NCBI RefSeq assembly: GCF_038618305.1
Contig: NZ_CP152017.1
Location: forward strand, 124,001-188,000
DNA from: Sporosarcina sp. FSL K6-2383
Lineage (GTDB): Bacteria > Bacillota > Bacilli > Bacillales_A > Planococcaceae
DNA: 64,000 nucleotides
Direction of reading: 5' to 3'
The translations under genes and the position numbers were made by a program. Shown here one piece after another: positions 1 through 64,000 of the stretch. The notes under the pieces were generated by a model. That model saw nothing but the letters and a program-made list of their open reading frames with translations. It was not told where the DNA came from and did not search any database. Numbering within the stretch: position 1 is the stretch's first letter; every line of letters starts with the position of its first letter.

Positions 1-65
1 CATAATATTCTTGTCCAGCTCTAACCCTTTTAATCAATGCAACTTTGTTGTTTTCGATAATAACG

Positions 66-126
66 GAAGAAGCTCGATTTCTCACACCTATTCACCTACT
101 TTCTTTCGATACTCCACCAACCAACA
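66..126. repeat. 61-bp direct repeat, copy 1 (GNAT 3' end)
   Basis: This stretch aligns gap-free with 924-984 (roughly 52 of 61 positions identical by eye). Both copies cover the last codons and stop of a GNAT gene plus bases just downstream. Together they bracket the HTH gene at 305-835. Confidence 0.65.
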
Positions 127-144
127 GGTAGCACCAGAATGGTT
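88..144 (-). pseudogene. GNAT acetyltransferase 3'-end remnant
   Basis: On the minus strand the last codons read HSGATCWLVEYRKKVGE followed by a stop, closely matching the C-terminus of the intact GNAT gene at 940-1500 (EYRDCWLMEYRKRVGGEV). The frame is closed a few codons upstream by a TAA, so this is only a fragment. The surrounding 61 bp (66-126) align without gaps to 924-984 with about nine mismatches by eye. It is either a decayed paralogue or a copy of the 3' end left by a duplication. Confidence 0.6.
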
Positions 145-232
145 ACTCCTTTATTTCTCCATAGGTTCACTAACCGAGTTAAAAGATAATTCTGAGTATA
201 ACTTTACAACTCCCCATACATATACTATAATA

Positions 233-290
233 TAGTTTAGTAAAGTATATTTTAGTAAATTTAATTTCAGTAAACTAAATTTTATTAAAA
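233..290 (+). promoter_or_regulatory. AT-rich iterated operator/promoter of the HTH gene
   Basis: Just upstream of the HTH gene the motif TTTAGTAAA occurs twice, followed by TTCAGTAAACTAAA. TAGTTTA (233-239) and TAAACTA (271-277) form an inverted pair. Such iterated half-sites directly before a DNA-binding protein gene suggest autoregulation; this is inference. Confidence 0.4.
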
Positions 291-304
291 AGGAGGAATT
301 TGAA

Positions 305-835
305 ATGGGACTGTTAGATGTCTATTTGCAAAAAAACGAAAAAAAACGCTACGATGTATTTAAGGAAACCGGGCTGAGCCAGCAAATGCTTTCAAATGTC
401 AACAAAAAAGAGGTAACGGGCTATTCCGTGAAAACTATCCAAGCCATTGCAAAAACAGTTGGGAAAAGTGAAGGAACCGTTTTAGAAGAACTATTAGGCC
501 TAGAAAAAGAAAATGCCTACTTTGAAGTATTCAATATAGAAGATTTATTGTTAGCCTTTAAAAATAAAGAAACCCATATTGTCATCAAAGGCGAATATAA
601 AAAAGAAATCGTTCCATTCGCCGAAGGGCAACTTCTCGAAATTGAAACGATGGGCACGGGGTTAGGTTCTGCTGGAATGGTAGCTGTTTTAGCTGAGATA
701 ATCCTACATGTCGCTACCTTTTTTAGCAACAAAGATGCTGATTACAGGAAAATCGAAAATCAAATTCGGAAGTACAGAATCAAAAAACTAAACGATGACG
801 AGCTACTTCTTTATTTACGTCAGTTAGATTATTAA
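305..835 (+). CDS. HTH-domain protein with hydrophobic C-terminal segment
   Basis: This 176-aa protein has an N-terminal helix-turn-helix region (about residues 14-62) with an XRE-like pattern, including LSQQMLSNVNKKEV. A Gly-rich hydrophobic stretch around residues 115-140 (MGTGLGSAGMVAVLAEIILHVATFF region) looks like a membrane helix, and a charged tail follows. The start is fixed by AAAAAGGAGG ending seven bases before ATG. I do not recognise a named family; it could be a membrane-tethered or phage/plasmid-type regulator. It stands alone, flanked by the GNAT 3'-end duplication and followed by a perfect 17-bp inverted repeat, so it may have arrived as a small insertion. Function is unknown. 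Confidence 0.7.
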   Translation: MGLLDVYLQKNEKKRYDVFKETGLSQQMLSNVNKKEVTGYSVKTIQAIAKTVGKSEGTVLEELLGLEKENAYFEVFNIEDLLLAFKNKETHIVIKGEYKKEIVPFAEGQLLEIETMGTGLGSAGMVAVLAEIILHVATFFSNKDADYRKIENQIRKYRIKKLNDDELLLYLRQLDY

Positions 836-852
836 GCACCACACACAATATC

Positions 853-899
853 GACGTATTCGTTTGCCAAGTGGATGTCTGCTGGCAAACGAATACGTC
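853..899. terminator. perfect 17-bp inverted repeat after the HTH gene
   Basis: GACGTATTCGTTTGCCA (853-869) and its exact reverse complement (883-899) flank a 13-nt loop. It lies 17 bp past the HTH stop. No clear T-run follows, so it may be a weak terminator or the end of a mobile segment. Confidence 0.5.
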
Positions 900-923
900 A
901 TACAATGATTTTCCTTACTCATA

Positions 924-984
924 GAAGAACCTCGATTTTTCACACCTCACCACCAACTCTTTTTCGATACTCCATCAACCAACA
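924..984. repeat. 61-bp direct repeat, copy 2 (GNAT 3' end)
   Basis: This is the second copy of the repeat described at 66-126. It is the authentic 3' end of the intact GNAT gene and includes its stop codon. Confidence 0.65.
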
Positions 985-1500
985 ATCCCGATATTCACCC
1001 TCATGCCACTCATTCGCCGGCAACAACTTCACTTTCTCAAACCCACACTTCTCATAACAGCGAATCGCACGTTCATTCCACGTTTGCGGATCCATCACAA
1101 CACAATCCGCACCTTTTTCATCCATTAAATACGCCACCATCGAGCGAACAAGCTGCGTTCCTACTCCTTTATCCCAATAGGCTGATTCTCCGATGAACTG
1201 ATCCATGCCATAAATCGATTCCATCACGTCTGCAAAGCCATATGTAATTCTTTCTCCTTCATCCACTTCATAAAACTGAATATAGCCAATTGGCTCACCA
1301 TCAAATTCAACCAGACACCGAGTAGCATCGTCCTCTTCTTCGAAAAACTTCTCTTCCACTTTCCTCACATCAAACGAGTTGTCCCTGCCTTCGTAATACT
1401 GAAGAATTTCAGGATCAGAAAGCCATTTGGCCAGAAGATATTTATCGTCTTCTTTCAATATGCGCACATATAATTTCTCAACTTTTATAATGGTAGTCAC
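940..1500 (-). CDS. GNAT N-acetyltransferase, AAC(6')-like
   Basis: The 186-aa protein has the GNAT fold: an N-terminal RILKEDDKYLLAKWLSDPEI strand-helix, the acetyl-CoA-binding region around residues 118-135 (GVGTQLVRSMVAYL), and the C-terminal NERAIRCYEKCGFEKV motif. The layout, including CLVEFDGEPIGYIQFYE, resembles the aminoglycoside 6'-N-acetyltransferase/AacA4 branch, but substrate cannot be decided from sequence. Its ATG overlaps the stop of the upstream VanW gene by 4 bp (ATGA), so the two are translationally coupled. Its 3' end is duplicated near base 100. Confidence 0.8.
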   Translation of the reverse strand: MTTIIKVEKLYVRILKEDDKYLLAKWLSDPEILQYYEGRDNSFDVRKVEEKFFEEEDDATRCLVEFDGEPIGYIQFYEVDEGERITYGFADVMESIYGMDQFIGESAYWDKGVGTQLVRSMVAYLMDEKGADCVVMDPQTWNERAIRCYEKCGFEKVKLLPANEWHEGEYRDCWLMEYRKRVGGEV

Positions 1501-2309
1501 TCCCCATAACTCAAAAATGGTTCATACATCGTAATCGCATGATTTTCTGTAATAAATTCATCATCAATCATTTCACCATTCATGTTATACACTTCTCTAT
1601 AAATCGAATTATGGCGCACATAGCCTCCCCATAATTCCAACGTAAAACTATGATCCTTTTCATACACTTTATACGTTCGATTTGCCGCCTTAGTGGTACG
1701 CCATTCACCAACAAGCGAAGTATTCGTCACATACACAACGAGCTGATAAGGCTCAGTCGTTTCGTTCTTTATTTGTAAATCTAAATAATTATAGGCACAT
1801 GTCGCACCACTGCCAAATGGCTGGTTACGCTTCGAATCTGGGAATACATCATAACTGTGGCGATAACGTTCCGTTACCGTCAAAGGCGTGTGAATCGTCA
1901 TCCAGTAAATCAGGTTCGACAGCTGGCACAATCCCCCACCAACGCCCGTCGTTACCTTGCCATAATGCAAAATCATGCCCTCGACATAGCCCTTCCGTTT
2001 CGTCGTATTGCCTATCAAACGCCAATAAGAAAAGGTTTCACCAGGTTGTAGCACGATGCCATTCAACCGTTTCACCGCAATCTTTAAATTGATGATTTTA
2101 TTCCTTTGCAATTCCATATCTACATCTTTCAACTCGCGAAGCAAAGGCGTTCGATGTTGAAACACAACATGACGCAACTGATCCTCCACTCGCTTTGTCG
2201 CATACTTCTTGCCATCTATGTACCATTCTGAATAGCGCTTTAAGCGATACGCTTTCTTCCCGAGAAATATGCGTAACTTACTCCGCTTTTTCGGTTGCAA
2301 TGAATTCAT
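1497..2309 (-). CDS. VanW family protein
   Basis: This approximately 270-aa protein has a VanW domain with the diagnostic sequence LQPGETFSYWRLIGNTTKRKGY, then GVGGGLCQLSNLIYW and RHSYDVFPDSKRNQPFGSG. VanW proteins occur in some vancomycin clusters and widely in Firmicutes, usually tied to cell-envelope functions, and their biochemistry is unresolved. No signal peptide is visible. ATG at 2309 is preferred because a GGGGG tract sits eight bases before it; the GTG at 2318 abuts that tract. The gene precedes and overlaps the GNAT gene; no van resistance genes are nearby, so this is not a resistance cluster. Confidence 0.85.
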   Translation of the reverse strand: MNSLQPKKRSKLRIFLGKKAYRLKRYSEWYIDGKKYATKRVEDQLRHVVFQHRTPLLRELKDVDMELQRNKIINLKIAVKRLNGIVLQPGETFSYWRLIGNTTKRKGYVEGMILHYGKVTTGVGGGLCQLSNLIYWMTIHTPLTVTERYRHSYDVFPDSKRNQPFGSGATCAYNYLDLQIKNETTEPYQLVVYVTNTSLVGEWRTTKAANRTYKVYEKDHSFTLELWGGYVRHNSIYREVYNMNGEMIDDEFITENHAITMYEPFLSYGE

Positions 2310-2502
2310 TCCTGACACCCCCTACTACCTATTCTCTTAATTAACCATATTTCCCTTTAAAGCCATTCAAAAACCAAATGTATTTCATCCATCATTTTCT
2401 GTAAGTTACCTTCTAATAAACGCGAGTCACCGAAATCACAACGACAGGTCATTCAAAACCACATACACTTTGGTTACAAAGAACTTAAGCGGAGGGATTG
2501 CA

Positions 2503-3222
2503 ATGAATATCATCAACGTCAACAACCTACAAAAAAAATATGGTAACAATCATGTTCTGAGAGGGCTGGACTTTCAAGCACAACAAGGCGAGATTATTGG
2601 GGTTATTGGAAAAAACGGGGTAGGCAAATCGACATTTCTTGAAATCCTTATGACGATTAAACAATACGATACAGGAAACGTCGCCCTGTTTGATAAAGAA
2701 ATTAAAGCACTCTCGATGAATCAACTAGAACAAATCCGACAACAAATTTCCGTCGTCCTGCAACCAACTCAGTTCTACAAAACGCTAAAGGTAGTCGAGT
2801 TGCTTAAATTATTCAAAGCCTATTACAAATCACCACTCGACATCAACACAATTATCGAGGACTTCAAATTGACGCCACATCGTAAAAAGTATTTCGATAA
2901 GCTTTCTGGTGGATGGAAGCAAATTGTCAGTCTAGCGATTGCCTTTTTATCACAACCAAAGCTATTGATTTTGGATGAACCAACGACCGGTTTAGATCCT
3001 CATATGCGTAACATCCTTTGGTCATACATTACCGATTACAACAAACGCACAGGCGGCACGGTCATATTAACGACACATAATATGGATGAAATCGAAATGT
3101 ACTGCGACAAAGTGATGCTCATCAATAACGGCATCAATGAAATCTACGACACGACAGAAGGCATTTTGGCATCGGGTTACAAATCAATTAATGAATTCTA
3201 TCTGACAAAGGTATCCATTTAA
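2503..3222 (+). CDS. ABC transporter ATP-binding protein
   Basis: The 239-aa ATPase has Walker A GVIGKNGVGKST (about residues 35-46), Q-loop VVLQPTQ, signature LSGGWKQ, Walker B LLILDEPTTGLD and the H-switch LTTHNMDE. The signature variant GGWKQ and the order match ABC-2 exporter ATPases (drug, antibiotic or Na+ efflux type). The ATG at 2503 is chosen because GCGGAGGG lies six bases upstream. The permease follows 13 bp later, then a LytTR/DUF3021 pair, so this is probably one regulated export locus. The substrate is unknown. Confidence 0.9.
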   Translation: MNIINVNNLQKKYGNNHVLRGLDFQAQQGEIIGVIGKNGVGKSTFLEILMTIKQYDTGNVALFDKEIKALSMNQLEQIRQQISVVLQPTQFYKTLKVVELLKLFKAYYKSPLDINTIIEDFKLTPHRKKYFDKLSGGWKQIVSLAIAFLSQPKLLILDEPTTGLDPHMRNILWSYITDYNKRTGGTVILTTHNMDEIEMYCDKVMLINNGINEIYDTTEGILASGYKSINEFYLTKVSI

Positions 3223-3235
3223 GGGGGAGAAAATT

Positions 3236-3979
3236 ATGTTAGCGACACAATTGAAATACGACCTACTTATGTTCTCAAGGGAATTATTCTACTTAGTCTT
3301 CACGATTATCGTTCCGCCAGTCACGTATCTTTTCATGGGGCAATTGTTCGGCAATCAGACATACGCCGGAAATTTAAGCTATGCAGAAACGTACACGCCG
3401 TCATTCATCTTGCTCATCACGTTCGGTGTCATCTTTTTCGCTTTCGGTTTCGATCAAGTGATGAATCGTACAACCGGTGTCGAAAAACGCATCAACCTAT
3501 CACCTGTACCAAAGAAAATGCTGCTACTATCAGCTATTTTGAAATCCATCATCATTACAAGCATCGGATTTTTCCTCGTTTACGCCATCGGGATGATCGC
3601 TTATGATCTAGCGTTCCAGCCAGTACGTTTTCTAAGTGCTTACGGATTTTTCATCATCCTGAATGCTGTATTGCTTGTCATTTCTTCGGCAATCTATTCT
3701 TTATTCAAAAGCATGAACGCAGCACTTGTCTTTTCCATCGTCATTTTCCAAGTCGTTATGTTTACGGGAGGCTTCGCGATGCCAATTGCTATGATGCCGA
3801 AATTCGTACAAATTATTGCTGACGTGAACCCCCTCTATCACATGAACAATCTCTTCATAGCGGTTTGGAATGGGCAACTGACGTTTGACAACAGTACACT
3901 CATCTCCACCGGTTACATTGCCGGTTTAGTTCTAGCCGCATTCATTATCATCCGTTTTACAAACAAAAGAAGAAGTTGA
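3236..3979 (+). CDS. ABC-2 type transporter permease
   Basis: The 247-aa membrane protein has about six hydrophobic helices and the ABC-2 architecture. It starts MLATQLKYDLLMFSRELFY, has a cytoplasmic MNRTTGVEKRINLSPVP loop near residue 77, and the typical late motif ADVNPLYHMNNLF. AAGGGGG precedes the ATG. It should form the membrane partner of the ATPase encoded directly upstream. The TTGACA at 3977-3982, overlapping its stop codon, has no correctly spaced -10 element. Confidence 0.88.
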   Translation: MLATQLKYDLLMFSRELFYLVFTIIVPPVTYLFMGQLFGNQTYAGNLSYAETYTPSFILLITFGVIFFAFGFDQVMNRTTGVEKRINLSPVPKKMLLLSAILKSIIITSIGFFLVYAIGMIAYDLAFQPVRFLSAYGFFIILNAVLLVISSAIYSLFKSMNAALVFSIVIFQVVMFTGGFAMPIAMMPKFVQIIADVNPLYHMNNLFIAVWNGQLTFDNSTLISTGYIAGLVLAAFIIIRFTNKRRS

Positions 3980-4039
3980 CAGACTACCCCCAAGACATTC
4001 GTAGATTAGTTGTATACTATTATCTAAGGGGGTCTTGCC

Positions 4040-4498
4040 ATGAAAGTGTCATTGAACATCGATAGTGATTATAAAGAAACAAAAGTGACAATCGAATCAC
4101 CCGAATTAGATCATTCCGTTCAGGAGGTTCTTGATTTTATAAAAGGAAGGGAAACGGAGTTCCTTGTCGGAAAAGACAGCGATATGCAGCATATCCTAAA
4201 GCCTGGTGACATCCACTATTTCCATACTGATAAAGACGGAGTTGTCGCCGTCACGGCCGACGGTTCTTTTAAATTAAAAGAAAAATTATACGAACTGGAG
4301 GAAATCCTCCCTGCCAATAAATTCGTCCGACTCTCTAAATCCGTCATCGCCAATCTCCATGAAATGAGTAGTTTTGAAGCGTCCTTCAACGGAACACTCT
4401 GCGTCTATTTTAAGTCGGGGGCAAAGGAATACGTTTCTCGCACATACGTCAATACCATTAAAGAATCATTGAAAATGAATAGGAGGAGGGGCGAATGA
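4040..4498 (+). CDS. LytTR-domain DNA-binding regulator
   Basis: This 152-aa protein has a LytTR DNA-binding domain in its C-terminal two thirds: IHYFHTDKDGVVAVTADGSFKLKEKL, then LPANKFVRLSKSVIANLHEM and KSGAKEYVSRTYVNTIKESL. There is no receiver domain. Stand-alone LytTR proteins paired with a small membrane protein form 'LytTR regulatory systems', where the membrane partner inhibits the regulator (established for HdrRM/BrsRM of streptococci). AAGGGGG precedes the ATG, and the gene overlaps the DUF3021 gene by 4 bp. Likely targets are its own operon and the ABC exporter upstream; this is inference. Confidence 0.88.
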   Translation: MKVSLNIDSDYKETKVTIESPELDHSVQEVLDFIKGRETEFLVGKDSDMQHILKPGDIHYFHTDKDGVVAVTADGSFKLKEKLYELEEILPANKFVRLSKSVIANLHEMSSFEASFNGTLCVYFKSGAKEYVSRTYVNTIKESLKMNRRRGE

Positions 4499-4905
4499 AG
4501 ACCTTTTTATTCAGAAGTATGATTGGCATTTTCTTTGGGGCATTTATCGCCGTCATCTTAACGAATTCCGTCGTTTATTTTGGCGAGCAGGACGTGTTAG
4601 ACGGACAATTATTCTTGAAAAACTCACTCGGTTCTATTTTCAGCGGATGGTTTTTCACAGTAAGCCCACTCTATTTTGAAAATACCAATTTGCGACTCTC
4701 TCAACAGACCGGGCTTCATTTTATAACAGTCGTTGTGCTGTATTTTATCCTAGCATTCGGCATTGGCTGGATTCCATTTACTCTGAAAAGCTTTTTGCTG
4801 ACACTAGGATTATTCATTGTCGTCTACTCTATTTTCTGGACTGCTTTTTATCTTTATTTCAGAAATCAGATGAAGAAATTGAACGCGGAACTTCAGGAGC
4901 TTTAA
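4495..4905 (+). CDS. DUF3021 family membrane protein
   Basis: The 136-aa protein has four predicted membrane helices (about residues 8-28, 42-58, 72-92 and 100-123) followed by a short charged tail. Size, topology and the 4-bp ATGA overlap with a LytTR gene identify it as the DUF3021 partner of such regulators. It is the probable membrane-bound inhibitor or sensor for the LytTR protein. A 20-bp perfect hairpin ends the operon. Confidence 0.82.
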   Translation: MKTFLFRSMIGIFFGAFIAVILTNSVVYFGEQDVLDGQLFLKNSLGSIFSGWFFTVSPLYFENTNLRLSQQTGLHFITVVVLYFILAFGIGWIPFTLKSFLLTLGLFIVVYSIFWTAFYLYFRNQMKKLNAELQEL

Positions 4906-4908
4906 CTT

Positions 4909-4954
4909 GATTCGATTGGTGGGGAATCAACCCAGATTCCCCACCAATCGAATC
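4909..4954. terminator. perfect 20-bp hairpin between convergent genes
   Basis: Arms 4909-4928 and 4935-4954 are exact reverse complements with a 6-nt loop (AACCCA). It lies between DUF3021 (plus) and lysE (minus) and runs into the last codons of the latter, so it probably stops both transcripts. Confidence 0.75.
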
Positions 4955-5547
4955 GCCAAATAGACGGCAATTCCCCAAACAACCAACGCAGAGCCTTTAT
5001 TCAACAACGCCATTAGCTTGCCACTGGAATCCAATTTCCCGAAATATCTGCCGGCAATCGCTAATCCAAGAAACCATAGCCACGAAACGATGATGGTCGT
5101 CAGCGTGAATGCCACTCTGACGTCTCCCGAATAATTTAGCGAACTCGATCCAATGACGCCAATCGTATCGAGAATAGCATGGGGATTCAATAAAGAAACA
5201 GACGCAGCAAAAATAATCTGCTTCTTCGCCGAAAACTGCTGTCCATCCACCTTCATCGCCCTCGCATCACTTTTCCATAACACAAAGCCGATATATACTA
5301 AAAATAAAATGCCGATACTAAAAATGATATTTTCCAACCAAGCAAATGTCAGCACTAGTAGCGACACACCCGACACTGCGGCCACAATTAAAATGGCATC
5401 ACAAATCCCCGCCGTCACCACAACAGGTAACGCTCGTACAAATGTCGGCTGCAACGCTCCCTGATTAAAAACAAAGACATTTTGTGCGCCCAACGGCACA
5501 ATGAGTCCAAATGCCAAAATGATGCCATGTAAAATTGCTTCCGTCAC
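4927..5547 (-). CDS. LysE/ArgO-type amino acid exporter
   Basis: The 206-aa protein has six hydrophobic helices and the LysE N-terminal signature FGLIVPLGAQNVFVFNQGAL near residues 14-33, plus the NPHAILDTIGVIG motif near residue 122. Those features mark the ArgO/LysE family, which exports basic amino acids such as arginine and lysine by proton-coupled transport. It is monocistronic. Its 3' end forms the right arm of the hairpin shared with the convergent operon. Upstream lies a three-unit 21-bp repeat array. Confidence 0.88.
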   Translation of the reverse strand: MTEAILHGIILAFGLIVPLGAQNVFVFNQGALQPTFVRALPVVVTAGICDAILIVAAVSGVSLLVLTFAWLENIIFSIGILFLVYIGFVLWKSDARAMKVDGQQFSAKKQIIFAASVSLLNPHAILDTIGVIGSSSLNYSGDVRVAFTLTTIIVSWLWFLGLAIAGRYFGKLDSSGKLMALLNKGSALVVWGIAVYLAIRLVGNLG

Positions 5548-5617
5548 ACACTCACCCCCATCTTCTATAATTCCCTATGAAGTTCACTTTTCCTTCATTA
5601 AAATCGTGATTTGGACT

Positions 5618-5680
5618 GCTATGCGGTAGTAAACACACCCTATCCGGTAGTATTCGCCTGCTATACGGTAGTAAGAAGCA
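5618..5680 (-). repeat. 21-bp period array A (three units)
   Basis: On the plus strand the core [GC]CTATnCGGTAGTA recurs at 5618, 5639 and 5660, exactly 21 bp apart. Read on the minus strand, the direction of both flanking genes, it encodes heptads YYRIAGE, YYRIGCV and YYRIAVQ without a stop. There is no convincing start or ribosome-binding site. It sits between the lysE start and the methyltransferase terminator. Confidence 0.7.
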
Positions 5681-5691
5681 TCCCAAAACAA

Positions 5692-5722
5692 AAGCCGCAC
5701 CTAGTCCTCCCAGGTACGGCTC
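5692..5722 (-). terminator. Rho-independent terminator after the rRNA methyltransferase
   Basis: On the minus strand, GCCGTACCT and AGGTGCGGC pair around a 9-nt loop and are followed by TTTTGTTTT. It lies just past the stop of the gene at 5730-6926. Confidence 0.8.
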
Positions 5723-5729
5723 CAATTTC

Positions 5730-6926
5730 TTATTTCAACTTCTGAATAACAACGACTTTTAAATAATTAAATTCCGGGAAGTCACGATTTGTGCGGAAAT
5801 CCCTCGGCAATGAGGATTCTTCAAGAATCTTGAACGAGGACCCCGCATCCTTGAATGCCTCTTCAATGAATGTCTTGAACTTCTTCATCCCAAAGCTCGC
5901 ATTATTCGTCGATGCCACAATGACACCATTTTTCTCCGTAATCGCAATGGCATCTTTCAGCAATGCTGGATAATCCTTTGCCGTGCTGAACGAATACTTC
6001 TTCGTACGCGCAAAGCTCGGTGGGTCCAAAATCACCAGGTCGAACTTTAATTCCTTGCGCTTCGCGTAACGGAAATATTCAAAGACATCCATCACTTTGA
6101 TATCCTGCTGCTCATAGTCAATACCGTTGACGCTGAACTGCTCAATCGTCTTCGCCAAACTACGCTTCGCTAAATCGACACTCGTCGTCTTCATCGCCCC
6201 GCCAAGTGCTGCCGCAACAGAAAACGCTCCCGTATATGAAAATGTATTCAGTACATTTTTGTCCTGTGCATACTTATCGCGAATCGCCTGACGCATATCA
6301 CGCTGATCCAAGAAAATACCCGTCATCGCGCCATCATTCAAATTAACCGCGAAATTCATGCCATTTTCCTTGACGATAATCGGGAAATCACCTTGCTCAC
6401 CACGGACAAAATCATCCTGCTCGATATATTCGCCCTTCGTATCAAAGCGTTTTTTCTCATAGATCCCTTTATACTCAACAATTTTATCCAGCACACTATA
6501 AACATGATGCTTCAGTGAATAAATTCCCTGGCTATACCAGCTCACCATATAATAACCGTCGAAGAAATCAATCGACAATCCACCAACGCCATCGCCTTCT
6601 CCGTTAAACACGCGAAATGCCGTCGTGTCTGGATCTGCAAAAAGCGCTTCTCGTCGTTCAAGTGCCTTTGCAATTTTTGATTCGAAGAAATCGAAGTCGA
6701 TTGCTTCCTCTTCTTTTTGTGTTAACACCCAGCCAATTCCTTTGTTTTGATTGCCATAATAGCCTTTCGCCACAAAACGACGGTCTCTGTCCACCAAACG
6801 AACAATCGCGCCTTCCTCTGTCAAAGCATGTGTATTAATAATCGCTTCCTTTAAAATTAACGGATAGCCTTTTTTCAAATCTGCTATATTTTTTGCATTC
6901 ACTTGTAAATCGATTGTTTTTGTCAT
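5730..6926 (-). CDS. Class I SAM-dependent rRNA methyltransferase, RlmI/YwbD-like
   Basis: The 398-aa protein starts with a PUA-like RNA-binding domain (about residues 1-90), followed by the RlmI-type domain and a Rossmann methyltransferase. Visible motifs are FLDQRDMR (about residue 226), VLNTFSYTGAFSVAAALGGA (SAM site), and LVILDPPSFARTKK (catalytic DPP loop). The family methylates a cytosine (m5C) of 23S rRNA in Escherichia coli; the exact target here is not proven. Length is normal for the family. It is probably monocistronic with its own terminator, and the ribosome-binding site before ATG is weak. Confidence 0.88.
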   Translation of the reverse strand: MTKTIDLQVNAKNIADLKKGYPLILKEAIINTHALTEEGAIVRLVDRDRRFVAKGYYGNQNKGIGWVLTQKEEEAIDFDFFESKIAKALERREALFADPDTTAFRVFNGEGDGVGGLSIDFFDGYYMVSWYSQGIYSLKHHVYSVLDKIVEYKGIYEKKRFDTKGEYIEQDDFVRGEQGDFPIIVKENGMNFAVNLNDGAMTGIFLDQRDMRQAIRDKYAQDKNVLNTFSYTGAFSVAAALGGAMKTTSVDLAKRSLAKTIEQFSVNGIDYEQQDIKVMDVFEYFRYAKRKELKFDLVILDPPSFARTKKYSFSTAKDYPALLKDAIAITEKNGVIVASTNNASFGMKKFKTFIEEAFKDAGSSFKILEESSLPRDFRTNRDFPEFNYLKVVVIQKLK

Positions 6927-6998
6927 TTCATCAGCCTACTTCATCTTTTTTCTTATTATCGCATGTTTCTACTGGAATTGCGAAATTGGCTAAGATTT

Positions 6999-7442
6999 TC
7001 ATGCTTCCTCACGTATCATCCGGGAATCCTTTCTTCTCCGAACAATCATCGCAATGGTCATGGAGATAGAATTAGCTGCTATAAACAATATACTTGCACT
7101 ATTATCCAACCTACCGTCCTTTATAGGCGCAAACACATCACTCCAAATCGCTTGCCCAATGACAAACAAACTAAACAGTGAAACGAAGCCAAACATCGGG
7201 ATATATAAGTAGGTGTTCTTGTCTTTTCTACTCATATACGCGCCATTCAAAATCGTCATCACCACCATATACGTCGATGGAATAGACATCAATACTAGCA
7301 TTTCTATCAATGGTTCTGCCCAGATATAATTCATTTTTATTAAACCATTCACAAAAATAAGTACTATCGTCAAAAAGAAAGCATGGTGACCATACCGATG
7401 CCTTTTCGCCACTTGAAACTCATCATAACGCTCCTGCTGCAT
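6999..7442 (-). CDS. Hypothetical four-helix membrane protein, XRE partner
   Basis: This approximately 147-aa protein has four hydrophobic helices (about residues 20-40, 46-66, 83-103 and 117-138) and charged termini. ATG at 7442 is chosen because GGGAGGG ends six bases before it; the two upstream ATGs overlap or touch that site. It begins two bases after the stop of a compact XRE regulator, an arrangement common for small XRE plus membrane protein pairs. No family name is recognised. Confidence 0.75.
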   Translation of the reverse strand: MQQERYDEFQVAKRHRYGHHAFFLTIVLIFVNGLIKMNYIWAEPLIEMLVLMSIPSTYMVVMTILNGAYMSRKDKNTYLYIPMFGFVSLFSLFVIGQAIWSDVFAPIKDGRLDNSASILFIAANSISMTIAMIVRRRKDSRMIREEA

Positions 7443-7444
7443 GC

Positions 7445-7642
7445 TCATCCCTCCCAAAATAACTCATCCAATGTTTTATCCAGCACTTTACACACCGCAA
7501 TACATAATTTCAACGAGGGATTGTATTCACCATTCTCAATCGCATTCATCGTCTGCCTCGTAATACCAATCGCCTCGGCAACATCTTTTTGTGATAGATC
7601 CTTCGCCGCCCGCGCAGCCTTGATTCGCAAATTTTTCGTCAT
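7445..7642 (-). CDS. Small XRE-family transcriptional regulator
   Basis: The 65-aa protein is a single HTH_3 domain: MTKNLRIKAARAAKDLSQ, recognition region VAEAIGITRQTMNAIENG, and the typical end LCIAVCKVLDKTLDELFW. It resembles the compact YozG/YgzD-type regulators of Bacillales. The ATG at 7642 has GGGAGG seven bases upstream, so the longer frame starting at 7708 is rejected. A near-palindrome overlaps its predicted -35 region, pointing to autoregulation of the two-gene operon. Confidence 0.88.
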   Translation of the reverse strand: MTKNLRIKAARAAKDLSQKDVAEAIGITRQTMNAIENGEYNPSLKLCIAVCKVLDKTLDELFWEG

Positions 7643-7663
7643 GGTAAACCTCCCATTAACCAA

Positions 7664-7705
7664 ATTATACAAGTAATCATCTCCTGATGTCGAATATATC
7701 CGACA
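7664..7705 (-). promoter_or_regulatory. Promoter and palindromic operator of the XRE operon
   Basis: On the minus strand TATAAT (7664-7669) lies 18 bp after TCGACA. The near-perfect palindrome TGTCGGATATATTCGACA (7688-7705; 16 of 18 positions symmetric) covers that -35. It is a plausible operator for the XRE protein. Confidence 0.55.
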
Positions 7706-7737
7706 CAATGTAAGTTATATCGTTCCTTTATTTCAAA

Positions 7738-7768
7738 TAAAAAAAGCAGTGGAATCTTCCCCACTACT
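7738..7768 (-). terminator. Rho-independent terminator after the VOC gene
   Basis: On the minus strand AGTAGTGG pairs with CCACTGCT (one G-T pair) across an 8-nt loop, followed by TTTTTTT. It ends the transcript of the gene at 7800-8237. Confidence 0.8.
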
Positions 7769-7799
7769 TCTCTCCCTTCAACAATATCCCATTCACTCT

Positions 7800-8237
7800 T
7801 TAATCAATTTTCTCCGCCAGCTCTAAAATAATCCCTTCTGGCCCACGAACATAGCATAACTTATAAGCATTTTCGTAATTTTGTATCTCGCCAAAAAGTT
7901 CCGCACCTTTACTTTTCAATTTGGCAACAATGGCTTCAATATCTTCAACTGCAAATGCAATATGTCGGATACCCAACGTATTTGCAAAAGACTGCTGAAT
8001 AGCTTTTTCATCCGACGGCGAATGGAATTTGACCAGCTCCAAAGTTGCCTGACCATCCGGCATCCCTAACATGACAACCGTCTGCCTAACGTCAGTAAGC
8101 CCAATTATTCGTTCTACCCACTCTCCCTTCACTTCCGCCTCCCCTAGCACTTCTAGTCCAAGGTCGAGAAAAAAGGCTTTAGCAGCAGGAAGATCTTTTA
8201 CGATAATACCTACATGATCTATTCTATGGATTTTCAT
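7800..8237 (-). CDS. VOC family (glyoxalase-fold) protein
   Basis: The 145-aa protein has two beta-alpha-beta-beta-beta halves: KIHRIDHVGIIVKDLPAAKAFF at the start, and GIRHIAFAVEDIEAIVAKL with PEGIILELAE at the end. The putative metal ligands His8, His91 and Glu141 are present. The layout resembles methylmalonyl-CoA epimerase/lactoylglutathione lyase relatives, but the substrate cannot be assigned. GGAGG precedes the ATG. It lies 36 bp after the DUF2339 stop on the opposite reading side of no other gene and has its own terminator. Confidence 0.82.
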   Translation of the reverse strand: MKIHRIDHVGIIVKDLPAAKAFFLDLGLEVLGEAEVKGEWVERIIGLTDVRQTVVMLGMPDGQATLELVKFHSPSDEKAIQQSFANTLGIRHIAFAVEDIEAIVAKLKSKGAELFGEIQNYENAYKLCYVRGPEGIILELAEKID

Positions 8238-8273
8238 TCTTCATACCTCCTATTCCTTTCATTCTTATTGAAA

Positions 8274-10343
8274 TTACTTCTCTTCCTTCAACAACGTCCG
8301 TGAATAGATTAATCCAACTACCCCAACAATCGTAAACAAAATGGCCCGAACTAGAATCGAAATACTAGCCAAGTCGATGATGAAGAGCTTTAACACACAA
8401 GCGATAAGAAGTCCTGCCCCTATGAATTTAACAATCTTCCACTGCCACTTGCCGCCAATACTAATGGACAGGAAAGCAAAGGTAAACAGCAGGAATGTGT
8501 GCACAAACAACACATATTCCGTTTCCCAGGCATACATATTAACAAAGGCGAAATACCATTTATTCAAAAAGATGAAATAAATGATTTGCATCACTACCGC
8601 TAGCCCCGAGATGTCCAACTTTAACTTTTTCGCTGGTACGTAAAAGCGATCCTTCATAATCGCTCCTATCAACATAGTCAGCAGCGCCACATAAGCAAAC
8701 TGTACAAAAAAATTAAACAAAAACTCGCCATAAGCATAAGATACCCCTAGACCCGATAGCATTACGGATACGCTAAGGATTAAAAATAAAATCACTGTAC
8801 TATGTGCCACATAAAGCCCTTTACGCCATTTATGCAACGTGTACATTGCACAAAGTACCACTAACACGACAAATCTTTGAACGTGCATAGCCGTTTCAAA
8901 TGCCAGAGAGACACTCGACAGCCACAGCATGGTCAGTTGACTAAGGTATAGTAAAACGAGCACTTGCCCGACAATCAAACTGCCATCAATGCGTTGTGTT
9001 TTTCCTACTAGCCACTTTGGCGTCCAGCGATATAGCGTGTAAAACAACCAGCCCATGGAAGCTAACAATACCAACCATACTGCGTGTTCTAACGACCACA
9101 ATTGTTCAATTTGCACAATGATAAGTACTGCGGGTAAGGCAAACAAATAGACGATGGAGCCTGTCACAATCGTCCGCAGCGTCTCATAGCGTACACCGAC
9201 CCAAATGCCAAGCGTACCATTCAACAGCAGCAACATCAGCACAACCCGGCTGTCCTCTAAATCGAAGGACAATACTAAAACACTTAGCGCAAATACAGCC
9301 ACCGCCGATAACACCCCGCGTAGTGCATGATCCTTCCTCCATAACGTATATAGTGCAAGCCCGCAGTAGGCCAACGCCAATAGACCATAAACCGCTACCT
9401 CCGCCGTATGATCGAGCAATTTAATCCAAGCAATTGTAAACACAAAATTCGAGTACAACAGTCCTTCTGTAAAAACACTCCTTGAAATCTTTCCTTTTAC
9501 ATAAAAGAACAAAATCACACCATGTTGGATGAGTACCGTCGTAACCAATATCCCCTCTGCATCGTAGCCACCATCCAAAATTGCGTAAAAGAACAACGTC
9601 AAATGGAACAACACAAACGTCACATAAAAGGAAAACTTATGCCGTTGACTAAGCGACACGTAAAACAATGATAGAAATAACAGCAAGATATACGCACAAA
9701 ACTGAATCGCAGTAGCCCCTTCTCCTTCCAATAAAAATGGAAGTAAAAATCCCGCAATTCCCGAAAACAGTGTCAGCGTCTCTGACTTCATTTTCCGCGA
9801 TAACAACAATCCCGCGACAATATAGACGACACCTAGTAAAAACGCGACTGTAAAGCTTAAATAGCCATACAAATGGTGTGCCGCAAAGGTCGTCAACATC
9901 CCAAGGCCTATAAAGCCACCTAATAACGTCAAACCAAATCCTTTTTTCCCACCACGAACATAGCGCATGCCTAAGTAATACAGCAGGAAGGTCCCCGCAT
10001 AACCAAGCACCACGCGCACCGGATTCGTAATCACGCCATGATCCATCCCTACCTTCAAGCCCCACAGCACACCCAATAGCAGGATGAACATGAAGACTCT
10101 CGGCAACCAAGTACCCAATGCTTTCTCCAGATTAAATTCCTTCCGTACAGTCGGTGGTACTCGAACGGGTACTTCCTGCTTTGGAGTAGCCGCCTTCTCT
10201 ATATGCTTCACCGGTGTTGCAACGCGCATCGTTGAAGCTCTTTCTGGAACGACTTCTTGATCAGCCAGTTGACGCTTTAGCGACGCTACCTCCTGCTCCA
10301 AATCAGCCACTCTCTTGATAACATCCTTTAGCTCTTCATCCAA
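8274..10343 (-). CDS. DUF2339 multi-pass membrane protein
   Basis: The roughly 690-aa protein has a short N-terminal coiled coil (VIKRVADLEQEVASLKRQL), a Pro-rich linker and then about 20 hydrophobic helices to the C-terminus. This layout, including LGTWLPRVFMFILLLGVLWGLK near residue 85, matches DUF2339 proteins of unknown function. The start is uncertain: AAAGGGGG lies seven bases before a TTG at 10343 and only one base before an ATG at 10349, while the ATG at 10367 has no ribosome-binding site. I prefer TTG 10343. The VOC gene is immediately upstream in sequence but transcribed after it. Confidence 0.8.
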   Translation of the reverse strand: MDEELKDVIKRVADLEQEVASLKRQLADQEVVPERASTMRVATPVKHIEKAATPKQEVPVRVPPTVRKEFNLEKALGTWLPRVFMFILLLGVLWGLKVGMDHGVITNPVRVVLGYAGTFLLYYLGMRYVRGGKKGFGLTLLGGFIGLGMLTTFAAHHLYGYLSFTVAFLLGVVYIVAGLLLSRKMKSETLTLFSGIAGFLLPFLLEGEGATAIQFCAYILLLFLSLFYVSLSQRHKFSFYVTFVLFHLTLFFYAILDGGYDAEGILVTTVLIQHGVILFFYVKGKISRSVFTEGLLYSNFVFTIAWIKLLDHTAEVAVYGLLALAYCGLALYTLWRKDHALRGVLSAVAVFALSVLVLSFDLEDSRVVLMLLLLNGTLGIWVGVRYETLRTIVTGSIVYLFALPAVLIIVQIEQLWSLEHAVWLVLLASMGWLFYTLYRWTPKWLVGKTQRIDGSLIVGQVLVLLYLSQLTMLWLSSVSLAFETAMHVQRFVVLVVLCAMYTLHKWRKGLYVAHSTVILFLILSVSVMLSGLGVSYAYGEFLFNFFVQFAYVALLTMLIGAIMKDRFYVPAKKLKLDISGLAVVMQIIYFIFLNKWYFAFVNMYAWETEYVLFVHTFLLFTFAFLSISIGGKWQWKIVKFIGAGLLIACVLKLFIIDLASISILVRAILFTIVGVVGLIYSRTLLKEEK

Positions 10344-10417
10344 AACCATTCCCCCTTTCTTTTCCATTTCTTTTAAAAATCATACCATACTAGTAGAATA
10401 AACTGAGAATAATGACG

Positions 10418-10456
10418 ATAAAAAAAGCAACCTTTTCCAAATAGGAGAAGTTGCTT
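10418..10456 (-). terminator. Rho-independent terminator
   Basis: On the minus strand AGCAAC pairs with GTTGCT, extended by inner TCC/GGA pairs, and is followed by TTTTTTT. It ends the gene at 10476-11072. Confidence 0.75.
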
Positions 10457-10475
10457 TCTAGTAAATTATGAATGA

Positions 10476-11072
10476 TTAGGCCAGTAAGCGAAACGCTAAA
10501 CTTTTCCACATACTAATGCGAACGGGCTGACGTTCCTGCTGCCCTCTAATTTGAGATAAATAAGTCCGTAAATCGCCTTCAAATTCCTGTATTAAAAAAG
10601 GGACCTTCGTAAAATGATGAGGCTGTACCATATTCGGCTGGATCGCAAACATCCGCACGCCGCCTTCATTGACAACCGTTGCGACAAACTGTGAACAGAA
10701 AAATGCATGTTCACGCTGAATACCGATATTTAAAGCAACCGCAAACAGCCCGATAAAATTATACTTATACTGCTCTTTACGACGTTCAATCTGACGAACC
10801 ATTCTGCGCATTTTATGATATTCCTCTTCACTAACCTCACAGCTAAAAATCATACAATCCGCGTCCTGGAATATCCCCGTTGATACATCCTCCCTGACAA
10901 AACCACCGACAAAAGGATTATGCCGCTGCTTCCGCCCGAAGCTATACACCTCATTCAATTGCTCATCAAAAGCGATTGAAGCGTGATTCAAATCCTTCCT
11001 CGTATACAGCCCAATAGCCTTCGACAGCAATGTCCCTGTATCCGTTAGGACAATATATATCGTTTTCCCCAC
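10476..11072 (-). CDS. YiiX-like permuted papain-fold (NlpC/P60) protein
   Basis: The roughly 198-aa protein starts GKTIYIVLTDTGTLLSKAIG and carries LNHASIAFDEQLNEVYSFG, where the His is the likely catalytic base. Later, HAFFCSQFVATVV carries the likely catalytic Cys. This His-before-Cys order is typical of permuted NlpC/P60 (YiiX/YebB-like) cysteine hydrolases. Substrate is unknown. GTG at 11072 is favoured, with GGGGG nine bases upstream. The longer frame to 11111 also starts with GTG but lacks a ribosome-binding site. No signal peptide is evident, which suggests a cytoplasmic location. Confidence 0.68.
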   Translation of the reverse strand: MGKTIYIVLTDTGTLLSKAIGLYTRKDLNHASIAFDEQLNEVYSFGRKQRHNPFVGGFVREDVSTGIFQDADCMIFSCEVSEEEYHKMRRMVRQIERRKEQYKYNFIGLFAVALNIGIQREHAFFCSQFVATVVNEGGVRMFAIQPNMVQPHHFTKVPFLIQEFEGDLRTYLSQIRGQQERQPVRISMWKSLAFRLLA

Positions 11073-11111
11073 GACAATCAACCCCCACAATCTGTTACAC
11101 CTATTATGCAC

Positions 11112-11534
11112 TTTTAAAACGGCAAACTAAACCGGCTATAGATGGAAACTATCTAAGCCCCGAGACCTAGTTCACTTGGATATTTCGAATAATTTATGAC
11201 ATCTGTTATCTCTCTACTTAATTATACGTCTTTTACCAGCTAAGAGTTTCATGTTTTTGAAAATAATTAAAAGCAAAAGTGTTATTCACTACATTAAAAC
11301 ATTGAAATAAGGAGTCCTCCCAACAACGCTAGGGGATGCTTCCCGCCAAAAGCCAAGCAGCTTCACCACCAGTCTTATGACTTCAACTACCTCTGTTAGG
11401 CGCCTTCGCTAAGATCTATTCGGCAAAGTATTCACCGTACACTCAAAATGTTTTCAATCCGGAACTTTCAGGGTATCTACATACTAACAGCCCTAAAAAC
11501 TTGTGTCTATCTTATATAGAGGGAAGTGATTACG
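11112..11534. other. Gene-free region with dispersed repeat copy 1
   Basis: No gene was found here. The right half (11327-11405) holds one copy of a 79-bp repeat also present between pstB and pstS. TATATAGAGGGAAGTG near the end supplies the ribosome-binding site of the next gene. Confidence 0.6.
11327..11405 (-). repeat. 79-bp dispersed repeat, copy 1
   Basis: Read on the minus strand this segment runs from AGGCGCCT to CCCCTAGCG. It aligns gap-free with 46088-46166 on the plus strand, with about 64 of 79 positions identical by eye. The best-conserved part is CATAAGACT through GAAGCTGCTTGGCTT. It encodes nothing obvious. Confidence 0.75.
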
Positions 11535-11882
11535 ATGACAAGTAATTTGCCAGAAATTCCACAGCTCGCACCTACATCTGATAACGACGCCGCAACGATC
11601 GCCAACCAAGTCGTCGCAGCCGTCAACGCCTATAATCGTAACCTGAATCATGACCAAGAAGTTGGACTCATGCTAACATCCTTTGGGCAAACTATGACTG
11701 TCAACATTACGGGGATTGGCTATATTGGTACAAGACTAATTATATTTAAAGGCTTCCTCACGAATAACAATGCACCCGTTGAGCTACTACAGCATGTGTC
11801 ACAGTTGAATTTTTTGTTGGTGTCGTTGAAGCGGGAGAACCCGTTGGAGGAGAAGAAGCATATTGGGTTTCTGGGGGAATGA
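11535..11882 (+). CDS. Small conserved hypothetical protein, possibly DUF6173
   Basis: The 115-aa protein has no signal peptide. A central beta-rich segment contains VGLMLTSFGQTMTVNITGIGYIGTRLIIFKGFL, and APVELLQHVSQLNFLLVSLKRE follows. The pattern resembles the DUF6173 group of small Bacillales proteins, though I cannot verify this. ATG at 11535 is preferred, with GAGGGA ten bases upstream; the GTG at 11526 is too close to that site. A hairpin terminator follows. Function is unknown. Confidence 0.65.
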   Translation: MTSNLPEIPQLAPTSDNDAATIANQVVAAVNAYNRNLNHDQEVGLMLTSFGQTMTVNITGIGYIGTRLIIFKGFLTNNNAPVELLQHVSQLNFLLVSLKRENPLEEKKHIGFLGE

Positions 11883-11888
11883 AAGTGG

Positions 11889-11921
11889 GAAGGTGCGGAA
11901 TTCACTTGATTCTGCACCTTT
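11889..11921. terminator. Hairpin terminator
   Basis: AAGGTGCGGAATT pairs with GATTCTGCACCTT around a short loop, and CTTTTC follows on the plus strand. It ends the gene at 11535-11882 and also faces the converging gene at 11954. Confidence 0.7.
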
Positions 11922-11953
11922 CTTTTCAATAAATTATCACCCATGTTGATCCA

Positions 11954-12175
11954 TCATACTACATCACGTTCTTTTCTGATGACGGGAACGATTGCCAAAA
12001 CATTGTCGATGTTAAATGTTCGATTAGATTTTCGCAGATGGCAATACGCCCGAAAGGAAACTTCGCCAACTTGGATTACCTTTATCCGTCTCTTGCTCAC
12101 TGCCCCATTCTTATCAATATAAAACATATCCAGTAGCACACCATGGTCCATTGACTTGATTAACTGATTAAGCAC
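11954..12175 (-). CDS. Small WYL-like hypothetical protein
   Basis: The 73-aa protein reads as a short beta barrel: VLLDMFYIDKNGAVSKRRIKVIQVGEVSFRAYCHLRKSNRTFNIDNVLAIVPV. The F-R-A-Y-C-H-L-R-K segment followed by F-xx-DNV resembles the ligand-binding WYL domain of transcription factors, here without a DNA-binding part. The start is GTG with a six-G tract seven bases upstream. Stand-alone WYL proteins are common in Bacillales, and their role is unclear. Most of it was matched by eye only. Confidence 0.6.
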   Translation of the reverse strand: MLNQLIKSMDHGVLLDMFYIDKNGAVSKRRIKVIQVGEVSFRAYCHLRKSNRTFNIDNVLAIVPVIRKERDVV

Positions 12176-12297
12176 ATCCGTTCCCCCCTTAATATCAGTA
12201 TACAGAACAAGTGTTCACCCCGCAATATCTTAATATAAAATTCCTTCTACCGGCATATCAAACTCCATAAAAATATCATCAAACAACGCCTTATCGA

Positions 12298-13029
12298 TCA
12301 ATTTACGGTAGACCCATCAAAATAACCAGGAATATTTCGAATCTCTTTGCGCTTTGTAGCTTGAATAGAAATATGAAGGGCTTGCATCGCCAACTGTTCA
12401 AATAATTCTCCTTGGTGCTCATGAATGCTAAATTTCAACATACGTAATGACAGTGCGCGATAAATGCCAAACAATTGACGGGCTAAAGAACTATTGTCAC
12501 CAATCGTTGTTGACAATAGTTCTTTCATTCTTCCAAACAACGTTGTAGGTGGAAGAGTCGGCTCCGCAGGATACGTATCTGTAAGAGTAAGGCTTTTTAT
12601 GTTTTTAGATTTAGAAGAAAATGCTTCAGATTTGGGAACAACGTCCTCAGTCTCACTGTCACTAGGCTCGTCCACTGTTGGCGGAGTGGTCAAAGTCGAC
12701 TGGTCATTGAAGGGTAAAATAGTGTAAATGTTAGCGCCAAGCCCGTTCATAACTGGTCGAATATAGTGAATGCGTTCGATAATATCAAGACTTTCCAACT
12801 TACGAATCGCGCGCCGAATGGTTACGTTGGACTTGCCAATTACCTCTGCCATCGTGTCGTGCTTTAAGTGAGCAGCACCGTATTTTACAGAGTAACGACG
12901 GATTAGATCTAGTACAGCTCGATCCGTATCATTCATCTCGTTCCAGTTTGCAATGACATGACGTCGCGCCGCCTCGTCCATTTCGTCTTTGTTTGTGAAG
13001 TGTGCATAGTCTTTTAAGTAAGTTGTCAT
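12298..13029 (-). CDS. Winged-helix HTH protein, replication-initiator-like
   Basis: The roughly 243-aa protein has an N-terminal winged-helix region (about residues 30-105) with VLDLIRRYSVKYGAAHLKHDTMAEVIGKSNVTIRRAIRKLESLDII. A Ser/Thr/Pro-rich linker (about 115-165) follows, then a helical C-terminal domain ending RKEIRNIPGYFDG. The layout resembles DnaD/RepA-like initiator or HTH_36 proteins, some found on plasmids and phages. No replication origin repeats were seen nearby. ATG at 13029 is preferred over 13038, which touches the GGGG site. Confidence 0.65.
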   Translation of the reverse strand: MTTYLKDYAHFTNKDEMDEAARRHVIANWNEMNDTDRAVLDLIRRYSVKYGAAHLKHDTMAEVIGKSNVTIRRAIRKLESLDIIERIHYIRPVMNGLGANIYTILPFNDQSTLTTPPTVDEPSDSETEDVVPKSEAFSSKSKNIKSLTLTDTYPAEPTLPPTTLFGRMKELLSTTIGDNSSLARQLFGIYRALSLRMLKFSIHEHQGELFEQLAMQALHISIQATKRKEIRNIPGYFDGSTVN

Positions 13030-13137
13030 AGTGGTCATTCCCCTTTTATTCTTTATATAGAGGGAAATGAGGAAATCGGATACATATTTGGAAAATTAAT
13101 TTCAATAAAAGGAATCTATGCTAAAATAAATTAAAGA

Positions 13138-13175
13138 TTGCGAAATGATGTTCTTCAACGGAAATCATTTTGCAA
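13138..13175. promoter_or_regulatory. 12-bp inverted repeat upstream of serine hydrolase
   Basis: TTGCGAAATGAT (13138-13149) and ATCATTTTGCAA (13164-13175) are reverse complements with one mismatch and a 14-nt loop. It lies between the divergent genes at 13029 and 13232. It may be an operator or a terminator without a T-run. Confidence 0.45.
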
Positions 13176-13231
13176 ATAGATTCAATTATCTTTAAGGCTG
13201 CTAATATATACTTATTATAAGGGAGTGCCGC

Positions 13232-15106
13232 ATGAATAAAAATTTTGTCATTTTATTGATACTAGCTTTATCTTTGTTTTTTACCGAAACAATTTATGCT
13301 AATGAACTTACAACACCTTCTGGAATTTCATTATCCGATATTGAAAGTTTTGTGGACGACTATGTAAATGAATATATTGGTGAAACAACTGCGGGTGCGA
13401 GTATTGTTATTTTGAAAGATAATAAAGTTGTTTTATCAAAAGGATACGGTTATGGAGATATTGAAAACCAAATTAAAATAAATGCCAATACCGCTGTTTT
13501 TGAATGGGGTTCAATTAGTAAATTATTTGTCTGGGTGTCGGTCATGCAATTAGTCGAACAAGGAAAAATCGATTTAGCTGAAGATATAAACAGCTATTTA
13601 CCGCAAGGATTTTTAACAAAACTAACATATGATGCTCCTATCACTATGTTGGATTTAATGAATCACACTGCTGGATTTGAGGATAATATTTTTGATGTAG
13701 GATATGCTAACGAACACTTTGTAAACTCTTTAGAAGAAGGGTTGAAAATTGCTGAGCCAAACCAAATATATCAACCGAGTAAAGTCGTTGCTTATTCTAA
13801 TTATTCAACTTCCCTAGCTGCATATATTGTTCAATTAATTACAGAACAAGACTTTAATGAATATGTTGATGAACATATATTTCAAAAATTAGGTATTCTA
13901 GATTCAACTGCATATTTGTCTTTAGGGAGAAATGAGCAGATAACCAAAAACAAAGTAAATGGATATGAGCTTATTGAAGAAGGTAATTTCAAACTATCGA
14001 CACCGTTCTATATGTCCATGTATCCTAGCGGTGGAATAAATGGAACAGCTCAAGATTTAGCTAAGTTTGCAATGGCTCTTATGCCGCAATCCGATAATGA
14101 AAACGTTTTGTTTGAGGATGCAAATACGCTAATTACAATGCTGTCGCAAAGTTATGCTGCTAATGAAAATGTCCCTGGTATCGCACATGGTTTTTGGGAG
14201 TATGATGGAAAGTTTAAAGGATTAACACATGGTGGAAATACAGTTTCCTTTTCAAGTAATTTTCATATCGTCCCTGAAGAAAACTTTGCAATAATCATAT
14301 TAACGAATCAAGCTTCAGAGGTTGATATTTCCTATGGACTGACGAAGGAATTGGTTGGAGAAAAAAAGATAGATGAAGTAAAATTGGCGGACTTACCAAA
14401 CTCACAAATAACAGAAGGAAAGTATCTTACTTCTCGCAGAATGAAAAGTGGCTTCTTAAATTTGTATTACTATTTACTACCACTTACAGTGAAATCACTA
14501 AATGCGAATGAAATTGAAGTAAGTTTGGCAGGTATGAAAGCTAATTACGTCCAAACATATCCAAATGTTTATAAAATGACAAATGGTAGTCCTATGTTTA
14601 TTCTTACAAATGTTCTTTATTTTTCTATAGAGGACGGTAAAGTTAAACAAATTTCTACATCGATTTCAGATTATCTCCCTTTAGATAAAAGTATATCTTG
14701 GTTAACAATAAGTGCAATATTATTCATTTATTGTTTAGTACACTTTATTGCTTCCCCGTTCGTTTTAATCGTAATCAGTATTTTGAATCGAAGAAGAAAA
14801 AAACCTTCTATTAAAATAAAAAAATGGGTTTACCTATTAAATATAGTTGGTACAGCATTTATCGTAAATATTATTTTATTAGCAACTAGGATGTTGAGTA
14901 AGAGTGATCGAGGCTATTTTGAAGTATTCCCACATATAGTTGCTAATTATGTTTTAACTATTGCAAGTGTCGTTTTTATTATTTTCATTTTAGTTAATTG
15001 GAAAAAGGCAACTTTAATGAGATTCCAGAAGGCTATTTATCTTCTGTCGATCATTACTATTGTTATATTAATCTTTTTACTTATAACATGGCAGTTTTAT
15101 TCTTAA
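13232..15106 (+). CDS. Beta-lactamase-fold serine hydrolase with C-terminal membrane helices
   Basis: The 624-aa protein has a signal peptide (residues 1-24). Its class C beta-lactamase/esterase-type domain shows the SxxK motif SISK (WGSISKLFVW, near residue 94), a Tyr-motif YSNYSTSLAAY near residue 187, and the HGG motif in THGGNTVSF near residue 331. The C-terminal part has about four membrane helices (roughly residues 480-620). Such proteins include peptidoglycan-acting DD-carboxypeptidase/esterase relatives, and substrate cannot be told. AAGGGAG precedes the ATG. The gene is clearly more AT-rich than its neighbours and has no operon partner, consistent with acquisition by transfer. Confidence 0.85.
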   Translation: MNKNFVILLILALSLFFTETIYANELTTPSGISLSDIESFVDDYVNEYIGETTAGASIVILKDNKVVLSKGYGYGDIENQIKINANTAVFEWGSISKLFVWVSVMQLVEQGKIDLAEDINSYLPQGFLTKLTYDAPITMLDLMNHTAGFEDNIFDVGYANEHFVNSLEEGLKIAEPNQIYQPSKVVAYSNYSTSLAAYIVQLITEQDFNEYVDEHIFQKLGILDSTAYLSLGRNEQITKNKVNGYELIEEGNFKLSTPFYMSMYPSGGINGTAQDLAKFAMALMPQSDNENVLFEDANTLITMLSQSYAANENVPGIAHGFWEYDGKFKGLTHGGNTVSFSSNFHIVPEENFAIIILTNQASEVDISYGLTKELVGEKKIDEVKLADLPNSQITEGKYLTSRRMKSGFLNLYYYLLPLTVKSLNANEIEVSLAGMKANYVQTYPNVYKMTNGSPMFILTNVLYFSIEDGKVKQISTSISDYLPLDKSISWLTISAILFIYCLVHFIASPFVLIVISILNRRRKKPSIKIKKWVYLLNIVGTAFIVNIILLATRMLSKSDRGYFEVFPHIVANYVLTIASVVFIIFILVNWKKATLMRFQKAIYLLSIITIVILIFLLITWQFYS

Positions 15107-15155
15107 GTAATGCTCAGAATTAATTATAGCGTCATTTTTTAAACAGGCGGGAATC

Positions 15156-15264
15156 AGGCACTGTTACCATCAGGCCAACGGGATGTTGGTCATACATTCG
15201 TCGCCGCAGGACGCGGCGAACTTAGAATGCGCTCCTTGAAAGAAGCGAATGGTAACAGTGGCCT
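15156..15264. repeat. Branched palindromic element between convergent genes
   Basis: An outer stem pairs AGGCACTGTTACCAT (15156-15170) with ATGGTAACAGTGGCCT (15249-15264), with one extra base. Inside it lie a GGCCAAC/GTTGGTC stem (15173-15190) and a perfect 7-bp stem TCGCCGC/GCGGCGA (15201-15219, loop AGGAC). No reading frame or T-run is present. It looks like a structured repeat or MITE-like element acting as a transcriptional barrier. Confidence 0.55.
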
Positions 15265-15298
15265 AGCACCCGTGAGTGCACTCAAAATAATATTCTTT

Positions 15299-16024
15299 TT
15301 ACTTCCCTTGCTCCGCATAAATCCCCATAGCATCCCTCATAAACACTGCCAGCCCTTCTCCAAACTTATCAATATTCTTCGTAAACCTTTCATCATCCAC
15401 ATACATCTGCCCTAAGCCTGCAAATCCCGCTAGCGAATAACTGCCCATCTTATTCAAAAACGTAAACCACTCACCAATACCTGCCTGCGCTTCATCAGAA
15501 GCTGGATCCAAATGTCTAAGCTCCGCCAGCTTAAAGTAAATGCGATTCATTTCCTCGCCTAACTCTGGTCCGAATTGTGCAGCCTTCTTATTCGATGCAT
15601 CGACCGCCTTGTCGCCCCAACGCTCTCTTGCTTCTTGTTCGTATGGATTCTTGCTGAAATCGAATCCTTTAAATTTCTCTTCGTTTGTCATGGTATATTC
15701 CCCTTTTCCTTGTTGAATTGTTTTGTCAATTGTCTTTATCATACTGTCGAGCTGCTTGCGTTTGTCCACGAGCATTTGTCGTTGCATTTCAAAAGCCTCC
15801 TGACGATTGAATGCGGGACTATCGAGCAACTCCTTCATTTTTTTCAAAGAGAAGCCGAGTTCACGAAAGAATAATATTTGCTGTAATGTTGCCAAATTAT
15901 CGTCGGAATACAGTCGATATCCTGCTTCCGTCACGTCATCTGGCGTTAACAATCCGATGTCATCATAATGATGGAGTGTGCGCACACTGACACCGGTTAA
16001 CTGCGAGACTTCTTTTACTTTCAT
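15299..16024 (-). CDS. MerR-family regulator, TipAL/Mta-like
   Basis: The 241-aa protein has a MerR DNA-binding domain (residues 1-70: VKEVSQLTGVSVRTLHHYDDIGLL, with RLYSDDNLATLQQILFFRELG), a coiled coil (about 75-110), and a C-terminal TipAS-type domain from about residue 112 (MTNEEKFKGFD, GEWFTFLNKMGSYSLAGFAGLGQMYVDD). TipAS domains bind thiopeptides and other cyclic drugs, and Bacillus Mta activates multidrug transporters. The promoter has the long 19-bp spacer used by MerR proteins. An internal ATG with AAAGGGG eight bases upstream could make the ligand-binding domain alone. No drug efflux gene is adjacent. Confidence 0.88.
   Translation of the reverse strand: MKVKEVSQLTGVSVRTLHHYDDIGLLTPDDVTEAGYRLYSDDNLATLQQILFFRELGFSLKKMKELLDSPAFNRQEAFEMQRQMLVDKRKQLDSMIKTIDKTIQQGKGEYTMTNEEKFKGFDFSKNPYEQEARERWGDKAVDASNKKAAQFGPELGEEMNRIYFKLAELRHLDPASDEAQAGIGEWFTFLNKMGSYSLAGFAGLGQMYVDDERFTKNIDKFGEGLAVFMRDAMGIYAEQGK
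15691..15712 (-). promoter_or_regulatory. Internal ribosome-binding site and ATG before the TipAS domain
   Basis: Within the MerR gene the minus strand has GGAAAAGGGG, then about eight bases, then ATG encoding MTNEEKFKGF. This is exactly the domain boundary. The layout parallels Streptomyces TipAL/TipAS, where a second start makes the drug-binding domain alone. Confidence 0.55.
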
Positions 16025-16049
16025 GGCTCAGGACCTCCCTTCAAAAATA

Positions 16050-16080
16050 ACTATAAAGTATGACGTAACGTGAGAGTCAA
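16050..16080 (-). promoter_or_regulatory. MerR-type promoter of the TipA-like gene
   Basis: On the minus strand TTGACT (16075-16080) and TATAGT (16050-16055) are separated by 19 bp. The long spacer carries ACGTTACGT near its centre. It is the hallmark of MerR-activated, usually autoregulated, promoters. Confidence 0.7.
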
Positions 16081-16117
16081 CATAGAAAAATCAATTGCAC
16101 CTCGGCGTAATTGCGTT

Positions 16118-16273
16118 GGGATTTTGAATTGTGCATAGCACAATTTACTCCCTTCAAAATCCCTAACATCCGCCGGAGGCTTAACTTGAATCAGAACTCC
16201 CTCTGATTGAAATGCTTTTCTGGCATTCATCCTGCCGCTTATAGAAGTGGGGACTTCTGCTGAATCAAGTTAA
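16118..16273. repeat. Composite palindromic element
   Basis: The left part (16118-16163) has the perfect outer arms GGGATTTTGAA/TTCAAAATCCC and the perfect inner hairpin TTGTGC-ATA-GCACAA. After ATCCGCCGGAGG, the right part (16181-16273) is bounded by TTAACTTGAATCAG and CTGAATCAAGTTAA, inverted repeats with one mismatch. No gene fits. The structure suggests a non-autonomous repeat or a structured transcript. Confidence 0.6.
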
Positions 16274-16279
16274 ATTTGT

Positions 16280-17080
16280 TCAACCTTTTAACCACAAAAA
16301 GAAAATCATTATGTACGCAAGCTTTTCATCGGACGAAATATGCGGCCCAAATCGCACATGCTCATGATGTGCTGTGCTGACAAACGCCGGGTTCATTACA
16401 TAAGGGAAAATGCCAAAGCGATACGATGCCGTCATTCTTCCTTCTTCATCCTTCACATCGATATCACCAGCCATGTTTTTAGCTTCAAGTTCTCTCCAAA
16501 CCGCCCCATCCGAATGATACAAAATGCCACGATTTTTCAGAGCCGATTTCGATAGATATTGAACGTAGGTGCTCATTAGCGTACTGTCCGGCTTCCACAG
16601 CGACAATTCATAACGCTTCACATCATCATGCATTGTAAATGATGCCATCTTTCGCCCTGTCATATCCAATATGTCGTAGTGTACCGGGATGATAAAGCCC
16701 TTCTCCAGCAAATTAAAAACCGTAAGCCACCTAGATAGCCGCCCTTTAGCTGGCTCTATTATAAATAACGGATTGCCATTCGCATCGACATTGTACATTC
16801 TCGGTAAAAGGCCAGGTACTCGCTGGAAAATCAATTCATGGAGATCTTCCAAGTCCAATAGGCTTGCACTCATTGTTTCATTGCTCAGTTTTTCATGAGC
16901 ATTTTTGAAATAAAACCCGGCACCAATCAAGGCTAATGCAAACAATCCAGCTTCAAACAACGTATCACCATTTTTGGAAAACCCCTCATATCTAAATAAA
17001 TAAAAGATGACTCCAAAGATTGTAGCGCCAATACCACCTATAAAACTAACCTTCGACGTCTTCCTATAAATTTCTTTCAT
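16280..17080 (-). CDS. Hypothetical membrane-anchored protein
   Basis: The 266-aa protein begins with a basic N-terminus and two membrane helices (about residues 11-31 and 41-60). A largely hydrophilic domain of about 190 residues follows, with beta-rich segments such as RMYNVDANGNPLFIIEPA and FTMHDDVKRYELSLWKPD. It ends with a short hydrophobic helix (IMIFFLWLKG). I do not recognise a family. It lies between two MerR-type regulators, but a terminator separates it from the upstream one, so co-regulation is not supported by the sequence. Confidence 0.65.
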   Translation of the reverse strand: MKEIYRKTSKVSFIGGIGATIFGVIFYLFRYEGFSKNGDTLFEAGLFALALIGAGFYFKNAHEKLSNETMSASLLDLEDLHELIFQRVPGLLPRMYNVDANGNPLFIIEPAKGRLSRWLTVFNLLEKGFIIPVHYDILDMTGRKMASFTMHDDVKRYELSLWKPDSTLMSTYVQYLSKSALKNRGILYHSDGAVWRELEAKNMAGDIDVKDEEGRMTASYRFGIFPYVMNPAFVSTAHHEHVRFGPHISSDEKLAYIMIFFLWLKG

Positions 17081-17143
17081 TCCCCAACACCACCATCCCT
17101 TTCATACATCGTGATTGCTTCGGCTACTCATTGTCAACTATCT

Positions 17144-17182
17144 AAAGAAGAGATTCTCGGGCTGACCCGAAATCTCTTCTTT
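17144..17182 (-). terminator. Hairpin terminator after the BmrR-like gene
   Basis: AAAGAAGAGATT pairs exactly with AATCTCTTCTTT, with an inner TCGGG/CCCGA stem and one bulged base. The loop is four bases. Confidence 0.75.
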
Positions 17183-17224
17183 AACAATCATGATTTTACT
17201 GCATACCGCTACTTTGTTCTACAG

Positions 17225-17971
17225 TCACTCAATCGGCATCCAAATTTCAATGGCATCCTCAGTCACTCCCGCTGGATAGACATAACGTTCAAAATCATAG
17301 CACTCCCGTAGTTGAATATCTTCCATCTTAATAATGGCCTCGTACGTAGCAGGGATTCCCGGGATACCTCCTTCGACTGTTGCAACGATGAATTTCCCTG
17401 CTGGAATGACAACCTCTTGCGTATTCGGGAAACCTTCAGCAAGTTCCAATTTGACGCCCGCTATATAGTGGATGACCTCCCCCTCCATCTTCAAACAAAC
17501 ACCAAAGGACTCTTCCACAACGACGCCATTATTAGCAATTTCCTTATTCAATTTCTCCCATTCAGCAGGAATTTCTGAAACAGGTCCGACCAATCCATAC
17601 CCCTTTATCGTCATTTCTTCCATTTCAACAATTCGTGTTTCCATATAAGACTCCTCCTTGTTTAAATAGCTTTCAATGTCTTCCGCCGTTTGGTGCAAAT
17701 CATCCACTTCACGTTCGATTTGCTGTCTCCTTTTCAATAACAACGACTCCATTTGTTCGTCTCCTTCTGCAAGAATAGCAGAGAGTGGTACCCCAAATCG
17801 CCTCAATGTTTTGATTCGAACTAATTGTTGTTGCTCCATTTGCGAATAAAACCGGTAGCCCGTTTCTCGATTAACGAAAGTAGGTTTTATAAGCCCGATC
17901 TCTTCACAATGTTTCATGGCTTTCACTGTCAGACCGACAAGGCGAGCCGTTTTTCCAATGGACAACACCAT
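17225..17971 (-). CDS. MerR-family regulator with GyrI-like ligand domain (BmrR-like)
   Basis: This approximately 248-aa regulator has a MerR DNA-binding domain (residues 1-70: SIGKTARLVGLTVKAMKHCEEIGLIKP, TGYRFYSQMEQQQL), a coiled coil (about 75-120) and a C-terminal GyrI/AraC-type effector-binding domain (from about residue 125, ending YPAGVTEDAIEIWMPIE). BmrR-type proteins bind cationic lipophilic drugs and activate efflux genes. ATG at 17971 has GGAGG five bases upstream, so the longer frame is not used. Its 19-bp-spacer promoter carries ACCTA-N5-TAGGT. No transporter is adjacent, so the target is unknown. Confidence 0.88.
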   Translation of the reverse strand: MVLSIGKTARLVGLTVKAMKHCEEIGLIKPTFVNRETGYRFYSQMEQQQLVRIKTLRRFGVPLSAILAEGDEQMESLLLKRRQQIEREVDDLHQTAEDIESYLNKEESYMETRIVEMEEMTIKGYGLVGPVSEIPAEWEKLNKEIANNGVVVEESFGVCLKMEGEVIHYIAGVKLELAEGFPNTQEVVIPAGKFIVATVEGGIPGIPATYEAIIKMEDIQLRECYDFERYVYPAGVTEDAIEIWMPIE

Positions 17972-17990
17972 GCACCCCTCCTTTTTAATA

Positions 17991-18021
17991 ACTATAAACC
18001 TACCCGTTAGGTACGAGTCAA
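17991..18021 (-). promoter_or_regulatory. MerR-type promoter of the BmrR-like gene
   Basis: On the minus strand TTGACT (18016-18021) and TATAGT (17991-17996) lie 19 bp apart. The palindrome ACCTA-N5-TAGGT occupies the spacer. This is the expected binding site for autoregulation. Confidence 0.75.
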
Positions 18022-18194
18022 TTCTCAAACGGGAATAAAAAAGAGACTTCGGAAAACATCAAACCTCAATCTCATAGCCTCCCAAACCTGCCTGATGAAT
18101 GCACAACTGCAATAACCCACATACTCACTTGAACACATTTTTTACTTTTTTAAGCAATAATTGCACTATCTATGATTATACCCTAGACAAATAG

Positions 18195-18222
18195 AACCAA
18201 CGCACCGATAATTGATAATAGT
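18195..18222 (+). promoter_or_regulatory. Possible SigD-type promoter
   Basis: TAGA, then 16 bp, then ACCGATAA resembles the flagellar/chemotaxis sigma-D consensus (TAAA-N15-GCCGATAT), with one mismatch at each element. It is located about 35 bp before the chemoreceptor gene. Tentative. Confidence 0.35.
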
Positions 18223-18253
18223 CTAAATATACTAGCGGAAAGGAAGAGGTGGC

Positions 18254-20377
18254 ATGAAGAAACTAGAAACAAAAATGTTGTTATTTATTTTAGTACCCAC
18301 AATTCTTTTCTTTGCGGGTCTGGGTACATATATTTCTCTGACAGTCCATTCCACGGCTATACAAGTCGCCGAGGAAAGCTTGGAAACACAGGGGAAACTA
18401 CTCGCCGAGGAGTTAGGGCTTGAGTTAGAAAAAACGACAGTAGCACTTCAAACATTGTCCCAATCATTAGGTGGATTATTGGATAGTCGTTCAGTCCCTG
18501 CACGGGATGATGCCAATACGATGCTGCGGCAATTACTGATGTCGAACCCCAATGCGGTTAGCTCATGGATGGTTTGGGAGCCGGATGCCTTTGACGGGAA
18601 AGATGCAGACTATGTCGGCACAGAAGGGCATGATACTACGGGGCGTTTTGTCCCGATATGGTCAAAAGACGAAGATGGAAAGTTCATCGTCCTTCCGATG
18701 AAAGGCTATGATCGGCTTGGTGACTTACATACAAATCTTAAAAAAGTATTAGAGACAGGCGAGAATGCACTCTTTGAGCCTGTTATTGTCGAACTAAATA
18801 AAAATACGATTTACATCACTTCTATTGCCTTCCCTATTAAAGTGAACGGAAAAGCAGTTGGCGTAATTGGCGTGGATATGGAGTTAAAAACATTGAATGA
18901 ATTGGTCAATCAATTTTCCTTTTATGAAAGCGGTTTCGCAAGCCTGATGTCTAATACCGGGATTGTCATTTCGCATCAACAAAATGATTTGATTGGACGC
19001 AATTACTTTGACCATACCGCTATGAGTGAAAGTGAGGAAGGTGAAATAGTTAGAAATGCGGTCCTTCAAGGACAGCAAATACAAATTTCCGGGTTATCCG
19101 ATATTTTAAACAAGGATGTTTATCGCTTATTTTCACCAATTAGTGTTGAAGGAATCCAAACACCATGGAGTGCCCTTTTAGTTGCACCCCTTGATGAAGT
19201 AACGAAAGAAGCAAAAGCGGTTACAACACAGATTATCATTAGCATTATCGTCATCGTCACCATCCTTGCAATTATTATCTTTATCGTCACAAGAAATATT
19301 ACAAAAGTGCTACGTACCACTGTTGGATTTGGACAAGTTTTACAACAGGGCGACTTTACACAAACAATTTCAGGGCGGTTTTTAAAACGAAGGGATGAGC
19401 TAGGCGATCTTGCCAATATCTTCACTTCGATCAGCGACAGCATGAGAAACTTAATAAGCAAGGTTCAGGATAGTGCACAACTGGTTGAGCAGTCTGCCAG
19501 CGCAGTAGATGTTGTCACGAATGAAGCCACTCTTGCAGCGAATGAAGTAACAGCCGCCATTGAAAAGGTAGCTCAATCTGCCGAAGTCCAGATGCAAAGC
19601 GCTGAAGAGAGTGCAAAAGCAATGGGAGATATGTCTGAAAGAGTCCAAACTGTTGCCTTTACTGCCACAACTGTATCTGACACGACACATAAAATGATTG
19701 AACAGGCGAATAGCGGACAAAAAGTTGTACAAAATGCTGTACAACAGATGGACACGATACATCTAGGAACGAACGAAACAAAATTAGTTATCGAGCAATT
19801 GGAAACCGAAGCTAATAAAATTCAAAATATCGTCTCTGTCATCACTTCTATTTCAGAACAGACAAATCTATTGGCTTTGAATGCAGCCATTGAAGCAGCA
19901 CGAGCTGGTGCAGCCGGAGCAGGGTTTGCTGTTGTTGCTGATGAAGTTCGAAAATTGGCAGACGAAACAAATGGTTCTGCTGCAGATATCCAGAAGCTCG
20001 TTAGTTCCATTCAAGCGGATACGATAAGAGCAGCCGATTCGATGTCTAAAAATGAAAACGGTGTCAACGATGGCATCCAGCGGATGGGAGAAGTGGAGTC
20101 GGCATTCCAACAAATCATCACTTCCATCGAGCTAATTGTGAAAGAGGCTATCGAACTGTCATCTGTTGCCGAACAAATGTCGGCGAGCTCAGAGGAAATT
20201 ACAGCAACATCAGAAGAAATAGCGAACAGTGCAGAAATCTCATACGAACAAACGCATCAAGTAGCCGCCGCAGCTGAACAGCAACTCGCCTCTATGGAGG
20301 AAATCACCGCAAGTTCAGCAACACTGAAAGTACTATCTGAAGAACTCAATATCGTATTAAGCCAATTTAAAGTATAA
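18254..20377 (+). CDS. Methyl-accepting chemotaxis protein with dCache sensor
   Basis: The 707-aa receptor has a first membrane helix (about residues 8-28), a periplasmic dCache-type sensor (roughly 30-320, with [20 protein letters not shown] and [14 protein letters not shown]), a second helix (about 325-348), a HAMP domain, and a cytoplasmic signalling domain ending at the stop. The hairpin tip reads [21 protein letters not shown], which is the CheA/CheW-binding region. The following [13 protein letters not shown] departs from the usual [10 protein letters not shown]. Ligand unknown; dCache receptors often bind amino acids. AGGAAGAGGTGGC precedes the ATG, and a possible SigD promoter and a strong terminator frame the gene. 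Confidence 0.92.
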
Positions 20378-20380
20378 GAG

Positions 20381-20424
20381 AAAAGGTGAGACACTACTCG
20401 TAATAAAGTAGCGTCTCACCTTTT
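20381..20424 (+). terminator. Rho-independent terminator of the chemoreceptor gene
   Basis: AAAAGGTGAGAC pairs with GTCTCACCTTTT around a loop of about 19 nt and is followed by more T residues. It begins three bases past the stop. Confidence 0.85.
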
Positions 20425-20540
20425 TTAACTTACAGATGTATACCTGTTGAAGAGAAAAACAAATAACGATGAAGCCATCATAGAATGGACCTACAATAAT
20501 TGTATTTTCGGCATTAATTACAGGCAATAATAATAACAAA

Positions 20541-20581
20541 AAAGCTTGTTGGGGAACCGATTTGGTCTCCCAACAAGCTTT
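20541..20581 (-). terminator. Rho-independent terminator of the CstA gene
   Basis: AAAGCTTGTTGGG pairs perfectly with CCCAACAAGCTTT (loop about 15 nt), and minus-strand TTTTTGTTATTATT follows. It lies ten bases past the transporter stop. Confidence 0.85.
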
Positions 20582-20590
20582 ACATGTTAG

Positions 20591-22051
20591 TTAAGCTAGC
20601 TTACTCTCATTCACGTCTACGTCGTCTACCACAACATCTGTTTCAATCTTATTCGCCTTATTGTTTTTCGCTTTAATAAAGAACATGACTGTCAAAATAA
20701 CCGTCAAGACGATGCCTACGTAGAAGGATAGCTGCAAGTCTAGGCTAAATCCTATCTTGGCGTTTAAGATATACACAAAGACCATGTAGGTGATAAACAG
20801 TGCCGGTACTAACGACACAAAGTAATTCTTACCTTTAATGAATAGATACATCGTTGCAATCCACAAAGCAATTGCCGCCGTCGCTTGGTTTGCCCAAGAG
20901 AAGTATCTCCATAGCAGGTTGAAGTCGATTTGTGTTAGCAAAGCTGATAAAGCAAACAATGGTACAGCAATCATTAAACGTTTCGCCACTTTTTTCTGAT
21001 CAATCTTCAAGTAATCTGCAATGATTGAACGTGCCGCACGGAATGCTGTATCACCCGATGTAATCGGCAACACGACAGCTCCCAATACCGCGATTGTTCC
21101 ACCAACAGCGCCTAATAATGTCATCGACACTTCGTTAACAACTGAAGAAGGTGTACCTGTTTGGATGAACTCACTCAATGTTTGACCATCTAGCATACTC
21201 ATTGCTGCAGCAGCCCAAATCATCGCAATGACTGCTTCCGTAATCATCATGCCGTAGAATACATAGCGACCTTGTGATTCTTTTTGAGTTGTTCTAGAAA
21301 TAATCGGTGATTGTGTGGCATGGAAACCTGATAGTGCGCCACATGTAATTGTAAAGAAAAGAATCGGGAAAACTGGTACATTGTCTGGGTGTAAGTTCGC
21401 CAATGTCAATTCTGGAATCGTGTAATCCGACACCAGTAAAGCCACTCCAACCCCAACAGTACCAATCAATAGTACAGCACCGAAATATGGATACAATCTA
21501 CCGATAATTTTATCGATCGGAAGAATTGTAGATAAGAAATAATAAGCAAAAATAACTGTAATCAAAATCCATAATGCTACTTTACCATTCATTAATATCG
21601 CCAATAAAGAAGCCGGTGTCGTCACAAATACAGTTCCAACTAATAAAAGAAGTAATAACGCGAAAACGTTTACAATATGCTTGGAAACATTACCCAGAAA
21701 CTTTCCAGCAAGCTCTGGAATATGTGCACCCTTGTTACGAATGGAAATCATGCCTGTTAAATAATCATGCACAGCACCTGCAAAAATTGCTCCGAAAACA
21801 ATCCATATGAAAGCGACTGGTCCGAATAGCGCCCCCATAATTGGACCAAAGATTGGACCTGTCCCAGCTATATTTAACAGCTGAATGAGTGCATTCTTTT
21901 GTTTACCCATCGGCACATAGTCGACACCATCTGCATTGGCATACGCAGGCGTTTTTCGAGCATCCGTAGGATCGAATATCTTTTCAATGAATTTCCCATA
22001 CGTAAAGTATGCAACAACTAATAGTACAATTGCGCTAAAAAATGTAATCAT
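20591..22051 (-). CDS. CstA-family transporter (probable pyruvate/peptide uptake)
   Basis: The 486-aa protein has about 14 hydrophobic helices. CstA hallmarks include GPIFGPIMGALFGPVAFIWIVFG, FAGAVHDYLTGMISIRNKGAHIPELAG, and GALSGFHATQSPIISRTTQKE. CstA/BtsT proteins take up pyruvate, and some import peptides. It is shorter than E. coli CstA (about 700 aa) and matches a compact Gram-positive version. A LytS/LytT system lies just upstream in the same orientation. LytTR-type direct repeats sit upstream of this gene, so induction by the LytT response regulator is likely. Confidence 0.85.
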   Translation of the reverse strand: MITFFSAIVLLVVAYFTYGKFIEKIFDPTDARKTPAYANADGVDYVPMGKQKNALIQLLNIAGTGPIFGPIMGALFGPVAFIWIVFGAIFAGAVHDYLTGMISIRNKGAHIPELAGKFLGNVSKHIVNVFALLLLLLVGTVFVTTPASLLAILMNGKVALWILITVIFAYYFLSTILPIDKIIGRLYPYFGAVLLIGTVGVGVALLVSDYTIPELTLANLHPDNVPVFPILFFTITCGALSGFHATQSPIISRTTQKESQGRYVFYGMMITEAVIAMIWAAAAMSMLDGQTLSEFIQTGTPSSVVNEVSMTLLGAVGGTIAVLGAVVLPITSGDTAFRAARSIIADYLKIDQKKVAKRLMIAVPLFALSALLTQIDFNLLWRYFSWANQATAAIALWIATMYLFIKGKNYFVSLVPALFITYMVFVYILNAKIGFSLDLQLSFYVGIVLTVILTVMFFIKAKNNKANKIETDVVVDDVDVNESKLA

Positions 22052-22143
22052 GTGAACACCCCTATTTCCCCTATTTGTCTAGCTTTCTTACCATCCTATG
22101 TATTTAGTGTATGGCAAATTTTCTAAAATAGGTGTTTTTCAGT

Positions 22144-22175
22144 GTAACATGCAATTTTAAGCGTTTATCATGCAA
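22144..22175 (-). promoter_or_regulatory. LytTR-type direct repeats upstream of the CstA gene
   Basis: On the minus strand TTGCATGATAA and TTGCATGTTAC occur exactly 21 bp apart (22165-22175 and 22144-22154). Two direct repeats spaced by two helical turns are the usual binding pattern of LytTR response regulators. Confidence 0.6.
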
Positions 22176-22196
22176 GTAAAGAGGGACAACAGGTCA

Positions 22197-22925
22197 TTAC
22201 AATTCCAAGCGTTGCCGTAAATCTTTGACATAATTTCTACTAACAGAAAGCTTTTCATCTAAACCTTCTAACTCCAGTTGATAGGCTCCGTTAAACCACG
22301 GCGTTAATCGGCTGACATATTTCAAGTTAACGAGATAGCCTTTATGAATACGGAAAAATGAAAATGGCTCTAAGCGACTTTCAAGCTCTTTCAACGTTGT
22401 TCTCACATCATAGTCACCGGTTTGCGTAATGATTTTCGTCACCTTGTCATCTCGATAAATATACAAAATATCCTGCGGCAAAATATAATCAATATCACCG
22501 CCCGTTTCTACTGCTAATTTCCCCAGCTTCTCTGTATTGTCGACTGGAAGCACCGGATGTAGCGTCTTTACAATTCTCTCAATCGTTTGCTTCAACTGCT
22601 CCTCATCATACGGTTTTAATAGATAATCGATGGCATTAATGCGAAAAGCCTCTGCCGCGAATTGGGGATAAGCTGTCGCAAAAATGATAAGTGGTACTTT
22701 TTTTAACTCCATCAAGGTTTTCGCTACTTCGATGCCATTCATCTTCGGCATCTCAACATCTAGAAAAACAACATCGGGCTGGAGCTGCAATGCTTTTAAA
22801 ATGGCCGATTCCCCGCTTTCAGCTTCTCCAACCACTTGAACATCTGAAAACTTACCAAGTAAATATGTCAATTCTTCACGTGCATATCGTTCGTCATCTA
22901 CGATCAAAGTACGGATCGCTCCCAT
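22197..22925 (-). CDS. LytTR response regulator (LytT/BtsR type)
   Basis: The 242-aa protein has an N-terminal receiver domain (residues 1-120) with the phosphoacceptor Asp in [16 protein letters not shown] (near residue 55), a conserved Thr in [11 protein letters not shown] and a Lys in [13 protein letters not shown] LytTR DNA-binding domain (about 145-242) contains [19 protein letters not shown] and [24 protein letters not shown] precedes the ATG. The ATG overlaps the stop of the sensor kinase gene by 1 bp, so the pair is co-translated. In Bacillus subtilis LytST activates pyruvate uptake, and the CstA gene here is the likely target. Confidence 0.9.
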
Positions 22926-24664
22926 TAAACACCTACCTCCAATTTAGGAATTCGAAATGAAATAGCCGTTCCTTCATGTTCTTTGCTTGTGATCACTAAT
23001 CCAGCTTGGTCACCAAACGTCATTTGTAAGCGACGATTAATATTGAATAATCCTACTCCTGTTCCTGTTTCGGATTCCAACTGCCTTGTACCCAAAATAG
23101 CTAGTCGCTCAGGGACCATCCCTTTGCCGTTGTCCTTCACTCGAATTTCAATCTCCCTACCCAGGTCACGTACCGTCATTTGGATAATGCTATTTCTCTC
23201 CATATCCCTAATGCCATGATGAATTGCATTTTCAACGATAGGCTGCAAGGTGAATGGAGGGATTCTTTCATCTAGTAAATGATCATCCACATCGTACACA
23301 ATAGTTAGACGGTCCACAAATCTTGCCTCTATAATTTCTAAATACGCTTTGACATGTGATAATTCTTGTGCAAGTGTTATTTGAGATGCAGTTGTCCCCG
23401 TGACATTTTGCCGCAAAAAGTAGGATAACGACGTCAACAGCTTCCGTGCCTGATCAGGATCCGTGCGAATCAACGACACAATAATATTCATGGAATTAAA
23501 TAAAAAATGAGGACTGATTTGTGCTTGTAACGCTTTGATTTCAGCCTCTTTTGCTAACTGATAAGCACGATCCGTTTCAGCAATTTCTAGTTGATTACTT
23601 AATAGCGAGCTCAGTCCCGCAATTAATTCGATACTAACATCTGTAATAACTTTTTCAGATGGATAGTACAGTTTCAGCGTGCCAATTGTTTCGCCACGCC
23701 GGATAAGAGGTGCAATAACCGCCGCGCCTAATCGGCAGCCCGGATAATCGCAGTGAATCGTACCATCATTGACGACAACCAACTCGCCATGATGAATGAC
23801 ATCCCTAGTTTCATCCGTTCGAATCGAGCTGCCAGGCTTATGGTGGTCACTAGCAATCCCGACATGCGCAAGAATATCCGTTTGATTGGTTATGGCAACA
23901 GCACTTGGCTGTAGTTCTCGGAATAGAATATTGCAGACAGCCTGTGCCGTGTCCGTATTCATGCCTGTCCGCAAATAACCGATTGTTTGATTCGCAATGC
24001 GCAATGTTTTCTGCGCCTGCAATGCCGTCACTTTCTCCTGTTCACTAATCACATTATGAACAATCAATAGGAATAGCGCAGTTCCTACTCCATTTGCTAA
24101 AATCATCGGTATCCCTATGACCTCAACAAGCGTAAGTGCTTGCTCAAACGGCTTGGAAATCAACAGAATCATTGACATTTGCATCGCTTCCGCAAGTGCC
24201 CCGATACCAAACACAGTCAGCGGTTTAAGTGCTTTCCCTTTTCTATAAAAAATGCCTGCAACCACTCCTGCAATGATTGTCGAAAGCCCACAAGAGATAG
24301 CTGTAAATCCACCCAACGTCATACGATGAATACCCGCAATCAACCCCGCACCAATTCCTAGACGATAACCGCCTAACAAGCCTGCAACAACTACCCCAAT
24401 GACACGCGAATTCGCAATCGCCTCATCTGAAGTCAAGGCCGTGGCGACACTATTAAAATGCAGTGTATTCGTATTGAGTGCGACCCCAAAATACGTTCCC
24501 ACAATACCAAAAAATCCAAAAAATAGAATCGCTGTAATCTCCTGCCTACGATTCAATTTATCACGGTGCACTAGGTTTTTAAAAAACTGCAAACGGGTCA
24601 GGATGAAGGCAACTGCCACAATCATGCCAACCCTCTCTAGCATTATAACCAGCAAATCCAACAA
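22925..24664 (-). CDS. LytS-type sensor histidine kinase
   Basis: The 579-aa kinase has an N-terminal 5TM-5TMR_LYT membrane sensor (about residues 1-200), a GAF-like domain (about 225-355) and a His_kinase domain. The phosphorylated His lies in ISPHFLFNSMNIIVSL (near residue 385), followed by PIVENAIHHGI and DNGKGMVPERL for ATP binding. LytS/BtsS kinases sense extracellular pyruvate in characterised systems. The start is TTG, with GAGGTGGGG five bases upstream. It forms an operon with the response regulator and is likely linked to the CstA-family transporter. Confidence 0.9.
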   Translation of the reverse strand: MLDLLVIMLERVGMIVAVAFILTRLQFFKNLVHRDKLNRRQEITAILFFGFFGIVGTYFGVALNTNTLHFNSVATALTSDEAIANSRVIGVVVAGLLGGYRLGIGAGLIAGIHRMTLGGFTAISCGLSTIIAGVVAGIFYRKGKALKPLTVFGIGALAEAMQMSMILLISKPFEQALTLVEVIGIPMILANGVGTALFLLIVHNVISEQEKVTALQAQKTLRIANQTIGYLRTGMNTDTAQAVCNILFRELQPSAVAITNQTDILAHVGIASDHHKPGSSIRTDETRDVIHHGELVVVNDGTIHCDYPGCRLGAAVIAPLIRRGETIGTLKLYYPSEKVITDVSIELIAGLSSLLSNQLEIAETDRAYQLAKEAEIKALQAQISPHFLFNSMNIIVSLIRTDPDQARKLLTSLSYFLRQNVTGTTASQITLAQELSHVKAYLEIIEARFVDRLTIVYDVDDHLLDERIPPFTLQPIVENAIHHGIRDMERNSIIQMTVRDLGREIEIRVKDNGKGMVPERLAILGTRQLESETGTGVGLFNINRRLQMTFGDQAGLVITSKEHEGTAISFRIPKLEVGV

Positions 24665-24907
24665 CAGAACCCCACCTCGTTTTCCAAAAGCATATGGCTT
24701 AAATTATACTGCAAATGAGGAGGGATACATATCTTTATTTTCAGTTAACGGTCTAGAGAGCATTACAAGCGGTTTTGTAGATGTAACGGTGACTTCTAAG
24801 ACTTTATCTGCGAGTTTGGAAAGTTACCAACGACTTTACAATTCCTTACCTCCATTGGCTGGATATGGTACACTCGTATCATCAAAGCTATTATGGAGGA
24901 AGATAAA

Positions 24908-25537
24908 ATGACTACCACACAAACCATGTCAATCCATCGTGCTTTATCCGAATTAAAAACCTTAAACGAGCGAATTGCTAAAGCCATTAAAGAGGCTGAT
25001 TATGTCGCAACAGACCGCCAATCCACTCAAAAAATCAAAGGCTTATCCATCGAAGACTATGAAAAAACCATTCAATCTGGTTTCGATAAAGCCGTTTCGC
25101 TCATCGAACGACGTATTCACATTAAAGATGCGATCGTGCAATCAAACGCGATAACAGAAGTAACAGTAGCTGGTGAAACGATGACTGTTGCCAAAGCCAT
25201 CGAGCGTAAAATATCCATTGAAAACGAAGAAAACTTATTAGCTTCCATGATTGAAGCCCGTAGAATGGCCATCAACAAACTGACCAAAGAAAATGATTCC
25301 CTACCAAAACGTTTGGAGGAATATTTAACAGCGATTTTAGGCAGCAAGGAACATGCGAAAAAAGAAGAAGTCGAGCTGCATACAAAGGCATTTATGGAAC
25401 GCAATGAATATATCTTAATTGACCCACTCAAAATCAATACACGAATTGAAGAGCTGGAAGAAAAAGTTTCTAGCTTCAAAGCAGAAGTAGATGCCGTTCT
25501 TTCCGAATCAAATGCACTGACGAAGATTACCGTCTAA
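24908..25537 (+). CDS. Coiled-coil hypothetical protein
   Basis: The 209-aa protein is almost entirely helical, with charged heptad-like stretches such as ALSELKTLNERIAKAIKEADYVA (near residue 6), AKAIERKISIENEENLLASMIEARRMAINKL (near 100) and IEELEEKVSSFKAEVDAVL near the end. No signal peptide or membrane helix is visible. It resembles small phage-associated or hypothetical proteins, but I cannot name a family. The ATG at 24908 has GGAGG eight bases upstream. It stands alone. Confidence 0.7.
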   Translation: MTTTQTMSIHRALSELKTLNERIAKAIKEADYVATDRQSTQKIKGLSIEDYEKTIQSGFDKAVSLIERRIHIKDAIVQSNAITEVTVAGETMTVAKAIERKISIENEENLLASMIEARRMAINKLTKENDSLPKRLEEYLTAILGSKEHAKKEEVELHTKAFMERNEYILIDPLKINTRIEELEEKVSSFKAEVDAVLSESNALTKITV

Positions 25538-25662
25538 TTGACTTGCAACTTGCATGAGTAGCCGAAAACGATATCCACAAGACCCTTCTTTTGTTGGTGT
25601 TTCTTTGGGTCAACAAGTAAAGCCAACACCCAACTTACAAACTAATGTAGTTATTGACGATA

Positions 25663-25750
25663 AAAGCTCAAGGCTTACATCTCAAAGCTGTAAAACTTAC
25701 GCATTAAAGTTCTTTACTGTTTAAAGTTCAACGGTTAACACTCAAAGCTC
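25663..25750. repeat. Degenerate ~21-bp array C
   Basis: AAAGYTC recurs at 25663, 25684, 25706, 25723 and 25744 (steps 21, 22, 17 and 21). Around it the unit resembles AAAGCTCAAGGCTTACATCTC. In one plus-strand frame the units give KAQGLHL, KAVKLTH, KVQRLTL and KALLNLG, interrupted by a stop. Confidence 0.5.
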
Positions 25751-25835
25751 TTTTAAATCTTGGACTCACAGTTACGGGATTCTTGTGTTCGCCCATCGTC
25801 ATCTGCCAAGCTGGCTATTTCGTGCAATCAAAAAA

Positions 25836-25874
25836 TCAGTCAGAGAAATTATTATTTTCTTCGGCTGATTTTTA
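25836..25874. terminator. Bidirectional hairpin terminator
   Basis: AAAAATCAGTCAGAGAA pairs imperfectly with TTCTTCGGCTGATTTTT. A-rich and T-rich edges suit termination from both sides. It separates the convergent genes ending at 25537 and 25930. Confidence 0.65.
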
Positions 25875-25929
25875 TTTGTCATATGGATTTATACAGGCTT
25901 CTAAGTGAGTAACCTTCATCGTAATCACC

Positions 25930-26421
25930 CTACTCTCCAGATTTTATGTCCTCAACAGCAAAATCCTCAGCAGAGCCAGCCCAAGTCATTGCTAATAAAT
26001 AAAAAGGATAAGTAATCAGCTGTCCGATAATTACTAGCCCACTGACGGGTGCAGGTCGATCACCGCCATTTGTCATAGGAAAAAGCCCACTAAAGACGAA
26101 AACAAACAGGACGACATATGGAAACCAAAGAATCACTGACCAATAGCCCGCATTTCTACCTTCAAACCATTTTCGAATTAGGAAATAGAACAGAAAAAGC
26201 GTGACGATAAATCCGACAATATGGATAGCAGCAATCATACCGGTAACCATATTCCCTTCCCATCCCGTTACCCGATAAATTCTATAAACATTAACTTGCA
26301 GCTCAATGGATATGAATAACACAAACGCATAGAGAGCACTGAGGATGTTCACCCTCAAAAAAGTCTTCATTCGCAACCCACTCCTGAATAAGTCCTGTGC
26401 TTTAGACGTTTTCTCCTGCAA
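25930..26421 (-). CDS. Hypothetical four-helix membrane protein
   Basis: The 163-aa protein has four hydrophobic segments (about residues 19-38, 54-74, 85-110 and 125-148) and short charged termini. No motif points to a function or family. The first Met is accepted although its ribosome-binding site is weak (AGGAGAAAACG lies within the start region). It is monocistronic; a hairpin follows on the far side of its stop. Confidence 0.6.
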   Translation of the reverse strand: MQEKTSKAQDLFRSGLRMKTFLRVNILSALYAFVLFISIELQVNVYRIYRVTGWEGNMVTGMIAAIHIVGFIVTLFLFYFLIRKWFEGRNAGYWSVILWFPYVVLFVFVFSGLFPMTNGGDRPAPVSGLVIIGQLITYPFYLLAMTWAGSAEDFAVEDIKSGE

Positions 26422-26530
26422 TTAGGTTCCGAATTTTCTTTTATCGAAGATTGTTTCTCCCCAAAGTCGGGTAATTGGGGTCACCCGCAATTCTCATCAG
26501 GTGTCCTGCTTTTCAAGATGGAACGTAAAA

Positions 26531-26563
26531 GAACCCGTCCTTTTCAAATAAAAGGGCAGGTCA
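26531..26563. terminator. Hairpin between unrelated genes
   Basis: ACCCGTCCTTTT pairs with AAAAGGGCAGGT (10 of 12) around CAAAT, with a T-run on the plus side. It lies between genes at 26421 and 26638. Confidence 0.5.
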
Positions 26564-26637
26564 GTTTTTCGTAGCATAGGTTTACGAGTGACTCTGCAAA
26601 ATAGCTTTCTCTTTACTGATTTTCACCCCAAGATTAC

Positions 26638-27504
26638 TTACAACTCAGCCTTCGCCAAATAAAATGCACCTTTAATCGCAGAAAGCCCTTCAATCCCAGG
26701 TGTCACAATATATTCAGCAATCTGATCCTCTAACTGCGTGAAGGCCAAGTAATGATTATTCATCGCCTGCAAATGTTTGTAAATCACAGGTAACATCTGT
26801 CTTTGCTTCATCACCCCACCGCCAAGAATAATTCTTTCAGGTGATAGCGTTAAAATATACGTCATTAATGCATGCGCAATATAATAGCCTTCGATTTCCC
26901 ACACTTCAGGACGATTTTCTAGCAACACGGCTTTCTCGTTCCATCTTTTTTCAATCGCCGGTCCTGCAGCCAGCCCCTCCAAACAATCCCCGTGGAATGG
27001 ACACACACCTTCAAATTGATCATCGGGATGCCTTCTAACCGTGATATGTCCCATCTCCGGATGACTGATCCCTTGTAGCATCTTGCCGTAATTCACCGCT
27101 CCCACGCCAATTCCTGTACCAATCGTCATGTAAATACAGCTATCGACGCCCTGAGCAGCCCCAAACTTCGCCTCCCCCATCGCCGCCATATTCACATCTG
27201 TATCAAACACCATCGGAACATCCATGTACTCTTTTAATGAGGATAAAATATTAAAATGCTGCCATGCTACCTTAGGCGTCGTGGTGATACAGCCGTAATT
27301 TGTGGAGTTTGGATTAATATCCGCCGGACCAAATGACCCTACGCCTACTGCTTGAACCTCAAATTGCTGAAAAAACGCCTGCACTTTTTTCATTGTCTCT
27401 GACGGGGTTGTTGTCGGAATTTCAATTTGCTCAACTATATTAAAATCCATATCCCCCACAGCACAAACGAACTTCGTTCCACCTGCTTCAATTGCACCTA
27501 ACAA
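26638..27504 (-). CDS. ROK-family fructokinase/sugar kinase
   Basis: The 288-aa kinase begins MLGAIEAGGTKFVCAVG (ATP-binding start of ROK proteins). It has VMFDTDVNMAAMGEA with the catalytic Asp, IYMTIGTGIGVGAV, and a zinc-binding region HITVRRHPDDQFEGVCPFHGDCLEGLAAGPA, which is typical of Gram-positive fructokinases (ScrK/GmuE). It should phosphorylate fructose or a related sugar in the cytosol using ATP. The start is TTG with AAAGGGG about nine bases upstream. No PTS or glycosidase gene accompanies it. Confidence 0.88.
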   Translation of the reverse strand: MLGAIEAGGTKFVCAVGDMDFNIVEQIEIPTTTPSETMKKVQAFFQQFEVQAVGVGSFGPADINPNSTNYGCITTTPKVAWQHFNILSSLKEYMDVPMVFDTDVNMAAMGEAKFGAAQGVDSCIYMTIGTGIGVGAVNYGKMLQGISHPEMGHITVRRHPDDQFEGVCPFHGDCLEGLAAGPAIEKRWNEKAVLLENRPEVWEIEGYYIAHALMTYILTLSPERIILGGGVMKQRQMLPVIYKHLQAMNNHYLAFTQLEDQIAEYIVTPGIEGLSAIKGAFYLAKAEL

Positions 27505-27680
27505 AATACATTCCCCTTTCTGTGCTCTTCATGAACGAGATGCTGTTTGCTCACTAGATTAATCTAGCACTCTCTCTTAAGAATACTTTAATAATACCCA
27601 TAGTGCGAATAATAGAAATATATAATTGGTTTCACATTAAGAACAATATTATTTAATTTTATACCTCAAACACGTATAAC

Positions 27681-27709
27681 CCCGTCCTAAAATTTAGGAC
27701 GAGGTTAAC
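27681..27709 (-). terminator. Hairpin after the VOC gene
   Basis: AACCCCGTCCTA and TAGGACGAGGTT pair with one mismatch around a short A/T loop. It lies seven bases past the stop of the gene at 27716-28099. The T-run is poor. Confidence 0.6.
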
Positions 27710-27715
27710 ATGAAA

Positions 27716-28099
27716 TTACATCTGTGCAATCTGAATAAGATTGCCGCATGTATCATCGAAAACAGCTATTGTGACATCACCCATTTTGGTCGGCTCCATC
27801 GTAAACTTCACGCCATTTTCCAATAATCGCTCGTACTCTTTACGAATATCTGCAACACCAAACATTGTTGCTGGAATACCATCGGCAAATATCTTCTTTT
27901 GATACTCTTTGGCAGCAGGATGGTTATTCGGTTCTAGCAAAAGCTCGGTACCTTCTTGATTATCAGGAGAAACAAGCGTAATCCATCTGAATTCCCCCAT
28001 AGGAACGTCATGCTTTTTTACAAACCCCAGCTTTTCCGAATAAAATTCCAATGCCTTGTCTTGATCTTGTACGAATAAACTAGTAACAATGATTTTCAT
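27716..28099 (-). CDS. VOC family protein (PhnB/glyoxalase-like)
   Basis: The 127-aa protein has a single VOC module pair: TSLFVQDQDKALEFYSEKLGF near the start, GTELLLEPNNHPAAKEYQ in the middle, and AVFDDTCGNLIQIAQ at the end. Members act as metal-dependent lyases, dioxygenases or drug-sequestration proteins, and substrate is not deducible. AAAGGAGG lies before the ATG. It follows an ArsR-type regulator in the same direction, with about 100 bp between them. An ArsR-VOC pair is a common detoxification-like layout. Confidence 0.82.
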   Translation of the reverse strand: MKIIVTSLFVQDQDKALEFYSEKLGFVKKHDVPMGEFRWITLVSPDNQEGTELLLEPNNHPAAKEYQKKIFADGIPATMFGVADIRKEYERLLENGVKFTMEPTKMGDVTIAVFDDTCGNLIQIAQM

Positions 28100-28202
28100 A
28101 TTATTTTTTCCTCCTTTAATAGTTGCGAGTTATGGACCTTTGCTAACAATCTGGTTACGAGTAGAAAAATCCATACATTCATCAGATGTTTTTTTTAAAA
28201 AG

Positions 28203-28481
28203 TTAGTCAATCCATCCTTTCAACAAATTTTTAAGTGGCTCATTGTTGAATGTAAGAACTCGATATTTCCCCTTTCGTTTTGATTGTACGAGCCCTGCAT
28301 CTTCCAATACAGCAAGATGTTTTGCGATTGCCTGTCGTGAAATAGAAAGATCATGCTTCATAATAAGACGTACCGTCAGTTCATACAACGTCAGCTCGTT
28401 GCGTTCGGATAATTCGTCTACTATAAGTCGCCGTGTCGAATCGCTGAGTGCTTTAAAGATTGCGTCTTTATCCTCATTCAT
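28203..28481 (-). CDS. ArsR-family winged-helix regulator, apparently leaderless
   Basis: The roughly 92-aa protein is one winged-helix domain: MNEDKDAIFKALSDSTRRLIVDELSER, then DLSISRQAIAKHLAVLEDAGLVQSKRKGKYRVLTFN. It belongs to the ArsR type without visible metal-binding Cys residues. The longer frame to 28583 is rejected because a well-formed promoter runs through it. TTGACG, 18 bp, then TATAAT ends six bases before this ATG, so transcription should start at or next to the ATG. No Shine-Dalgarno is present. It likely controls itself and the VOC gene. Confidence 0.8.
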   Translation of the reverse strand: MNEDKDAIFKALSDSTRRLIVDELSERNELTLYELTVRLIMKHDLSISRQAIAKHLAVLEDAGLVQSKRKGKYRVLTFNNEPLKNLLKGWID

Positions 28482-28487
28482 ATATTG

Positions 28488-28517
28488 ATTATAAGCAACT
28501 CCGCGGTTGCGCGTCAA
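28488..28517 (-). promoter_or_regulatory. Promoter overlapping the ArsR start
   Basis: On the minus strand TTGACG and TATAAT are separated by 18 bp, and TATAAT lies six bases before the ATG at 28481. AGTTGCTTAT is repeated directly just upstream and inside the spacer, a possible operator. Confidence 0.6.
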
Positions 28518-28573
28518 ACATAAGCAACTGAATGGTTGCTCATGCTTAATTTTATTTATGTATCCATAATTAA

Positions 28574-28628
28574 AAGGTACCAAATCCTGAAGCAGTTTTT
28601 AAACTGTTTCTAGGACTGGTACCTTTTT
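28574..28628 (-). terminator. Long hairpin terminator after ycxB-like gene
   Basis: AAAAGGTACCA pairs with TGGTACCTTTT, extended by an imperfect inner stem that meets at TTTTTAAA. It lies just past the stop at 28651. Confidence 0.8.
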
Positions 28629-28650
28629 GATAACTTTCGTCTTTATTCGC

Positions 28651-29160
28651 TCATTGCACTTTCGATTGAATATACTGCCTCACTTCATCCACATGATCTA
28701 GCTCTCTTTTCGGAAGAATATAGGCACTCACTGAACTATTGTAGAAAAAGAAATAACCATCGTCTTCTTTAACGCTCGTTATGGCCGACCATGTCATTTT
28801 TGTTTCTTTATTGGCAGTCGTATCTACCAATCCGTCATCCGACATTTGTAGCTGATGATTGCCCAATAAATCATCATTCTTTCCCTCTTTAATCATTTTT
28901 TTAGCATTGCGGGCAATGAGTCCATAAAAATATTTCGGATAATAAATAACCCATAGTGCACTGATGATGAAAAAAGTGATAAACAGCGGTAAAAAAGGTA
29001 GATTGCCAATCACTGAATAAAAATAAGCCCCGATGATGAAGATGAATGGCGATGCAATCCTTTGTAACAACAAAGACCGCTTGCCTATTTTCGAATGCTT
29101 GATATGGTACAAATTGAAATTGATATAATCCTCTTCCGTTAACTCGTAGTGAATGTTCAT
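28651..29160 (-). CDS. YcxB family protein
   Basis: The 169-aa protein starts with the hydrophilic HYELTEEDYINFNLYHIKHSK segment. Two membrane helices follow (about residues 33-50 and 56-74). The C-terminal YcxB-like domain includes LQMSDDGLVDTTANKETKMTWSAITSVKEDDGYFFFYNS and AYILPKREL. YcxB proteins are of unknown function, often in small operons. AGGAGG precedes the ATG. It follows three small lipoprotein genes in the same direction and is the last gene before the terminator. Confidence 0.85.
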   Translation of the reverse strand: MNIHYELTEEDYINFNLYHIKHSKIGKRSLLLQRIASPFIFIIGAYFYSVIGNLPFLPLFITFFIISALWVIYYPKYFYGLIARNAKKMIKEGKNDDLLGNHQLQMSDDGLVDTTANKETKMTWSAITSVKEDDGYFFFYNSSVSAYILPKRELDHVDEVRQYIQSKVQ

Positions 29161-29181
29161 GATGTCCTCCTTTAGGTTTAA

Positions 29182-29565
29182 CTATCCTTCATACATTGCT
29201 AGATAGGGAATTTCTACACCTTCTACAATGGCAATGAGGAATCCCGTATCCGTACTATAGATTTTTGTTCCAACAGATAACTTGTTGGCGGTACCACTTT
29301 TAAAATTCCACGATATGCTCGATTGCTTTGTGATTTCTGCAATTTGTTCAACTAGTGTATAGTCTAATCCTTGAATCCAATCTACATCCTGTGCATTGGA
29401 ATGAACGATGTTATCGAGAACAAATATATCTGCCCCCGCATTTCCAAGAAAATCTTTTGGCGTTGGATTTCCTTTGTATCCTTTATCACAGCCTGTTAAT
29501 ACGAGCAATAGAACTATCACACATATTGAAAAGCGTACACAGTTTACTTTATCGATAGAAATCAT
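29182..29565 (-). CDS. Putative lipoprotein
   Basis: The 127-aa protein has a signal sequence and a lipobox LVLTGC (Cys at about residue 26), so it should be anchored to the outer face of the membrane. The mature part of about 100 residues is mixed alpha/beta and shows no known family. AGGAGG precedes the ATG. It sits 21 bp from the YcxB gene and 27 bp from the next lipoprotein gene, in a probable operon. Confidence 0.78.
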   Translation of the reverse strand: MISIDKVNCVRFSICVIVLLLVLTGCDKGYKGNPTPKDFLGNAGADIFVLDNIVHSNAQDVDWIQGLDYTLVEQIAEITKQSSISWNFKSGTANKLSVGTKIYSTDTGFLIAIVEGVEIPYLAMYEG

Positions 29566-29591
29566 ATAATCCCTCCTGACAAAAGTAGCTA

Positions 29592-30008
29592 TTACCGCTG
29601 GCTCAATACTTCTCCCGTTAATATCTCATATAAAGTTGCCGAATCTTGCTCTGTTAACTTTACATACTTATTACTATCCGCAACGATCTCCACGTTGTCG
29701 CCACTTGGCATAACCCATAGTAAATAAGATGCTATTTTGTCTTGACTGCTGTTCTTCAAGGGAAACTGAAATTGATAGTCAGCATAGCGATCCATCTTTA
29801 CTTTGGCAATTTCCCAATCAGCATTTTCCACGATTTCCTTAGCTTTATTAACTTGTTTTCTATTTGTCACTTCTTTAAAATCTTCATAATTATTTTCTGA
29901 CTCTACCTGTTTTTGAATAGTTATTTTTTGCCCCTGCACGTTGGCTATGCAACCAGTCGTTAGTAATAATAATGAAACCAACATAACGATTAGGTATATT
30001 TTATTCAT
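29592..30008 (-). CDS. Putative lipoprotein
   Basis: The approximately 138-aa protein begins MNKIYLIVMLVSLLLLTTGC, a signal peptide with lipobox (Cys near residue 20). The mature domain has a charged helical stretch (YEDFKEVTNRKQVNKAKEIVENADWEIAKVKMDRY) and a beta-rich end. ATG at 30008 has GGGGGA six bases upstream, so the longer frame starting at 30104 is not supported. It is part of the four-gene operon with YcxB and has no recognised family. Confidence 0.78.
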   Translation of the reverse strand: MNKIYLIVMLVSLLLLTTGCIANVQGQKITIQKQVESENNYEDFKEVTNRKQVNKAKEIVENADWEIAKVKMDRYADYQFQFPLKNSSQDKIASYLLWVMPSGDNVEIVADSNKYVKLTEQDSATLYEILTGEVLSQR

Positions 30009-30025
30009 TCTATCCCCCATTTTTT

Positions 30026-30484
30026 TCATCTCTGCCCAACTTCCAGTGCAAAAACGTAATAAGCATCTCCGTGCGAAACATTCTCTTCCTGTTCGTCCAT
30101 CCATCTGGTCGCGTAGTAATAATAATAAACCCCTTTTTCAACGGGTGCGACGAACTGATTGTCTTGCACTATGCTAATCTGTTCTCCACCTTCGCTTATC
30201 TGCACAATAGAGAAGTCGCTCGGTTGCGGTCCATCATTCATCATTAAAGAGATAATTTCACCAGGCTTTACACGAATAGACTCCTTACCTTCTAACATTT
30301 CAATAGGACCAACCTTGTCGACACAGGTATTTCCCCAACAATAAGTACCTAATAGTGTGTCATACGTTTCATTGCCAATCTCAATAAAGGCTCGTGGTGG
30401 CTCTTCCTCTGATAATTTATCTTTTGAACATCCCGGCAAACTCAGTCCTACAAGCGCTACCACTACTAATAACCATCTATTCAT
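30026..30484 (-). CDS. Putative lipoprotein
   Basis: The 152-aa protein starts MNRWLLVVVALVGLSLPGC, with a lipobox Cys at about residue 19. The mature part has a Cys pair (YCWGNTC near residue 48) and a Tyr-rich segment near the end, and looks beta-rich. No family is recognised. It appears to be the first gene of the operon, with GGAGGG just before its ATG, followed 17 bp later by the next lipoprotein gene. Confidence 0.78.
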   Translation of the reverse strand: MNRWLLVVVALVGLSLPGCSKDKLSEEEPPRAFIEIGNETYDTLLGTYCWGNTCVDKVGPIEMLEGKESIRVKPGEIISLMMNDGPQPSDFSIVQISEGGEQISIVQDNQFVAPVEKGVYYYYYATRWMDEQEENVSHGDAYYVFALEVGQR

Positions 30485-30701
30485 ACAAATCCCTCCGTAT
30501 AGAGTAGACGGTTTTAGTTATACAATGTTACATTTTAATGGTAATATTCTATCAATTCGAGGGGGGAATAAATGTTAATATGGTACTTTCAAGTATATTA
30601 TATAAGAAAGCGGAAAAATAGGCGATAATTCGTGTTGAAATATGCTTAACCGTAGTCGTAGTTTCAAAATAGCAATTCGTACTTGAATTGGAGGGAATAC
30701 A

Positions 30702-31388
30702 GTGAAATTTGCTTATTTGTTCGTAGTCTTATTTACTCTGAGTGCCTGTGTAAAGGATACTAGTATCAATGCACCTGCAGTCTTGGAAGATAGCAGCGCG
30801 GATCGTACTGTAAACACAGAAATTACGTCTGGTACGGAACCGAATGTAGTACAAGATCCTCCCAAATATGTAGCTAATGATGCCGGAGAACTTTCTATTC
30901 AAGATTCTGAAACGGCTTATGAACTGTGCGTGGACGCACTGACTGCCTATTATAAAGCGGTCTGGAACGGCTCGGATATTGAATTAGATACATTTATCGC
31001 TAATAATCACCTTAAGCAGTATACACAAAAGAAAATTCAATCCCAATATGATCTGAAAGGAAATTTAAATAGTAAGGTGAAAAATATTGAGATTGACACT
31101 TGGGATGTGGAATATACTGATGACGCGGATGGAGGTTATCTCTATTTACACTTACCTGCGCACATTAAAAAATTTACAGGTGGTTATGGTGAAGCCACTG
31201 AATTTCTTGTACAGAATGTAAACGGCAAGTTAGTCATTGCTGATTGGTATACAGGTGGAAAAGGTACGTATGATTTCATGGTGCGTGGAGAAAATATAAC
31301 GATTGATAACCCCAGCATTTGGAATGACAGTGAATGGGTAGAGAAATTAAATAGTAAACAGATTGAGTTTTCAGGCTCAACTCGATAG
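30702..31388 (+). CDS. Putative lipoprotein
   Basis: The 228-aa protein has a signal peptide ending in lipobox TLSAC (Cys at about residue 16). A low-complexity Ser/Thr/Asp linker (about 20-55) follows, then a roughly 150-residue domain with the start QDSETAYELCVDALTAYYKAVW and a beta-rich end. This fold hints at an NTF2-like or SnoaL-type shape, but only weakly. The start is GTG with GGAGGG six bases upstream. It is divergent from the three-lipoprotein operon. Confidence 0.75.
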   Translation: MKFAYLFVVLFTLSACVKDTSINAPAVLEDSSADRTVNTEITSGTEPNVVQDPPKYVANDAGELSIQDSETAYELCVDALTAYYKAVWNGSDIELDTFIANNHLKQYTQKKIQSQYDLKGNLNSKVKNIEIDTWDVEYTDDADGGYLYLHLPAHIKKFTGGYGEATEFLVQNVNGKLVIADWYTGGKGTYDFMVRGENITIDNPSIWNDSEWVEKLNSKQIEFSGSTR

Positions 31389-31422
31389 TTAGTTATGTCC
31401 AGCTAACTTGAAATTCAAAGTG

Positions 31423-31456
31423 AGATGGGGGCCAATAAACCAGTTTATTACCCCCA
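31423..31456 (+). terminator. Imperfect GC-rich hairpin
   Basis: GGGGGCCAATAAAC pairs with GTTTATTACCCCC with one mismatch. It sits between the convergent genes ending at 31388 and 31499. There is no T-run, so termination is uncertain. Confidence 0.5.
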
Positions 31457-31498
31457 GGCATAAACACCATATTCACGAAGTTTGAACTTTAATTTCAA

Positions 31499-32389
31499 TC
31501 AACTTACCTGTTCTATTCTCTTCCGCTTCAAAAAACCAAACTTTGTTTCCGATATGATAATCGCCACAAGAATCAGCACCGCGCCAATGACCATTTTCAT
31601 CGTCATCACTTCACTCAAAATCACAACCGAAAAAGCCATGCCCCAGAAGGCTTCCGTCGATAGAATGATAGCTGCTTTTGTTTCTGTAATAAATTTCTGG
31701 GCTACGGTTTGCAATAAGTAAGCAACCGTTGTCGAGAAAATCCCCAAGTAAAGAAGTGGCAGTAGCCCTTCCGATTCCATTGAAAACGATGTTTCCCCTT
31801 TAAAGATAACAACCATCCAGCTAATCATCGCCGCTACCGCCATTTGAACGATTGTTAGCAAAACCGCATCCTCGTTTTTAACAAATTTAGCTGTGTAAAA
31901 AATATGAAATGCAAATCCAATCGCACAGCCTAGCGTCAGCAAATCACCAATGTTCACTCCTGCAGATAGTTGAAGCGATAGCACCGCTACTCCAATCAAA
32001 GCAATCACTGCCCCGCTCAATTCAAATAAATCAATTTTCCGCTTGTACAATAAAAAGCCGATGAAAGGGACAATGACAACATTGACCGCTGTTAAAAATG
32101 CATTTTTAGAAGGAGTCGTGTATTGTAATCCTACTGTTTGAAGAATAAAAGCAACATACAAAACAAGCCCTAAGATCGCTCCATTCACAATCGTGCTTTT
32201 CTTAATATATTTAAGTTTTTTATAAAATAAAGCACATAGGATTACGAAGCCAATTAAAAATCTTCCTGCTAAAATCTGATAGGGCGTGTAGTGTTCTAAC
32301 GACACCGCACTCGCAACAAATCCACTTCCCCAGATGATTGCTGTAATAATAAGTCCTATTTCGCCAATATATTTCCGCATTTTCCCCAT
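31499..32389 (-). CDS. EamA/DMT-superfamily transporter
   Basis: The approximately 296-aa protein has ten hydrophobic helices in two EamA repeats; the first carries IWGSGFVASAVSLEHYTPYQILAGRFLIG and the second VAYLLQTVAQKFITETKAAIILSTEAFWGM. This family exports metabolites such as amino acids and drugs; the substrate is unknown. ATG at 32389 has AAGGACG four to five bases upstream. The next gene upstream on the same strand is a nitronate monooxygenase, 38 bp away from the longest start. Confidence 0.85.
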   Translation of the reverse strand: MGKMRKYIGEIGLIITAIIWGSGFVASAVSLEHYTPYQILAGRFLIGFVILCALFYKKLKYIKKSTIVNGAILGLVLYVAFILQTVGLQYTTPSKNAFLTAVNVVIVPFIGFLLYKRKIDLFELSGAVIALIGVAVLSLQLSAGVNIGDLLTLGCAIGFAFHIFYTAKFVKNEDAVLLTIVQMAVAAMISWMVVIFKGETSFSMESEGLLPLLYLGIFSTTVAYLLQTVAQKFITETKAAIILSTEAFWGMAFSVVILSEVMTMKMVIGAVLILVAIIISETKFGFLKRKRIEQVS

Positions 32390-32427
32390 CGCCGTCCTTA
32401 TAAATATCATCTATCTAGTGTATCAAA

Positions 32428-33453
32428 TCAGGTGAGGGAATGGCGTAAGCTTTCAATAATATCTTTCAGCTTTCCGCCCGTAGTCAAATGTACACTTTCG
32501 CCTGCCCACAGCGACATGTATTCCTGTTTCTCATGCTGTGCCGCCGCTTTTCGGATTTCCTTGGTCAAGTCGTTTTGGTATGGATATGGTGCAATGACCG
32601 CGTCTTTCATCTCATATATAAACTGATTGCGAATGCCACGTGCTGGTTTGCCTGAAAAAGCTTTCGTTACAACCGTGCATCCTTCACTTGCACTCAAAAT
32701 AGCTTTCTTATAGACAGGATGCGCGCCACTTTCATCTGCTGCAAGTAGTGCGGTTCCAATTTGGACTACTTGCGCACCTGCAGATAGTGCGCTTGCTAGC
32801 TGTTCTTTATTCGCAATGCCGCCCGCGGCAATGATTGGAATTTGAACGGCTGCGACGACTTCTTTTAGCAATTCATCCAACGGAATCAATGTGAATTCCC
32901 CAGTAAAGGAGCCTCGGTGTCCGCCAGCTTCACTGCCCTGTACGACAACCGCATCCATGCCCGCCTGTTCCGCTAGTTTTGCCTCTTCTACCGTCGTCGC
33001 CGTCCCGATAAGATAGACATCGTTGTCCTTTAACAGTCGTATAGTTTCGGCATCCGGCAATCCGAATGTGAATGAACAGACTCTCATGCCTTCCTCCACT
33101 ACGACTTGCACTTGCTTGTCAAACTGGGATTTCGACAACGGCGCCTCCCAAAACGGCATACCTAGCTGTTTGCCAATCGGCTGCAACGCCTCATAAGCTT
33201 CTCGTAAATAAAGCTGCTGCATTTCAACCTGATCCAACACAAACAAATTCACCGCAAATGGCTTATCAGTTCTTTCCTTTACTTTGCGAATAAACTGCCG
33301 CGTCTCCTCCGCCGACAAATAGCCCGCCCCAATCGAGCCCAATATGCCCGCTTCCGCAGATGCCACCACAAACTCCGGTGTCGTCACACCTGCCATCGGT
33401 GCTTGGATAATGGGATGCGTGATTTCAAATAACGGCATACTATTTCTACTCAT
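32428..33453 (-). CDS. Nitronate monooxygenase (2-nitropropane dioxygenase family)
   Basis: The approximately 341-aa flavoprotein has a TIM-barrel beginning HPIIQAPMAGVTTPEFVVAS, with FMN-binding and catalytic motifs GMDAVVVQGSEAGGHRG (catalytic His) and PIIAAGGIANKEQLASALSAGAQVVQIG. It should oxidise nitronates such as propionate-3-nitronate using FMN and oxygen. ATG at 33453 is preferred, with TAGGAG eight bases upstream. Upstream lies a four-unit 21-bp repeat array. It probably shares a transcript with the EamA gene downstream. Confidence 0.88.
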   Translation of the reverse strand: MSRNSMPLFEITHPIIQAPMAGVTTPEFVVASAEAGILGSIGAGYLSAEETRQFIRKVKERTDKPFAVNLFVLDQVEMQQLYLREAYEALQPIGKQLGMPFWEAPLSKSQFDKQVQVVVEEGMRVCSFTFGLPDAETIRLLKDNDVYLIGTATTVEEAKLAEQAGMDAVVVQGSEAGGHRGSFTGEFTLIPLDELLKEVVAAVQIPIIAAGGIANKEQLASALSAGAQVVQIGTALLAADESGAHPVYKKAILSASEGCTVVTKAFSGKPARGIRNQFIYEMKDAVIAPYPYQNDLTKEIRKAAAQHEKQEYMSLWAGESVHLTTGGKLKDIIESLRHSLT

Positions 33454-33481
33454 TCCATCCACTCCTATTCCCTAATTGCTT

Positions 33482-33586
33482 CTAATTGTGTACCGGCACC
33501 CTGTTATGACCGGCACGGGGCGTGTTATGCTCGCCATCGATGCAGTTATGACCGCCATGGTTACGTTTATGACCGCCTTGAACTTA
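33482..33586 (-). repeat. 21-bp period array B (four units)
   Basis: Plus-strand cores GTTATGACCGGCA, GTTATGCTCGCCA, GTTATGACCGCCA and TTTATGACCGCCT start at 33503, 33524, 33545 and 33566, exactly 21 bp apart. Read on the minus strand they encode KAVINVT, MAVITAS, MASITRP and VPVITGC. There is no ribosome-binding site for them. The array lies between two minus-strand genes. Confidence 0.75.
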
Positions 33587-33602
33587 TCTACATAGAACTC
33601 AA

Positions 33603-34763
33603 TCATTTAATCGAAACATACCCCGTCTTCTCCACAATTTCCTGCCCTTGCTCCGACAATATCCAATCGATGAATGCATCAACATGCGGATTATCACTAC
33701 CAGCAGTCACCGCATACAACTCGTTCGTAATCGGATACTCGCCAGATCGAACGGTGTCCTTCGTTGGCTCTACACCATTTACGGCTAGTAAACGAATGCT
33801 ATTATTATTCGTCATTTCCGTTGAATAGTATCTAAATGTATAGCCCATCGCATTGTTATAGTTTTTATAGTCGGATACTTGGTCGATGATTGTGCCCATA
33901 AGAGACGCAATGTCCTCGACAGGCGGGTCCATGATTGGCCTGTCACCCATAAAATGCTGGAGAGCTGTCTGGCTACCGCTGTCCTGCGGTCTTTGGAAGG
34001 CACGAATGTCCTTATTCTTGCCGCCGACTTCCTTCCAATTCGTAATATCTCCCGCGTAAATCTCTTTGATTTCATCCTCAGTTAAGCTCTTCACTGGATT
34101 TTTTTCATTGACGAAAAACACAAACGCTTCCTTGCCAATCGGCGTCAATTTCAATTCATTGCCTAATCGCTTCGCCGTCGCCAGCTGCTGATCAGATGGA
34201 GCTGCCGCGAAAATGATATCAACTCTACCGTTAATCAGATTATTATAAGCTTCCCCCGTACGATTCGACATCACTTCACTGTCGTGTTGGTAGTATTCCT
34301 TTTCAGGATAGACAGCCTGTGCGAAAGCCGAATAAATTGGGTAAAGTGCCGTTGCACCGTCTAAAATAGGTAGATTATCTGTAATTTTCAATGTTGAAGG
34401 CTCCGTAAGCGTCACAACCTGTGAATGCTCATGAAAAGGTGCGTAACTAGACGTATCCACATAACCATCCCGAACGACAGGTCTTGTTTTATCATATATT
34501 CCTGGAATCGCAGGAATCAGTGACAAGACTACACCAGCCGTGATGATACGGTAAATGACCTTTTTATACTTATTTTTCTCAAACATAGCCATGGCTAGCA
34601 AAACACCTAACGACACATACAGCACTAGCACAAGTGGCAGTAAAAATGGCAGCCCGCCAAACCAAACATATAACATAGCTATAAGCAAAATCGGCAACAA
34701 AAGACTCATAATGAAGATGAACAACACAACGTCACCCGTCTTTCGAAACACATCTTTCTCCAC
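33603..34763 (-). CDS. PstS-like substrate-binding membrane protein
   Basis: The 386-aa protein has two or three membrane helices in its first 75 residues. A PstS-type phosphate-binding domain follows (from about residue 120), with PILDGATALYPIYSAFA and later IRAFQRPQDSGSQTALQHFM, a signature of phosphate-binding PBP_like_2 proteins. It lacks a lipobox and is membrane-anchored instead. It is 10 kb away from the pst operon on the other strand and lacks permease partners, so a sensing or binding role is possible rather than uptake. Confidence 0.78.
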   Translation of the reverse strand: MEKDVFRKTGDVVLFIFIMSLLLPILLIAMLYVWFGGLPFLLPLVLVLYVSLGVLLAMAMFEKNKYKKVIYRIITAGVVLSLIPAIPGIYDKTRPVVRDGYVDTSSYAPFHEHSQVVTLTEPSTLKITDNLPILDGATALYPIYSAFAQAVYPEKEYYQHDSEVMSNRTGEAYNNLINGRVDIIFAAAPSDQQLATAKRLGNELKLTPIGKEAFVFFVNEKNPVKSLTEDEIKEIYAGDITNWKEVGGKNKDIRAFQRPQDSGSQTALQHFMGDRPIMDPPVEDIASLMGTIIDQVSDYKNYNNAMGYTFRYYSTEMTNNNSIRLLAVNGVEPTKDTVRSGEYPITNELYAVTAGSDNPHVDAFIDWILSEQGQEIVEKTGYVSIK

Positions 34764-34898
34764 ATCACTACCCCCATTTCCGAACCATTCAGATATAAGA
34801 AAACTTTACCACAAAAAATCCATTCTTAGTGTGGAAGAATGGATTTCAGTGTTTCAAAATAGACAACCTTCCTACATATATCATTTTTTACGAATTAA

Positions 34899-34943
34899 AT
34901 ATTCGATACAAATTGAATATTCAACCCTAAGTAGTTATACTAT
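34899..34943 (+). promoter_or_regulatory. Promoter and operator of the ArsR-MFS operon
   Basis: AATATTCGA (34899-34907) and TTGAATATT (34914-34922) form an inverted repeat with one mismatch. TTGAAT (34914-34919) within it doubles as a -35, followed after 17 bp by TATACT. An ArsR-type repressor binding here would block RNA polymerase. Confidence 0.6.
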
Positions 34944-34966
34944 TCAAAAAGAAGAGGTGACAGAAT

Positions 34967-36013
34967 GTGAACTTATTAAACATTACAGCTAGAAAAAGAG
35001 AGTCCTACCAAGTTGAACTTGAGTATTCTTTATTATGGGAAAGTGCGCTAGGCATCGCCGCTATCACGAATACACCTTTAGTAGACACATTAGAGAAGAA
35101 TCATGAATTTGAAAAGCTTAGACTTGAAATGCCCACTACGTTAAAAAACGAACTTGATTATGTAGAACAAAACAATACATGGAAAAGTTTGCTGCAGCTT
35201 TTACATGCTTTTGAGAGCAACTCGAATGACTTGGATAAATTCAATGAGTATATCCATAACCTGAGTGACGAAGAACTTAAATATCGTTGTCTCCCATACT
35301 TTGGAACAGCTCTCCAACAATGTAGGGTGCTTGCGGCAAACGGTAATCGAGAGTCTGTCGATTCAATGAAACAAGCTGCAAAGGACAATCCATTTCTTCC
35401 TGCTTATATTGAGTTTATCTGTCAGGTGAATGTCGTTGATTTAAAAATGCATTTACTCGCTGTCATGTCGTTATGGATTGAAACAGTTATTCATGCTGAC
35501 GCGGATCATTTGCTAACCATTTTGAAAAGGGATTTCGATGAAAAAAATAGTATGAAAGAAAAACTTTCTCCAGAAGAGTTTGTGGCGTGGGCTACTGGTG
35601 GGTCAGAATACGCCCCTGAGCCAAGTGTCCACCGAGTTTTGTTGATTCCCCAACTGACGTATCGACCTTGGACGATTGTTTCAGATATTAAAGGTACGAA
35701 AGTTTTCTATTATCCGATTCCTAACACGAGTATTTTCCCTGATGATAAGTATTTGCCTAACTACTTATTCATTCAAAAACATAAGGCATTGGGTGATGAG
35801 GTGAGGCTTCGCATGATTAAGCTTTTATCTGAGCGTGACTACTCGCTAAAAGAAATTACCCAGCAATTAGAATTAGGAAAATCGACTGTGCATCACCATT
35901 TAAAGATTTTACGAGCCGCTTCTTTAGTTGGCAATCGATCTTCTAACTATTATTTGAAAGAACAATCACTGGCGGGATTATCCAAAGAGTTAGAGCTATA
36001 TTTACACCAATAA
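34967..36013 (+). CDS. ArsR-family regulator with long N-terminal domain
   Basis: The 348-aa protein has an uncharacterised N-terminal region of about 260 residues (the DUF5937-type layout) and a C-terminal ArsR winged helix: HKALGDEVRLRMIKLLSERDYSLKEITQQLELGKSTVHHHLKILRAASLV. The start is GTG with AGAGGTG seven bases upstream. An MFS transporter follows 20 bp later in the same direction. The inverted repeat over the predicted -35 suggests that the protein represses its own operon. The inducer is unknown. Confidence 0.85.
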   Translation: MNLLNITARKRESYQVELEYSLLWESALGIAAITNTPLVDTLEKNHEFEKLRLEMPTTLKNELDYVEQNNTWKSLLQLLHAFESNSNDLDKFNEYIHNLSDEELKYRCLPYFGTALQQCRVLAANGNRESVDSMKQAAKDNPFLPAYIEFICQVNVVDLKMHLLAVMSLWIETVIHADADHLLTILKRDFDEKNSMKEKLSPEEFVAWATGGSEYAPEPSVHRVLLIPQLTYRPWTIVSDIKGTKVFYYPIPNTSIFPDDKYLPNYLFIQKHKALGDEVRLRMIKLLSERDYSLKEITQQLELGKSTVHHHLKILRAASLVGNRSSNYYLKEQSLAGLSKELELYLHQ

Positions 36014-36032
36014 TGCCTAGAAGGAGCGGTTT

Positions 36033-37256
36033 ATGAATAATTCTATCTTAAAGAACCGTGGATTTGTTTCCCTTTGGGCGGGTAGTGCCATCTCTGAATT
36101 AGGCGGCTCCTTTGGAACGTTTTGCAACTCAATTATTGTGTATGAGCTGACGGGATCGAAGCTAGCCTTAGGTAGTATGTGGTTGCTGTACTTCATTCCC
36201 TCCATTTTGTTGCAGTTGGTCAGTGGCCCCTTTATTGATAAATGGAGCCGCAAATGGATTATGATTTTCTCTCAGTGGACAAGGGCTTTGGTTTTTCTTG
36301 TGCCACTTGGAGCCCTGATATTCGGTGGGTTGGACGTCTGGCATATTTATGTTGTGCAAATCATTATTGGGCTTGTTACTCCGCTCTATGTTCCGGCAAG
36401 TCAGGCCATTACACCGACAATTGTCTCAAAGGAACAATTACCGACGGCCAATGCTTATTTGGATGGGACAACCAGACTGATGATGTTTCTCGCACCGGTA
36501 ACTGGTGGGATTGTAATTGAATATGTCGGAACGAATTTGACGCTGTTGCTTGTTTTTATATTGCTAACGGTAAGCGGATTTCTGCTGTTATCAGTGAAGG
36601 AGCAAAGGACTTCTATCGTGATACGGACAACATGGTTGGAACAGTTCACAGAAGGCATTCGCTATTTTTTTCAAGAGCGGACGATTGTCTGGCTCGGGAT
36701 TTTCCTTGCGTTCGTGCAATTTGGTGTCGGGGTTACGATGGTGATCAACTTGCCTTATATCACGGATATTTTGAAAGGGGATTACAAGGATTACGGCTTA
36801 TTTATGGCCGGCTTCCCGTTAGGCTACGTGATGGGGTCAATGTTGGTTGGGAAAGTGAAATTCCACAGTCGAAGAATGTTAATGCTCGGTGCTTTAGTAA
36901 CTGGCGGATTTACTTATATTGCGCTGGGGGTTATTCAAACGATTGCGCTAGCGATTGTTGTGGAAATGATTGCTGGAATTATGATGGCTTTCTTTAGCAT
37001 TCACAACATCACAATTTGCCAGCAGGTAGTTCCGAATCATTTGATGGGAAAAGTGATGTCGGTTCGGTTGGTTATTATTCGCGCCGCGATGCCTATCGGA
37101 ATTGTTGTTAGTGGCATTGTGAGCGAGGTATGGGGGATTAGGCCCTTATATGCTTTGATTGGATCAATTATTAGTATTGTGTCGGTGGTAGGGATTGTCT
37201 TTCCTTATTTTAAGTTTATTGATGGTACATCCAAATCTGAATTGAATCATAAGTGA
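36033..37256 (+). CDS. Major facilitator superfamily efflux transporter
   Basis: The 407-aa protein has 12 hydrophobic helices. The MFS_3-type layout shows FVSLWAGSAISELGGSFGTF at the start and IDKWSRKWIMIFSQW in the loop after helix 2. It is likely a proton-driven exporter of drugs or metabolites, because it is in an operon with its own repressor. AAGGAG precedes the ATG. A MerR gene follows in the same direction with its own promoter. Confidence 0.87.
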   Translation: MNNSILKNRGFVSLWAGSAISELGGSFGTFCNSIIVYELTGSKLALGSMWLLYFIPSILLQLVSGPFIDKWSRKWIMIFSQWTRALVFLVPLGALIFGGLDVWHIYVVQIIIGLVTPLYVPASQAITPTIVSKEQLPTANAYLDGTTRLMMFLAPVTGGIVIEYVGTNLTLLLVFILLTVSGFLLLSVKEQRTSIVIRTTWLEQFTEGIRYFFQERTIVWLGIFLAFVQFGVGVTMVINLPYITDILKGDYKDYGLFMAGFPLGYVMGSMLVGKVKFHSRRMLMLGALVTGGFTYIALGVIQTIALAIVVEMIAGIMMAFFSIHNITICQQVVPNHLMGKVMSVRLVIIRAAMPIGIVVSGIVSEVWGIRPLYALIGSIISIVSVVGIVFPYFKFIDGTSKSELNHK

Positions 37257-37334
37257 GGCCTATGCATTTCTATTTATTGCATGACATTGTTACCCGTTAT
37301 TACCCTCGAATTTTTTAATTATTCTAATTCGCAC

Positions 37335-37365
37335 TTGATTCTAACGTAACGTTAGGTTTTATAAT
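37335..37365 (+). promoter_or_regulatory. MerR-type promoter of the MerR-membrane operon
   Basis: TTGATT (37335-37340) and TATAAT (37360-37365) are separated by 19 bp. The spacer contains the perfect palindrome CTAACG-TAA-CGTTAG, similar to operators of the Mta/TipA group. Confidence 0.8.
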
Positions 37366-37390
37366 AAAAATAAGGAATGGAGGGGTGCGC

Positions 37391-38143
37391 TTGTATTCAA
37401 TAGGTGAGTTAGCTAAGTTGAGCCATTCAACAGTGAGGACGCTTCGTTATTATGATGAAATAGAATTGTTGACTCCTTCACATCTGAGTGATGGCGGGCA
37501 TCGTTATTACGAAGAAGTAGATGTCATTAAACTACATTATATTAAAGCACTAAAAGAAATGGGGTTCAGTTTAACTTCTATACGACAGATGTTAGAACAT
37601 CAGCACTTGAGCCATAAAGAAGCACTTGCCATGCAATTAAAAATGTTAGAACTGGAGAAAGAACGTATTGAGCAACGTACAAGCTCTATTCGATTTCTAC
37701 TTCAGGTGAGTGAATTTGAGGAACTCACCAATTGGAAGGATGTATTTAAACGTTTCCAAATGAACTCCTCTCCCACCCCTATGGAGGTATATGAAAAAAT
37801 TTGGACTAATCATTTTTCAAAAGATGAAGTTCAATCCTTAAAACAACTCCCGAGAATTGGAGACGACACGGAAACAATGAAGGGCTACACTGCGTTAATA
37901 CACGATATTAGACAAAACATTGATATCGATATTACTAGTCCAGAAGCACAAGCATTGGCTGAACGATGGCTTAGCTTAACCAAAACGATTTTTCAAGGGA
38001 ATACTACACTAGCCCAGAAAGTATGGGATAAACAAAAAGAAACGAAAGGAAATATCGGAATGTACCAATTCGACTCAGATATTGTAAATTTCATCGAAAG
38101 AGCATTCGCATATTATTATAAAATAAACTATGAAAAAGAATAA
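37391..38143 (+). CDS. MerR-family regulator
   Basis: The approximately 250-aa protein has a MerR domain (YSIGELAKLSHSTVRTLRYYDEIELLTPS, then HRYYEEVDVIKLHYIKALKEMGFSL), a coiled coil and a C-terminal all-helical domain similar to TipAS (ALAERWLSLTKTIFQGN). TTG at 37391 has GGAGGGG five bases upstream; the GTG at 37385 sits on that site. The 19-bp-spacer promoter is directly before it. It overlaps the next membrane protein gene by 14 bp, so that protein is its likely target or partner. Confidence 0.87.
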   Translation: MYSIGELAKLSHSTVRTLRYYDEIELLTPSHLSDGGHRYYEEVDVIKLHYIKALKEMGFSLTSIRQMLEHQHLSHKEALAMQLKMLELEKERIEQRTSSIRFLLQVSEFEELTNWKDVFKRFQMNSSPTPMEVYEKIWTNHFSKDEVQSLKQLPRIGDDTETMKGYTALIHDIRQNIDIDITSPEAQALAERWLSLTKTIFQGNTTLAQKVWDKQKETKGNIGMYQFDSDIVNFIERAFAYYYKINYEKE

Positions 38144-38810
38144 TAATATAAAAACACACTTTATTTTACTTGAGCTAGTCGTATACATCGGACTCCCCTA
38201 TATGATTTGGACATACGGTAGAGATACAATAGGCGATTATTATGCCATGTTAGTATCAACGCTACCGGCGATTGTCTATACGATTTATCGTTTTTTAAAA
38301 GATCGACAGTTTAATATGGTTGGTGTTTTCATTATTGTTTCACTCACGCTTAGCTCAATTCTCGACTTACTTGCAGGGTCGGCCATTCAAATGCTGTGGA
38401 ATTCTGTTTGGTTGAGTTACGCATTTACAGCCATCTTTATAGTTTCAATGATCATTCAAAAGCCATTAGCCATATACCTAGCAGTCGAGTTCATGTATTT
38501 ACAAGGGTATCCAAAAGAAAATAGTAAAAAGTTATATTTCATGAAAGGAAATGTGAAGTGGTTTCAGTTCGTTACAGCCATTTTCGTTGTTCGAGGATTG
38601 ATGATGAACTCCATTATGGTATGGCTAATTATGAACCACGGAGCTGATGCATTTATGCATTTAATAATCGTTAGAAAAGCACTTGGTTTTGCATTTTCAG
38701 TCTTACTATTTGCAGGATTCACGTATGCCGGTCATAAAACAAGTCAATTAGTGAATGCGCAGGAAAAAGAAGAGACAAAACCCGACTATGTAGTCGAAGC
38801 CCCTGAATGA
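38130..38810 (+). CDS. Hypothetical six-helix membrane protein
   Basis: The 226-aa protein has about six hydrophobic helices (about residues 10-28, 37-53, 62-80, 90-110, 142-160 and 176-200) and a charged tail ending KPDYVVEAPE. The layout resembles VC0807/intracellular septation A-like proteins (IspZ group), but this is weak. Its start lies inside the MerR gene, 14 bp before the MerR stop, which suggests coupling. A terminator lies 35 bp downstream. Confidence 0.7.
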   Translation: MKKNNNIKTHFILLELVVYIGLPYMIWTYGRDTIGDYYAMLVSTLPAIVYTIYRFLKDRQFNMVGVFIIVSLTLSSILDLLAGSAIQMLWNSVWLSYAFTAIFIVSMIIQKPLAIYLAVEFMYLQGYPKENSKKLYFMKGNVKWFQFVTAIFVVRGLMMNSIMVWLIMNHGADAFMHLIIVRKALGFAFSVLLFAGFTYAGHKTSQLVNAQEKEETKPDYVVEAPE

Positions 38811-38847
38811 TTTTTTACGATGGTGGGCCCCTATCAAACAGAACACA

Positions 38848-38874
38848 AAAAAAGATCCTTCCCGGATCTTTTTT
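38848..38874. terminator. Bidirectional terminator
   Basis: AAAAAAAGATCC and GGATCTTTTTT pair perfectly around TTCCC. It sits between the convergent genes ending at 38810 and 38877. Confidence 0.88.
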
Positions 38875-38876
38875 CA

Positions 38877-39068
38877 TTACAATATGTCACAAACCCGGCC
38901 GACTTGTCCGTCTTCGAGGCGCACTTTAATGCCATGTGGGTGAAAGCTTGAGTTGGTCAACAAATCCTTAACGACACCTTCTGTTTTCACACCCGTTCGT
39001 TGGTCTTTCTTTAAAATAACCGCCACTTTTAAGCCTGGTTTTACATCTGCACGATTTTGTCCGTTCAT
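38877..39068 (-). CDS. ywbE: YwbE family protein
   Basis: The 63-aa protein matches the YwbE (DUF2196) family: MNGQNRADVKPGLKVAVILK, then QRTGVKTEGVVKDLLTNS and HPHGIKVRLEDGQVGRV. The family is short and highly conserved, and its function is unknown. AAAGGAAG precedes the ATG. It is monocistronic. Confidence 0.88.
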   Translation of the reverse strand: MNGQNRADVKPGLKVAVILKKDQRTGVKTEGVVKDLLTNSSFHPHGIKVRLEDGQVGRVCDIL

Positions 39069-39231
39069 TTATTAGTCTTCCTTTCTTGTTTGAAGCATGT
39101 TTTGTATGAGAAATTTGTTCGGCTTTTCGATATCCACCCATCAGTTCTCTTTACACACGTTAGCTCTAGCTTACCATAATAGGGATTGGCAGCTATACTT
39201 TCATGGCTGTTCAAGTATTTTCATAAAGATG

Positions 39232-39287
39232 TTGCTTAAATATATCACTTAGTGATATAGTATTTTTAGATATATCACTAAGTGATA
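39232..39287 (+). promoter_or_regulatory. Promoter with two PadR palindromes
   Basis: TTGCTT (39232-39237) and TATAGT (39256-39261) are 18 bp apart. The perfect palindrome TATCACTTAGTGATA lies in the spacer and overlaps the -10. A second, TATCACTAAGTGATA, lies at 39273-39287 just upstream of the ribosome-binding site. Two operators of a PadR repressor are the natural reading. Confidence 0.75.
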
Positions 39288-39303
39288 CAAAGGAGGTGTT
39301 CAA

Positions 39304-39621
39304 TTGAAAGCTTTAAAGCAACTTACGGATTCGATGTTTTACATTATGGCCGCATTGACTGAACCACGTCATGGCTATGCGGTGATGGGGTTAATTGAGG
39401 AAGCAACAAAGGGGGCATTTGTCATTGGACCTGCTTCACTTTATACCATCATTAAAAAGTTGTTGGATCAAGGGCTGATTGTTTTACATGATGATTCGGA
39501 CTCACGTCGAAAAGTGTATGCGTTAACGGAATTAGGACGGACTGTGTTAGCAGAAGATATGGAACGGCGAAAAGGGATGATTCAACTAGCAGAAATAGGC
39601 TTACAGAGGGGGAATCAATAA
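39304..39621 (+). CDS. PadR-family transcriptional regulator
   Basis: The 105-aa protein is a PadR winged helix: LTDSMFYIMAALTEPRHGYAVMGLIEEATKGAFVIGPASLYTIIKKLLDQGLIVLH, then RRKVYALTELGRTVLAEDMERR. The start is TTG with AAAGGAGG seven bases upstream. It overlaps the downstream DUF2812 gene by one base (TAATG). This is the conserved PadR-DUF2812 pair, and palindromes in its promoter indicate autorepression. The inducing signal is unknown. Confidence 0.92.
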   Translation: MKALKQLTDSMFYIMAALTEPRHGYAVMGLIEEATKGAFVIGPASLYTIIKKLLDQGLIVLHDDSDSRRKVYALTELGRTVLAEDMERRKGMIQLAEIGLQRGNQ

Positions 39622-40154
39622 TGGGAAAAACAAAGTATATGATGTCGAGTGGACTTGCTTTTGAGGAAGCTAAAGATATGCAAAAGCTACGTAAAAAATC
39701 ATTACAAGGGTGGCATCTAAAACGATGGAAATTCATGGGCTATGGACTAGAACAGGGCGAGCCAAAGGATATCATCTATAGCATTGATTATCGAAGCCTT
39801 GGCTCTGGCGAAGAATCCGAGTACTTTGAGCTATTTGCACTTAGTGGTTGGGAGCATGTATGTTCAGACAATGGGATACACATCTTCAAAGCACAACCAG
39901 GTACATCGCCGATTTATAGCGATCGCGAATCTTCCATTGATAAAGTCACACGTCTAGGTAAGCCTGTATTTTCAGTAATGCCCGTCTGCCTTGCAATTAC
40001 TGTTATCCTTGGGCTACTTGCACAATTCACTTCTGGTAGCATGCAAAAATTCTTGATTGGGGTATTTGTTTTTTCCTTAGCCATTACAATACCCGCCATC
40101 ATGACTTCGGTAGCGGTTTTTTACCAGAAGTGGAAAGCTAGAAAATTAGCTTAA
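39621..40154 (+). CDS. DUF2812 membrane protein
   Basis: The 177-aa protein begins with a cytoplasmic domain of about 110 residues (MGKTKYMMSSGLAFEEAKDMQKLRKKSLQGWHLKRWKFMGYGLEQG, EYFELFALSGWEHVC). Two membrane helices follow (about residues 122-142 and 148-168). This is the DUF2812 layout, which is almost always paired with PadR. It is the probable target of the regulator encoded upstream, with which it shares a one-base overlap. Function is unknown. Confidence 0.88.
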   Translation: MGKTKYMMSSGLAFEEAKDMQKLRKKSLQGWHLKRWKFMGYGLEQGEPKDIIYSIDYRSLGSGEESEYFELFALSGWEHVCSDNGIHIFKAQPGTSPIYSDRESSIDKVTRLGKPVFSVMPVCLAITVILGLLAQFTSGSMQKFLIGVFVFSLAITIPAIMTSVAVFYQKWKARKLA

Positions 40155-40161
40155 TCGGCAT

Positions 40162-40190
40162 AAAAAAAGATCCTGCTCGGATCTTTTTTA
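40162..40190. terminator. Bidirectional terminator
   Basis: AAAAAAGATCC and GGATCTTTTTT pair perfectly around TGCTC (about 40162-40190). It separates the PadR operon from the opposite-strand APH gene. Confidence 0.88.
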
Positions 40191-40209
40191 TTGTCTAAAT
40201 ACTCCCTTT

Positions 40210-41082
40210 TCAAACTAAACTCTCCACAAACGCATCCATCCGCTCTTCCATCATCGCATCCGTCAACCCCGTCACACCAAACGCCGCCCAACCACTATAA
40301 ACAGTTGGCGGTCCGTCGAGAAAATCAAATGCCGACACAATATCCCAATACGAATCATAAGTAAATGAAGAACCGGCATGCTTTTCATAAGCCGCCAAAA
40401 ATAAATCCGCGATCTCCACGCCATGTAGCAATGCCAAATTCACTCGACAATGCCCCACGTCAATTCCTACCGGCCCTCGACATGCATTTGGCCAATCGAC
40501 GACGCCACTCACTCCATCATCTAACCACAATACATTCGCAGGATGAAAATCACGGTGAATGAATGTCTCACAGAATGCTGGTGCCTCCCCATGTAATCGT
40601 TCAAATACTTCCTGCCACACAGCTGGTTGTTTTGTCCAATCAGGGAGTTGGACTACATCTGGATGCGTATAAGAGGCATATTCCCACAAAAAATCATCCG
40701 CTTCTACACGATGAATCATTGCTAGTATTTTCGCCAATCCATCAGTCCACTTCGTGAAATCCCTTGGCAAAAGTTCAACCCGGCCTTCGACTTTCGTCAT
40801 GAGGATAGACGGCAATCCGCTGGTCTCACCTGTTTCGTCAAACGCAATGATCGATGGTGCCAGAAGTCCACTCGCCGAAGCTTTTTGGAGACTCGCCGCC
40901 TCATGCCGAACGAGATCAGGTTCTTCCATAAGCCACTCCTTATTGTCGAACTGGCGTAACACGATTGTGGATGTTGCCGTTACTACTTCATAAAGGACAG
41001 AGGATGTACTGCCCGGCAGTCGTTTCATAGACTGGACTGCAGCACCTGTTTCCTGCTCTATCCAGTCCTTAATCGTCACCAC
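40210..41082 (-). CDS. Aminoglycoside phosphotransferase (APH)-family kinase
   Basis: The 290-aa protein has the APH/ChoK fold: IVLRQFDNKEWLMEEPDLVRHEAASL (Gly-less lysine region), FCETFIHRDFHPANVLWLDDGVSGVVDWPNACRGPVGIDVGHCRVNLAL. The latter contains the catalytic HRDFHPANV loop and the metal-binding DWPNA. It phosphorylates a small hydroxyl compound, for example an aminoglycoside or a sugar, but the substrate is not identifiable. The start is GTG, 14 bp inside the end of the upstream amidohydrolase, so the two are co-translated. Confidence 0.85.
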   Translation of the reverse strand: MVTIKDWIEQETGAAVQSMKRLPGSTSSVLYEVVTATSTIVLRQFDNKEWLMEEPDLVRHEAASLQKASASGLLAPSIIAFDETGETSGLPSILMTKVEGRVELLPRDFTKWTDGLAKILAMIHRVEADDFLWEYASYTHPDVVQLPDWTKQPAVWQEVFERLHGEAPAFCETFIHRDFHPANVLWLDDGVSGVVDWPNACRGPVGIDVGHCRVNLALLHGVEIADLFLAAYEKHAGSSFTYDSYWDIVSAFDFLDGPPTVYSGWAAFGVTGLTDAMMEERMDAFVESLV

Positions 41083-42646
41083 CTCGATACATCACTTCAC
41101 CCGCAACAACCGTCATCACCACATTCACATGCGCAATCTCTTCCACATCTATCACGAATAAATCCCGATCCAGCACAGTGAAATCAGCGTCAAACCCTAC
41201 AGCTAGCTTGCCTCGTACATCTGCTTTCCCAATCGTTCCGGCACTTCCCGTCGTGAACAAGCCAACCGCTTCAAAGCGGCTCAGCTTTTCATCAGGCAAA
41301 TAGCCTTCGTGCGTTTCACCCGGTTTTCGACGAGCTACAGCCGCGTAAATACCAAGCAATGGATCGACTTCTTCAATTGGCGCATCCGACCCACCGCCAC
41401 AAATAAACCCACGATCGAGTAGCTTTTTCCAAGCATACGCCCAATCAAGACGGTCCTCGCCCAAACGATCCATCACCCATGGGAAATCAGAAGACACAAA
41501 CACCGGCTGAATATCGAGAATAACCGATAACTTTGCCATCCGCTCCACTAGGTCCTCACGCAGCACATTGACATGAATTAAGCGATCGTATTTTCCTTCA
41601 GGTACAGGATACTTTTCAATAGCATCTAACGCCTTTTCCACAGCAGCATCCCCGATAATATGGACAGCAATCGCTTCACCAAATTTTCGAGCCATCGCCA
41701 CAAGCGCATCAATTTCTTCATCCGTCACGACTGTCATGCCCGACAGTTCGGGTGCATCCATATACGGCGCACTTAACAATGCCGTTCTCCCACCAAGTGC
41801 CCCGTCGATGAAAAACTTCATCGCGCCAGGCTCAATCCAAGGTTCATCATACGCCACACCGTCTTCCATCATTTGCTCAAAAACTGTCGACCTTCGTAGC
41901 AAATGAGCACGGAATTTATTGTGCGGACCAATGACGTTTCTAAACGCCTGCATCGGATTGCGATAGTCACCATAATAGCCCATGTCTTCCGTGACGGCAC
42001 CCGTCAAACCAAGTGACAGCAAATCATCGACCGATTTCTGCAACGCCTTTGTCAATGATTGCGCAGTCGGTTCTGGTAACAAGTCTGCGACCAACGCCAT
42101 CGCGCCTTCCTTTAAATAACCCGTTGGCTCACCGTCAGCATCCCTCATAATGACACCATCTACGGGGTCTGGCGTTTCCTTTGTAATACCGGCCAGTTCT
42201 AGTGCACGCGAATTGACCAGCATCGCATGGCGGCATGTCCGTTTCAAAATCATTGGTGATTCCGTCACTTTATCTAATTCCTGACGGGTGAGTATCTTTT
42301 TATCGGGAAAGTTGTTTTCATTCCAACCTTCCCCTACAAACCATTCGTCTGCTCCCAGCCCTTCATGCGCACCAAGCAACATGTCCATCATCTGTTCTGC
42401 AGACGTCGCTTGCGATAAATCCAAACTAAGCAGCTTATCACCATGCCCAATCATATGCATATGACTATCGACGAACCCTGGATATAACACGGCTCCCTTC
42501 AAATCGATCACTTCATCAGCTTGTCCTCGCAACTCTTCATACGTCCCTATTGCACTTATCTTACCATCTTCCGTCAGCAACGCCTCTACGCGATCGCCTT
42601 CCTTTTGCATCGTATAGAACTTGCCGTTATGCCAAAGTGTCTTCAT
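41069..42646 (-). CDS. YtcJ-type amidohydrolase
   Basis: The 525-aa protein has the amidohydrolase fold: an N-terminal beta domain ([10 protein letters not shown]), then the metal-binding [29 protein letters not shown] and [21 protein letters not shown]. This is the YtcJ/imidazolonepropionase-like group of metal-dependent hydrolases that act on C-N bonds; the substrate is unknown. ATG at 42646 has GGGGG seven bases upstream. An APH-type kinase gene overlaps its end. Confidence 0.87.
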
Positions 42647-42703
42647 CACACTTCCCCCTGTTTCTATCTATATGTTGCACCTTCGAGCTGTCGAGAGCTG
42701 TTT

Positions 42704-44398
42704 TCAGACTGTAAATCTACTCATATCACTTCGGAGTTTTTCTGCAAGATTCGCAAGCATTTGTGAGCTCGATGAAATCTCCTCATTTGCAGCAAGTTGT
42801 TCTTCCGTTGCCGCACTTGTAGACTGTGCTTCCTCAGCCAATTGTATAGCAAGCCCATTTACTTTTGAAGTTCCGCCTACTACTTCCTCTGTCATCATAC
42901 GAATTTGCACAATTGCCGCGGAAACCGCTGTAATTTTCTCACCAACGTCTCCTGCCGCATGTTCAATTCGGCTGAATACTTCACGTGTACGTTCCGTCAC
43001 AACAAGTCCTTCTTCGACACTACGATTACCTTCCTCAGTACTCGAAACAGCCTGCCCGACATTGCCAATTATCGAATCAATCATATTCCCAATTTCGGCT
43101 GCCGAACGCTTCGACTGTTCTGCCAAATTTCTTACTTCTTCCGCAACAACCGCAAAACCTTTTCCATGTTCACCTGCACGCGCCGCTTCAATTGCCGCGT
43201 TAAGCGCCAATAAGTTTGTTTGTTCTGCAATATCCGTAATGAGTGATGTGACTTTCCGAATTTCTTCCGAACGAGTAGCCATCCCACTTATGATTCCTTC
43301 TGATTGTCTTATCGCTGAACTAATCACAGTCATTTGTTCTGTGACATCCTGCATTAACGAAGCTCCTTCCCCAACGAGCTTCGTCACGTCTTCAGATGAA
43401 TGAAGCATTGCTTCGTTATCATCATTAATACGATCAATGCCCACAATCATCTCATTCACGGCATTGGATGTTTCCTGGACAATATCCACTTGCGAACTAC
43501 TTCCTGTTAAGTTACGCTCTGCTATTTCAGAAACTACTTCGGATGCTGCAAGGCTTTGCTCAGAGCTTGCAGAAAGCCCTTCCGCTTGAAGCGAAAGTTC
43601 TGCCGCCGATTCCCGTGCAAGCGTAATAATTCCACGTAAATCCCCCGTCATCTCGTTAAAGGCTGTTGCCATTTCTCCAATTTCATCCCTGTTACGAATT
43701 GAAAGTGGTTCGACGGCAAGATTTCCAGTCGCAATTTCCGCCAGAGCACCTGTCATCTTCCCAACCGGTCGTGCGATGCTTCGACTAATGAGTTGCGCTA
43801 CTACAATGCTCAGAATAGCAGCAACAACAATCATTCCAATGATGACTAGTCGGGTCCAATTCAATAAACTTTCCAGACTTAGTTCTGTCTGTCTCATCTC
43901 CTCTTCCTGCAGTTCAATTAACTCCCTAATTTTCTGTTCAATCGCCTTATCATGAGTGGCAGCAATAGATGCAATGCTGACAGCCGCCTCCATGTCTTTA
44001 ATCGCTTTATTAAACTCGCTTATCGTCTTATCAGCTGCTTCCGTATAGCTTTGACGTCCACCCATTATCCCATCGAGTAACAATTGCGCAGAGTCATCAT
44101 TACTCATACCGTTTAATTGCTCCCACTGGGCATTAAACAAATCACTCAAATCGCTCCGATTCGTTAAATAGGAGACATTATTAAATAGAAGAAAGCCTCG
44201 CACATCATTTTCAGTTTTAAGCTGAGTTGCTAAAAGCTCTTGAAGTAGCTGTATCTTTTCCACTCGATCATCAATTAAAAAACGATATTCGTCATTCATC
44301 TTTAACAGTGACCAATAGCCCATTCCACCGACAATAACTAGCAGTACTAGCACCGATAAAAATCCACCCCATAATTTTTTCCCCACTGTAAACCTCAT
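42704..44398 (-). CDS. Methyl-accepting chemotaxis protein with 4HB sensor
   Basis: The 564-aa receptor has a first membrane helix (about residues 9-31), a four-helix-bundle (4HB_MCP) sensor up to about 185, a second helix (about 188-210), a HAMP region, and the signalling domain. The hairpin tip reads [45 protein letters not shown], a canonical CheA/CheW contact. The 3' end is unusually short beyond the last methylation helix (SDMSRFTV). It should feed signals to the flagellar chemotaxis system. A GGGGGG run lies before its ATG. The ligand is not known. Confidence 0.92.
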
Positions 44399-44608
44399 AC
44401 ATATCCCCCCTATGTAAGCGCAAACATTTTTTCATTATTAAATCAAGTATAGCCTATCTACATTTAGTAGCATAGTAGTAGGTCAAAATATCTTCATAAA
44501 AGTTTGAGTATTCCAGGAGTTCGCTAATTTCAATATCATGAGTGTTTTATTTTATTTCATCGATAGATTCAAAGTGTTACAATGATTCCTAATAGGAGGG
44601 ATTGACAT

Positions 44609-45049
44609 ATGCGATTAACCGTTTACCTAGCAGGAGAAATTCACAGTTCATGGCGAGAAGAAGTAAAACTGAAAGTAGCGGCACTGAACTTGCCTATCGA
44701 CTTCGTTGGTCCGATGGAAGACCATGATCGTTCCGACAACATCGGAGAAGAAATTTTAGGGAAGCAACCTAGCCCTATTTTCAAAGATGCCGCGGCGTCC
44801 AACTTCAATAATTTACGCACAGAGATTTTAATGAAGAAAGCCGATATCGTTATTGCCCTTTTCGGCGAACAATATAAACAATGGAATACAGCAATGGATG
44901 CCAGCGCCGCCGCTGCATTCGACAAACCACTCATCCTTATTCGTAACGAAGCACATCACCACGCACTGAAAGAACTATCGCGCAAAGCGCACGCCACCGT
45001 CGAAACCGTCGACCAAGCCGTGAAAGCATTACATTATATTTTTGAATAA
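44609..45049 (+). CDS. ytoQ: YtoQ family protein
   Basis: The 146-aa protein matches the YtoQ family: MRLTVYLAGEIHSSWREEV, PIDFVGPMEDHDRSDNIGEEILG, then ADIVIALFGEQYKQWNTAMDASAAAAFDKPLI. The family has a nucleoside 2-deoxyribosyltransferase-like fold and its function is unproven. AGGAGGG precedes the ATG. It is monocistronic, with a strong hairpin after it. Confidence 0.88.
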   Translation: MRLTVYLAGEIHSSWREEVKLKVAALNLPIDFVGPMEDHDRSDNIGEEILGKQPSPIFKDAAASNFNNLRTEILMKKADIVIALFGEQYKQWNTAMDASAAAAFDKPLILIRNEAHHHALKELSRKAHATVETVDQAVKALHYIFE

Positions 45050-45052
45050 AAT

Positions 45053-45084
45053 CGAATGGACCTCATTGAAATGAGGTCCATTCG
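45053..45084. terminator. Perfect hairpin after ytoQ
   Basis: CGAATGGACCTCAT and ATGAGGTCCATTCG are exact reverse complements with loop TGAA. It lies four bases past the ytoQ stop. Confidence 0.85.
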
Positions 45085-45087
45085 TCA

Positions 45088-45126
45088 TTTACAAACTCTT
45101 AACATCCCCTTCATACTCTCTCAACA
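45088..45126 (+). promoter_or_regulatory. PHO box upstream of pstB
   Basis: TTTACA, TTAACA, TTCATA and TCAACA start at 45088, 45099, 45110 and 45121, exactly 11 bp apart. PhoP of Bacillus binds direct TTAACA-like hexamers with an 11-bp period. A -10-like TATGAT follows about ten bases later without a -35, as in PhoP-activated promoters. Confidence 0.75.
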
Positions 45127-45215
45127 TTCCTTCGTTATGATAAATAAAGCAAGAATGATATCGACTTTACTAACGATAAAATAGAGCTCCAACATTAATG
45201 AGGAGGATACTCATC

Positions 45216-46034
45216 ATGACCTTACAAGTAGAGCGTAAAAAGGATGTACAATTACAAGTTATGAAAAACACAAATTGGAATAAACCCGTCTACGAAACAA
45301 ATGGATTGAACCTGTGGTATGGAACGACTCACGCTCTCAAAAATATTGATCTGTCTATTAACGAAAAAGAAGTGACAGCAATCATCGGACCTTCCGGCTG
45401 TGGTAAATCTACGTATTTAAAAACATTAAACCGCATGGTCGAGCTAGTACCTGAGGTAACGATTTCCGGTAACTTAACTTTCCAAGGTAATAATATCCTC
45501 GGGAAAGCAATGCCCGTTGAATTGTTACGTTCGAAAGTAGGTATGGTGTTTCAAAAGCCAAATCCATTCCCGAAATCCATTTATGAAAATGTTGCATTCG
45601 GTCCAAAAATTCACGGCATCCGCAATAAAGCCATGCTCGACATGGTTGTCGAAGACAGCTTACGCAAAGCCGCACTATGGGACGAAGTAAAAGACCGCCT
45701 GCACAAAAGCGCCTACGGACTTTCCGGTGGCCAGCAACAGCGTCTATGCATCGCCCGCTGCCTCGCTGTTGATCCAGAAGTCATTCTAATGGACGAGCCG
45801 ACATCGGCACTCGATCCCGTTTCTACACATAAAGTAGAAGAGCTGATCGACAGTATCAAAAACGATGTCACTATCGCTATCGTCACACATAACATGCAGC
45901 AAGCTGCTCGAATTTCAGATCGCACCGCCTTTTTCCTGAACGGCGAAATCGTCGAATGCGATCGCACTGCCACCATCTTCAACAATCCAACAGACCCATT
46001 AACAAACGACTACATCAACGGTCGTTTCGGTTAA
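45216..46034 (+). CDS. pstB: Phosphate ABC transporter ATP-binding protein PstB
   Basis: The 272-aa ATPase has Walker [14 protein letters not shown], the PstB-specific [20 protein letters not shown] segment, signature [14 protein letters not shown], Walker [14 protein letters not shown] and ending DYINGRFG. It energises high-affinity phosphate uptake with PstC and PstA. ATG at 45216 has GAGGAGG nine bases upstream, so the longer frame from 45198 is not needed. It has its own PHO box and terminator. Its position before pstS is unusual; most Bacillales place it last. Confidence 0.95.
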
Positions 46035-46087
46035 TTATACTATCTATATTACCTAGACTTATGAACGTGTTAACCACAATCCAGCGC

Positions 46088-46166
46088 AGGCGCCTTACGG
46101 GGGTCGCCGAAACCATAAGACTAGCGGCGAAGCTGCTTGGCTTATGGTGGGAGGCATCCCCCAGCG
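46088..46166 (+). repeat. 79-bp dispersed repeat, copy 2
   Basis: This segment runs from AGGCGCCT to CCCCCAGCG and matches 11327-11405 (reverse orientation) at about 64 of 79 positions by eye. It contains CCATAAG and CTTATGG as inverted arms. The pst locus is interrupted exactly here. Confidence 0.75.
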
Positions 46167-46211
46167 CCAAGCGAATTTCAACGGTATATTCAAGTTAACT
46201 TACAATGTAAA

Positions 46212-46240
46212 AGATATCCTCATCCCAGGATGTCTTTTTT
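46212..46240 (+). terminator. Rho-independent terminator after pstB
   Basis: AAGATATCCT pairs with AGGATGTCTT across CATCCC and is followed by TTTT. It shows that pstB can be transcribed separately from pstSCA. Confidence 0.75.
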
Positions 46241-46258
46241 AATTCATCAAACTTAACA

Positions 46259-46297
46259 TTTACAAATCATTTACACTTTCATCATACTCACTTTACA
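46259..46297 (+). promoter_or_regulatory. PHO box upstream of pstS
   Basis: TTTACA (46259), TTTACA (46270), ATCATA (46281) and TTTACA (46292) lie at exact 11-bp steps. This is a strong match to the PhoP-binding direct repeat. TATACT follows about ten bases downstream. Confidence 0.8.
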
Positions 46298-46368
46298 TTC
46301 AGCCCTTATACTAACAATTGAAAGAGCAAATCTTTCAACAAAAAATCCGTTTTGGGAGGACAATTCAA

Positions 46369-47376
46369 ATGTCATTTAAAAAGTATCTTTTATTCCTAGT
46401 AGTGGCTGCACTCGCAGTTATCACAGCAGCATGTGGCGGGGCGGATTCAGGAACAGATAACAAAGATAATACTGATTCAACAACACCAGCAACAGAAAGC
46501 AAAGTCGAAGACAGTCAATCAGCCGATTTAGAAGGTAGTGTAACAATTGACGGCTCTGGAACAGTTTACCCGTTAATGGCTAGAATCGCTGAAGAATATA
46601 TGATCAATGAACAAGAAGCAGTTTCTGTCGAAGTAAGCCGCGCGGGAACAAGCGCTGGATTCAAAAAGTTTTTAGTTGAAAACGGCACAGACTTTAACGA
46701 TGCTTCTCGTAATATCAAAGAAGAAGAACAAGCTGAAGCTGACAGCCTTGGTATCGAAGTAAAAGAGTTAAAAGTAGCATTGGATGGCTTAACGTTCGTC
46801 ATTAACAAAGACAATGACTGGGCTACAGAAATGACACCTGAACAACTCGTCAGCATTTTTAAAGCAGATAGCGGAATCGTACAATGGTCTGACATCAATC
46901 CAGACTGGCCTGCTGAAGACATCAAAGCAATGGGACCAAACGAAAACCACGGAACGTATGAGTTCTTCTATGAAAGTATTCTTGATAAGCAAGACCTAGT
47001 AAGCACAGTCAATCTCCAACAAGATTATTCAACACTTGTCAACTTAGTATCTGAAGACAAAAATGGTATTGCATTCTTCGGTTTCGGTTACTACGTCAAC
47101 AACCAAGATAAGCTAGGCGCAGTACATGTAGACTTCGGAAGTGGTCCAGTTGAACCATCACTTGATACTATTTCAGAGGATGGCGACTATGCCGACTTTA
47201 CACGCCCTGTCTTTACTTACTTGAATGTGGATAATGCAAAAGACAAAGCACAAGTACTAGACTTCGCAATCTATGCAATGAACAATGTCAATACATTTGC
47301 AGGAGAAACGGGCTTCGCACCGATTCCTGATGCAGAAGCAAAAGCCAATGTAGATTTCTTAAACGGCTTGAAATAA
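46369..47376 (+). CDS. pstS: Phosphate-binding lipoprotein PstS
   Basis: The approximately 335-aa protein has a signal peptide and lipobox (ITAAC, Cys at about residue 22), then a low-complexity Asp/Ser/Thr linker and a phosphate-binding domain. Motifs are VTIDGSGTVYPLMARIAEEY and VSRAGTSAGFKKFLVENGTDFNDASR, both contacting phosphate. ATG at 46369 has GGGAGG nine bases upstream. PstS captures phosphate outside the membrane for PstC-PstA. It is the first gene of the second pst unit, with a stem-loop after it. Confidence 0.95.
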   Translation: MSFKKYLLFLVVAALAVITAACGGADSGTDNKDNTDSTTPATESKVEDSQSADLEGSVTIDGSGTVYPLMARIAEEYMINEQEAVSVEVSRAGTSAGFKKFLVENGTDFNDASRNIKEEEQAEADSLGIEVKELKVALDGLTFVINKDNDWATEMTPEQLVSIFKADSGIVQWSDINPDWPAEDIKAMGPNENHGTYEFFYESILDKQDLVSTVNLQQDYSTLVNLVSEDKNGIAFFGFGYYVNNQDKLGAVHVDFGSGPVEPSLDTISEDGDYADFTRPVFTYLNVDNAKDKAQVLDFAIYAMNNVNTFAGETGFAPIPDAEAKANVDFLNGLK

Positions 47377-47425
47377 TACAACATAAGATGATGGGTGCTA
47401 ATTCCACCAGTGGCCGTAACTTACA

Positions 47426-47470
47426 CCAGCAAAGAACTTCTGCTGATGAAGTTACGGCTCATCTTCTTAT
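47426..47470 (+). terminator. Stem-loop between pstS and pstC
   Basis: GCCGTAACTT and AAGTTACGGC pair perfectly, with an inner CAGCA/TGCTG hairpin and outer AAGATGA/TCATCTT arms. A structure after pstS is expected to raise PstS relative to PstC and PstA by attenuation or mRNA protection. Confidence 0.6.
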
Positions 47471-47503
47471 TACCTATACATGGTAGAAGGAGTGCTTGGC
47501 ACA

Positions 47504-48445
47504 ATGTCCACAACCAATAAAGAGCCCAATATCCGGGAATTGATTGAACAAAAAAGGCAATCAAGAAACATCAAAGAACTATTTGAAAAAGCGATTCCTA
47601 CCCTTCTGTTCTTGATCGCTTCTGTGTCCATTTTAACGACAATTGGGATTATCTATACATTACTATCTGAGACGATTGAGTTTTTCAGACGCGTACCGTT
47701 TATTGACTTTTTCACGGGAACTGTACTCAAACCACTGAGTCAAACACCTGAATTCGGCGTGCTCCCTCTCATCCTGGGAACGGTCACTTCGTCACTCATT
47801 GCCATGCTTGTCGCTGTCCCTATCGGACTCATGACAGCTATCTATTTAAGTGAATACGCGTCAGAACGTGTACGAAAAGTTGTTAAACCATTATTAGAAG
47901 TTCTTGCAGGGGTTCCAACGATTGTCTATGGCTTTTTCGCCTTCACATTCGTCACACCCTTATTACGCGAAGTAATTCCAAATCTACAGGCCACAAATAT
48001 TTTAAGTCCAGGTATTGTTATGGGCGTCATGATCATTCCGATGATTGCTTCCTTATCAGAGGATGCTATGAGCTCTGTACCACAAGCTATGCGTGATGGT
48101 GCACTCGGTTTAGGTTCAACTAAACTAGAAGTGACAAGAAAAGTCGTCATCCCCGCTGCCCTATCAGGCATCATCGCCTCCTTCGTACTCGGCATTTCGC
48201 GAGCGATTGGTGAAACGATGATTGTGACTATTGCAAGTGGTAGCACGAAAAACTTTACATTCGACATTACACAGTCTATGCAGACGATGACCGCTTATAT
48301 CGTCGAAGTAACCGGTGGAGATGCTGCCACTGGATCGACTGTTTACTATAGCCTTTATGCAGTTGCCATGACATTATTCGTCTTCACACTCGTGATGAAT
48401 ATCATTGCAAGAGCCGTTTCACGTAAATTTAGGGAGGAATATTAA
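47504..48445 (+). CDS. pstC: Phosphate ABC transporter permease PstC
   Basis: The approximately 313-aa permease has six membrane helices. The EAA-like cytoplasmic loop lies in DAMSSVPQAMRDGALGLGSTKLEVTRKVVIPAALSGIIASFVLGISRAIGET, typical of PstC/PstA. It starts with a long hydrophilic N-terminus. Start choice: ATG at 47504 has AAGGAG 11 bases upstream, while the open frame begins at 47480. It forms the pore with PstA and overlaps closely with its gene (1-bp gap). Confidence 0.92.
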   Translation: MSTTNKEPNIRELIEQKRQSRNIKELFEKAIPTLLFLIASVSILTTIGIIYTLLSETIEFFRRVPFIDFFTGTVLKPLSQTPEFGVLPLILGTVTSSLIAMLVAVPIGLMTAIYLSEYASERVRKVVKPLLEVLAGVPTIVYGFFAFTFVTPLLREVIPNLQATNILSPGIVMGVMIIPMIASLSEDAMSSVPQAMRDGALGLGSTKLEVTRKVVIPAALSGIIASFVLGISRAIGETMIVTIASGSTKNFTFDITQSMQTMTAYIVEVTGGDAATGSTVYYSLYAVAMTLFVFTLVMNIIARAVSRKFREEY

Positions 48446-48446
48446 T

Positions 48447-49331
48447 ATGGAGCAAGTGAATCAAGGTAGCGTTACACGGAGAGTTAATTTCAGATTGCTA
48501 CTGAATAGCTTTGCTAAATTCATCTTTCTGCTGTCCACACTGTTTGGACTTATTATCCTAGCTGTCCTGATCTATCGTGTTGTCTCCCAAGGTATCGGAT
48601 GGATCAATATGGATTTCCTAACAGGTAAGCTATCTACTCGCCCTGAACGAGCCGGTATTATGGGTGCGATTCTCGGTACCGCCTGGTTAATGTTTGTCGT
48701 TGTTCCTGTCACTCTGTTTTTAGGCGTTGGGACAGCACTTTATCTAGAACTATATGCTAAAAAAGGCAAACTACAAGGTCTTATTCAAACGAATATTGCT
48801 AACCTAGCAGGCGTTCCTTCTATCGTTTACGGTATTTTGGGTTTAACCGTTTTTGTCAGAGCCATGCAGTTCGGTAATATTATTTTAGCAGGCGGCTTAA
48901 CGATGGCATTGCTTATTTTGCCGATTGTCATTGTTGCTAGCCAAGAAGCCATCCGGTCAGTACCCAACCATTTAAGCGAAGCCTCTTATGGAATGGGCGC
49001 TACCAAATGGCAAACGATTAAAACAACAATCTTACCCGTTGCACTACCTGGTATCCTAACGGGTGCCATTCTATCTTTATCACGTGCCATTGGGGAAACA
49101 GCACCATTAGTCGTTATCGGAATTCCAGCATTATTGATGCCTTTTCCGGGAGGCATTTTCGATAAATTCACCGTACTGCCGATGCAAATCTATTATTGGA
49201 CACTCGATTCCTCACTCGTTGCAGAATACGCCAATCTAGCAGCAGCAACGATTATCGTTCTGTTAGTCGCTTTGCTCATTCTAAATTCGTCAGCTATCGT
49301 TATACGAAATAAATTCCAGAAAAGATATTGA
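48447..49331 (+). CDS. pstA: Phosphate ABC transporter permease PstA
   Basis: The approximately 294-aa permease has six membrane helices and the PstA sequence IRSVPNHLSEASYGMGATKWQTIKTTILPVALPGILTGAILSLSRAIGETAPL. ATG at 48447 has AGGGAGGAATATTA upstream. It completes the pstSCA operon. A hairpin terminator at 49345-49396 separates it from the convergent glmM. Confidence 0.93.
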   Translation: MEQVNQGSVTRRVNFRLLLNSFAKFIFLLSTLFGLIILAVLIYRVVSQGIGWINMDFLTGKLSTRPERAGIMGAILGTAWLMFVVVPVTLFLGVGTALYLELYAKKGKLQGLIQTNIANLAGVPSIVYGILGLTVFVRAMQFGNIILAGGLTMALLILPIVIVASQEAIRSVPNHLSEASYGMGATKWQTIKTTILPVALPGILTGAILSLSRAIGETAPLVVIGIPALLMPFPGGIFDKFTVLPMQIYYWTLDSSLVAEYANLAAATIIVLLVALLILNSSAIVIRNKFQKRY

Positions 49332-49341
49332 GTTCAATAGG

Positions 49342-49396
49342 TCATTTGCATGGTAGTGTATTTCTTCACTCACTGCCATGCAAATGGCCTTTTTAT
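49342..49396. terminator. Hairpin terminator between pstA and glmM
   Basis: GTCATTTGCATGGTAGTG pairs with CACTGCCATGCAAATGGC (one or two mismatches), followed on the plus strand by CTTTTT. It lies between convergent operons. Confidence 0.85.
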
Positions 49397-49443
49397 ATGG
49401 AAATAAAAAAGAAGATGCCAACAATCACGGCATCTCCAGTCTA

Positions 49444-50793
49444 TTATTCCATTCCCATTTCTTGACGAACAACTTCGGCAATCTGTTCAACGAGTCGTTC
49501 GCAATCCTCTTCCGTTGAAGCCTCCACCATAACCCGGACAAGCGGCTCCGTGCCTGAAGGACGAACAAGCACGCGACCGTCGCCAGCCATTTCCTGCTCA
49601 ACTTCTTCAATAACTTTCGCCACTCGCTCATTATCTGTTACCGCATTTTTATCAGTCACACGAATATTCACAAGTCTCTGTGGATAAATTGTCATTTCCC
49701 CAGCAAGATCAGATAGCTTTCGTCCTGTTCGTTTCATAATATTAACGAGTTGCAAACCTGTCAGTAGTCCATCACCCGTTGTATTATAATCCAGGAAAAC
49801 AATATGGCCTGACTGTTCACCACCAAGATTATAATTCCCTTTTCTCATTTCTTCTACAACATAACGATCACCAACAGCTGTTGCTATACTTTCTATATCA
49901 TGCTCTTCAAGCGCTTTGTAAAAGCCCAAGTTACTCATGATTGTTGAAACAACTGTATTCGATTTCAATCGGCCTTCCGATTGAAGATGACGAGCAATAA
50001 TGTACATAATTTGGTCTCCATCTACGATTTGTCCATTTTCATCAACTGCGATCAAACGATCACCGTCTCCATCAAATGCCAAACCAATATGAGCACCTTT
50101 TTCAAGGACTAATTTCGCTAATTCCTCAGGGTGAGTTGAACCAACGCCATCGTTAATATTCAAGCCATTTGGAGAAGCACCCATCGTCGACAAATCCGCA
50201 TCCAAATCCGCAAATAGATGTGTTGCGAGCGGGGATGTTGCACCATGCGCGCAATCGAGTGCGACATGGATACCCGTGAACTCCTCATCGACCGTCTGTT
50301 TAAGGTATTGAATATATTTATGGCCACCTTCAAAGTATTCTGTAATGGATCCAATGCTCGCTCCCACCGGACGAGGCAAAGTGTCTTCCCCCGCATTTAG
50401 CAGTAGCTCAATTTCCTCTTCCTGCTCATCCGTTAGCTTGTATCCGTCAGCACCAAAAAACTTAATGCCGTTATCTTCAACTGGGTTATGCGAAGCTGAA
50501 ATCATCACGCCAGCCTGTGCATTCATAACTCTTGTTAAGTAAGCAACACCAGGTGTACTAATTACGCCAAGCGTCATCACTTCGACCCCTGTCGACAAAA
50601 GCCCTGCAATCAAGGCACTTTCAAGCATCTGACCTGAGATACGCGTATCTCTTCCGACAAGCACTTGTGATTTCCCTTGCACTTCTTTCGTTAATACATG
50701 GCCACCCATTCTACCCAGTTTAAATGCGAGCTCTGGTGTCAATTCTTTATTGGCGACTCCACGGACACCATCAGTCCCGAAATACTTTGTCAT
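49444..50793 (-). CDS. glmM: Phosphoglucosamine mutase GlmM
   Basis: The 449-aa enzyme starts [12 protein letters not shown] and has the phosphoserine loop [17 protein letters not shown] (near residue 100) and the metal-binding [13 protein letters not shown] (near residue 240), plus [15 protein letters not shown] near the end. It interconverts glucosamine-6-phosphate and glucosamine-1-phosphate for peptidoglycan precursors. ATG at 50793 has AAAGGGAG just upstream. It follows cdaA and cdaR as in other Bacillales, where GlmM also regulates CdaA. Confidence 0.96.
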
Positions 50794-50834
50794 TTCCATT
50801 CTCCCTTTCAATTCCTGTACATTCAGTCGAATCC

Positions 50835-52100
50835 TCAGGCAAGTTCAATATGCATCGTTACTTCATCATTTGAAAGCTTCCATTTTACATTGGATGGGCC
50901 TTCTACTGAAACAACTAAAACTTTCTCTCCCTCATCTATCGTCTCCGACGCATCAATGTATACGTTGAAATCAGATTGTACCAATGCATCAATTACATTT
51001 TTTTCTGCCGTTACAGTCAATACAGTCAGACCATCCGTCGGTTTCACAAATGAGCCTTTGAATTTTTCATCAAGCCCTTTCACCGAAATAGGTATGTTTG
51101 AAAATTCTTTTGTAGCAACTTGCTCGTTATCAACCGGCAGGTTCGGGTTGGACGCTTCCTCATTGAAGTCCAACGTGGAGGCGTCTATATTCACTTTAAT
51201 TTTATCCAAAGATAATTGTGAAACGCCTTTTGGTTTCTTTAATTCCACATCTAAGGTGCCCTGCCCCACAACTTCGGAAACATCCACGTCAACGACAAAT
51301 TCCGTTATTTTCTCCAACACTTTACGTGAACCAAATAAGCGAATTGTTTTTTCCTCAGACGTAATACCATCGATTGTTACACCCACACTCGGTACACCAC
51401 GCGTTTTTAATACAACCGGAACTTCTTTATTATATTCCTCAATTTCAACTTTGACCGTCACCTGCTCCGGAACAATCGTCACGTTCAATTTCGTCAAGTC
51501 TTTATCCAGTACACGGACTCTCGCCTGATGTTCAAATGACTTATTAATGCCCTTTTCACCTGTCACAGATGCTTTCACAAAGTTAATCGATTCAATGACA
51601 CTCTTTGCACCTGTTACTTCTATCGTTCTTGGCATTACATCCATCTTCGTAACAATAAAATCTTCGGCGAGTAGACGCTCATTGAGCTCAGGGTCTACTT
51701 TAAAGGTTTCTGTAATTTTTTCTTCAATGACAACCTCAATTGTCACTGGATCTATGCGCACCCGCAGTTTATCGGAGATATTTTCAGGTATAATCTCAAC
51801 AGTATGCCGCCCCAACGGTAAATCCTGTAAATCTACTTTCAAGGTGAAATCTTTCAACATCTTTGTCGATTGAACTATATTTTTCGGCCCATCTATTGTC
51901 ATATCCACTTTTTCAGGCACACCCGTTACCACTAAATTCTCATTGTCATAAAAGACATCCACTGCAACATCACGGATAATATCCTGTGCATCGCCGACCG
52001 TATTATCTTCTTCTGTCACCCTGACAGACACGAACAGAGCGATGGCAAGAAATAAGGCTGTGAGTCGAAGAAACCATGGGCTATCCATTAATTTATCCAT
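50835..52100 (-). CDS. cdaR: CdaA regulator CdaR (YbbR domains)
   Basis: The approximately 421-aa protein has a short N-terminal segment with a membrane helix ([22 protein letters not shown], residues 6-27), then four YbbR-like beta domains (about 45-415) showing repeated [32 protein letters not shown] motifs. It lies outside the membrane and modulates c-di-AMP synthesis by CdaA. ATG at 52100 has GGGGG seven bases upstream. It overlaps cdaA by 8 bp and glmM follows 41 bp later. Confidence 0.93.
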
Positions 52101-52926
52101 TTTTCTTCCCCCACTTCCAGATGGAGTGCTCAACCTGTTCAGGCTCTGAACCAAACCACACCTTACGTAAGCGTGTTTCAAATTCCTCCATGCTCAAGTT
52201 TCTATCCAAATCACCAGCTGCTGTAATACTAACAGCTCCTGTTTCTTCCGACACAATTACCGTGATTGCATCCGTAACTTCACTCAGCCCAATTGCCGCA
52301 CGATGACGCGTCCCAAGCTCTTTTGAAATAAATGAACTCTCCGATAACGGCAAATAACAACCCGCTGCGGCAATTTGTTTTTTCTGGAGAATGACTGCTC
52401 CATCATGAAGCGGTGTATTCGGGATAAATATATTAATCAACAGCTCAGACGTTATATCTGCATGTAATGGGATACCTGTCTCGATATATTCACTAAGTCC
52501 TGTTTCTTTTTCAATGGAAATCAGTGCCCCAATTCGGCGTTTCGCCATATAACTCACAGACTTTGTCAGTGCGGTCATTAAACGTTCTCTTTCCTCATTC
52601 TCCTGTACATTCGTACGAGCGAATATACGCCCTCTCCCTAGCTGCTCAAGCGCCCGTCTTAACTCAGGCTGGAAGATAATAATAATGGCTAAAAATCCCC
52701 ATTGGAGTACTTCTCCCATCAAAAAACCAATGGTATCAAGGCCGAAGACATCAGTTAAAACACTGACGAGAATAATAACGAATATTCCTTTTAGCAATTG
52801 GACCGCTTTGGTTCCCTTAATAACTTTAATAAGCTGATAAAAAACAAACCAGACAAGAAGCACATCCACAATATTAACAAGTGCTGCTACTGGACTTAAA
52901 TCGATTAGTTCTCCCCACTTGGGCAT
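52093..52926 (-). CDS. cdaA: Diadenylate cyclase CdaA
   Basis: The 277-aa enzyme has three N-terminal membrane helices (about residues 12-30, 37-54 and 58-80), then a coiled region and the DisA_N diadenylate cyclase domain. Catalytic motifs are NTPLHDGAVIL and GTRHRAAIGLSEVTDAITVIVSEETG. It makes c-di-AMP from two ATP at the membrane, controlling potassium transport and cell-wall balance. AGGTAGG lies upstream of the ATG. It is encoded with cdaR and glmM. Confidence 0.95.
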   Translation of the reverse strand: MPKWGELIDLSPVAALVNIVDVLLVWFVFYQLIKVIKGTKAVQLLKGIFVIILVSVLTDVFGLDTIGFLMGEVLQWGFLAIIIIFQPELRRALEQLGRGRIFARTNVQENEERERLMTALTKSVSYMAKRRIGALISIEKETGLSEYIETGIPLHADITSELLINIFIPNTPLHDGAVILQKKQIAAAGCYLPLSESSFISKELGTRHRAAIGLSEVTDAITVIVSEETGAVSITAAGDLDRNLSMEEFETRLRKVWFGSEPEQVEHSIWKWGKKNG

Positions 52927-53066
52927 GTGCTTCGCCTACCTTCTTACACAATTTCATTTGCCTACAGTATATCATACTGACGCTAGACTGTGCTTCCTTG
53001 AAAAAATCCAGATAAAAGCAAAAGCGACTGAGCGTCCGCTGTAGCGGTCCACACCAGTCGCCTTAT

Positions 53067-53702
53067 TCACTCAGTCACCGGCTCTTCTTTTGTCGGAGCT
53101 GAGAAAACATTCTTGAAGGTTGTCTTCATCTGATACCACAGCCAATCAAATACTTTATCGATTTCCTCGCTTGTTCCCGTCACTACCGCTGTTGACGCCA
53201 TATATTTAGAGCCGTGAATGACTGTAACATTGCCTTCTACCTGACCTTCAATACGCAATTCGCCGTTTTTCACAACAATATTCCCTTTCACCGTTTCACC
53301 TTCCGGCACCAGCACCGTTTGCCCTTCGACAATTAAATTCGGTTGCTTCGTCACTGAAAATTGCTGGTCGTTGCCATAGCTTGAAAAAAGTGATGCACTC
53401 ATAAGAATAACGAACATAGCAGCAGCCGCCAAAAACGGATGCCTGCGCAGTAAGCGTTGAAAGCCTGCTTGAGACTTCTCCTTCGGAAGACGAGCCATGA
53501 CTCCATTCACAAAGTTAGCCGGTGCTTGTATTTGGACAGCACTCCCTATAAAAGCAATAGACTCCGTTAGCCCATTCATCATTTCCTTACATTGCCCACA
53601 GCTATCCAGATGCTGTTTCAACTCCCGTTCTTCATCGCGGCTTATATCACCGTCTAAATACGCGTGCATATAATGAACGATGTGTTCCGGACACGTATTC
53701 AT
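53067..53702 (-). CDS. rsiW: Anti-sigma-W factor RsiW
   Basis: The 211-aa protein has an N-terminal zinc-binding anti-sigma domain (CPEHIVHYMHAYLDGDIS, HLDSCGQCKEMM, the HxxxCxxC motif), one membrane helix (about residues 85-110) and an extracytoplasmic part resembling polymer-forming bactofilin-like repeats (VVKNGELRIEGQVEGNVTVIHG). Regulated proteolysis at the membrane helix releases SigW. AGGAGGG precedes the ATG, which lies 11 bp from the sigW stop, so both genes are coexpressed. Confidence 0.93.
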   Translation of the reverse strand: MNTCPEHIVHYMHAYLDGDISRDEERELKQHLDSCGQCKEMMNGLTESIAFIGSAVQIQAPANFVNGVMARLPKEKSQAGFQRLLRRHPFLAAAAMFVILMSASLFSSYGNDQQFSVTKQPNLIVEGQTVLVPEGETVKGNIVVKNGELRIEGQVEGNVTVIHGSKYMASTAVVTGTSEEIDKVFDWLWYQMKTTFKNVFSAPTKEEPVTE

Positions 53703-53713
53703 ACTTTTCCCTC

Positions 53714-54277
53714 CTACATATTGCTCATCTGCTTGCGCAGTGCTTCCCGGCCTCGATGGACACGGGTTTTGACAGTTCCTAATGGCAATTTCAAAATATC
53801 ACTAATTTCCTGCAAGGGTAACTCCTCGATATACCTTAAAATAATGACTGAACGGTATTTATCAGGTAGTCGACCGATTTCATAATGAATCCGTTCCTGC
53901 ATTTCCATCTTTTCGACTTGCTCTTCCGGCAATTCATCGGGTGCGGCAATTCGTGAGTACATATTCAAACCTTCTGTACCTGGCACTTCTGCATCAAGAT
54001 AATAATCCGGTTTCTTTTTACGGATTCGATCGATGCATAAATTGGTCGCAATCCGAAACAGCCACGTTGAAAATTTCCGGTTTTGATCGTAAGTATGGAT
54101 ATTTGTGTAGGCACGAACAAACGCTTCTTGAGCGATATCCTCCGCCTCCTGCACGTTGCCAAGCATCCTATAACACACTTGATATAAGCGATGCTGAAAT
54201 AGGGTCACAATTTCCTCAAAAGCATCCTGGCGCCCCTTCAGGACTTCATTCACTCGTCTATTGACCAAATCATCCAA
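53714..54277 (-). CDS. sigW: ECF sigma factor SigW
   Basis: The 187-aa protein has sigma region 2 (CYRMLGNVQEAEDIAQEAFVRAYTNI, FSTWLFRIATNLCIDRIRKKKPDYY) and region 4 (LPDKYRSVIILRYIEELPLQEISDIL, LPLGTVKTRVHRGREAL). The length equals that of Bacillus subtilis SigW. It directs the response to envelope stress such as antibiotics. The start is TTG, with GGAGG 11 bases upstream. A SigW-type promoter lies before it, so the gene is autoregulated. Confidence 0.95.
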   Translation of the reverse strand: MDDLVNRRVNEVLKGRQDAFEEIVTLFQHRLYQVCYRMLGNVQEAEDIAQEAFVRAYTNIHTYDQNRKFSTWLFRIATNLCIDRIRKKKPDYYLDAEVPGTEGLNMYSRIAAPDELPEEQVEKMEMQERIHYEIGRLPDKYRSVIILRYIEELPLQEISDILKLPLGTVKTRVHRGREALRKQMSNM

Positions 54278-54314
54278 TGTGCATTCATCCTCCGCTCTAT
54301 GCGGCTGTCTCTTC

Positions 54315-54343
54315 TATACGTATGAAGGTGTCGACAGGTTTCA
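54315..54343 (-). promoter_or_regulatory. SigW-type autoregulatory promoter
   Basis: On the minus strand TGAAAC (54338-54343) and CGTATA (54315-54320) are separated by 17 bp. This matches the SigW consensus (TGAAAC-N16/17-CGTA) and lies about 40 bp before sigW. Confidence 0.85.
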
Positions 54344-54499
54344 TTTTTTAAAAAAATTAATTATACTGCGGCATAATAGCTTCTAAGCCTAGAATCATTT
54401 GCAGCAGGAACTTCACTCGAATTAGTTTTATTTTAACAGAGATGATAGAGATTTGCCTCTCTATTCCTAGAATTTTTTAATAAGCAAAAGAAAATTAAA

Positions 54500-54532
54500 A
54501 ATGCCGAGAAGAAATAAATTTCTCCCCGACAC
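54500..54532 (-). terminator. Terminator of the arginase gene
   Basis: GTCGGGGAGAAA and TTTCTTCTCGGC pair with minor mismatches around TTTA, and the minus strand continues with ATTTTT. It lies just past the rocF stop. Confidence 0.75.
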
Positions 54533-54540
54533 TTCTATAA

Positions 54541-55446
54541 TTACAGTAACTTTTCTCCAAATAATGAACCCATTAAACCAACTGCAACATCTGCTGTTTT
54601 ATTTTTTTCATCTAAAATCGGATTTACTTCCACAAATTCAGCTGAAGTAACCAGTCCAGAGTCCTCTAACATTTCCATCGCCAGATGACTTTCTCTATAG
54701 CTAATACCGCCCGGTACTGGCGTTCCAACGCCCGGCGTATATAGTGGGTCGAGTCCATCCAGATCGAGTGACAAGTGCACGCCATCTACATTACGTGAAC
54801 GTAAATAAGCAATTGCGTCCTTCATCACAGCTGTCATACCATCACGGTCAATTTCATGCATGGTATATACTTTAATGCCTTGCTCTTTAATCAATTCTCG
54901 TTCACCCGGATCCACAGAGCGGGCGCCGATAATAATTACATTCTCTGGCTTCACTTTTTGCTTCTTGCTGTATAAATTCACAAGATCCTCATGTCCTAAA
55001 CCGATACTTGCAGCCAGCGGCATACCATGAATATTCCCTGATGGCGATGTTTCTGCCGTATTCAAATCAGCATGCGCATCGTACCAAATGACTCCTAGAT
55101 TACTGTATTTATCTGAAAGACCTGCCAGCGTTCCAATCGCTATGCTATGATCCCCACCTAGCACGAGAGGGAATTTGCCCGCTTCGACAACAGCAGCCAC
55201 TTTCACCGCAAGTGCTGTATTCGCTTGAATCACTTCATCTAAATTTTTAAGCGTTGATTCGATATGTTCTTTATGCTCAGAAGCTCCAACTGGGATATCC
55301 CCTTCATCCGTTACCTGATGACCAATCGCTTCGATTCTCCCGACGGCACCTGCATAACGAATGGCACTCGGCCCCATATCTACCCCGCGACGACTTTGTC
55401 CAAAATCAAGTGGAACTCCAATAATCGAAATGTCTAGCTGCTTCAT
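54541..55446 (-). CDS. rocF: Arginase
   Basis: The 301-aa enzyme has the ureohydrolase motifs GGDHSIAIGT, WYDAHADLNTAETSPSGNIHGMPLA and HLSLDLDGLDPLYTPGVGTPVPGG, which hold the Mn-binding Asp and His residues. The hallmark NTAETSPSGNIHG favours arginase over agmatinase. It hydrolyses arginine to ornithine and urea. GGGGAGG precedes the ATG. It is upstream of sigW on the same strand, with a terminator between. Confidence 0.95.
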   Translation of the reverse strand: MKQLDISIIGVPLDFGQSRRGVDMGPSAIRYAGAVGRIEAIGHQVTDEGDIPVGASEHKEHIESTLKNLDEVIQANTALAVKVAAVVEAGKFPLVLGGDHSIAIGTLAGLSDKYSNLGVIWYDAHADLNTAETSPSGNIHGMPLAASIGLGHEDLVNLYSKKQKVKPENVIIIGARSVDPGERELIKEQGIKVYTMHEIDRDGMTAVMKDAIAYLRSRNVDGVHLSLDLDGLDPLYTPGVGTPVPGGISYRESHLAMEMLEDSGLVTSAEFVEVNPILDEKNKTADVAVGLMGSLFGEKLL

Positions 55447-55644
55447 ATCAAACTACCTCCCCATTACAATAACTCTATTGTAAGTCTATAAGAGGCTTTG
55501 ACTCAACTCGACAAGTATCTGAATATTTATTCGTCTTTCAGCTATTTTTTGATAAAATAAAAAACCCAATTCAGATATGAAAAGGGTTCAGTCGTACTTA
55601 TTGTAATAAACATGGTTAGGTAAGGTAAAACTAAAAACAGAAAA

Positions 55645-55719
55645 TGGCTGGGGTAGCTGGATTCGAACCAACGAATGACGGAGTCAAAGTCCGTTGCCTT
55701 ACCGCTTGGCTATACCCCA
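55645..55719 (-). tRNA. tRNA-Gln (TTG)
   Basis: The minus strand gives a 75-nt cloverleaf with acceptor TGGGGTA/TACCCCA, D-arm AGCCAAGCGGTAAGGC, anticodon TTG in the loop of ACGGACTTTGACTCCGT, T-arm GGTTCGAATCC, and an encoded CCA end. It is the last tRNA in the transcript direction. Confidence 0.95.
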
Positions 55720-55722
55720 AGA

Positions 55723-55905
55723 TTAAAATTGCGATAAGCTTCGCATTACTGCGTCAGCTTCAATCGTTCAGTCAGTCACGTACTTGAGTACGCTCGCTTG
55801 CACAGGATGTGCTGACTTCGACTTTGCGACAGGATGTCGCGACCTTTGTCGAAGTTCCTTAAAAACTCAATTGCTTCCTTGTTCTGCTTGCTCCTCCCAA
55901 TTTTA
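55723..55905. repeat. tRNA-spacer repeat, copy A
   Basis: This 183-bp spacer is bounded by TTAAAATTG and CAATTTTAA. It shares with copies B and C the segments GCGATAAGC, ACTGCGTCA and CACGTACTT-AGTACGCT. It has an extra internal segment with CGACTTTG/CAAAGGTCG arms that the other copies lack. Confidence 0.75.
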
Positions 55906-55944
55906 ACGGGATTGGCATAAGTTTTCAATTACATTTAAAATAAA

Positions 55945-56029
55945 TGGTGGTGGGGGACGGATTCGAACCGCCGAACCCGGAGGGAGCGGATTTACAGTCC
56001 GCCGCGTTTAGCCACTTCGCTACCCCACC
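55945..56029 (-). tRNA. tRNA-Tyr (GTA)
   Basis: The minus strand gives an 85-nt type II tRNA with acceptor GGTGGGG/CCCCACC, anticodon GTA in GCGGACTGTAAATCCGC, a long variable arm, T-arm GGTTCGAATCC, and an encoded CCA end. Confidence 0.95.
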
Positions 56030-56032
56030 AAG

Positions 56033-56155
56033 TTAAAATTGTGATAAGCTGCGCAATTCTGCGTCAACTTCACTCGTGCGCTCAGTCACGTACTTATGTA
56101 CGCTCCTTCGCTTTCTCGATTGTTTCCTTGCCTTGCTTGCTTCTCCCAATTTTAA
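56033..56155. repeat. tRNA-spacer repeat, copy B
   Basis: This 123-bp spacer runs from TTAAAATTG to CAATTTTAA. It contains TCACGTACTTATGTACGCT, an imperfect small hairpin shared with the other copies, and TTGCTTCTCCCAATTTTAA at the end. Confidence 0.75.
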
Positions 56156-56194
56156 CGGAAGAGTAGATAAGCATTAATACTATTTTTAAAAAAA

Positions 56195-56269
56195 TGGTGA
56201 CCCCTACGGGATTCGAACCCGTGTTACCGCCGTGAAAGGGCGGTGTCTTAACCGCTTGACCAAGGGGCC
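56195..56269 (-). tRNA. tRNA-Glu (TTC)
   Basis: The minus strand gives a 75-nt cloverleaf with acceptor GGCCCCT/AGGGGTC (one G-T pair), anticodon TTC in ACCGCCCTTTCACGGCGGT, T-arm GGTTCGAATCC, and an encoded CCA end. Confidence 0.95.
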
Positions 56270-56273
56270 TCTG

Positions 56274-56367
56274 TTAAAAATTGCGATAAGCGGCGCATTA
56301 CTGCGTCAACTTCACTCGCTCTGTCAGTCACGTACTTAAGTACGCTACTTGCTTCTCCCAATTTTAA
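56274..56367. repeat. tRNA-spacer repeat, copy C
   Basis: This 94-bp spacer is the shortest copy. It shares GCGATAAGC, ACTGCGTCAACTTCACTCG, GTCACGTACTTAAGTACGCT and the ending CTCCCAATTTTAA with copies A and B. Confidence 0.75.
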
Positions 56368-56399
56368 AGGAGATATGTAAGCGAAACAAAAAGTCGCTC

Positions 56400-56475
56400 T
56401 GGAGCTTCCAACCGGATTCGAACCGGTGACCTCTTCCTTACCATGGAAGCACTCTACCTACTGAGCTATGGAAGC
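56400..56475 (-). tRNA. tRNA-Thr (GGT)
   Basis: The minus strand gives a 76-nt cloverleaf with acceptor GCTTCCA/TGGAAGC, D-arm AGCTCAGTAGGTAGAGT, anticodon GGT in CTTCCATGGTAAGGAAG, T-arm GGTTCGAATCC, and an encoded CCA end. Confidence 0.95.
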
Positions 56476-56479
56476 AATA

Positions 56480-56554
56480 TGGCTCCGCAGGTAGGACTCG
56501 AACCTACGACCGATCGGTTAACAGCCGATTGCTCTACCACTGAGCTACTGCGGA
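56480..56554 (-). tRNA. tRNA-Asn (GTT)
   Basis: The minus strand gives a 75-nt cloverleaf with acceptor TCCGCAG/CTGCGGA, anticodon GTT in ATCGGCTGTTAACCGAT, T-arm GGTTCGAGTCC, and an encoded CCA end. It is first in the transcript; the gap to tRNA-Thr is only four bases. Confidence 0.95.
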
Positions 56555-56741
56555 ATAATAACTACTTTTGCGTGCATGTCCTTCATGACAAATTTCATTA
56601 TAGCAAGAATAAATTCTTTTTCAAGGTTTTTCTTAAAAAAGTTTATTCGCGACAGCAACTTTTACATAGTATCACATCTTTTGCATATTAGTCAAATCTG
56701 TTTCATAACTTACAATAGATTGTGCACAAGGGGGACAACAT

Positions 56742-57404
56742 ATGCGTAACAAATTTTTTATGGTTTTCGTCGCTTGCCTTGGACTATCCTTACTTCTCCC
56801 CCCGTTGCCTGAGCAGGCATCATTGACAAGCGTTTTCCGCCTGACAGACGAGCCTGCCGTTATTACTCGAGGGACAAGCGGATCCGTATTGACCGTCAAT
56901 ATTTCATTCGGCGATGTTGAAGTGGAACAATGGATTCAACAATTAGATAAGCCGTATCCACTGTTATTTGTCGATATAGATTGGGCTAAACGATTCCCAG
57001 AAACTATTCGACTCATCCATGAAAAAAATATCCCTGTTGGACTTCTTGGCAATCAGGGCAATGCTTACGAGCAAAACACATCGCTATTCCCTCAGCAGCT
57101 TGAGCAATTTGAAACTCTTTTCGAGGTGAGACCACTTTGGTTCCGCACTGTGGATGAAGTATTTCCTCAGTCCCTCCACACACAACTCTGGGAAGCAGAA
57201 ATAAATGCACTTGGCTCTTCCATCGTTTGGCATGGCGGCGATTCTCCACCCATTGTAGAAGGAGAAATCATTTCCATTCCCCATCATCGCGGCGATCATA
57301 TCGTACTGACTGAACTAAAAAAAGTGTATAAAGGTCGGACATTTACAACTATCGAGGATATGTTATTCAAAACAACAGTGAAAACGAAGAAAATACCGAA
57401 CTAA
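56742..57404 (+). CDS. PdaB-position protein with degenerate deacetylase fold
   Basis: The 220-aa protein has a signal peptide (about residues 1-27). A region that aligns by pattern with polysaccharide deacetylases (NodB fold) shows VLTVNISFGDVEVEQWIQQL, then YPLLFVDIDWAKRFPETIRLIHEKNIPVGLLGNQG. In active enzymes the first strand carries TFDDG and the next region ends with a His-x3-His-like site; here the metal ligands are missing. It occupies the place that pdaB, a sporulation gene, holds in Bacillus (beyond kbaA). It may be a non-catalytic relative. The homology is inference. The ribosome-binding site (AAGGGGGAC) lies well before the ATG. Confidence 0.55.
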   Translation: MRNKFFMVFVACLGLSLLLPPLPEQASLTSVFRLTDEPAVITRGTSGSVLTVNISFGDVEVEQWIQQLDKPYPLLFVDIDWAKRFPETIRLIHEKNIPVGLLGNQGNAYEQNTSLFPQQLEQFETLFEVRPLWFRTVDEVFPQSLHTQLWEAEINALGSSIVWHGGDSPPIVEGEIISIPHHRGDHIVLTELKKVYKGRTFTTIEDMLFKTTVKTKKIPN

Positions 57405-57486
57405 CAAACAGCGCAGTCGCCATATTGGCAACTGCGCTGTTTATCTGCATTCAGCAGACAAATCCTCCGGAGAATGTCACAGATTT

Positions 57487-58155
57487 TTAGTTCGCTTTAG
57501 CTGTTTTCCGTGCTTTTCTACGTTCCTCCAGCTTGATCTTATCTTCATCTGACTGCCTATTATACTTCGGCAACAGCAACAACTGATAAGCATTCACCGC
57601 CAGTAACGGGAATAGTAAAATTGTCACCCACGTATCGATATTGCCCGAGCGCACCATCAATGCCGGCAGCCATTCAAGCGTCGTCACAACAATCATGAAA
57701 AACAACGCTGAAATAAGCGTATGTTTTTTTGTCCATTTCGCCTTGAAATAAGCTGTAATAGCTGACACACCTACTAGCGATATCAGCAAACCAATATACA
57801 AAAACGTCCGTCCCGTATCATCAGAAGTTAAACGGAAGCGGAAAAATATGAGGTCAAACAAAACGACTGCTATGATCAATAACTGAACCCAATTCCAAAG
57901 CGTCAACGTTTTAAACATATTGACACCGAATTGGTGAATTGTTAAATAAGCAAAGAAGCCCATTTGAGCAACAACACTCATTGTAAACCCAAGAAACACC
58001 ATCCACAGCAGAGCGCCAGTGAATTGCCAGTACTCACCATCAGTTAAATATTGCGAAAAGAATTCCCATCGGACAATTAGTCCCATGACTGCTGTCACAA
58101 TTCCACCGATCATTAATGCATTAAAAAAGAATTTTACCCAATTTCGTATAGTCAC
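57487..58155 (-). CDS. kbaA: KinB-signalling pathway activation protein KbaA
   Basis: The approximately 222-aa protein has six hydrophobic helices and a basic C-terminus (EDKIKLEERRKARKTAK). It matches the KbaA family in order and motif, including WNWVQLLIIAVVLFDLIFFRFRL. KbaA is a membrane protein needed for the KinB branch of the sporulation phosphorelay. GTG at 58155 has GGAGG nine bases upstream; the longer frame starts with TTG and has no site. It lies beside gerD and mrp/salA as in Bacillus. Confidence 0.88.
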   Translation of the reverse strand: MTIRNWVKFFFNALMIGGIVTAVMGLIVRWEFFSQYLTDGEYWQFTGALLWMVFLGFTMSVVAQMGFFAYLTIHQFGVNMFKTLTLWNWVQLLIIAVVLFDLIFFRFRLTSDDTGRTFLYIGLLISLVGVSAITAYFKAKWTKKHTLISALFFMIVVTTLEWLPALMVRSGNIDTWVTILLFPLLAVNAYQLLLLPKYNRQSDEDKIKLEERRKARKTAKAN

Positions 58156-58299
58156 GACAATAATCCTCCGTTTGTTTAGTGCTCTCAATAGTGTAACAAC
58201 GTTTCGACAAAAAATCTATTTACTTACACGCTTCATGCATATTCCACGTCATATTGTGAACAATAAATGAAAATGCTTGTGGAAGGGAATAGGTTTTCC

Positions 58300-58923
58300 A
58301 TGAAAAAAAAGTGTTTTCATTTACTGTTACTCGTTTTTCTTTTAACCGGATGCGGGGTACAACAATCCGGTCCCACATACGACGAATTAAAAAAGATGAT
58401 GACGGACACGTTGCAAACGGAGGATGGCAAAAAAGCCATTAAACAAATGCTTGCAGACCCCGAATTCAAAGAGCTTCTTATTTTGAATCAACCTGAGGTG
58501 AAAAAATCTATCGAAGACACATTATTATCAAAGAAAGGAGAAGAGTTTTGGAAAAAGACATTTGAAGATCCTAAGTTCACGGAAACCATTGCAAAAAGCA
58601 TGAAGGAACAGCAACAAGAAATTATGAAGTTACTGATGGATGATTCTTCCTTCCAAAAAGAAATGGAAGAATTTTTTGGACAACCTGATATGCAAAAACA
58701 ATTGGAAACGGTTATGCAGTCTGGAAATATGAAAAAGCATTTGGAAAAGGTTGTTGGAGAAACAATCAATAGTCCACTTTTACAAACAAAATGGCAGGAA
58801 CTTATTTTAAAAGCAGGCGAGGTCAAACCAGCGGAAGGTAATGGGGGAGGAGGAGACTCAAAAGGTCAAGAATCTTCGTCAGGTGGAAGCGGGAGTAGTG
58901 GTGGAGGCGGAGGAGGCAAATAG
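58300..58923 (+). CDS. gerD: Spore germination lipoprotein GerD
   Basis: The approximately 207-aa protein has a signal peptide with lipobox LLTGC (Cys near residue 18), a helical GerD domain (QTEDGKKAIKQMLADPEFKELLIL, FWKKTFEDPKFTETIAKSMKEQQQEIMKLLMDDSSFQKEMEEFF) and a Gly/Ser-rich tail. GerD clusters nutrient receptors in the spore inner membrane and speeds germination. ATG at 58300 follows AAGGGAATAGG. It sits divergently from kbaA. Expression by SigG is expected; no clean box was identified. Confidence 0.92.
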   Translation: MKKKCFHLLLLVFLLTGCGVQQSGPTYDELKKMMTDTLQTEDGKKAIKQMLADPEFKELLILNQPEVKKSIEDTLLSKKGEEFWKKTFEDPKFTETIAKSMKEQQQEIMKLLMDDSSFQKEMEEFFGQPDMQKQLETVMQSGNMKKHLEKVVGETINSPLLQTKWQELILKAGEVKPAEGNGGGGDSKGQESSSGGSGSSGGGGGGK

Positions 58924-58942
58924 CCCACTCCGCTTCACCAGC

Positions 58943-60004
58943 TTATGATTTTGTTGTTTTATTAACAATATTTTCTGCAATACCTGTGTAAATCTGTCCA
59001 ATTGGATGATCTCCTGCATAAACTGACGGAGCAAAATCCTCATCATTCCAATCCGGTTGTCCGAGCGGAATCTGACCCAGTAGCTCAGTACGGAGTTCTT
59101 CAGCCAGTTTCACACCGCCACCTTGACCGAAGACGAATTCGCGTTCACCAGACGTTTTTGATTCGAACCAAGACATATTTTCAATAACACCCAGTAATTC
59201 ATGATCCGTTTGAAGTGCCATCGCCCCTGCACGTGCCGCTACAAACGCAGCTGTTGGATGTGGAGTCGTCACGACAATCTCCTTAGACATCGGAATCATT
59301 TGATGGATATCAAGTGCAACGTCCCCTGTTCCTGGCGGGAGGTCAAGTAGAAGATAGTCTAAATCTCCCCATTCCACGTCACGGAAAAACTGGTCGAGTG
59401 CTTTTCCAAGCATCGGGCCACGCCAAACAACTGGCGCGTTATCTTCGACGAAAAAGCCCATTGAAATCACTTTAACGCCTAGACGTTCAACAGGTATAAT
59501 CCGGTCACCACGAACGACTGGTAAATCCGTTACACCCATCATATCCGGCACACTGAAGCCATAAATATCTGCATCGATGAGTCCAACTTTTTTACCAAGA
59601 CGCGCAAGTGCCACCGCTAGGTTAACTGACACCGTCGATTTCCCAACGCCGCCTTTACCGGACGCAATGGATATAAAATCGACACTACTCAGCGGAGATA
59701 AAAAATCCTGAGCTTCTGCTTCCGTTGCAGTCCCACGGAATTGCTCCAACGTTTCTCTCGGTAATTCCTCAAAACGGATACCGACAGAACCTGCTCCAGC
59801 ACCCTTCAATAACTCAACAACCTTCATCTGCAACGGCATTTGTTCAGCTGTATTTACTTTCGCAATTGCCACCTTGACACTTACGTGATTCTTTTCTGGC
59901 TTGATGGACACTTCAGTAATTCCCTGTGTCTCCTCAAGCGTTTTATGTAAAAACGGATCCTTCAACTGACCTAACAATTCACGTACCGTTTGCTCATTAA
60001 TCAA
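58943..60004 (-). CDS. Mrp/NBP35-family Fe-S carrier ATPase (SalA/ApbC)
   Basis: The approximately 353-aa protein has an N-terminal MIP18/DUF59-like domain (residues 1-95: LLGQLKDPFLHKTLEETQGITEV) and a ParA-type ATPase with P-loop SGKGGVGKSTVSVNLA, followed by GLIDADIYGFSVPDMMG and DLPPGTGDVALDIHQ. In Bacillus this locus holds SalA, which controls scoC; Mrp proteins also carry Fe-S clusters. No CxxC cluster ligand was noticed near the C-terminus, fitting a SalA-like role. TTG at 60004 has AAGGAG eight bases upstream; the GTG at 60013 sits on that site. Confidence 0.87.
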   Translation of the reverse strand: MINEQTVRELLGQLKDPFLHKTLEETQGITEVSIKPEKNHVSVKVAIAKVNTAEQMPLQMKVVELLKGAGAGSVGIRFEELPRETLEQFRGTATEAEAQDFLSPLSSVDFISIASGKGGVGKSTVSVNLAVALARLGKKVGLIDADIYGFSVPDMMGVTDLPVVRGDRIIPVERLGVKVISMGFFVEDNAPVVWRGPMLGKALDQFFRDVEWGDLDYLLLDLPPGTGDVALDIHQMIPMSKEIVVTTPHPTAAFVAARAGAMALQTDHELLGVIENMSWFESKTSGEREFVFGQGGGVKLAEELRTELLGQIPLGQPDWNDEDFAPSVYAGDHPIGQIYTGIAENIVNKTTKS

Positions 60005-60080
60005 TGTCGACACTCCTTGGAGGTTTATTCATTCACCTCCAAGTATACCATAACAACTTATTGACAAAGTGAGTAAATGC

Positions 60081-60794
60081 TCATTTTTCTTCCACCTGAT
60101 GAAATTCAATAATCCCCTGTAAAATAGCGTCAGCAACTTTTTTTTGATAGGCCGGATCTACCAATAAGCCCCGTTCCTCTGGGTTGGATAAAAAACCTGT
60201 TTCCACAAGTACAGACGGCATTGGTACTTTTTTCAACAAATAAACTCTCTCAATTGCCATCGCTTCACGTTCCGTATTTTTTAAATTCCCACGGAAAGAT
60301 TCCTGTATCGATTTCGCAAGCTGTTCACCACCTGGATTTCCTTCAGGATGATAAAAAACTTGTGACCCTCGCCATTTTTCCTGCGGAATTGAATTGACAT
60401 GCACACTGATAAACATATCAGGATTTTCATCAATTGCGATGTTTTCCCTAAGTTTTAAATCAGCCACCTTCCGCTCACGCGTCGAATTAAACTTTTCCTC
60501 TGGGGCATGTTCAGCCAATGCGTCGCCGCCTTTCAGCCGAGTCATAACCACTGTTGCACCCTTCTTTTCAAGTCGTTTTTTCAGCTCGTGCGCAATACTC
60601 AACGTAATATCACGCTCCACTACATCGCCTGCTGAAGCCCCGCCATCCAATCCTCCATGACCTGGGTCCACAACAATCTTTACACCACCCAAATCCTCCG
60701 GCATGAAAAAGCTTCGATCTGATGCCTTTACACCATAGAGGACGACTCCTAACGAACAGACAAAAAGTAAACCAATGATAAACCATCGCTTCAT
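60081..60794 (-). CDS. cwlD: N-acetylmuramoyl-L-alanine amidase CwlD
   Basis: The approximately 237-aa enzyme has an N-terminal signal anchor (residues 4-24), then an amidase_3 domain with VVDPGHGGLDGGASAG (zinc His), SVHVNSIPQEKWRGSQVFYHP and PSVLVETGFLSNPEERGLL (catalytic Glu). CwlD makes muramic delta-lactam in the spore cortex together with PdaA, needed for germination. ATG at 60794 has AAGGCGGTG five to six bases upstream. It is next to mrp/salA, as in Bacillus. Confidence 0.93.
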   Translation of the reverse strand: MKRWFIIGLLFVCSLGVVLYGVKASDRSFFMPEDLGGVKIVVDPGHGGLDGGASAGDVVERDITLSIAHELKKRLEKKGATVVMTRLKGGDALAEHAPEEKFNSTRERKVADLKLRENIAIDENPDMFISVHVNSIPQEKWRGSQVFYHPEGNPGGEQLAKSIQESFRGNLKNTEREAMAIERVYLLKKVPMPSVLVETGFLSNPEERGLLVDPAYQKKVADAILQGIIEFHQVEEK

Positions 60795-60860
60795 AGGGAC
60801 ACCGCCTTTTTCCTTCACTATACGCAGCGTCCTTGAAAGATATGTCCTATTTTCGAATCA

Positions 60861-60888
60861 AAAAAAGAACCCCGAAAGGTCCTTGAAA
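60861..60888 (-). terminator. Terminator of the rhodanese gene
   Basis: On the minus strand AAGGACC pairs with GGTTCTT (one G-T pair) around TTTCGG, followed by TTTTTT. It lies between the rhodanese stop and cwlD. Confidence 0.75.
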
Positions 60889-60895
60889 TTGTCTA

Positions 60896-61192
60896 TTATT
60901 CAGTGGCGCCTTCCCACGCCAGCATGCCGCCGACCATATTTGTAACATCATAGCCTTCCGCATCCAGAAATTCAGAAGCACGCCCACTGCGCCCACCAGA
61001 ACGGCAAATCAGAATATATGGCTTCGCTTTGTCCAACTCGTCCAGACGCTCTACTACTTCCCCTAAAGGAATATGAATTGCACCCGGAATCATCCCTTGT
61101 GCCACTTCATCTAGCTCGCGCACATCCACTAAATTCAGTTCCTGCCCCTGCTCTAGTAATTGTTGTAACTCAGTCGTCGTCATTTCTTTCAT
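60896..61192 (-). CDS. Rhodanese-like domain protein
   Basis: The 98-aa protein is a single rhodanese domain: NLVDVRELDEVAQGMIPGAIHIPLGEVVERLDEL, then the catalytic Cys in YILICRSGGRSGRASEFLDAEGYDVTNMVGGMLAW. It can transfer sulfane sulfur to acceptors such as cyanide or thiols; the physiological acceptor is unknown. GGAGG precedes the ATG. It is monocistronic. Confidence 0.9.
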   Translation of the reverse strand: MKEMTTTELQQLLEQGQELNLVDVRELDEVAQGMIPGAIHIPLGEVVERLDELDKAKPYILICRSGGRSGRASEFLDAEGYDVTNMVGGMLAWEGATE

Positions 61193-61336
61193 TATCTAAC
61201 GCCTCCAAACTTTTTCTTATCCCCCACTTTACCATAGACGCCCCTTTTCTACGACAAAACGAAACCCGATTAGGCGATACCTACACGCTTTGCTATACTA
61301 ACGAGATAAGACTCTTTCAAGGAGGCGAACACGAGC

Positions 61337-62278
61337 ATGACCGAATCTATTTCCTATACAACTGAAGAAATTGCCCATATTTTAAAAGTATCAAAATTGA
61401 CCGTTTATGATTTGATCAAAAAAGGGGTGTTGCCTTCCTACCGTGTCGGACGACAAATACGCGTTGATGCCCAGGACCTCCATACATATAAAGAACAAGC
61501 AAAAAGTGGACATGTTGTTATGAAACCATCGCCGTCAATGACCAAAAGCCCTGAATCGGCATCCACTTCACTTAGGCAAATCATCATTAGCGGGCAAGAT
61601 ATTAGCTTGGATATTCTAGCCAACTATATTGAAAAAAGCTCAACAACCATCCGCCCTCTCCGTTCCTATACAGGCAGCTTGAATAGCTTGGTTGACATGT
61701 ATCAAGGGAAAGCAGATGTTGTGAGCACACACTTATTTGATGGGGATACGGATAGCTATAATCTTCCTTATATTCGCAGAATTTTAGTTGGGCATTCCTA
61801 TATCGTTCTCCATCTTCTATCGCGCTGGGAAGGCTTTTATGTCGCGAAAGGAAACCCGAAAAACATTCAAACATGGACCGACTTTCTAACACCCGGCATT
61901 ACAATGATAAATCGAGAAAAAGGGTCGGGCGCTAGGGTATTAATTGATGAGCAGTTACGACTATCAGGTATCACACCCCATACGGTCAAAGGCTATGACA
62001 CAGAGGAATCGAGCCATATTGGAGTCGCAAGTAAGGTAGTTAGTGGTCAAGCCGATGTAGGCGTAGGTATTGAAAAAGCCGCCCGCCTCGTCGACGTCGA
62101 CTTTATCCCCATTATTCAAGAGCATTATGACTTGGTTATCATGAAGACGCCGAAAAACGCCGAGTTCATCGAGCAATTACAAAGTATTGTGCAATCTGAA
62201 TCCTTCCAAAATGAACTCGAGGCAATTGGAGGCTATGACCTATCACGAACAGGGGAAATTATGTACGAGACTCCTTAA
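61337..62278 (+). CDS. HTH regulator with periplasmic-binding-type domain (molybdate regulator-like)
   Basis: The 313-aa protein has an N-terminal excisionase-type helix-turn-helix (residues 1-55: YTTEEIAHILKVSKLTVYDLIKKGVLPSYRVGRQIRVD) and a C-terminal PBP-like domain (about 85-305) with the conserved MINREKGSGARVLIDEQL and QADVGVGIEKAA. This is the COG1910 architecture that links molybdate or tungstate binding to gene control. AAGGAGGCG lies before the ATG. The gene converges on a mod-type ABC transporter and overlaps its 3' end by 20 bp, so it probably regulates that uptake system. Confidence 0.82.
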   Translation: MTESISYTTEEIAHILKVSKLTVYDLIKKGVLPSYRVGRQIRVDAQDLHTYKEQAKSGHVVMKPSPSMTKSPESASTSLRQIIISGQDISLDILANYIEKSSTTIRPLRSYTGSLNSLVDMYQGKADVVSTHLFDGDTDSYNLPYIRRILVGHSYIVLHLLSRWEGFYVAKGNPKNIQTWTDFLTPGITMINREKGSGARVLIDEQLRLSGITPHTVKGYDTEESSHIGVASKVVSGQADVGVGIEKAARLVDVDFIPIIQEHYDLVIMKTPKNAEFIEQLQSIVQSESFQNELEAIGGYDLSRTGEIMYETP

Positions 62279-62894
62279 TGACCCCTTGTTCAAGGAACAG
62301 AATACGATCACCTAACTTTTCAGCCTCATCCATATCATGCGTCACAATAATAAATGGAATTTTCCACATGTAATGGAGTCTCAGTAGTTCGTCTTGACAC
62401 TCAATACGCGTTTCACGATCCAAGGCAGACAACGGCTCATCTAATAATAAAACAGAAGGCTCCGTCACCAAGGCACGCGCCAACGCGACTCGTTGCTTTT
62501 CTCCACCTGAAATCTGGTGGGGATATTTTTTGATTAAATGCCCAATCCCTAACACACTAAGCAATTGATCACTGCGCGACAGCGCAATTTTATCTTTCAC
62601 ACCATAGTTAATATTCTTTTCTACCGTCATATGTGGAAACAGCGCATAGTCTTGGAATAAGTACCCAACATTTCTTTTCTGCGGCGGCAATGATTGACCT
62701 TTCCCTTGAAAATACACTTCCCCATTCAACGTCACTAAGCCCTCATCTGGCTGATCAAGTCCGGCAATCACATTCAAAATCGTCGTTTTCCCCGACCCCG
62801 AAGGCCCGACTAACACAACAATTTCATCCTCTATTTTCAAGTGAACATCCACTGAAAAATGTGCCAATGCTTTTTTTATTTGCACGTCTAACAT
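62259..62894 (-). CDS. modC: Molybdate-type ABC transporter ATP-binding protein
   Basis: The approximately 211-aa ATPase has Walker A GPSGSGKTTIL, Q-loop LFQDYALFPHMTVEKNI, signature ISGGEKQRVALARAL, Walker B SVLLLDEPLSALDRET and a His switch VTHDMDE. Unlike E. coli ModC it lacks the C-terminal MOP/TOBE domain, as in many Gram-positive versions. The start is uncertain: ATG at 62894 is preferred over a GTG at 62906. It follows modB with no gap and completes a modABC operon. Confidence 0.85.
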   Translation of the reverse strand: MLDVQIKKALAHFSVDVHLKIEDEIVVLVGPSGSGKTTILNVIAGLDQPDEGLVTLNGEVYFQGKGQSLPPQKRNVGYLFQDYALFPHMTVEKNINYGVKDKIALSRSDQLLSVLGIGHLIKKYPHQISGGEKQRVALARALVTEPSVLLLDEPLSALDRETRIECQDELLRLHYMWKIPFIIVTHDMDEAEKLGDRILFLEQGVIKESRT

Positions 62895-62906
62895 CCAAAC
62901 ACCCAC

Positions 62907-63596
62907 TTATGTATGTCCATTTTTATACCGCTGCATATTACGCCTGCTCCACCAATTCAACCACATAATCGTACTGAAACCGAGTGCTACGATAATAACG
63001 ACCCAAAAAGCTGCCTTTTCCGTTTGCCCCGATTCTACTGCAAAGTAGATGGCCATCGGAATCGTATCCGTCTTGCCCGGAATATAGCCAGCTAACATTA
63101 ATGTCGCACCAAACTCACCAAGTCCACGCGCAAACGACAATACCAATCCCGCCAACAACCCCGGCCAGGCAAGCGGAAAGGTGATCGTTCGAAATACCTT
63201 CCACTCTGAAGCCCCCATCGTCCGAGCGGCATTTTCCATTCGACTATCTAAACTATCAAATGCCGCACTCGCACTTTGATACATCAACGGAAAAGAAACG
63301 ACAATCGACGCAATCACCGCACCAATCCACGTAAATACAATCTGAACATCAAACCACTCTAACAGCCAACTACCGATCCATCCTTTTTTACCAAACAGAA
63401 TGAGCAGCCCAAAACCAACAACAGTCGGCGGTAGCACCAATGGCAATAGAAATAATGATTCAATAATACTTTTACCAAAAAATTGTTTTCTCGAAAATAA
63501 ATGAGCAAAAAACACACCCGTTATGAACACAATAACAGTCGAGATCCCCGCTATTTTTAACGATAACATCAATGGTGTGTAGTCAGTCACAGTCAC
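62907..63596 (-). CDS. modB: Molybdate-type ABC transporter permease
   Basis: The 229-aa permease has five or six membrane helices. The EAA loop is AARTMGASEWKVFRTITFPLAWPGLLAGLVLSFARGLGEFGATLMLAG, typical of ModB. It forms a pore for molybdate or tungstate uptake with ModA and ModC. The start is GTG with GGGGG six bases upstream. ModA is encoded just before it and modC just after it. Confidence 0.9.
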   Translation of the reverse strand: MTVTDYTPLMLSLKIAGISTVIVFITGVFFAHLFSRKQFFGKSIIESLFLLPLVLPPTVVGFGLLILFGKKGWIGSWLLEWFDVQIVFTWIGAVIASIVVSFPLMYQSASAAFDSLDSRMENAARTMGASEWKVFRTITFPLAWPGLLAGLVLSFARGLGEFGATLMLAGYIPGKTDTIPMAIYFAVESGQTEKAAFWVVIIVALGFSTIMWLNWWSRRNMQRYKNGHT

Positions 63597-63611
63597 AAGT
63601 ATTCCCCCTAC

Positions 63612-64000
63612 TTACTGGAAACCATATTTCTTCAAAATTTCTTTTCCTTCATCACCTGTTAAAAACGCCAAAAACGCTTTAGCTTCTTCAGGATGTTTAG
63701 TTTCCGAAACAACCGCACCAGGATAGACAATCGGCTCATGCCATTCCACATTAGCAGTCGCCAACACTTTCACCTTGTCCGACATTTTCGCATCACTAGA
63801 ATAAACCACACCTAAATCCGCATTGCCCATTTCCACATGCGTCAACACTTGGCGCACATCCGAGCCTAACACCATCTTATCCTGCAACGGCTCCCATAAG
63901 CCAATATTCTCCAACACTTCTTTTGTATAACGCCCAACCGGCACACTTTCAGGCTCCCCAATGGCAAAATGCGTAATTGCCGACGGATCAATATCTTCAA
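63612..64000 (-). CDS. modA: Molybdate-type substrate-binding protein (5' end outside the window)
   Basis: Only the C-terminal part is present, and the frame stays open to the window edge. Visible are ITHFAIGEPESVPVGRYTKEVLENIGLWE and DLGVVYSSDAKMSDKVKVLA, ending EILKKYGFQ. These match the ModA family that binds molybdate or tungstate at the outer face of the membrane. It is the first gene of modABC, with modB starting 16 bp after its stop. Confidence 0.88.
   Translation of the reverse strand, partial: EDIDPSAITHFAIGEPESVPVGRYTKEVLENIGLWEPLQDKMVLGSDVRQVLTHVEMGNADLGVVYSSDAKMSDKVKVLATANVEWHEPIVYPGAVVSETKHPEEAKAFLAFLTGDEGKEILKKYGFQ

Follow-up and report, generated by a model that had tools for sequence, protein, structure and literature searches.

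A palindromic repeat family of Bacilli just before the 5' ends of stable RNA genes, a possible leader domain

Background

The closest described systems are the MITE-like repeats (ERIC, RUP, BOX and Correia/NEMIS), which are short, non-coding, palindromic and multi-copy and form stem-loops when transcribed (PMC10969869, PMC2229807). Correia transcripts are cut by RNase III (PMC10969869, PMC2229807), and the repeats of pneumococci occur between convergent genes more often than expected (PMC3049150). The main texts of the two MITE reviews contain neither the term 'tRNA' nor the term 'rRNA' (PMC10969869, PMC2229807). The repeat family described here resembles these elements in the features listed but differs from them in its position, which is mostly a few bases before the 5' ends of stable RNA genes and in the sense orientation. 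We place it with the MITE-like repeats but do not regard it as a proven MITE.

A second relative is the Bacillaceae-1 RNA (RF01690), which is listed in the motif table of Weinberg et al. (2010; PMC2864571). It is likewise a repeated structured RNA of Bacillaceae; it is nested in one of the three copies analysed here and lies in or beside copies of two relatives. The parent element, a long hairpin that we call the rod, does not match it. A third comparison is with rRNA intervening sequences, which are hairpin inserts in rRNA genes, removed at maturation and located inside the mature rRNA. The rod, in contrast, lies just outside the 5' end in all 72 rRNA-side copies (25 fusions to a truncated 5S apart). 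In the literature searched, no publication on the rod element was found by title or start of abstract.

The tRNA operon and its three repeat copies

The locus is a tRNA operon at 55559-56624 of the window (the entire 64,000-nt stretch of Sporosarcina sp. FSL K6-2383 DNA that was analysed). Five tRNA genes identified with ARAGORN form a minus-strand cluster (55645-56554) with the transcript order Asn-Thr-(C)-Glu-(B)-Tyr-(A)-Gln, where A, B and C are the repeat copies (Table 1). An earlier note on this DNA gave the coordinates, shared ends, boxes and lengths of the copies correctly to within a base or two and placed them beside tRNA 3' ends. Since the tRNA genes are on the minus strand, the sides must be reversed: the copies adjoin tRNA 5' ends, at 2-4 nt, and lie 31-38 nt from the 3' end of the preceding tRNA. 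A role at tRNA 3' ends is accordingly not supported. The consensus scan that provided the promoter-like site gave 12 sites in the tRNA region compared with 2.3 in shuffles; the probable terminator is absent from its output.

Table 1. Features of the tRNA operon, in order of transcription (window coordinates)
Feature	Position	Strand	Basis
Promoter-like site of the tRNA operon, TTGAAA-16-TATAAT	56597..56624	-	Consensus scan, 11/12 letters match
tRNA-Asn(GTT)	56480..56554	-	ARAGORN
tRNA-Thr(GGT)	56400..56475	-	ARAGORN
Element copy C, part of left arm missing; adjoins tRNA-Glu 5' end	56274..56368	-	Model, 49.7 bits
tRNA-Glu(TTC)	56195..56269	-	ARAGORN
Element copy B, complete; adjoins tRNA-Tyr 5' end	56032..56156	-	Model, 127.7 bits (a self-score, B being one of the six copies in model training)
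tRNA-Tyr(GTA)	55945..56029	-	ARAGORN
Element copy A with nested Bacillaceae-1 RNA; adjoins tRNA-Gln 5' end	55723..55906	-	79 bits
Bacillaceae-1 RNA (RF01690) within left arm of copy A	55799..55864	-	64 bits, gathering cut-off 35
tRNA-Gln(TTG)	55645..55719	-	ARAGORN
Probable intrinsic terminator of the operon, GAACCC...GGGTTTTTT	55559..55589	-	By eye and hairpin in fold

Copies A, B and C resemble one another more than chance would allow. The left-end pattern has seven matches in the window at up to three mismatches (1.54 expected), a number that none of 100 shuffles reaches; three of the seven are right ends on the other strand and one lies elsewhere. CTGCGTCANCTTCANTCG has four matches in the window, three of them exact, where 0.41 are expected and none of 100 shuffles has as many. 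CAGTCACGTACTT alone is weaker, with five matches (three exact), and one of 100 shuffles also gives five. Two of these boxes beat every shuffle; chance similarity was set aside, and the earlier note's observation holds.

Folding z-scores were computed for copies B and C. Copy B (125 nt) folds at -37.4 kcal/mol, with a z-score of -5.4 and none of 200 shuffles as good. Copy C, an internally shortened copy, folds weakly (z -1.9; 9/200 shuffles as good) because part of its left arm is missing. Copy A is longer than the others because it contains a nested Bacillaceae-1 RNA. Only the inner 66 nt of copy A match RF01690, and no match was found to B, C or the rest of A up to E=1. In the whole genome, at least 67 RF01690 copies score above the cut-off and at least 68 have E<=0.001, with 150 of the 498 candidates scored. 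Rfam places this RNA within, or fused to, the rod in three genomes (at 55799-55864 of the window, L064 1663-1728 and L065 1730-1797), and a fourth (L118) was recognised by eye.

Structure and covariation of the rod

The parent element is approximately 120 nt long and folds as a long rod: above a basal stem come short helices, interrupted roughly every 4 nt by GA internal loops, and the tip is GCGUAC/GUACGU. It has no match in Rfam 15 (E up to 1 and 0.1 in two scans; gathering scores in others). The GA steps are regular: in 120 copies the GA dinucleotide recurs at lags of 4, 8 and 12 at 3.1, 2.64 and 2.25 times expectation (approximately 1 in shuffled copies). The letters of the basal stem vary between sites and complementarity is kept, the basal helix being paired in 94.8-97.4% of alignment cells. 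Terminal inverted repeats, as in a MITE, are thus present, and the earlier note's proposal that the inverted ends can pair holds, with compensatory changes.

The alignments indicate strong covariation in a mixed set of 46 copies, in tRNA-linked copies alone and in 16S-leader copies alone. Of 33 pairs in the mixed set, 20 have changes on both sides, a count reached by 56 of 500 shuffles, which was not the case for the other measures. The tRNA-linked copies (n=18) covary at 15 of 37 pairs compared with 6.3 when shuffled, and the 16S-leader copies (36 rows, 35 distinct; mostly Sporosarcina, with three from Psychrobacillus) at 23 of 40 compared with 16.5. In the true register, 95.2, 95.0 and 93.3% of cells are paired in the mixed, tRNA-linked and 16S sets, as against at most 32.9, 38.8 and 35.3% in slid registers (23-33% for the mixed set) and 79.2% for the shuffled mixed set. 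Relatedness is kept by the slid control and not by the shuffle control. The tRNA-linked and 16S sets were aligned with plain MAFFT and the mixed set was fitted to the model; for the first two, the structure was taken from individual copies or from a small consensus, a procedure biased towards the true register. That the 16S-leader copies keep their fold while their letters change argues for selection on structure.

Position relative to stable RNA genes

We gathered 223 rows (82 + 141), of which 196 are distinct by their core and the 40 nt downstream. The tallies were made by a script and by reading its 'other' list, from which five 23S, two partial 5S and seven tandem cases were moved. The distinct copies are followed by 16S (39), 23S (14), 5S (19) or tRNA (45) genes, and the rest by a 5'-truncated 5S (25), a tandem copy (21), rpsR (4) or something else (29). 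This last group includes a copy cut by the end of its stretch (L194 7819-7999) and some tandem copies of genome G033. The element is not confined to the spacers between tRNA genes and also lies 5' of 16S, 23S, 5S and rpsR.

Before intact 16S, 23S, 5S and tRNA genes, 112 of 117 copies leave 2-9 nt between the end of the model and the 5' end, in the sense orientation, which bears out the impression that their placement is not that of ordinary spacer DNA. Four exceptions (43, 44, 45 and 50 nt) have extra letters between rod and tRNA; in the fifth (-18) the model overran a shortened copy. On the rRNA side, the 16S, 23S or 5S starts 2-7 nt after the element in 72/72 cases, counted from what we take, by homology, to be the mature 5' ends. 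Upstream tRNA 3' ends lie at variable distances of 0-175 nt. Where the flanks are long enough, neither the 250 nt preceding the copies nor the 260 nt following them contain an antisense tRNA. The rows are not independent, many being operon copies or from close species, and since copies of this kind also supplied the models and the scan pattern, distant or dispersed members will be under-sampled.

Two other groups of copies were seen. In several genera the rod lies directly before the 3' part of a 5S that lacks its 5' half, often after a complete 5S, and is accompanied by a similar terminator (L131, L135, L136, L139, L141, L215-L218, L228-L232, L245, L092, L116 and, in the genome under study, near 505897, L057). 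The truncated 5S may be a pseudogene or else a 5S-derived RNA that has been conserved. Another class of rods, dispersed and with GTTCAAAAAGGGG...CCCCTTTTTGAAC-like ends, is found mostly between protein genes (L239-L244, L142, L144, L145, L147, L078, L099, L114, L117); the L099 copy lies 49 nt before a tmRNA gene. In G033, rod copies also lie beside a T-box leader sequence, in the opposite orientation to the T-box (L077, where the T-box is an Rfam match, and L107, where it was recognised by eye).

In the Sporosarcina sp. FSL K6-2383 genome itself (3.67 Mb, both strands, E<=1), at least nine copies are present (150 of 508 candidates were scored); six copies of this genome went into the model, so that six of the nine matches are training copies. 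Besides A, B and C (5' of Gln, Tyr and Glu), two precede tRNA-Val (one after 5S, the other after Glu), one is in a 16S-23S spacer directly before 23S, two are in tandem before rpsR (S18 by Pfam) and one is downstream of 5S at the end of an rRNA operon, with a partial 5S further on. Six of the nine end 4-8 nt before a tRNA or 23S 5' end. All nine are beside tRNA, rRNA or rpsR, so that the intergenic dispersal typical of MITEs is absent from the copies found in this genome. The element is absent from all four 16S leaders found here, a search that may have missed further 16S starts.

Distribution, gain and loss

The first model has matches in 22 of 41 genomes: the genome under study, 19 of 24 others of the genus and two of 16 from other families. 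The remaining five of the 24 have no match to this model. A second model was applied to a sample of the class and found at least 31 of 299 genomes at E<=1e-7, belonging to 22 of the 118 genera and to 14 family codes, a lower bound because filters were strict and 12 candidates were scored per genome; the E-values of the models are approximate. Scanning named genomes with a pattern yielded 57 stretches, chiefly from Sporosarcina, Lysinibacillus, Paenisporosarcina and Psychrobacillus. Judged by sequence, A, B and C belong to one palindromic, non-coding repeat family of approximately 120 nt that occurs in several families of Bacilli. A record labelled Arthrobacter beigongshangensis (L194), probably misnamed or contaminated, carries a Sporosarcina-like tRNA cluster 92-94% identical to ours over its three main blocks, and its Thr-Glu spacer contains several tandem element copies.

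The copies are dispensable, and they come and go among relatives. Compared by eye, an empty 16S leader of our genome and a filled one of G006 are much alike to either side of the junction, and no target-site duplication is visible, also by eye, at this single pair. Homologous tRNA clusters contain full or nearly full copies in G014, G016, G017, G018, G199 and G282, the tRNA-proximal end only in G001, G004 and G023, and short spacers in G229. In G003, G005 and G013 (L267, L271 and L269) the spacers in front of tRNA-Tyr and tRNA-Gln are instead occupied, at the same positions, by repeated hairpins of another, unrelated family. The earlier note looked to close relatives for a decision, with compensatory variation supporting a processing role and unrelated spacers at the same positions counting against it; both are found, since the variation is present and the spacers at these positions may be short, decayed or unrelated.

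Among 607 distinct inter-tRNA spacers (370 of them <25 nt), searched for the element ends at up to 4 mismatches in 17, both ends occur in 24, the right end only in 14 and the left end only in seven; 1185 shuffled spacers gave five right-only and four left-only cases. On reading, the right-only rows comprise three full copies and 11 remnants (L249 is a long left-truncated copy, and four are at 4 mismatches). The left-only rows comprise five copies that are full or divergent, one with an internal deletion and both tips intact (L266) and one ambiguous Ser-Met spacer at 4 mismatches (L132). By our reading of the 607 spacers, decayed ones retain the tRNA-proximal end and there is no clear solo left end.

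Discussion

The family, its covariation, position, orientation, gain and loss are established by comparing sequences, and the copies are probably transcribed. We consider it about an even chance that this palindromic family persists in the 5' leaders of stable RNAs as a self-contained leader domain, removed when the 5' end matures. Copies would have reached such leaders and been retained there in the sense orientation, the rod stopping a few bases short of the mature 5' end. The rod would fold during transcription as an independent domain, separate the following tRNA or rRNA from the spacer upstream, and be removed together with the remaining leader in the normal course of 5' maturation, presumably by RNase P in the case of these tRNAs and by the usual Bacillus enzymes in that of rRNAs. 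A leader domain that first isolates and is then discarded along with the leader is compatible with both selection on structure and free loss; since copies are lost freely, any benefit would be small or local.

A minimum-energy fold of the entire operon transcript, as the earlier note had proposed, calls for caution in reading the rod as a leader domain. Copies A and B pair with other parts, Asn and Thr are misfolded and the predicted rods are not separate. This type of calculation ignores folding during transcription.

The leader domain might also be a portable module, an extension that we regard as tentative and rather doubtful. The same RNA domain before 16S, 23S, 5S, many tRNAs and rpsR would mark or protect the 5' end for maturation, whichever enzyme is involved, and would spread among genes of the translation apparatus. 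Should the element contribute to maturation, a single RNA fold would serve the precursors of both rRNA and tRNA, which are thought to be matured by different enzymes. In a check for a 16S processing stalk, complementary runs of 13 and 10 nt were seen between a 16S leader of our genome and the spacer to 23S in that operon. The 23S check gave 9 nt only and is uninformative, since the 3' flank was taken from another operon.

The main rival explanation, which we judge a real possibility, though short of an even one, is that the family is mobile, resembles MITEs and has no host function, and that it either sharply prefers stable-RNA leaders or survives there. As the leader is discarded at maturation, insertion there would be neutral, and a helper enzyme that depends on the fold might account for its conservation. 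Occupied and empty 16S leaders that are alike beside the junction, tandem and decayed copies, Bacillaceae-1 repeats nested in or fused to tRNA-side copies in three genomes, and the dispersed class with long inverted ends between protein genes all suit this explanation; MITE transcripts elsewhere also form stable stem-loops (PMC10969869). It fits less well with a fixed distance to the mature 5' end next to a variable upstream distance, with the structure conserved among 16S-leader copies and with the lack of a visible target-site duplication at the pair compared. Nor do the two enzyme families compared point this way. Over 16 genomes, copy number does not track Y1 transposases (PF01797) or reverse transcriptases (PF00078), and no link to either was seen: our genome has nine copies, no reverse transcriptase match and Y1 matches only with stops, and G299, also with nine copies, has neither. 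A Y1 transposase accompanying the repeats, as in REPIN/RAYT systems, is lacking at E<=1e-5 in G017 and G299, both of which have copies. We also considered the dispersed copies as right ends of IS605-type elements; there are open frames at seven loci, none of which reads as a transposase by eye.

A leader domain with a part in processing and a mobile repeat do not exclude each other. If mobility is all there is to the family, the precision with which it selects the 5' ends of stable RNAs would pose a new targeting problem. In either case there is a covariation-supported RNA family, for which no Rfam entry was found, with a regular GA ladder open to direct study.

It is improbable that the element is a transcription signal of stable RNA operons (an attenuator, antiterminator or terminator-like structure). 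Such a signal could explain the sense orientation beside stable RNAs, the two copies before rpsR and the T-rich stretch in which the dispersed class ends, but there is no T-run directly after the rod in stable-RNA copies (by eye), up to three copies occur inside one tRNA operon, and positions track RNA 5' ends rather than promoters. Least probable is that tandem duplication of tRNA plus spacer, an alternative raised in the earlier note, gave the three copies by later divergence: they do share one operon, and the Thr-Glu spacer of the related L194 cluster has several in tandem, but the flanking tRNAs are different genes, the same element is also found at tRNA-Val, 23S and 16S, and relatives have the same tRNA order with spacers that lack the element.
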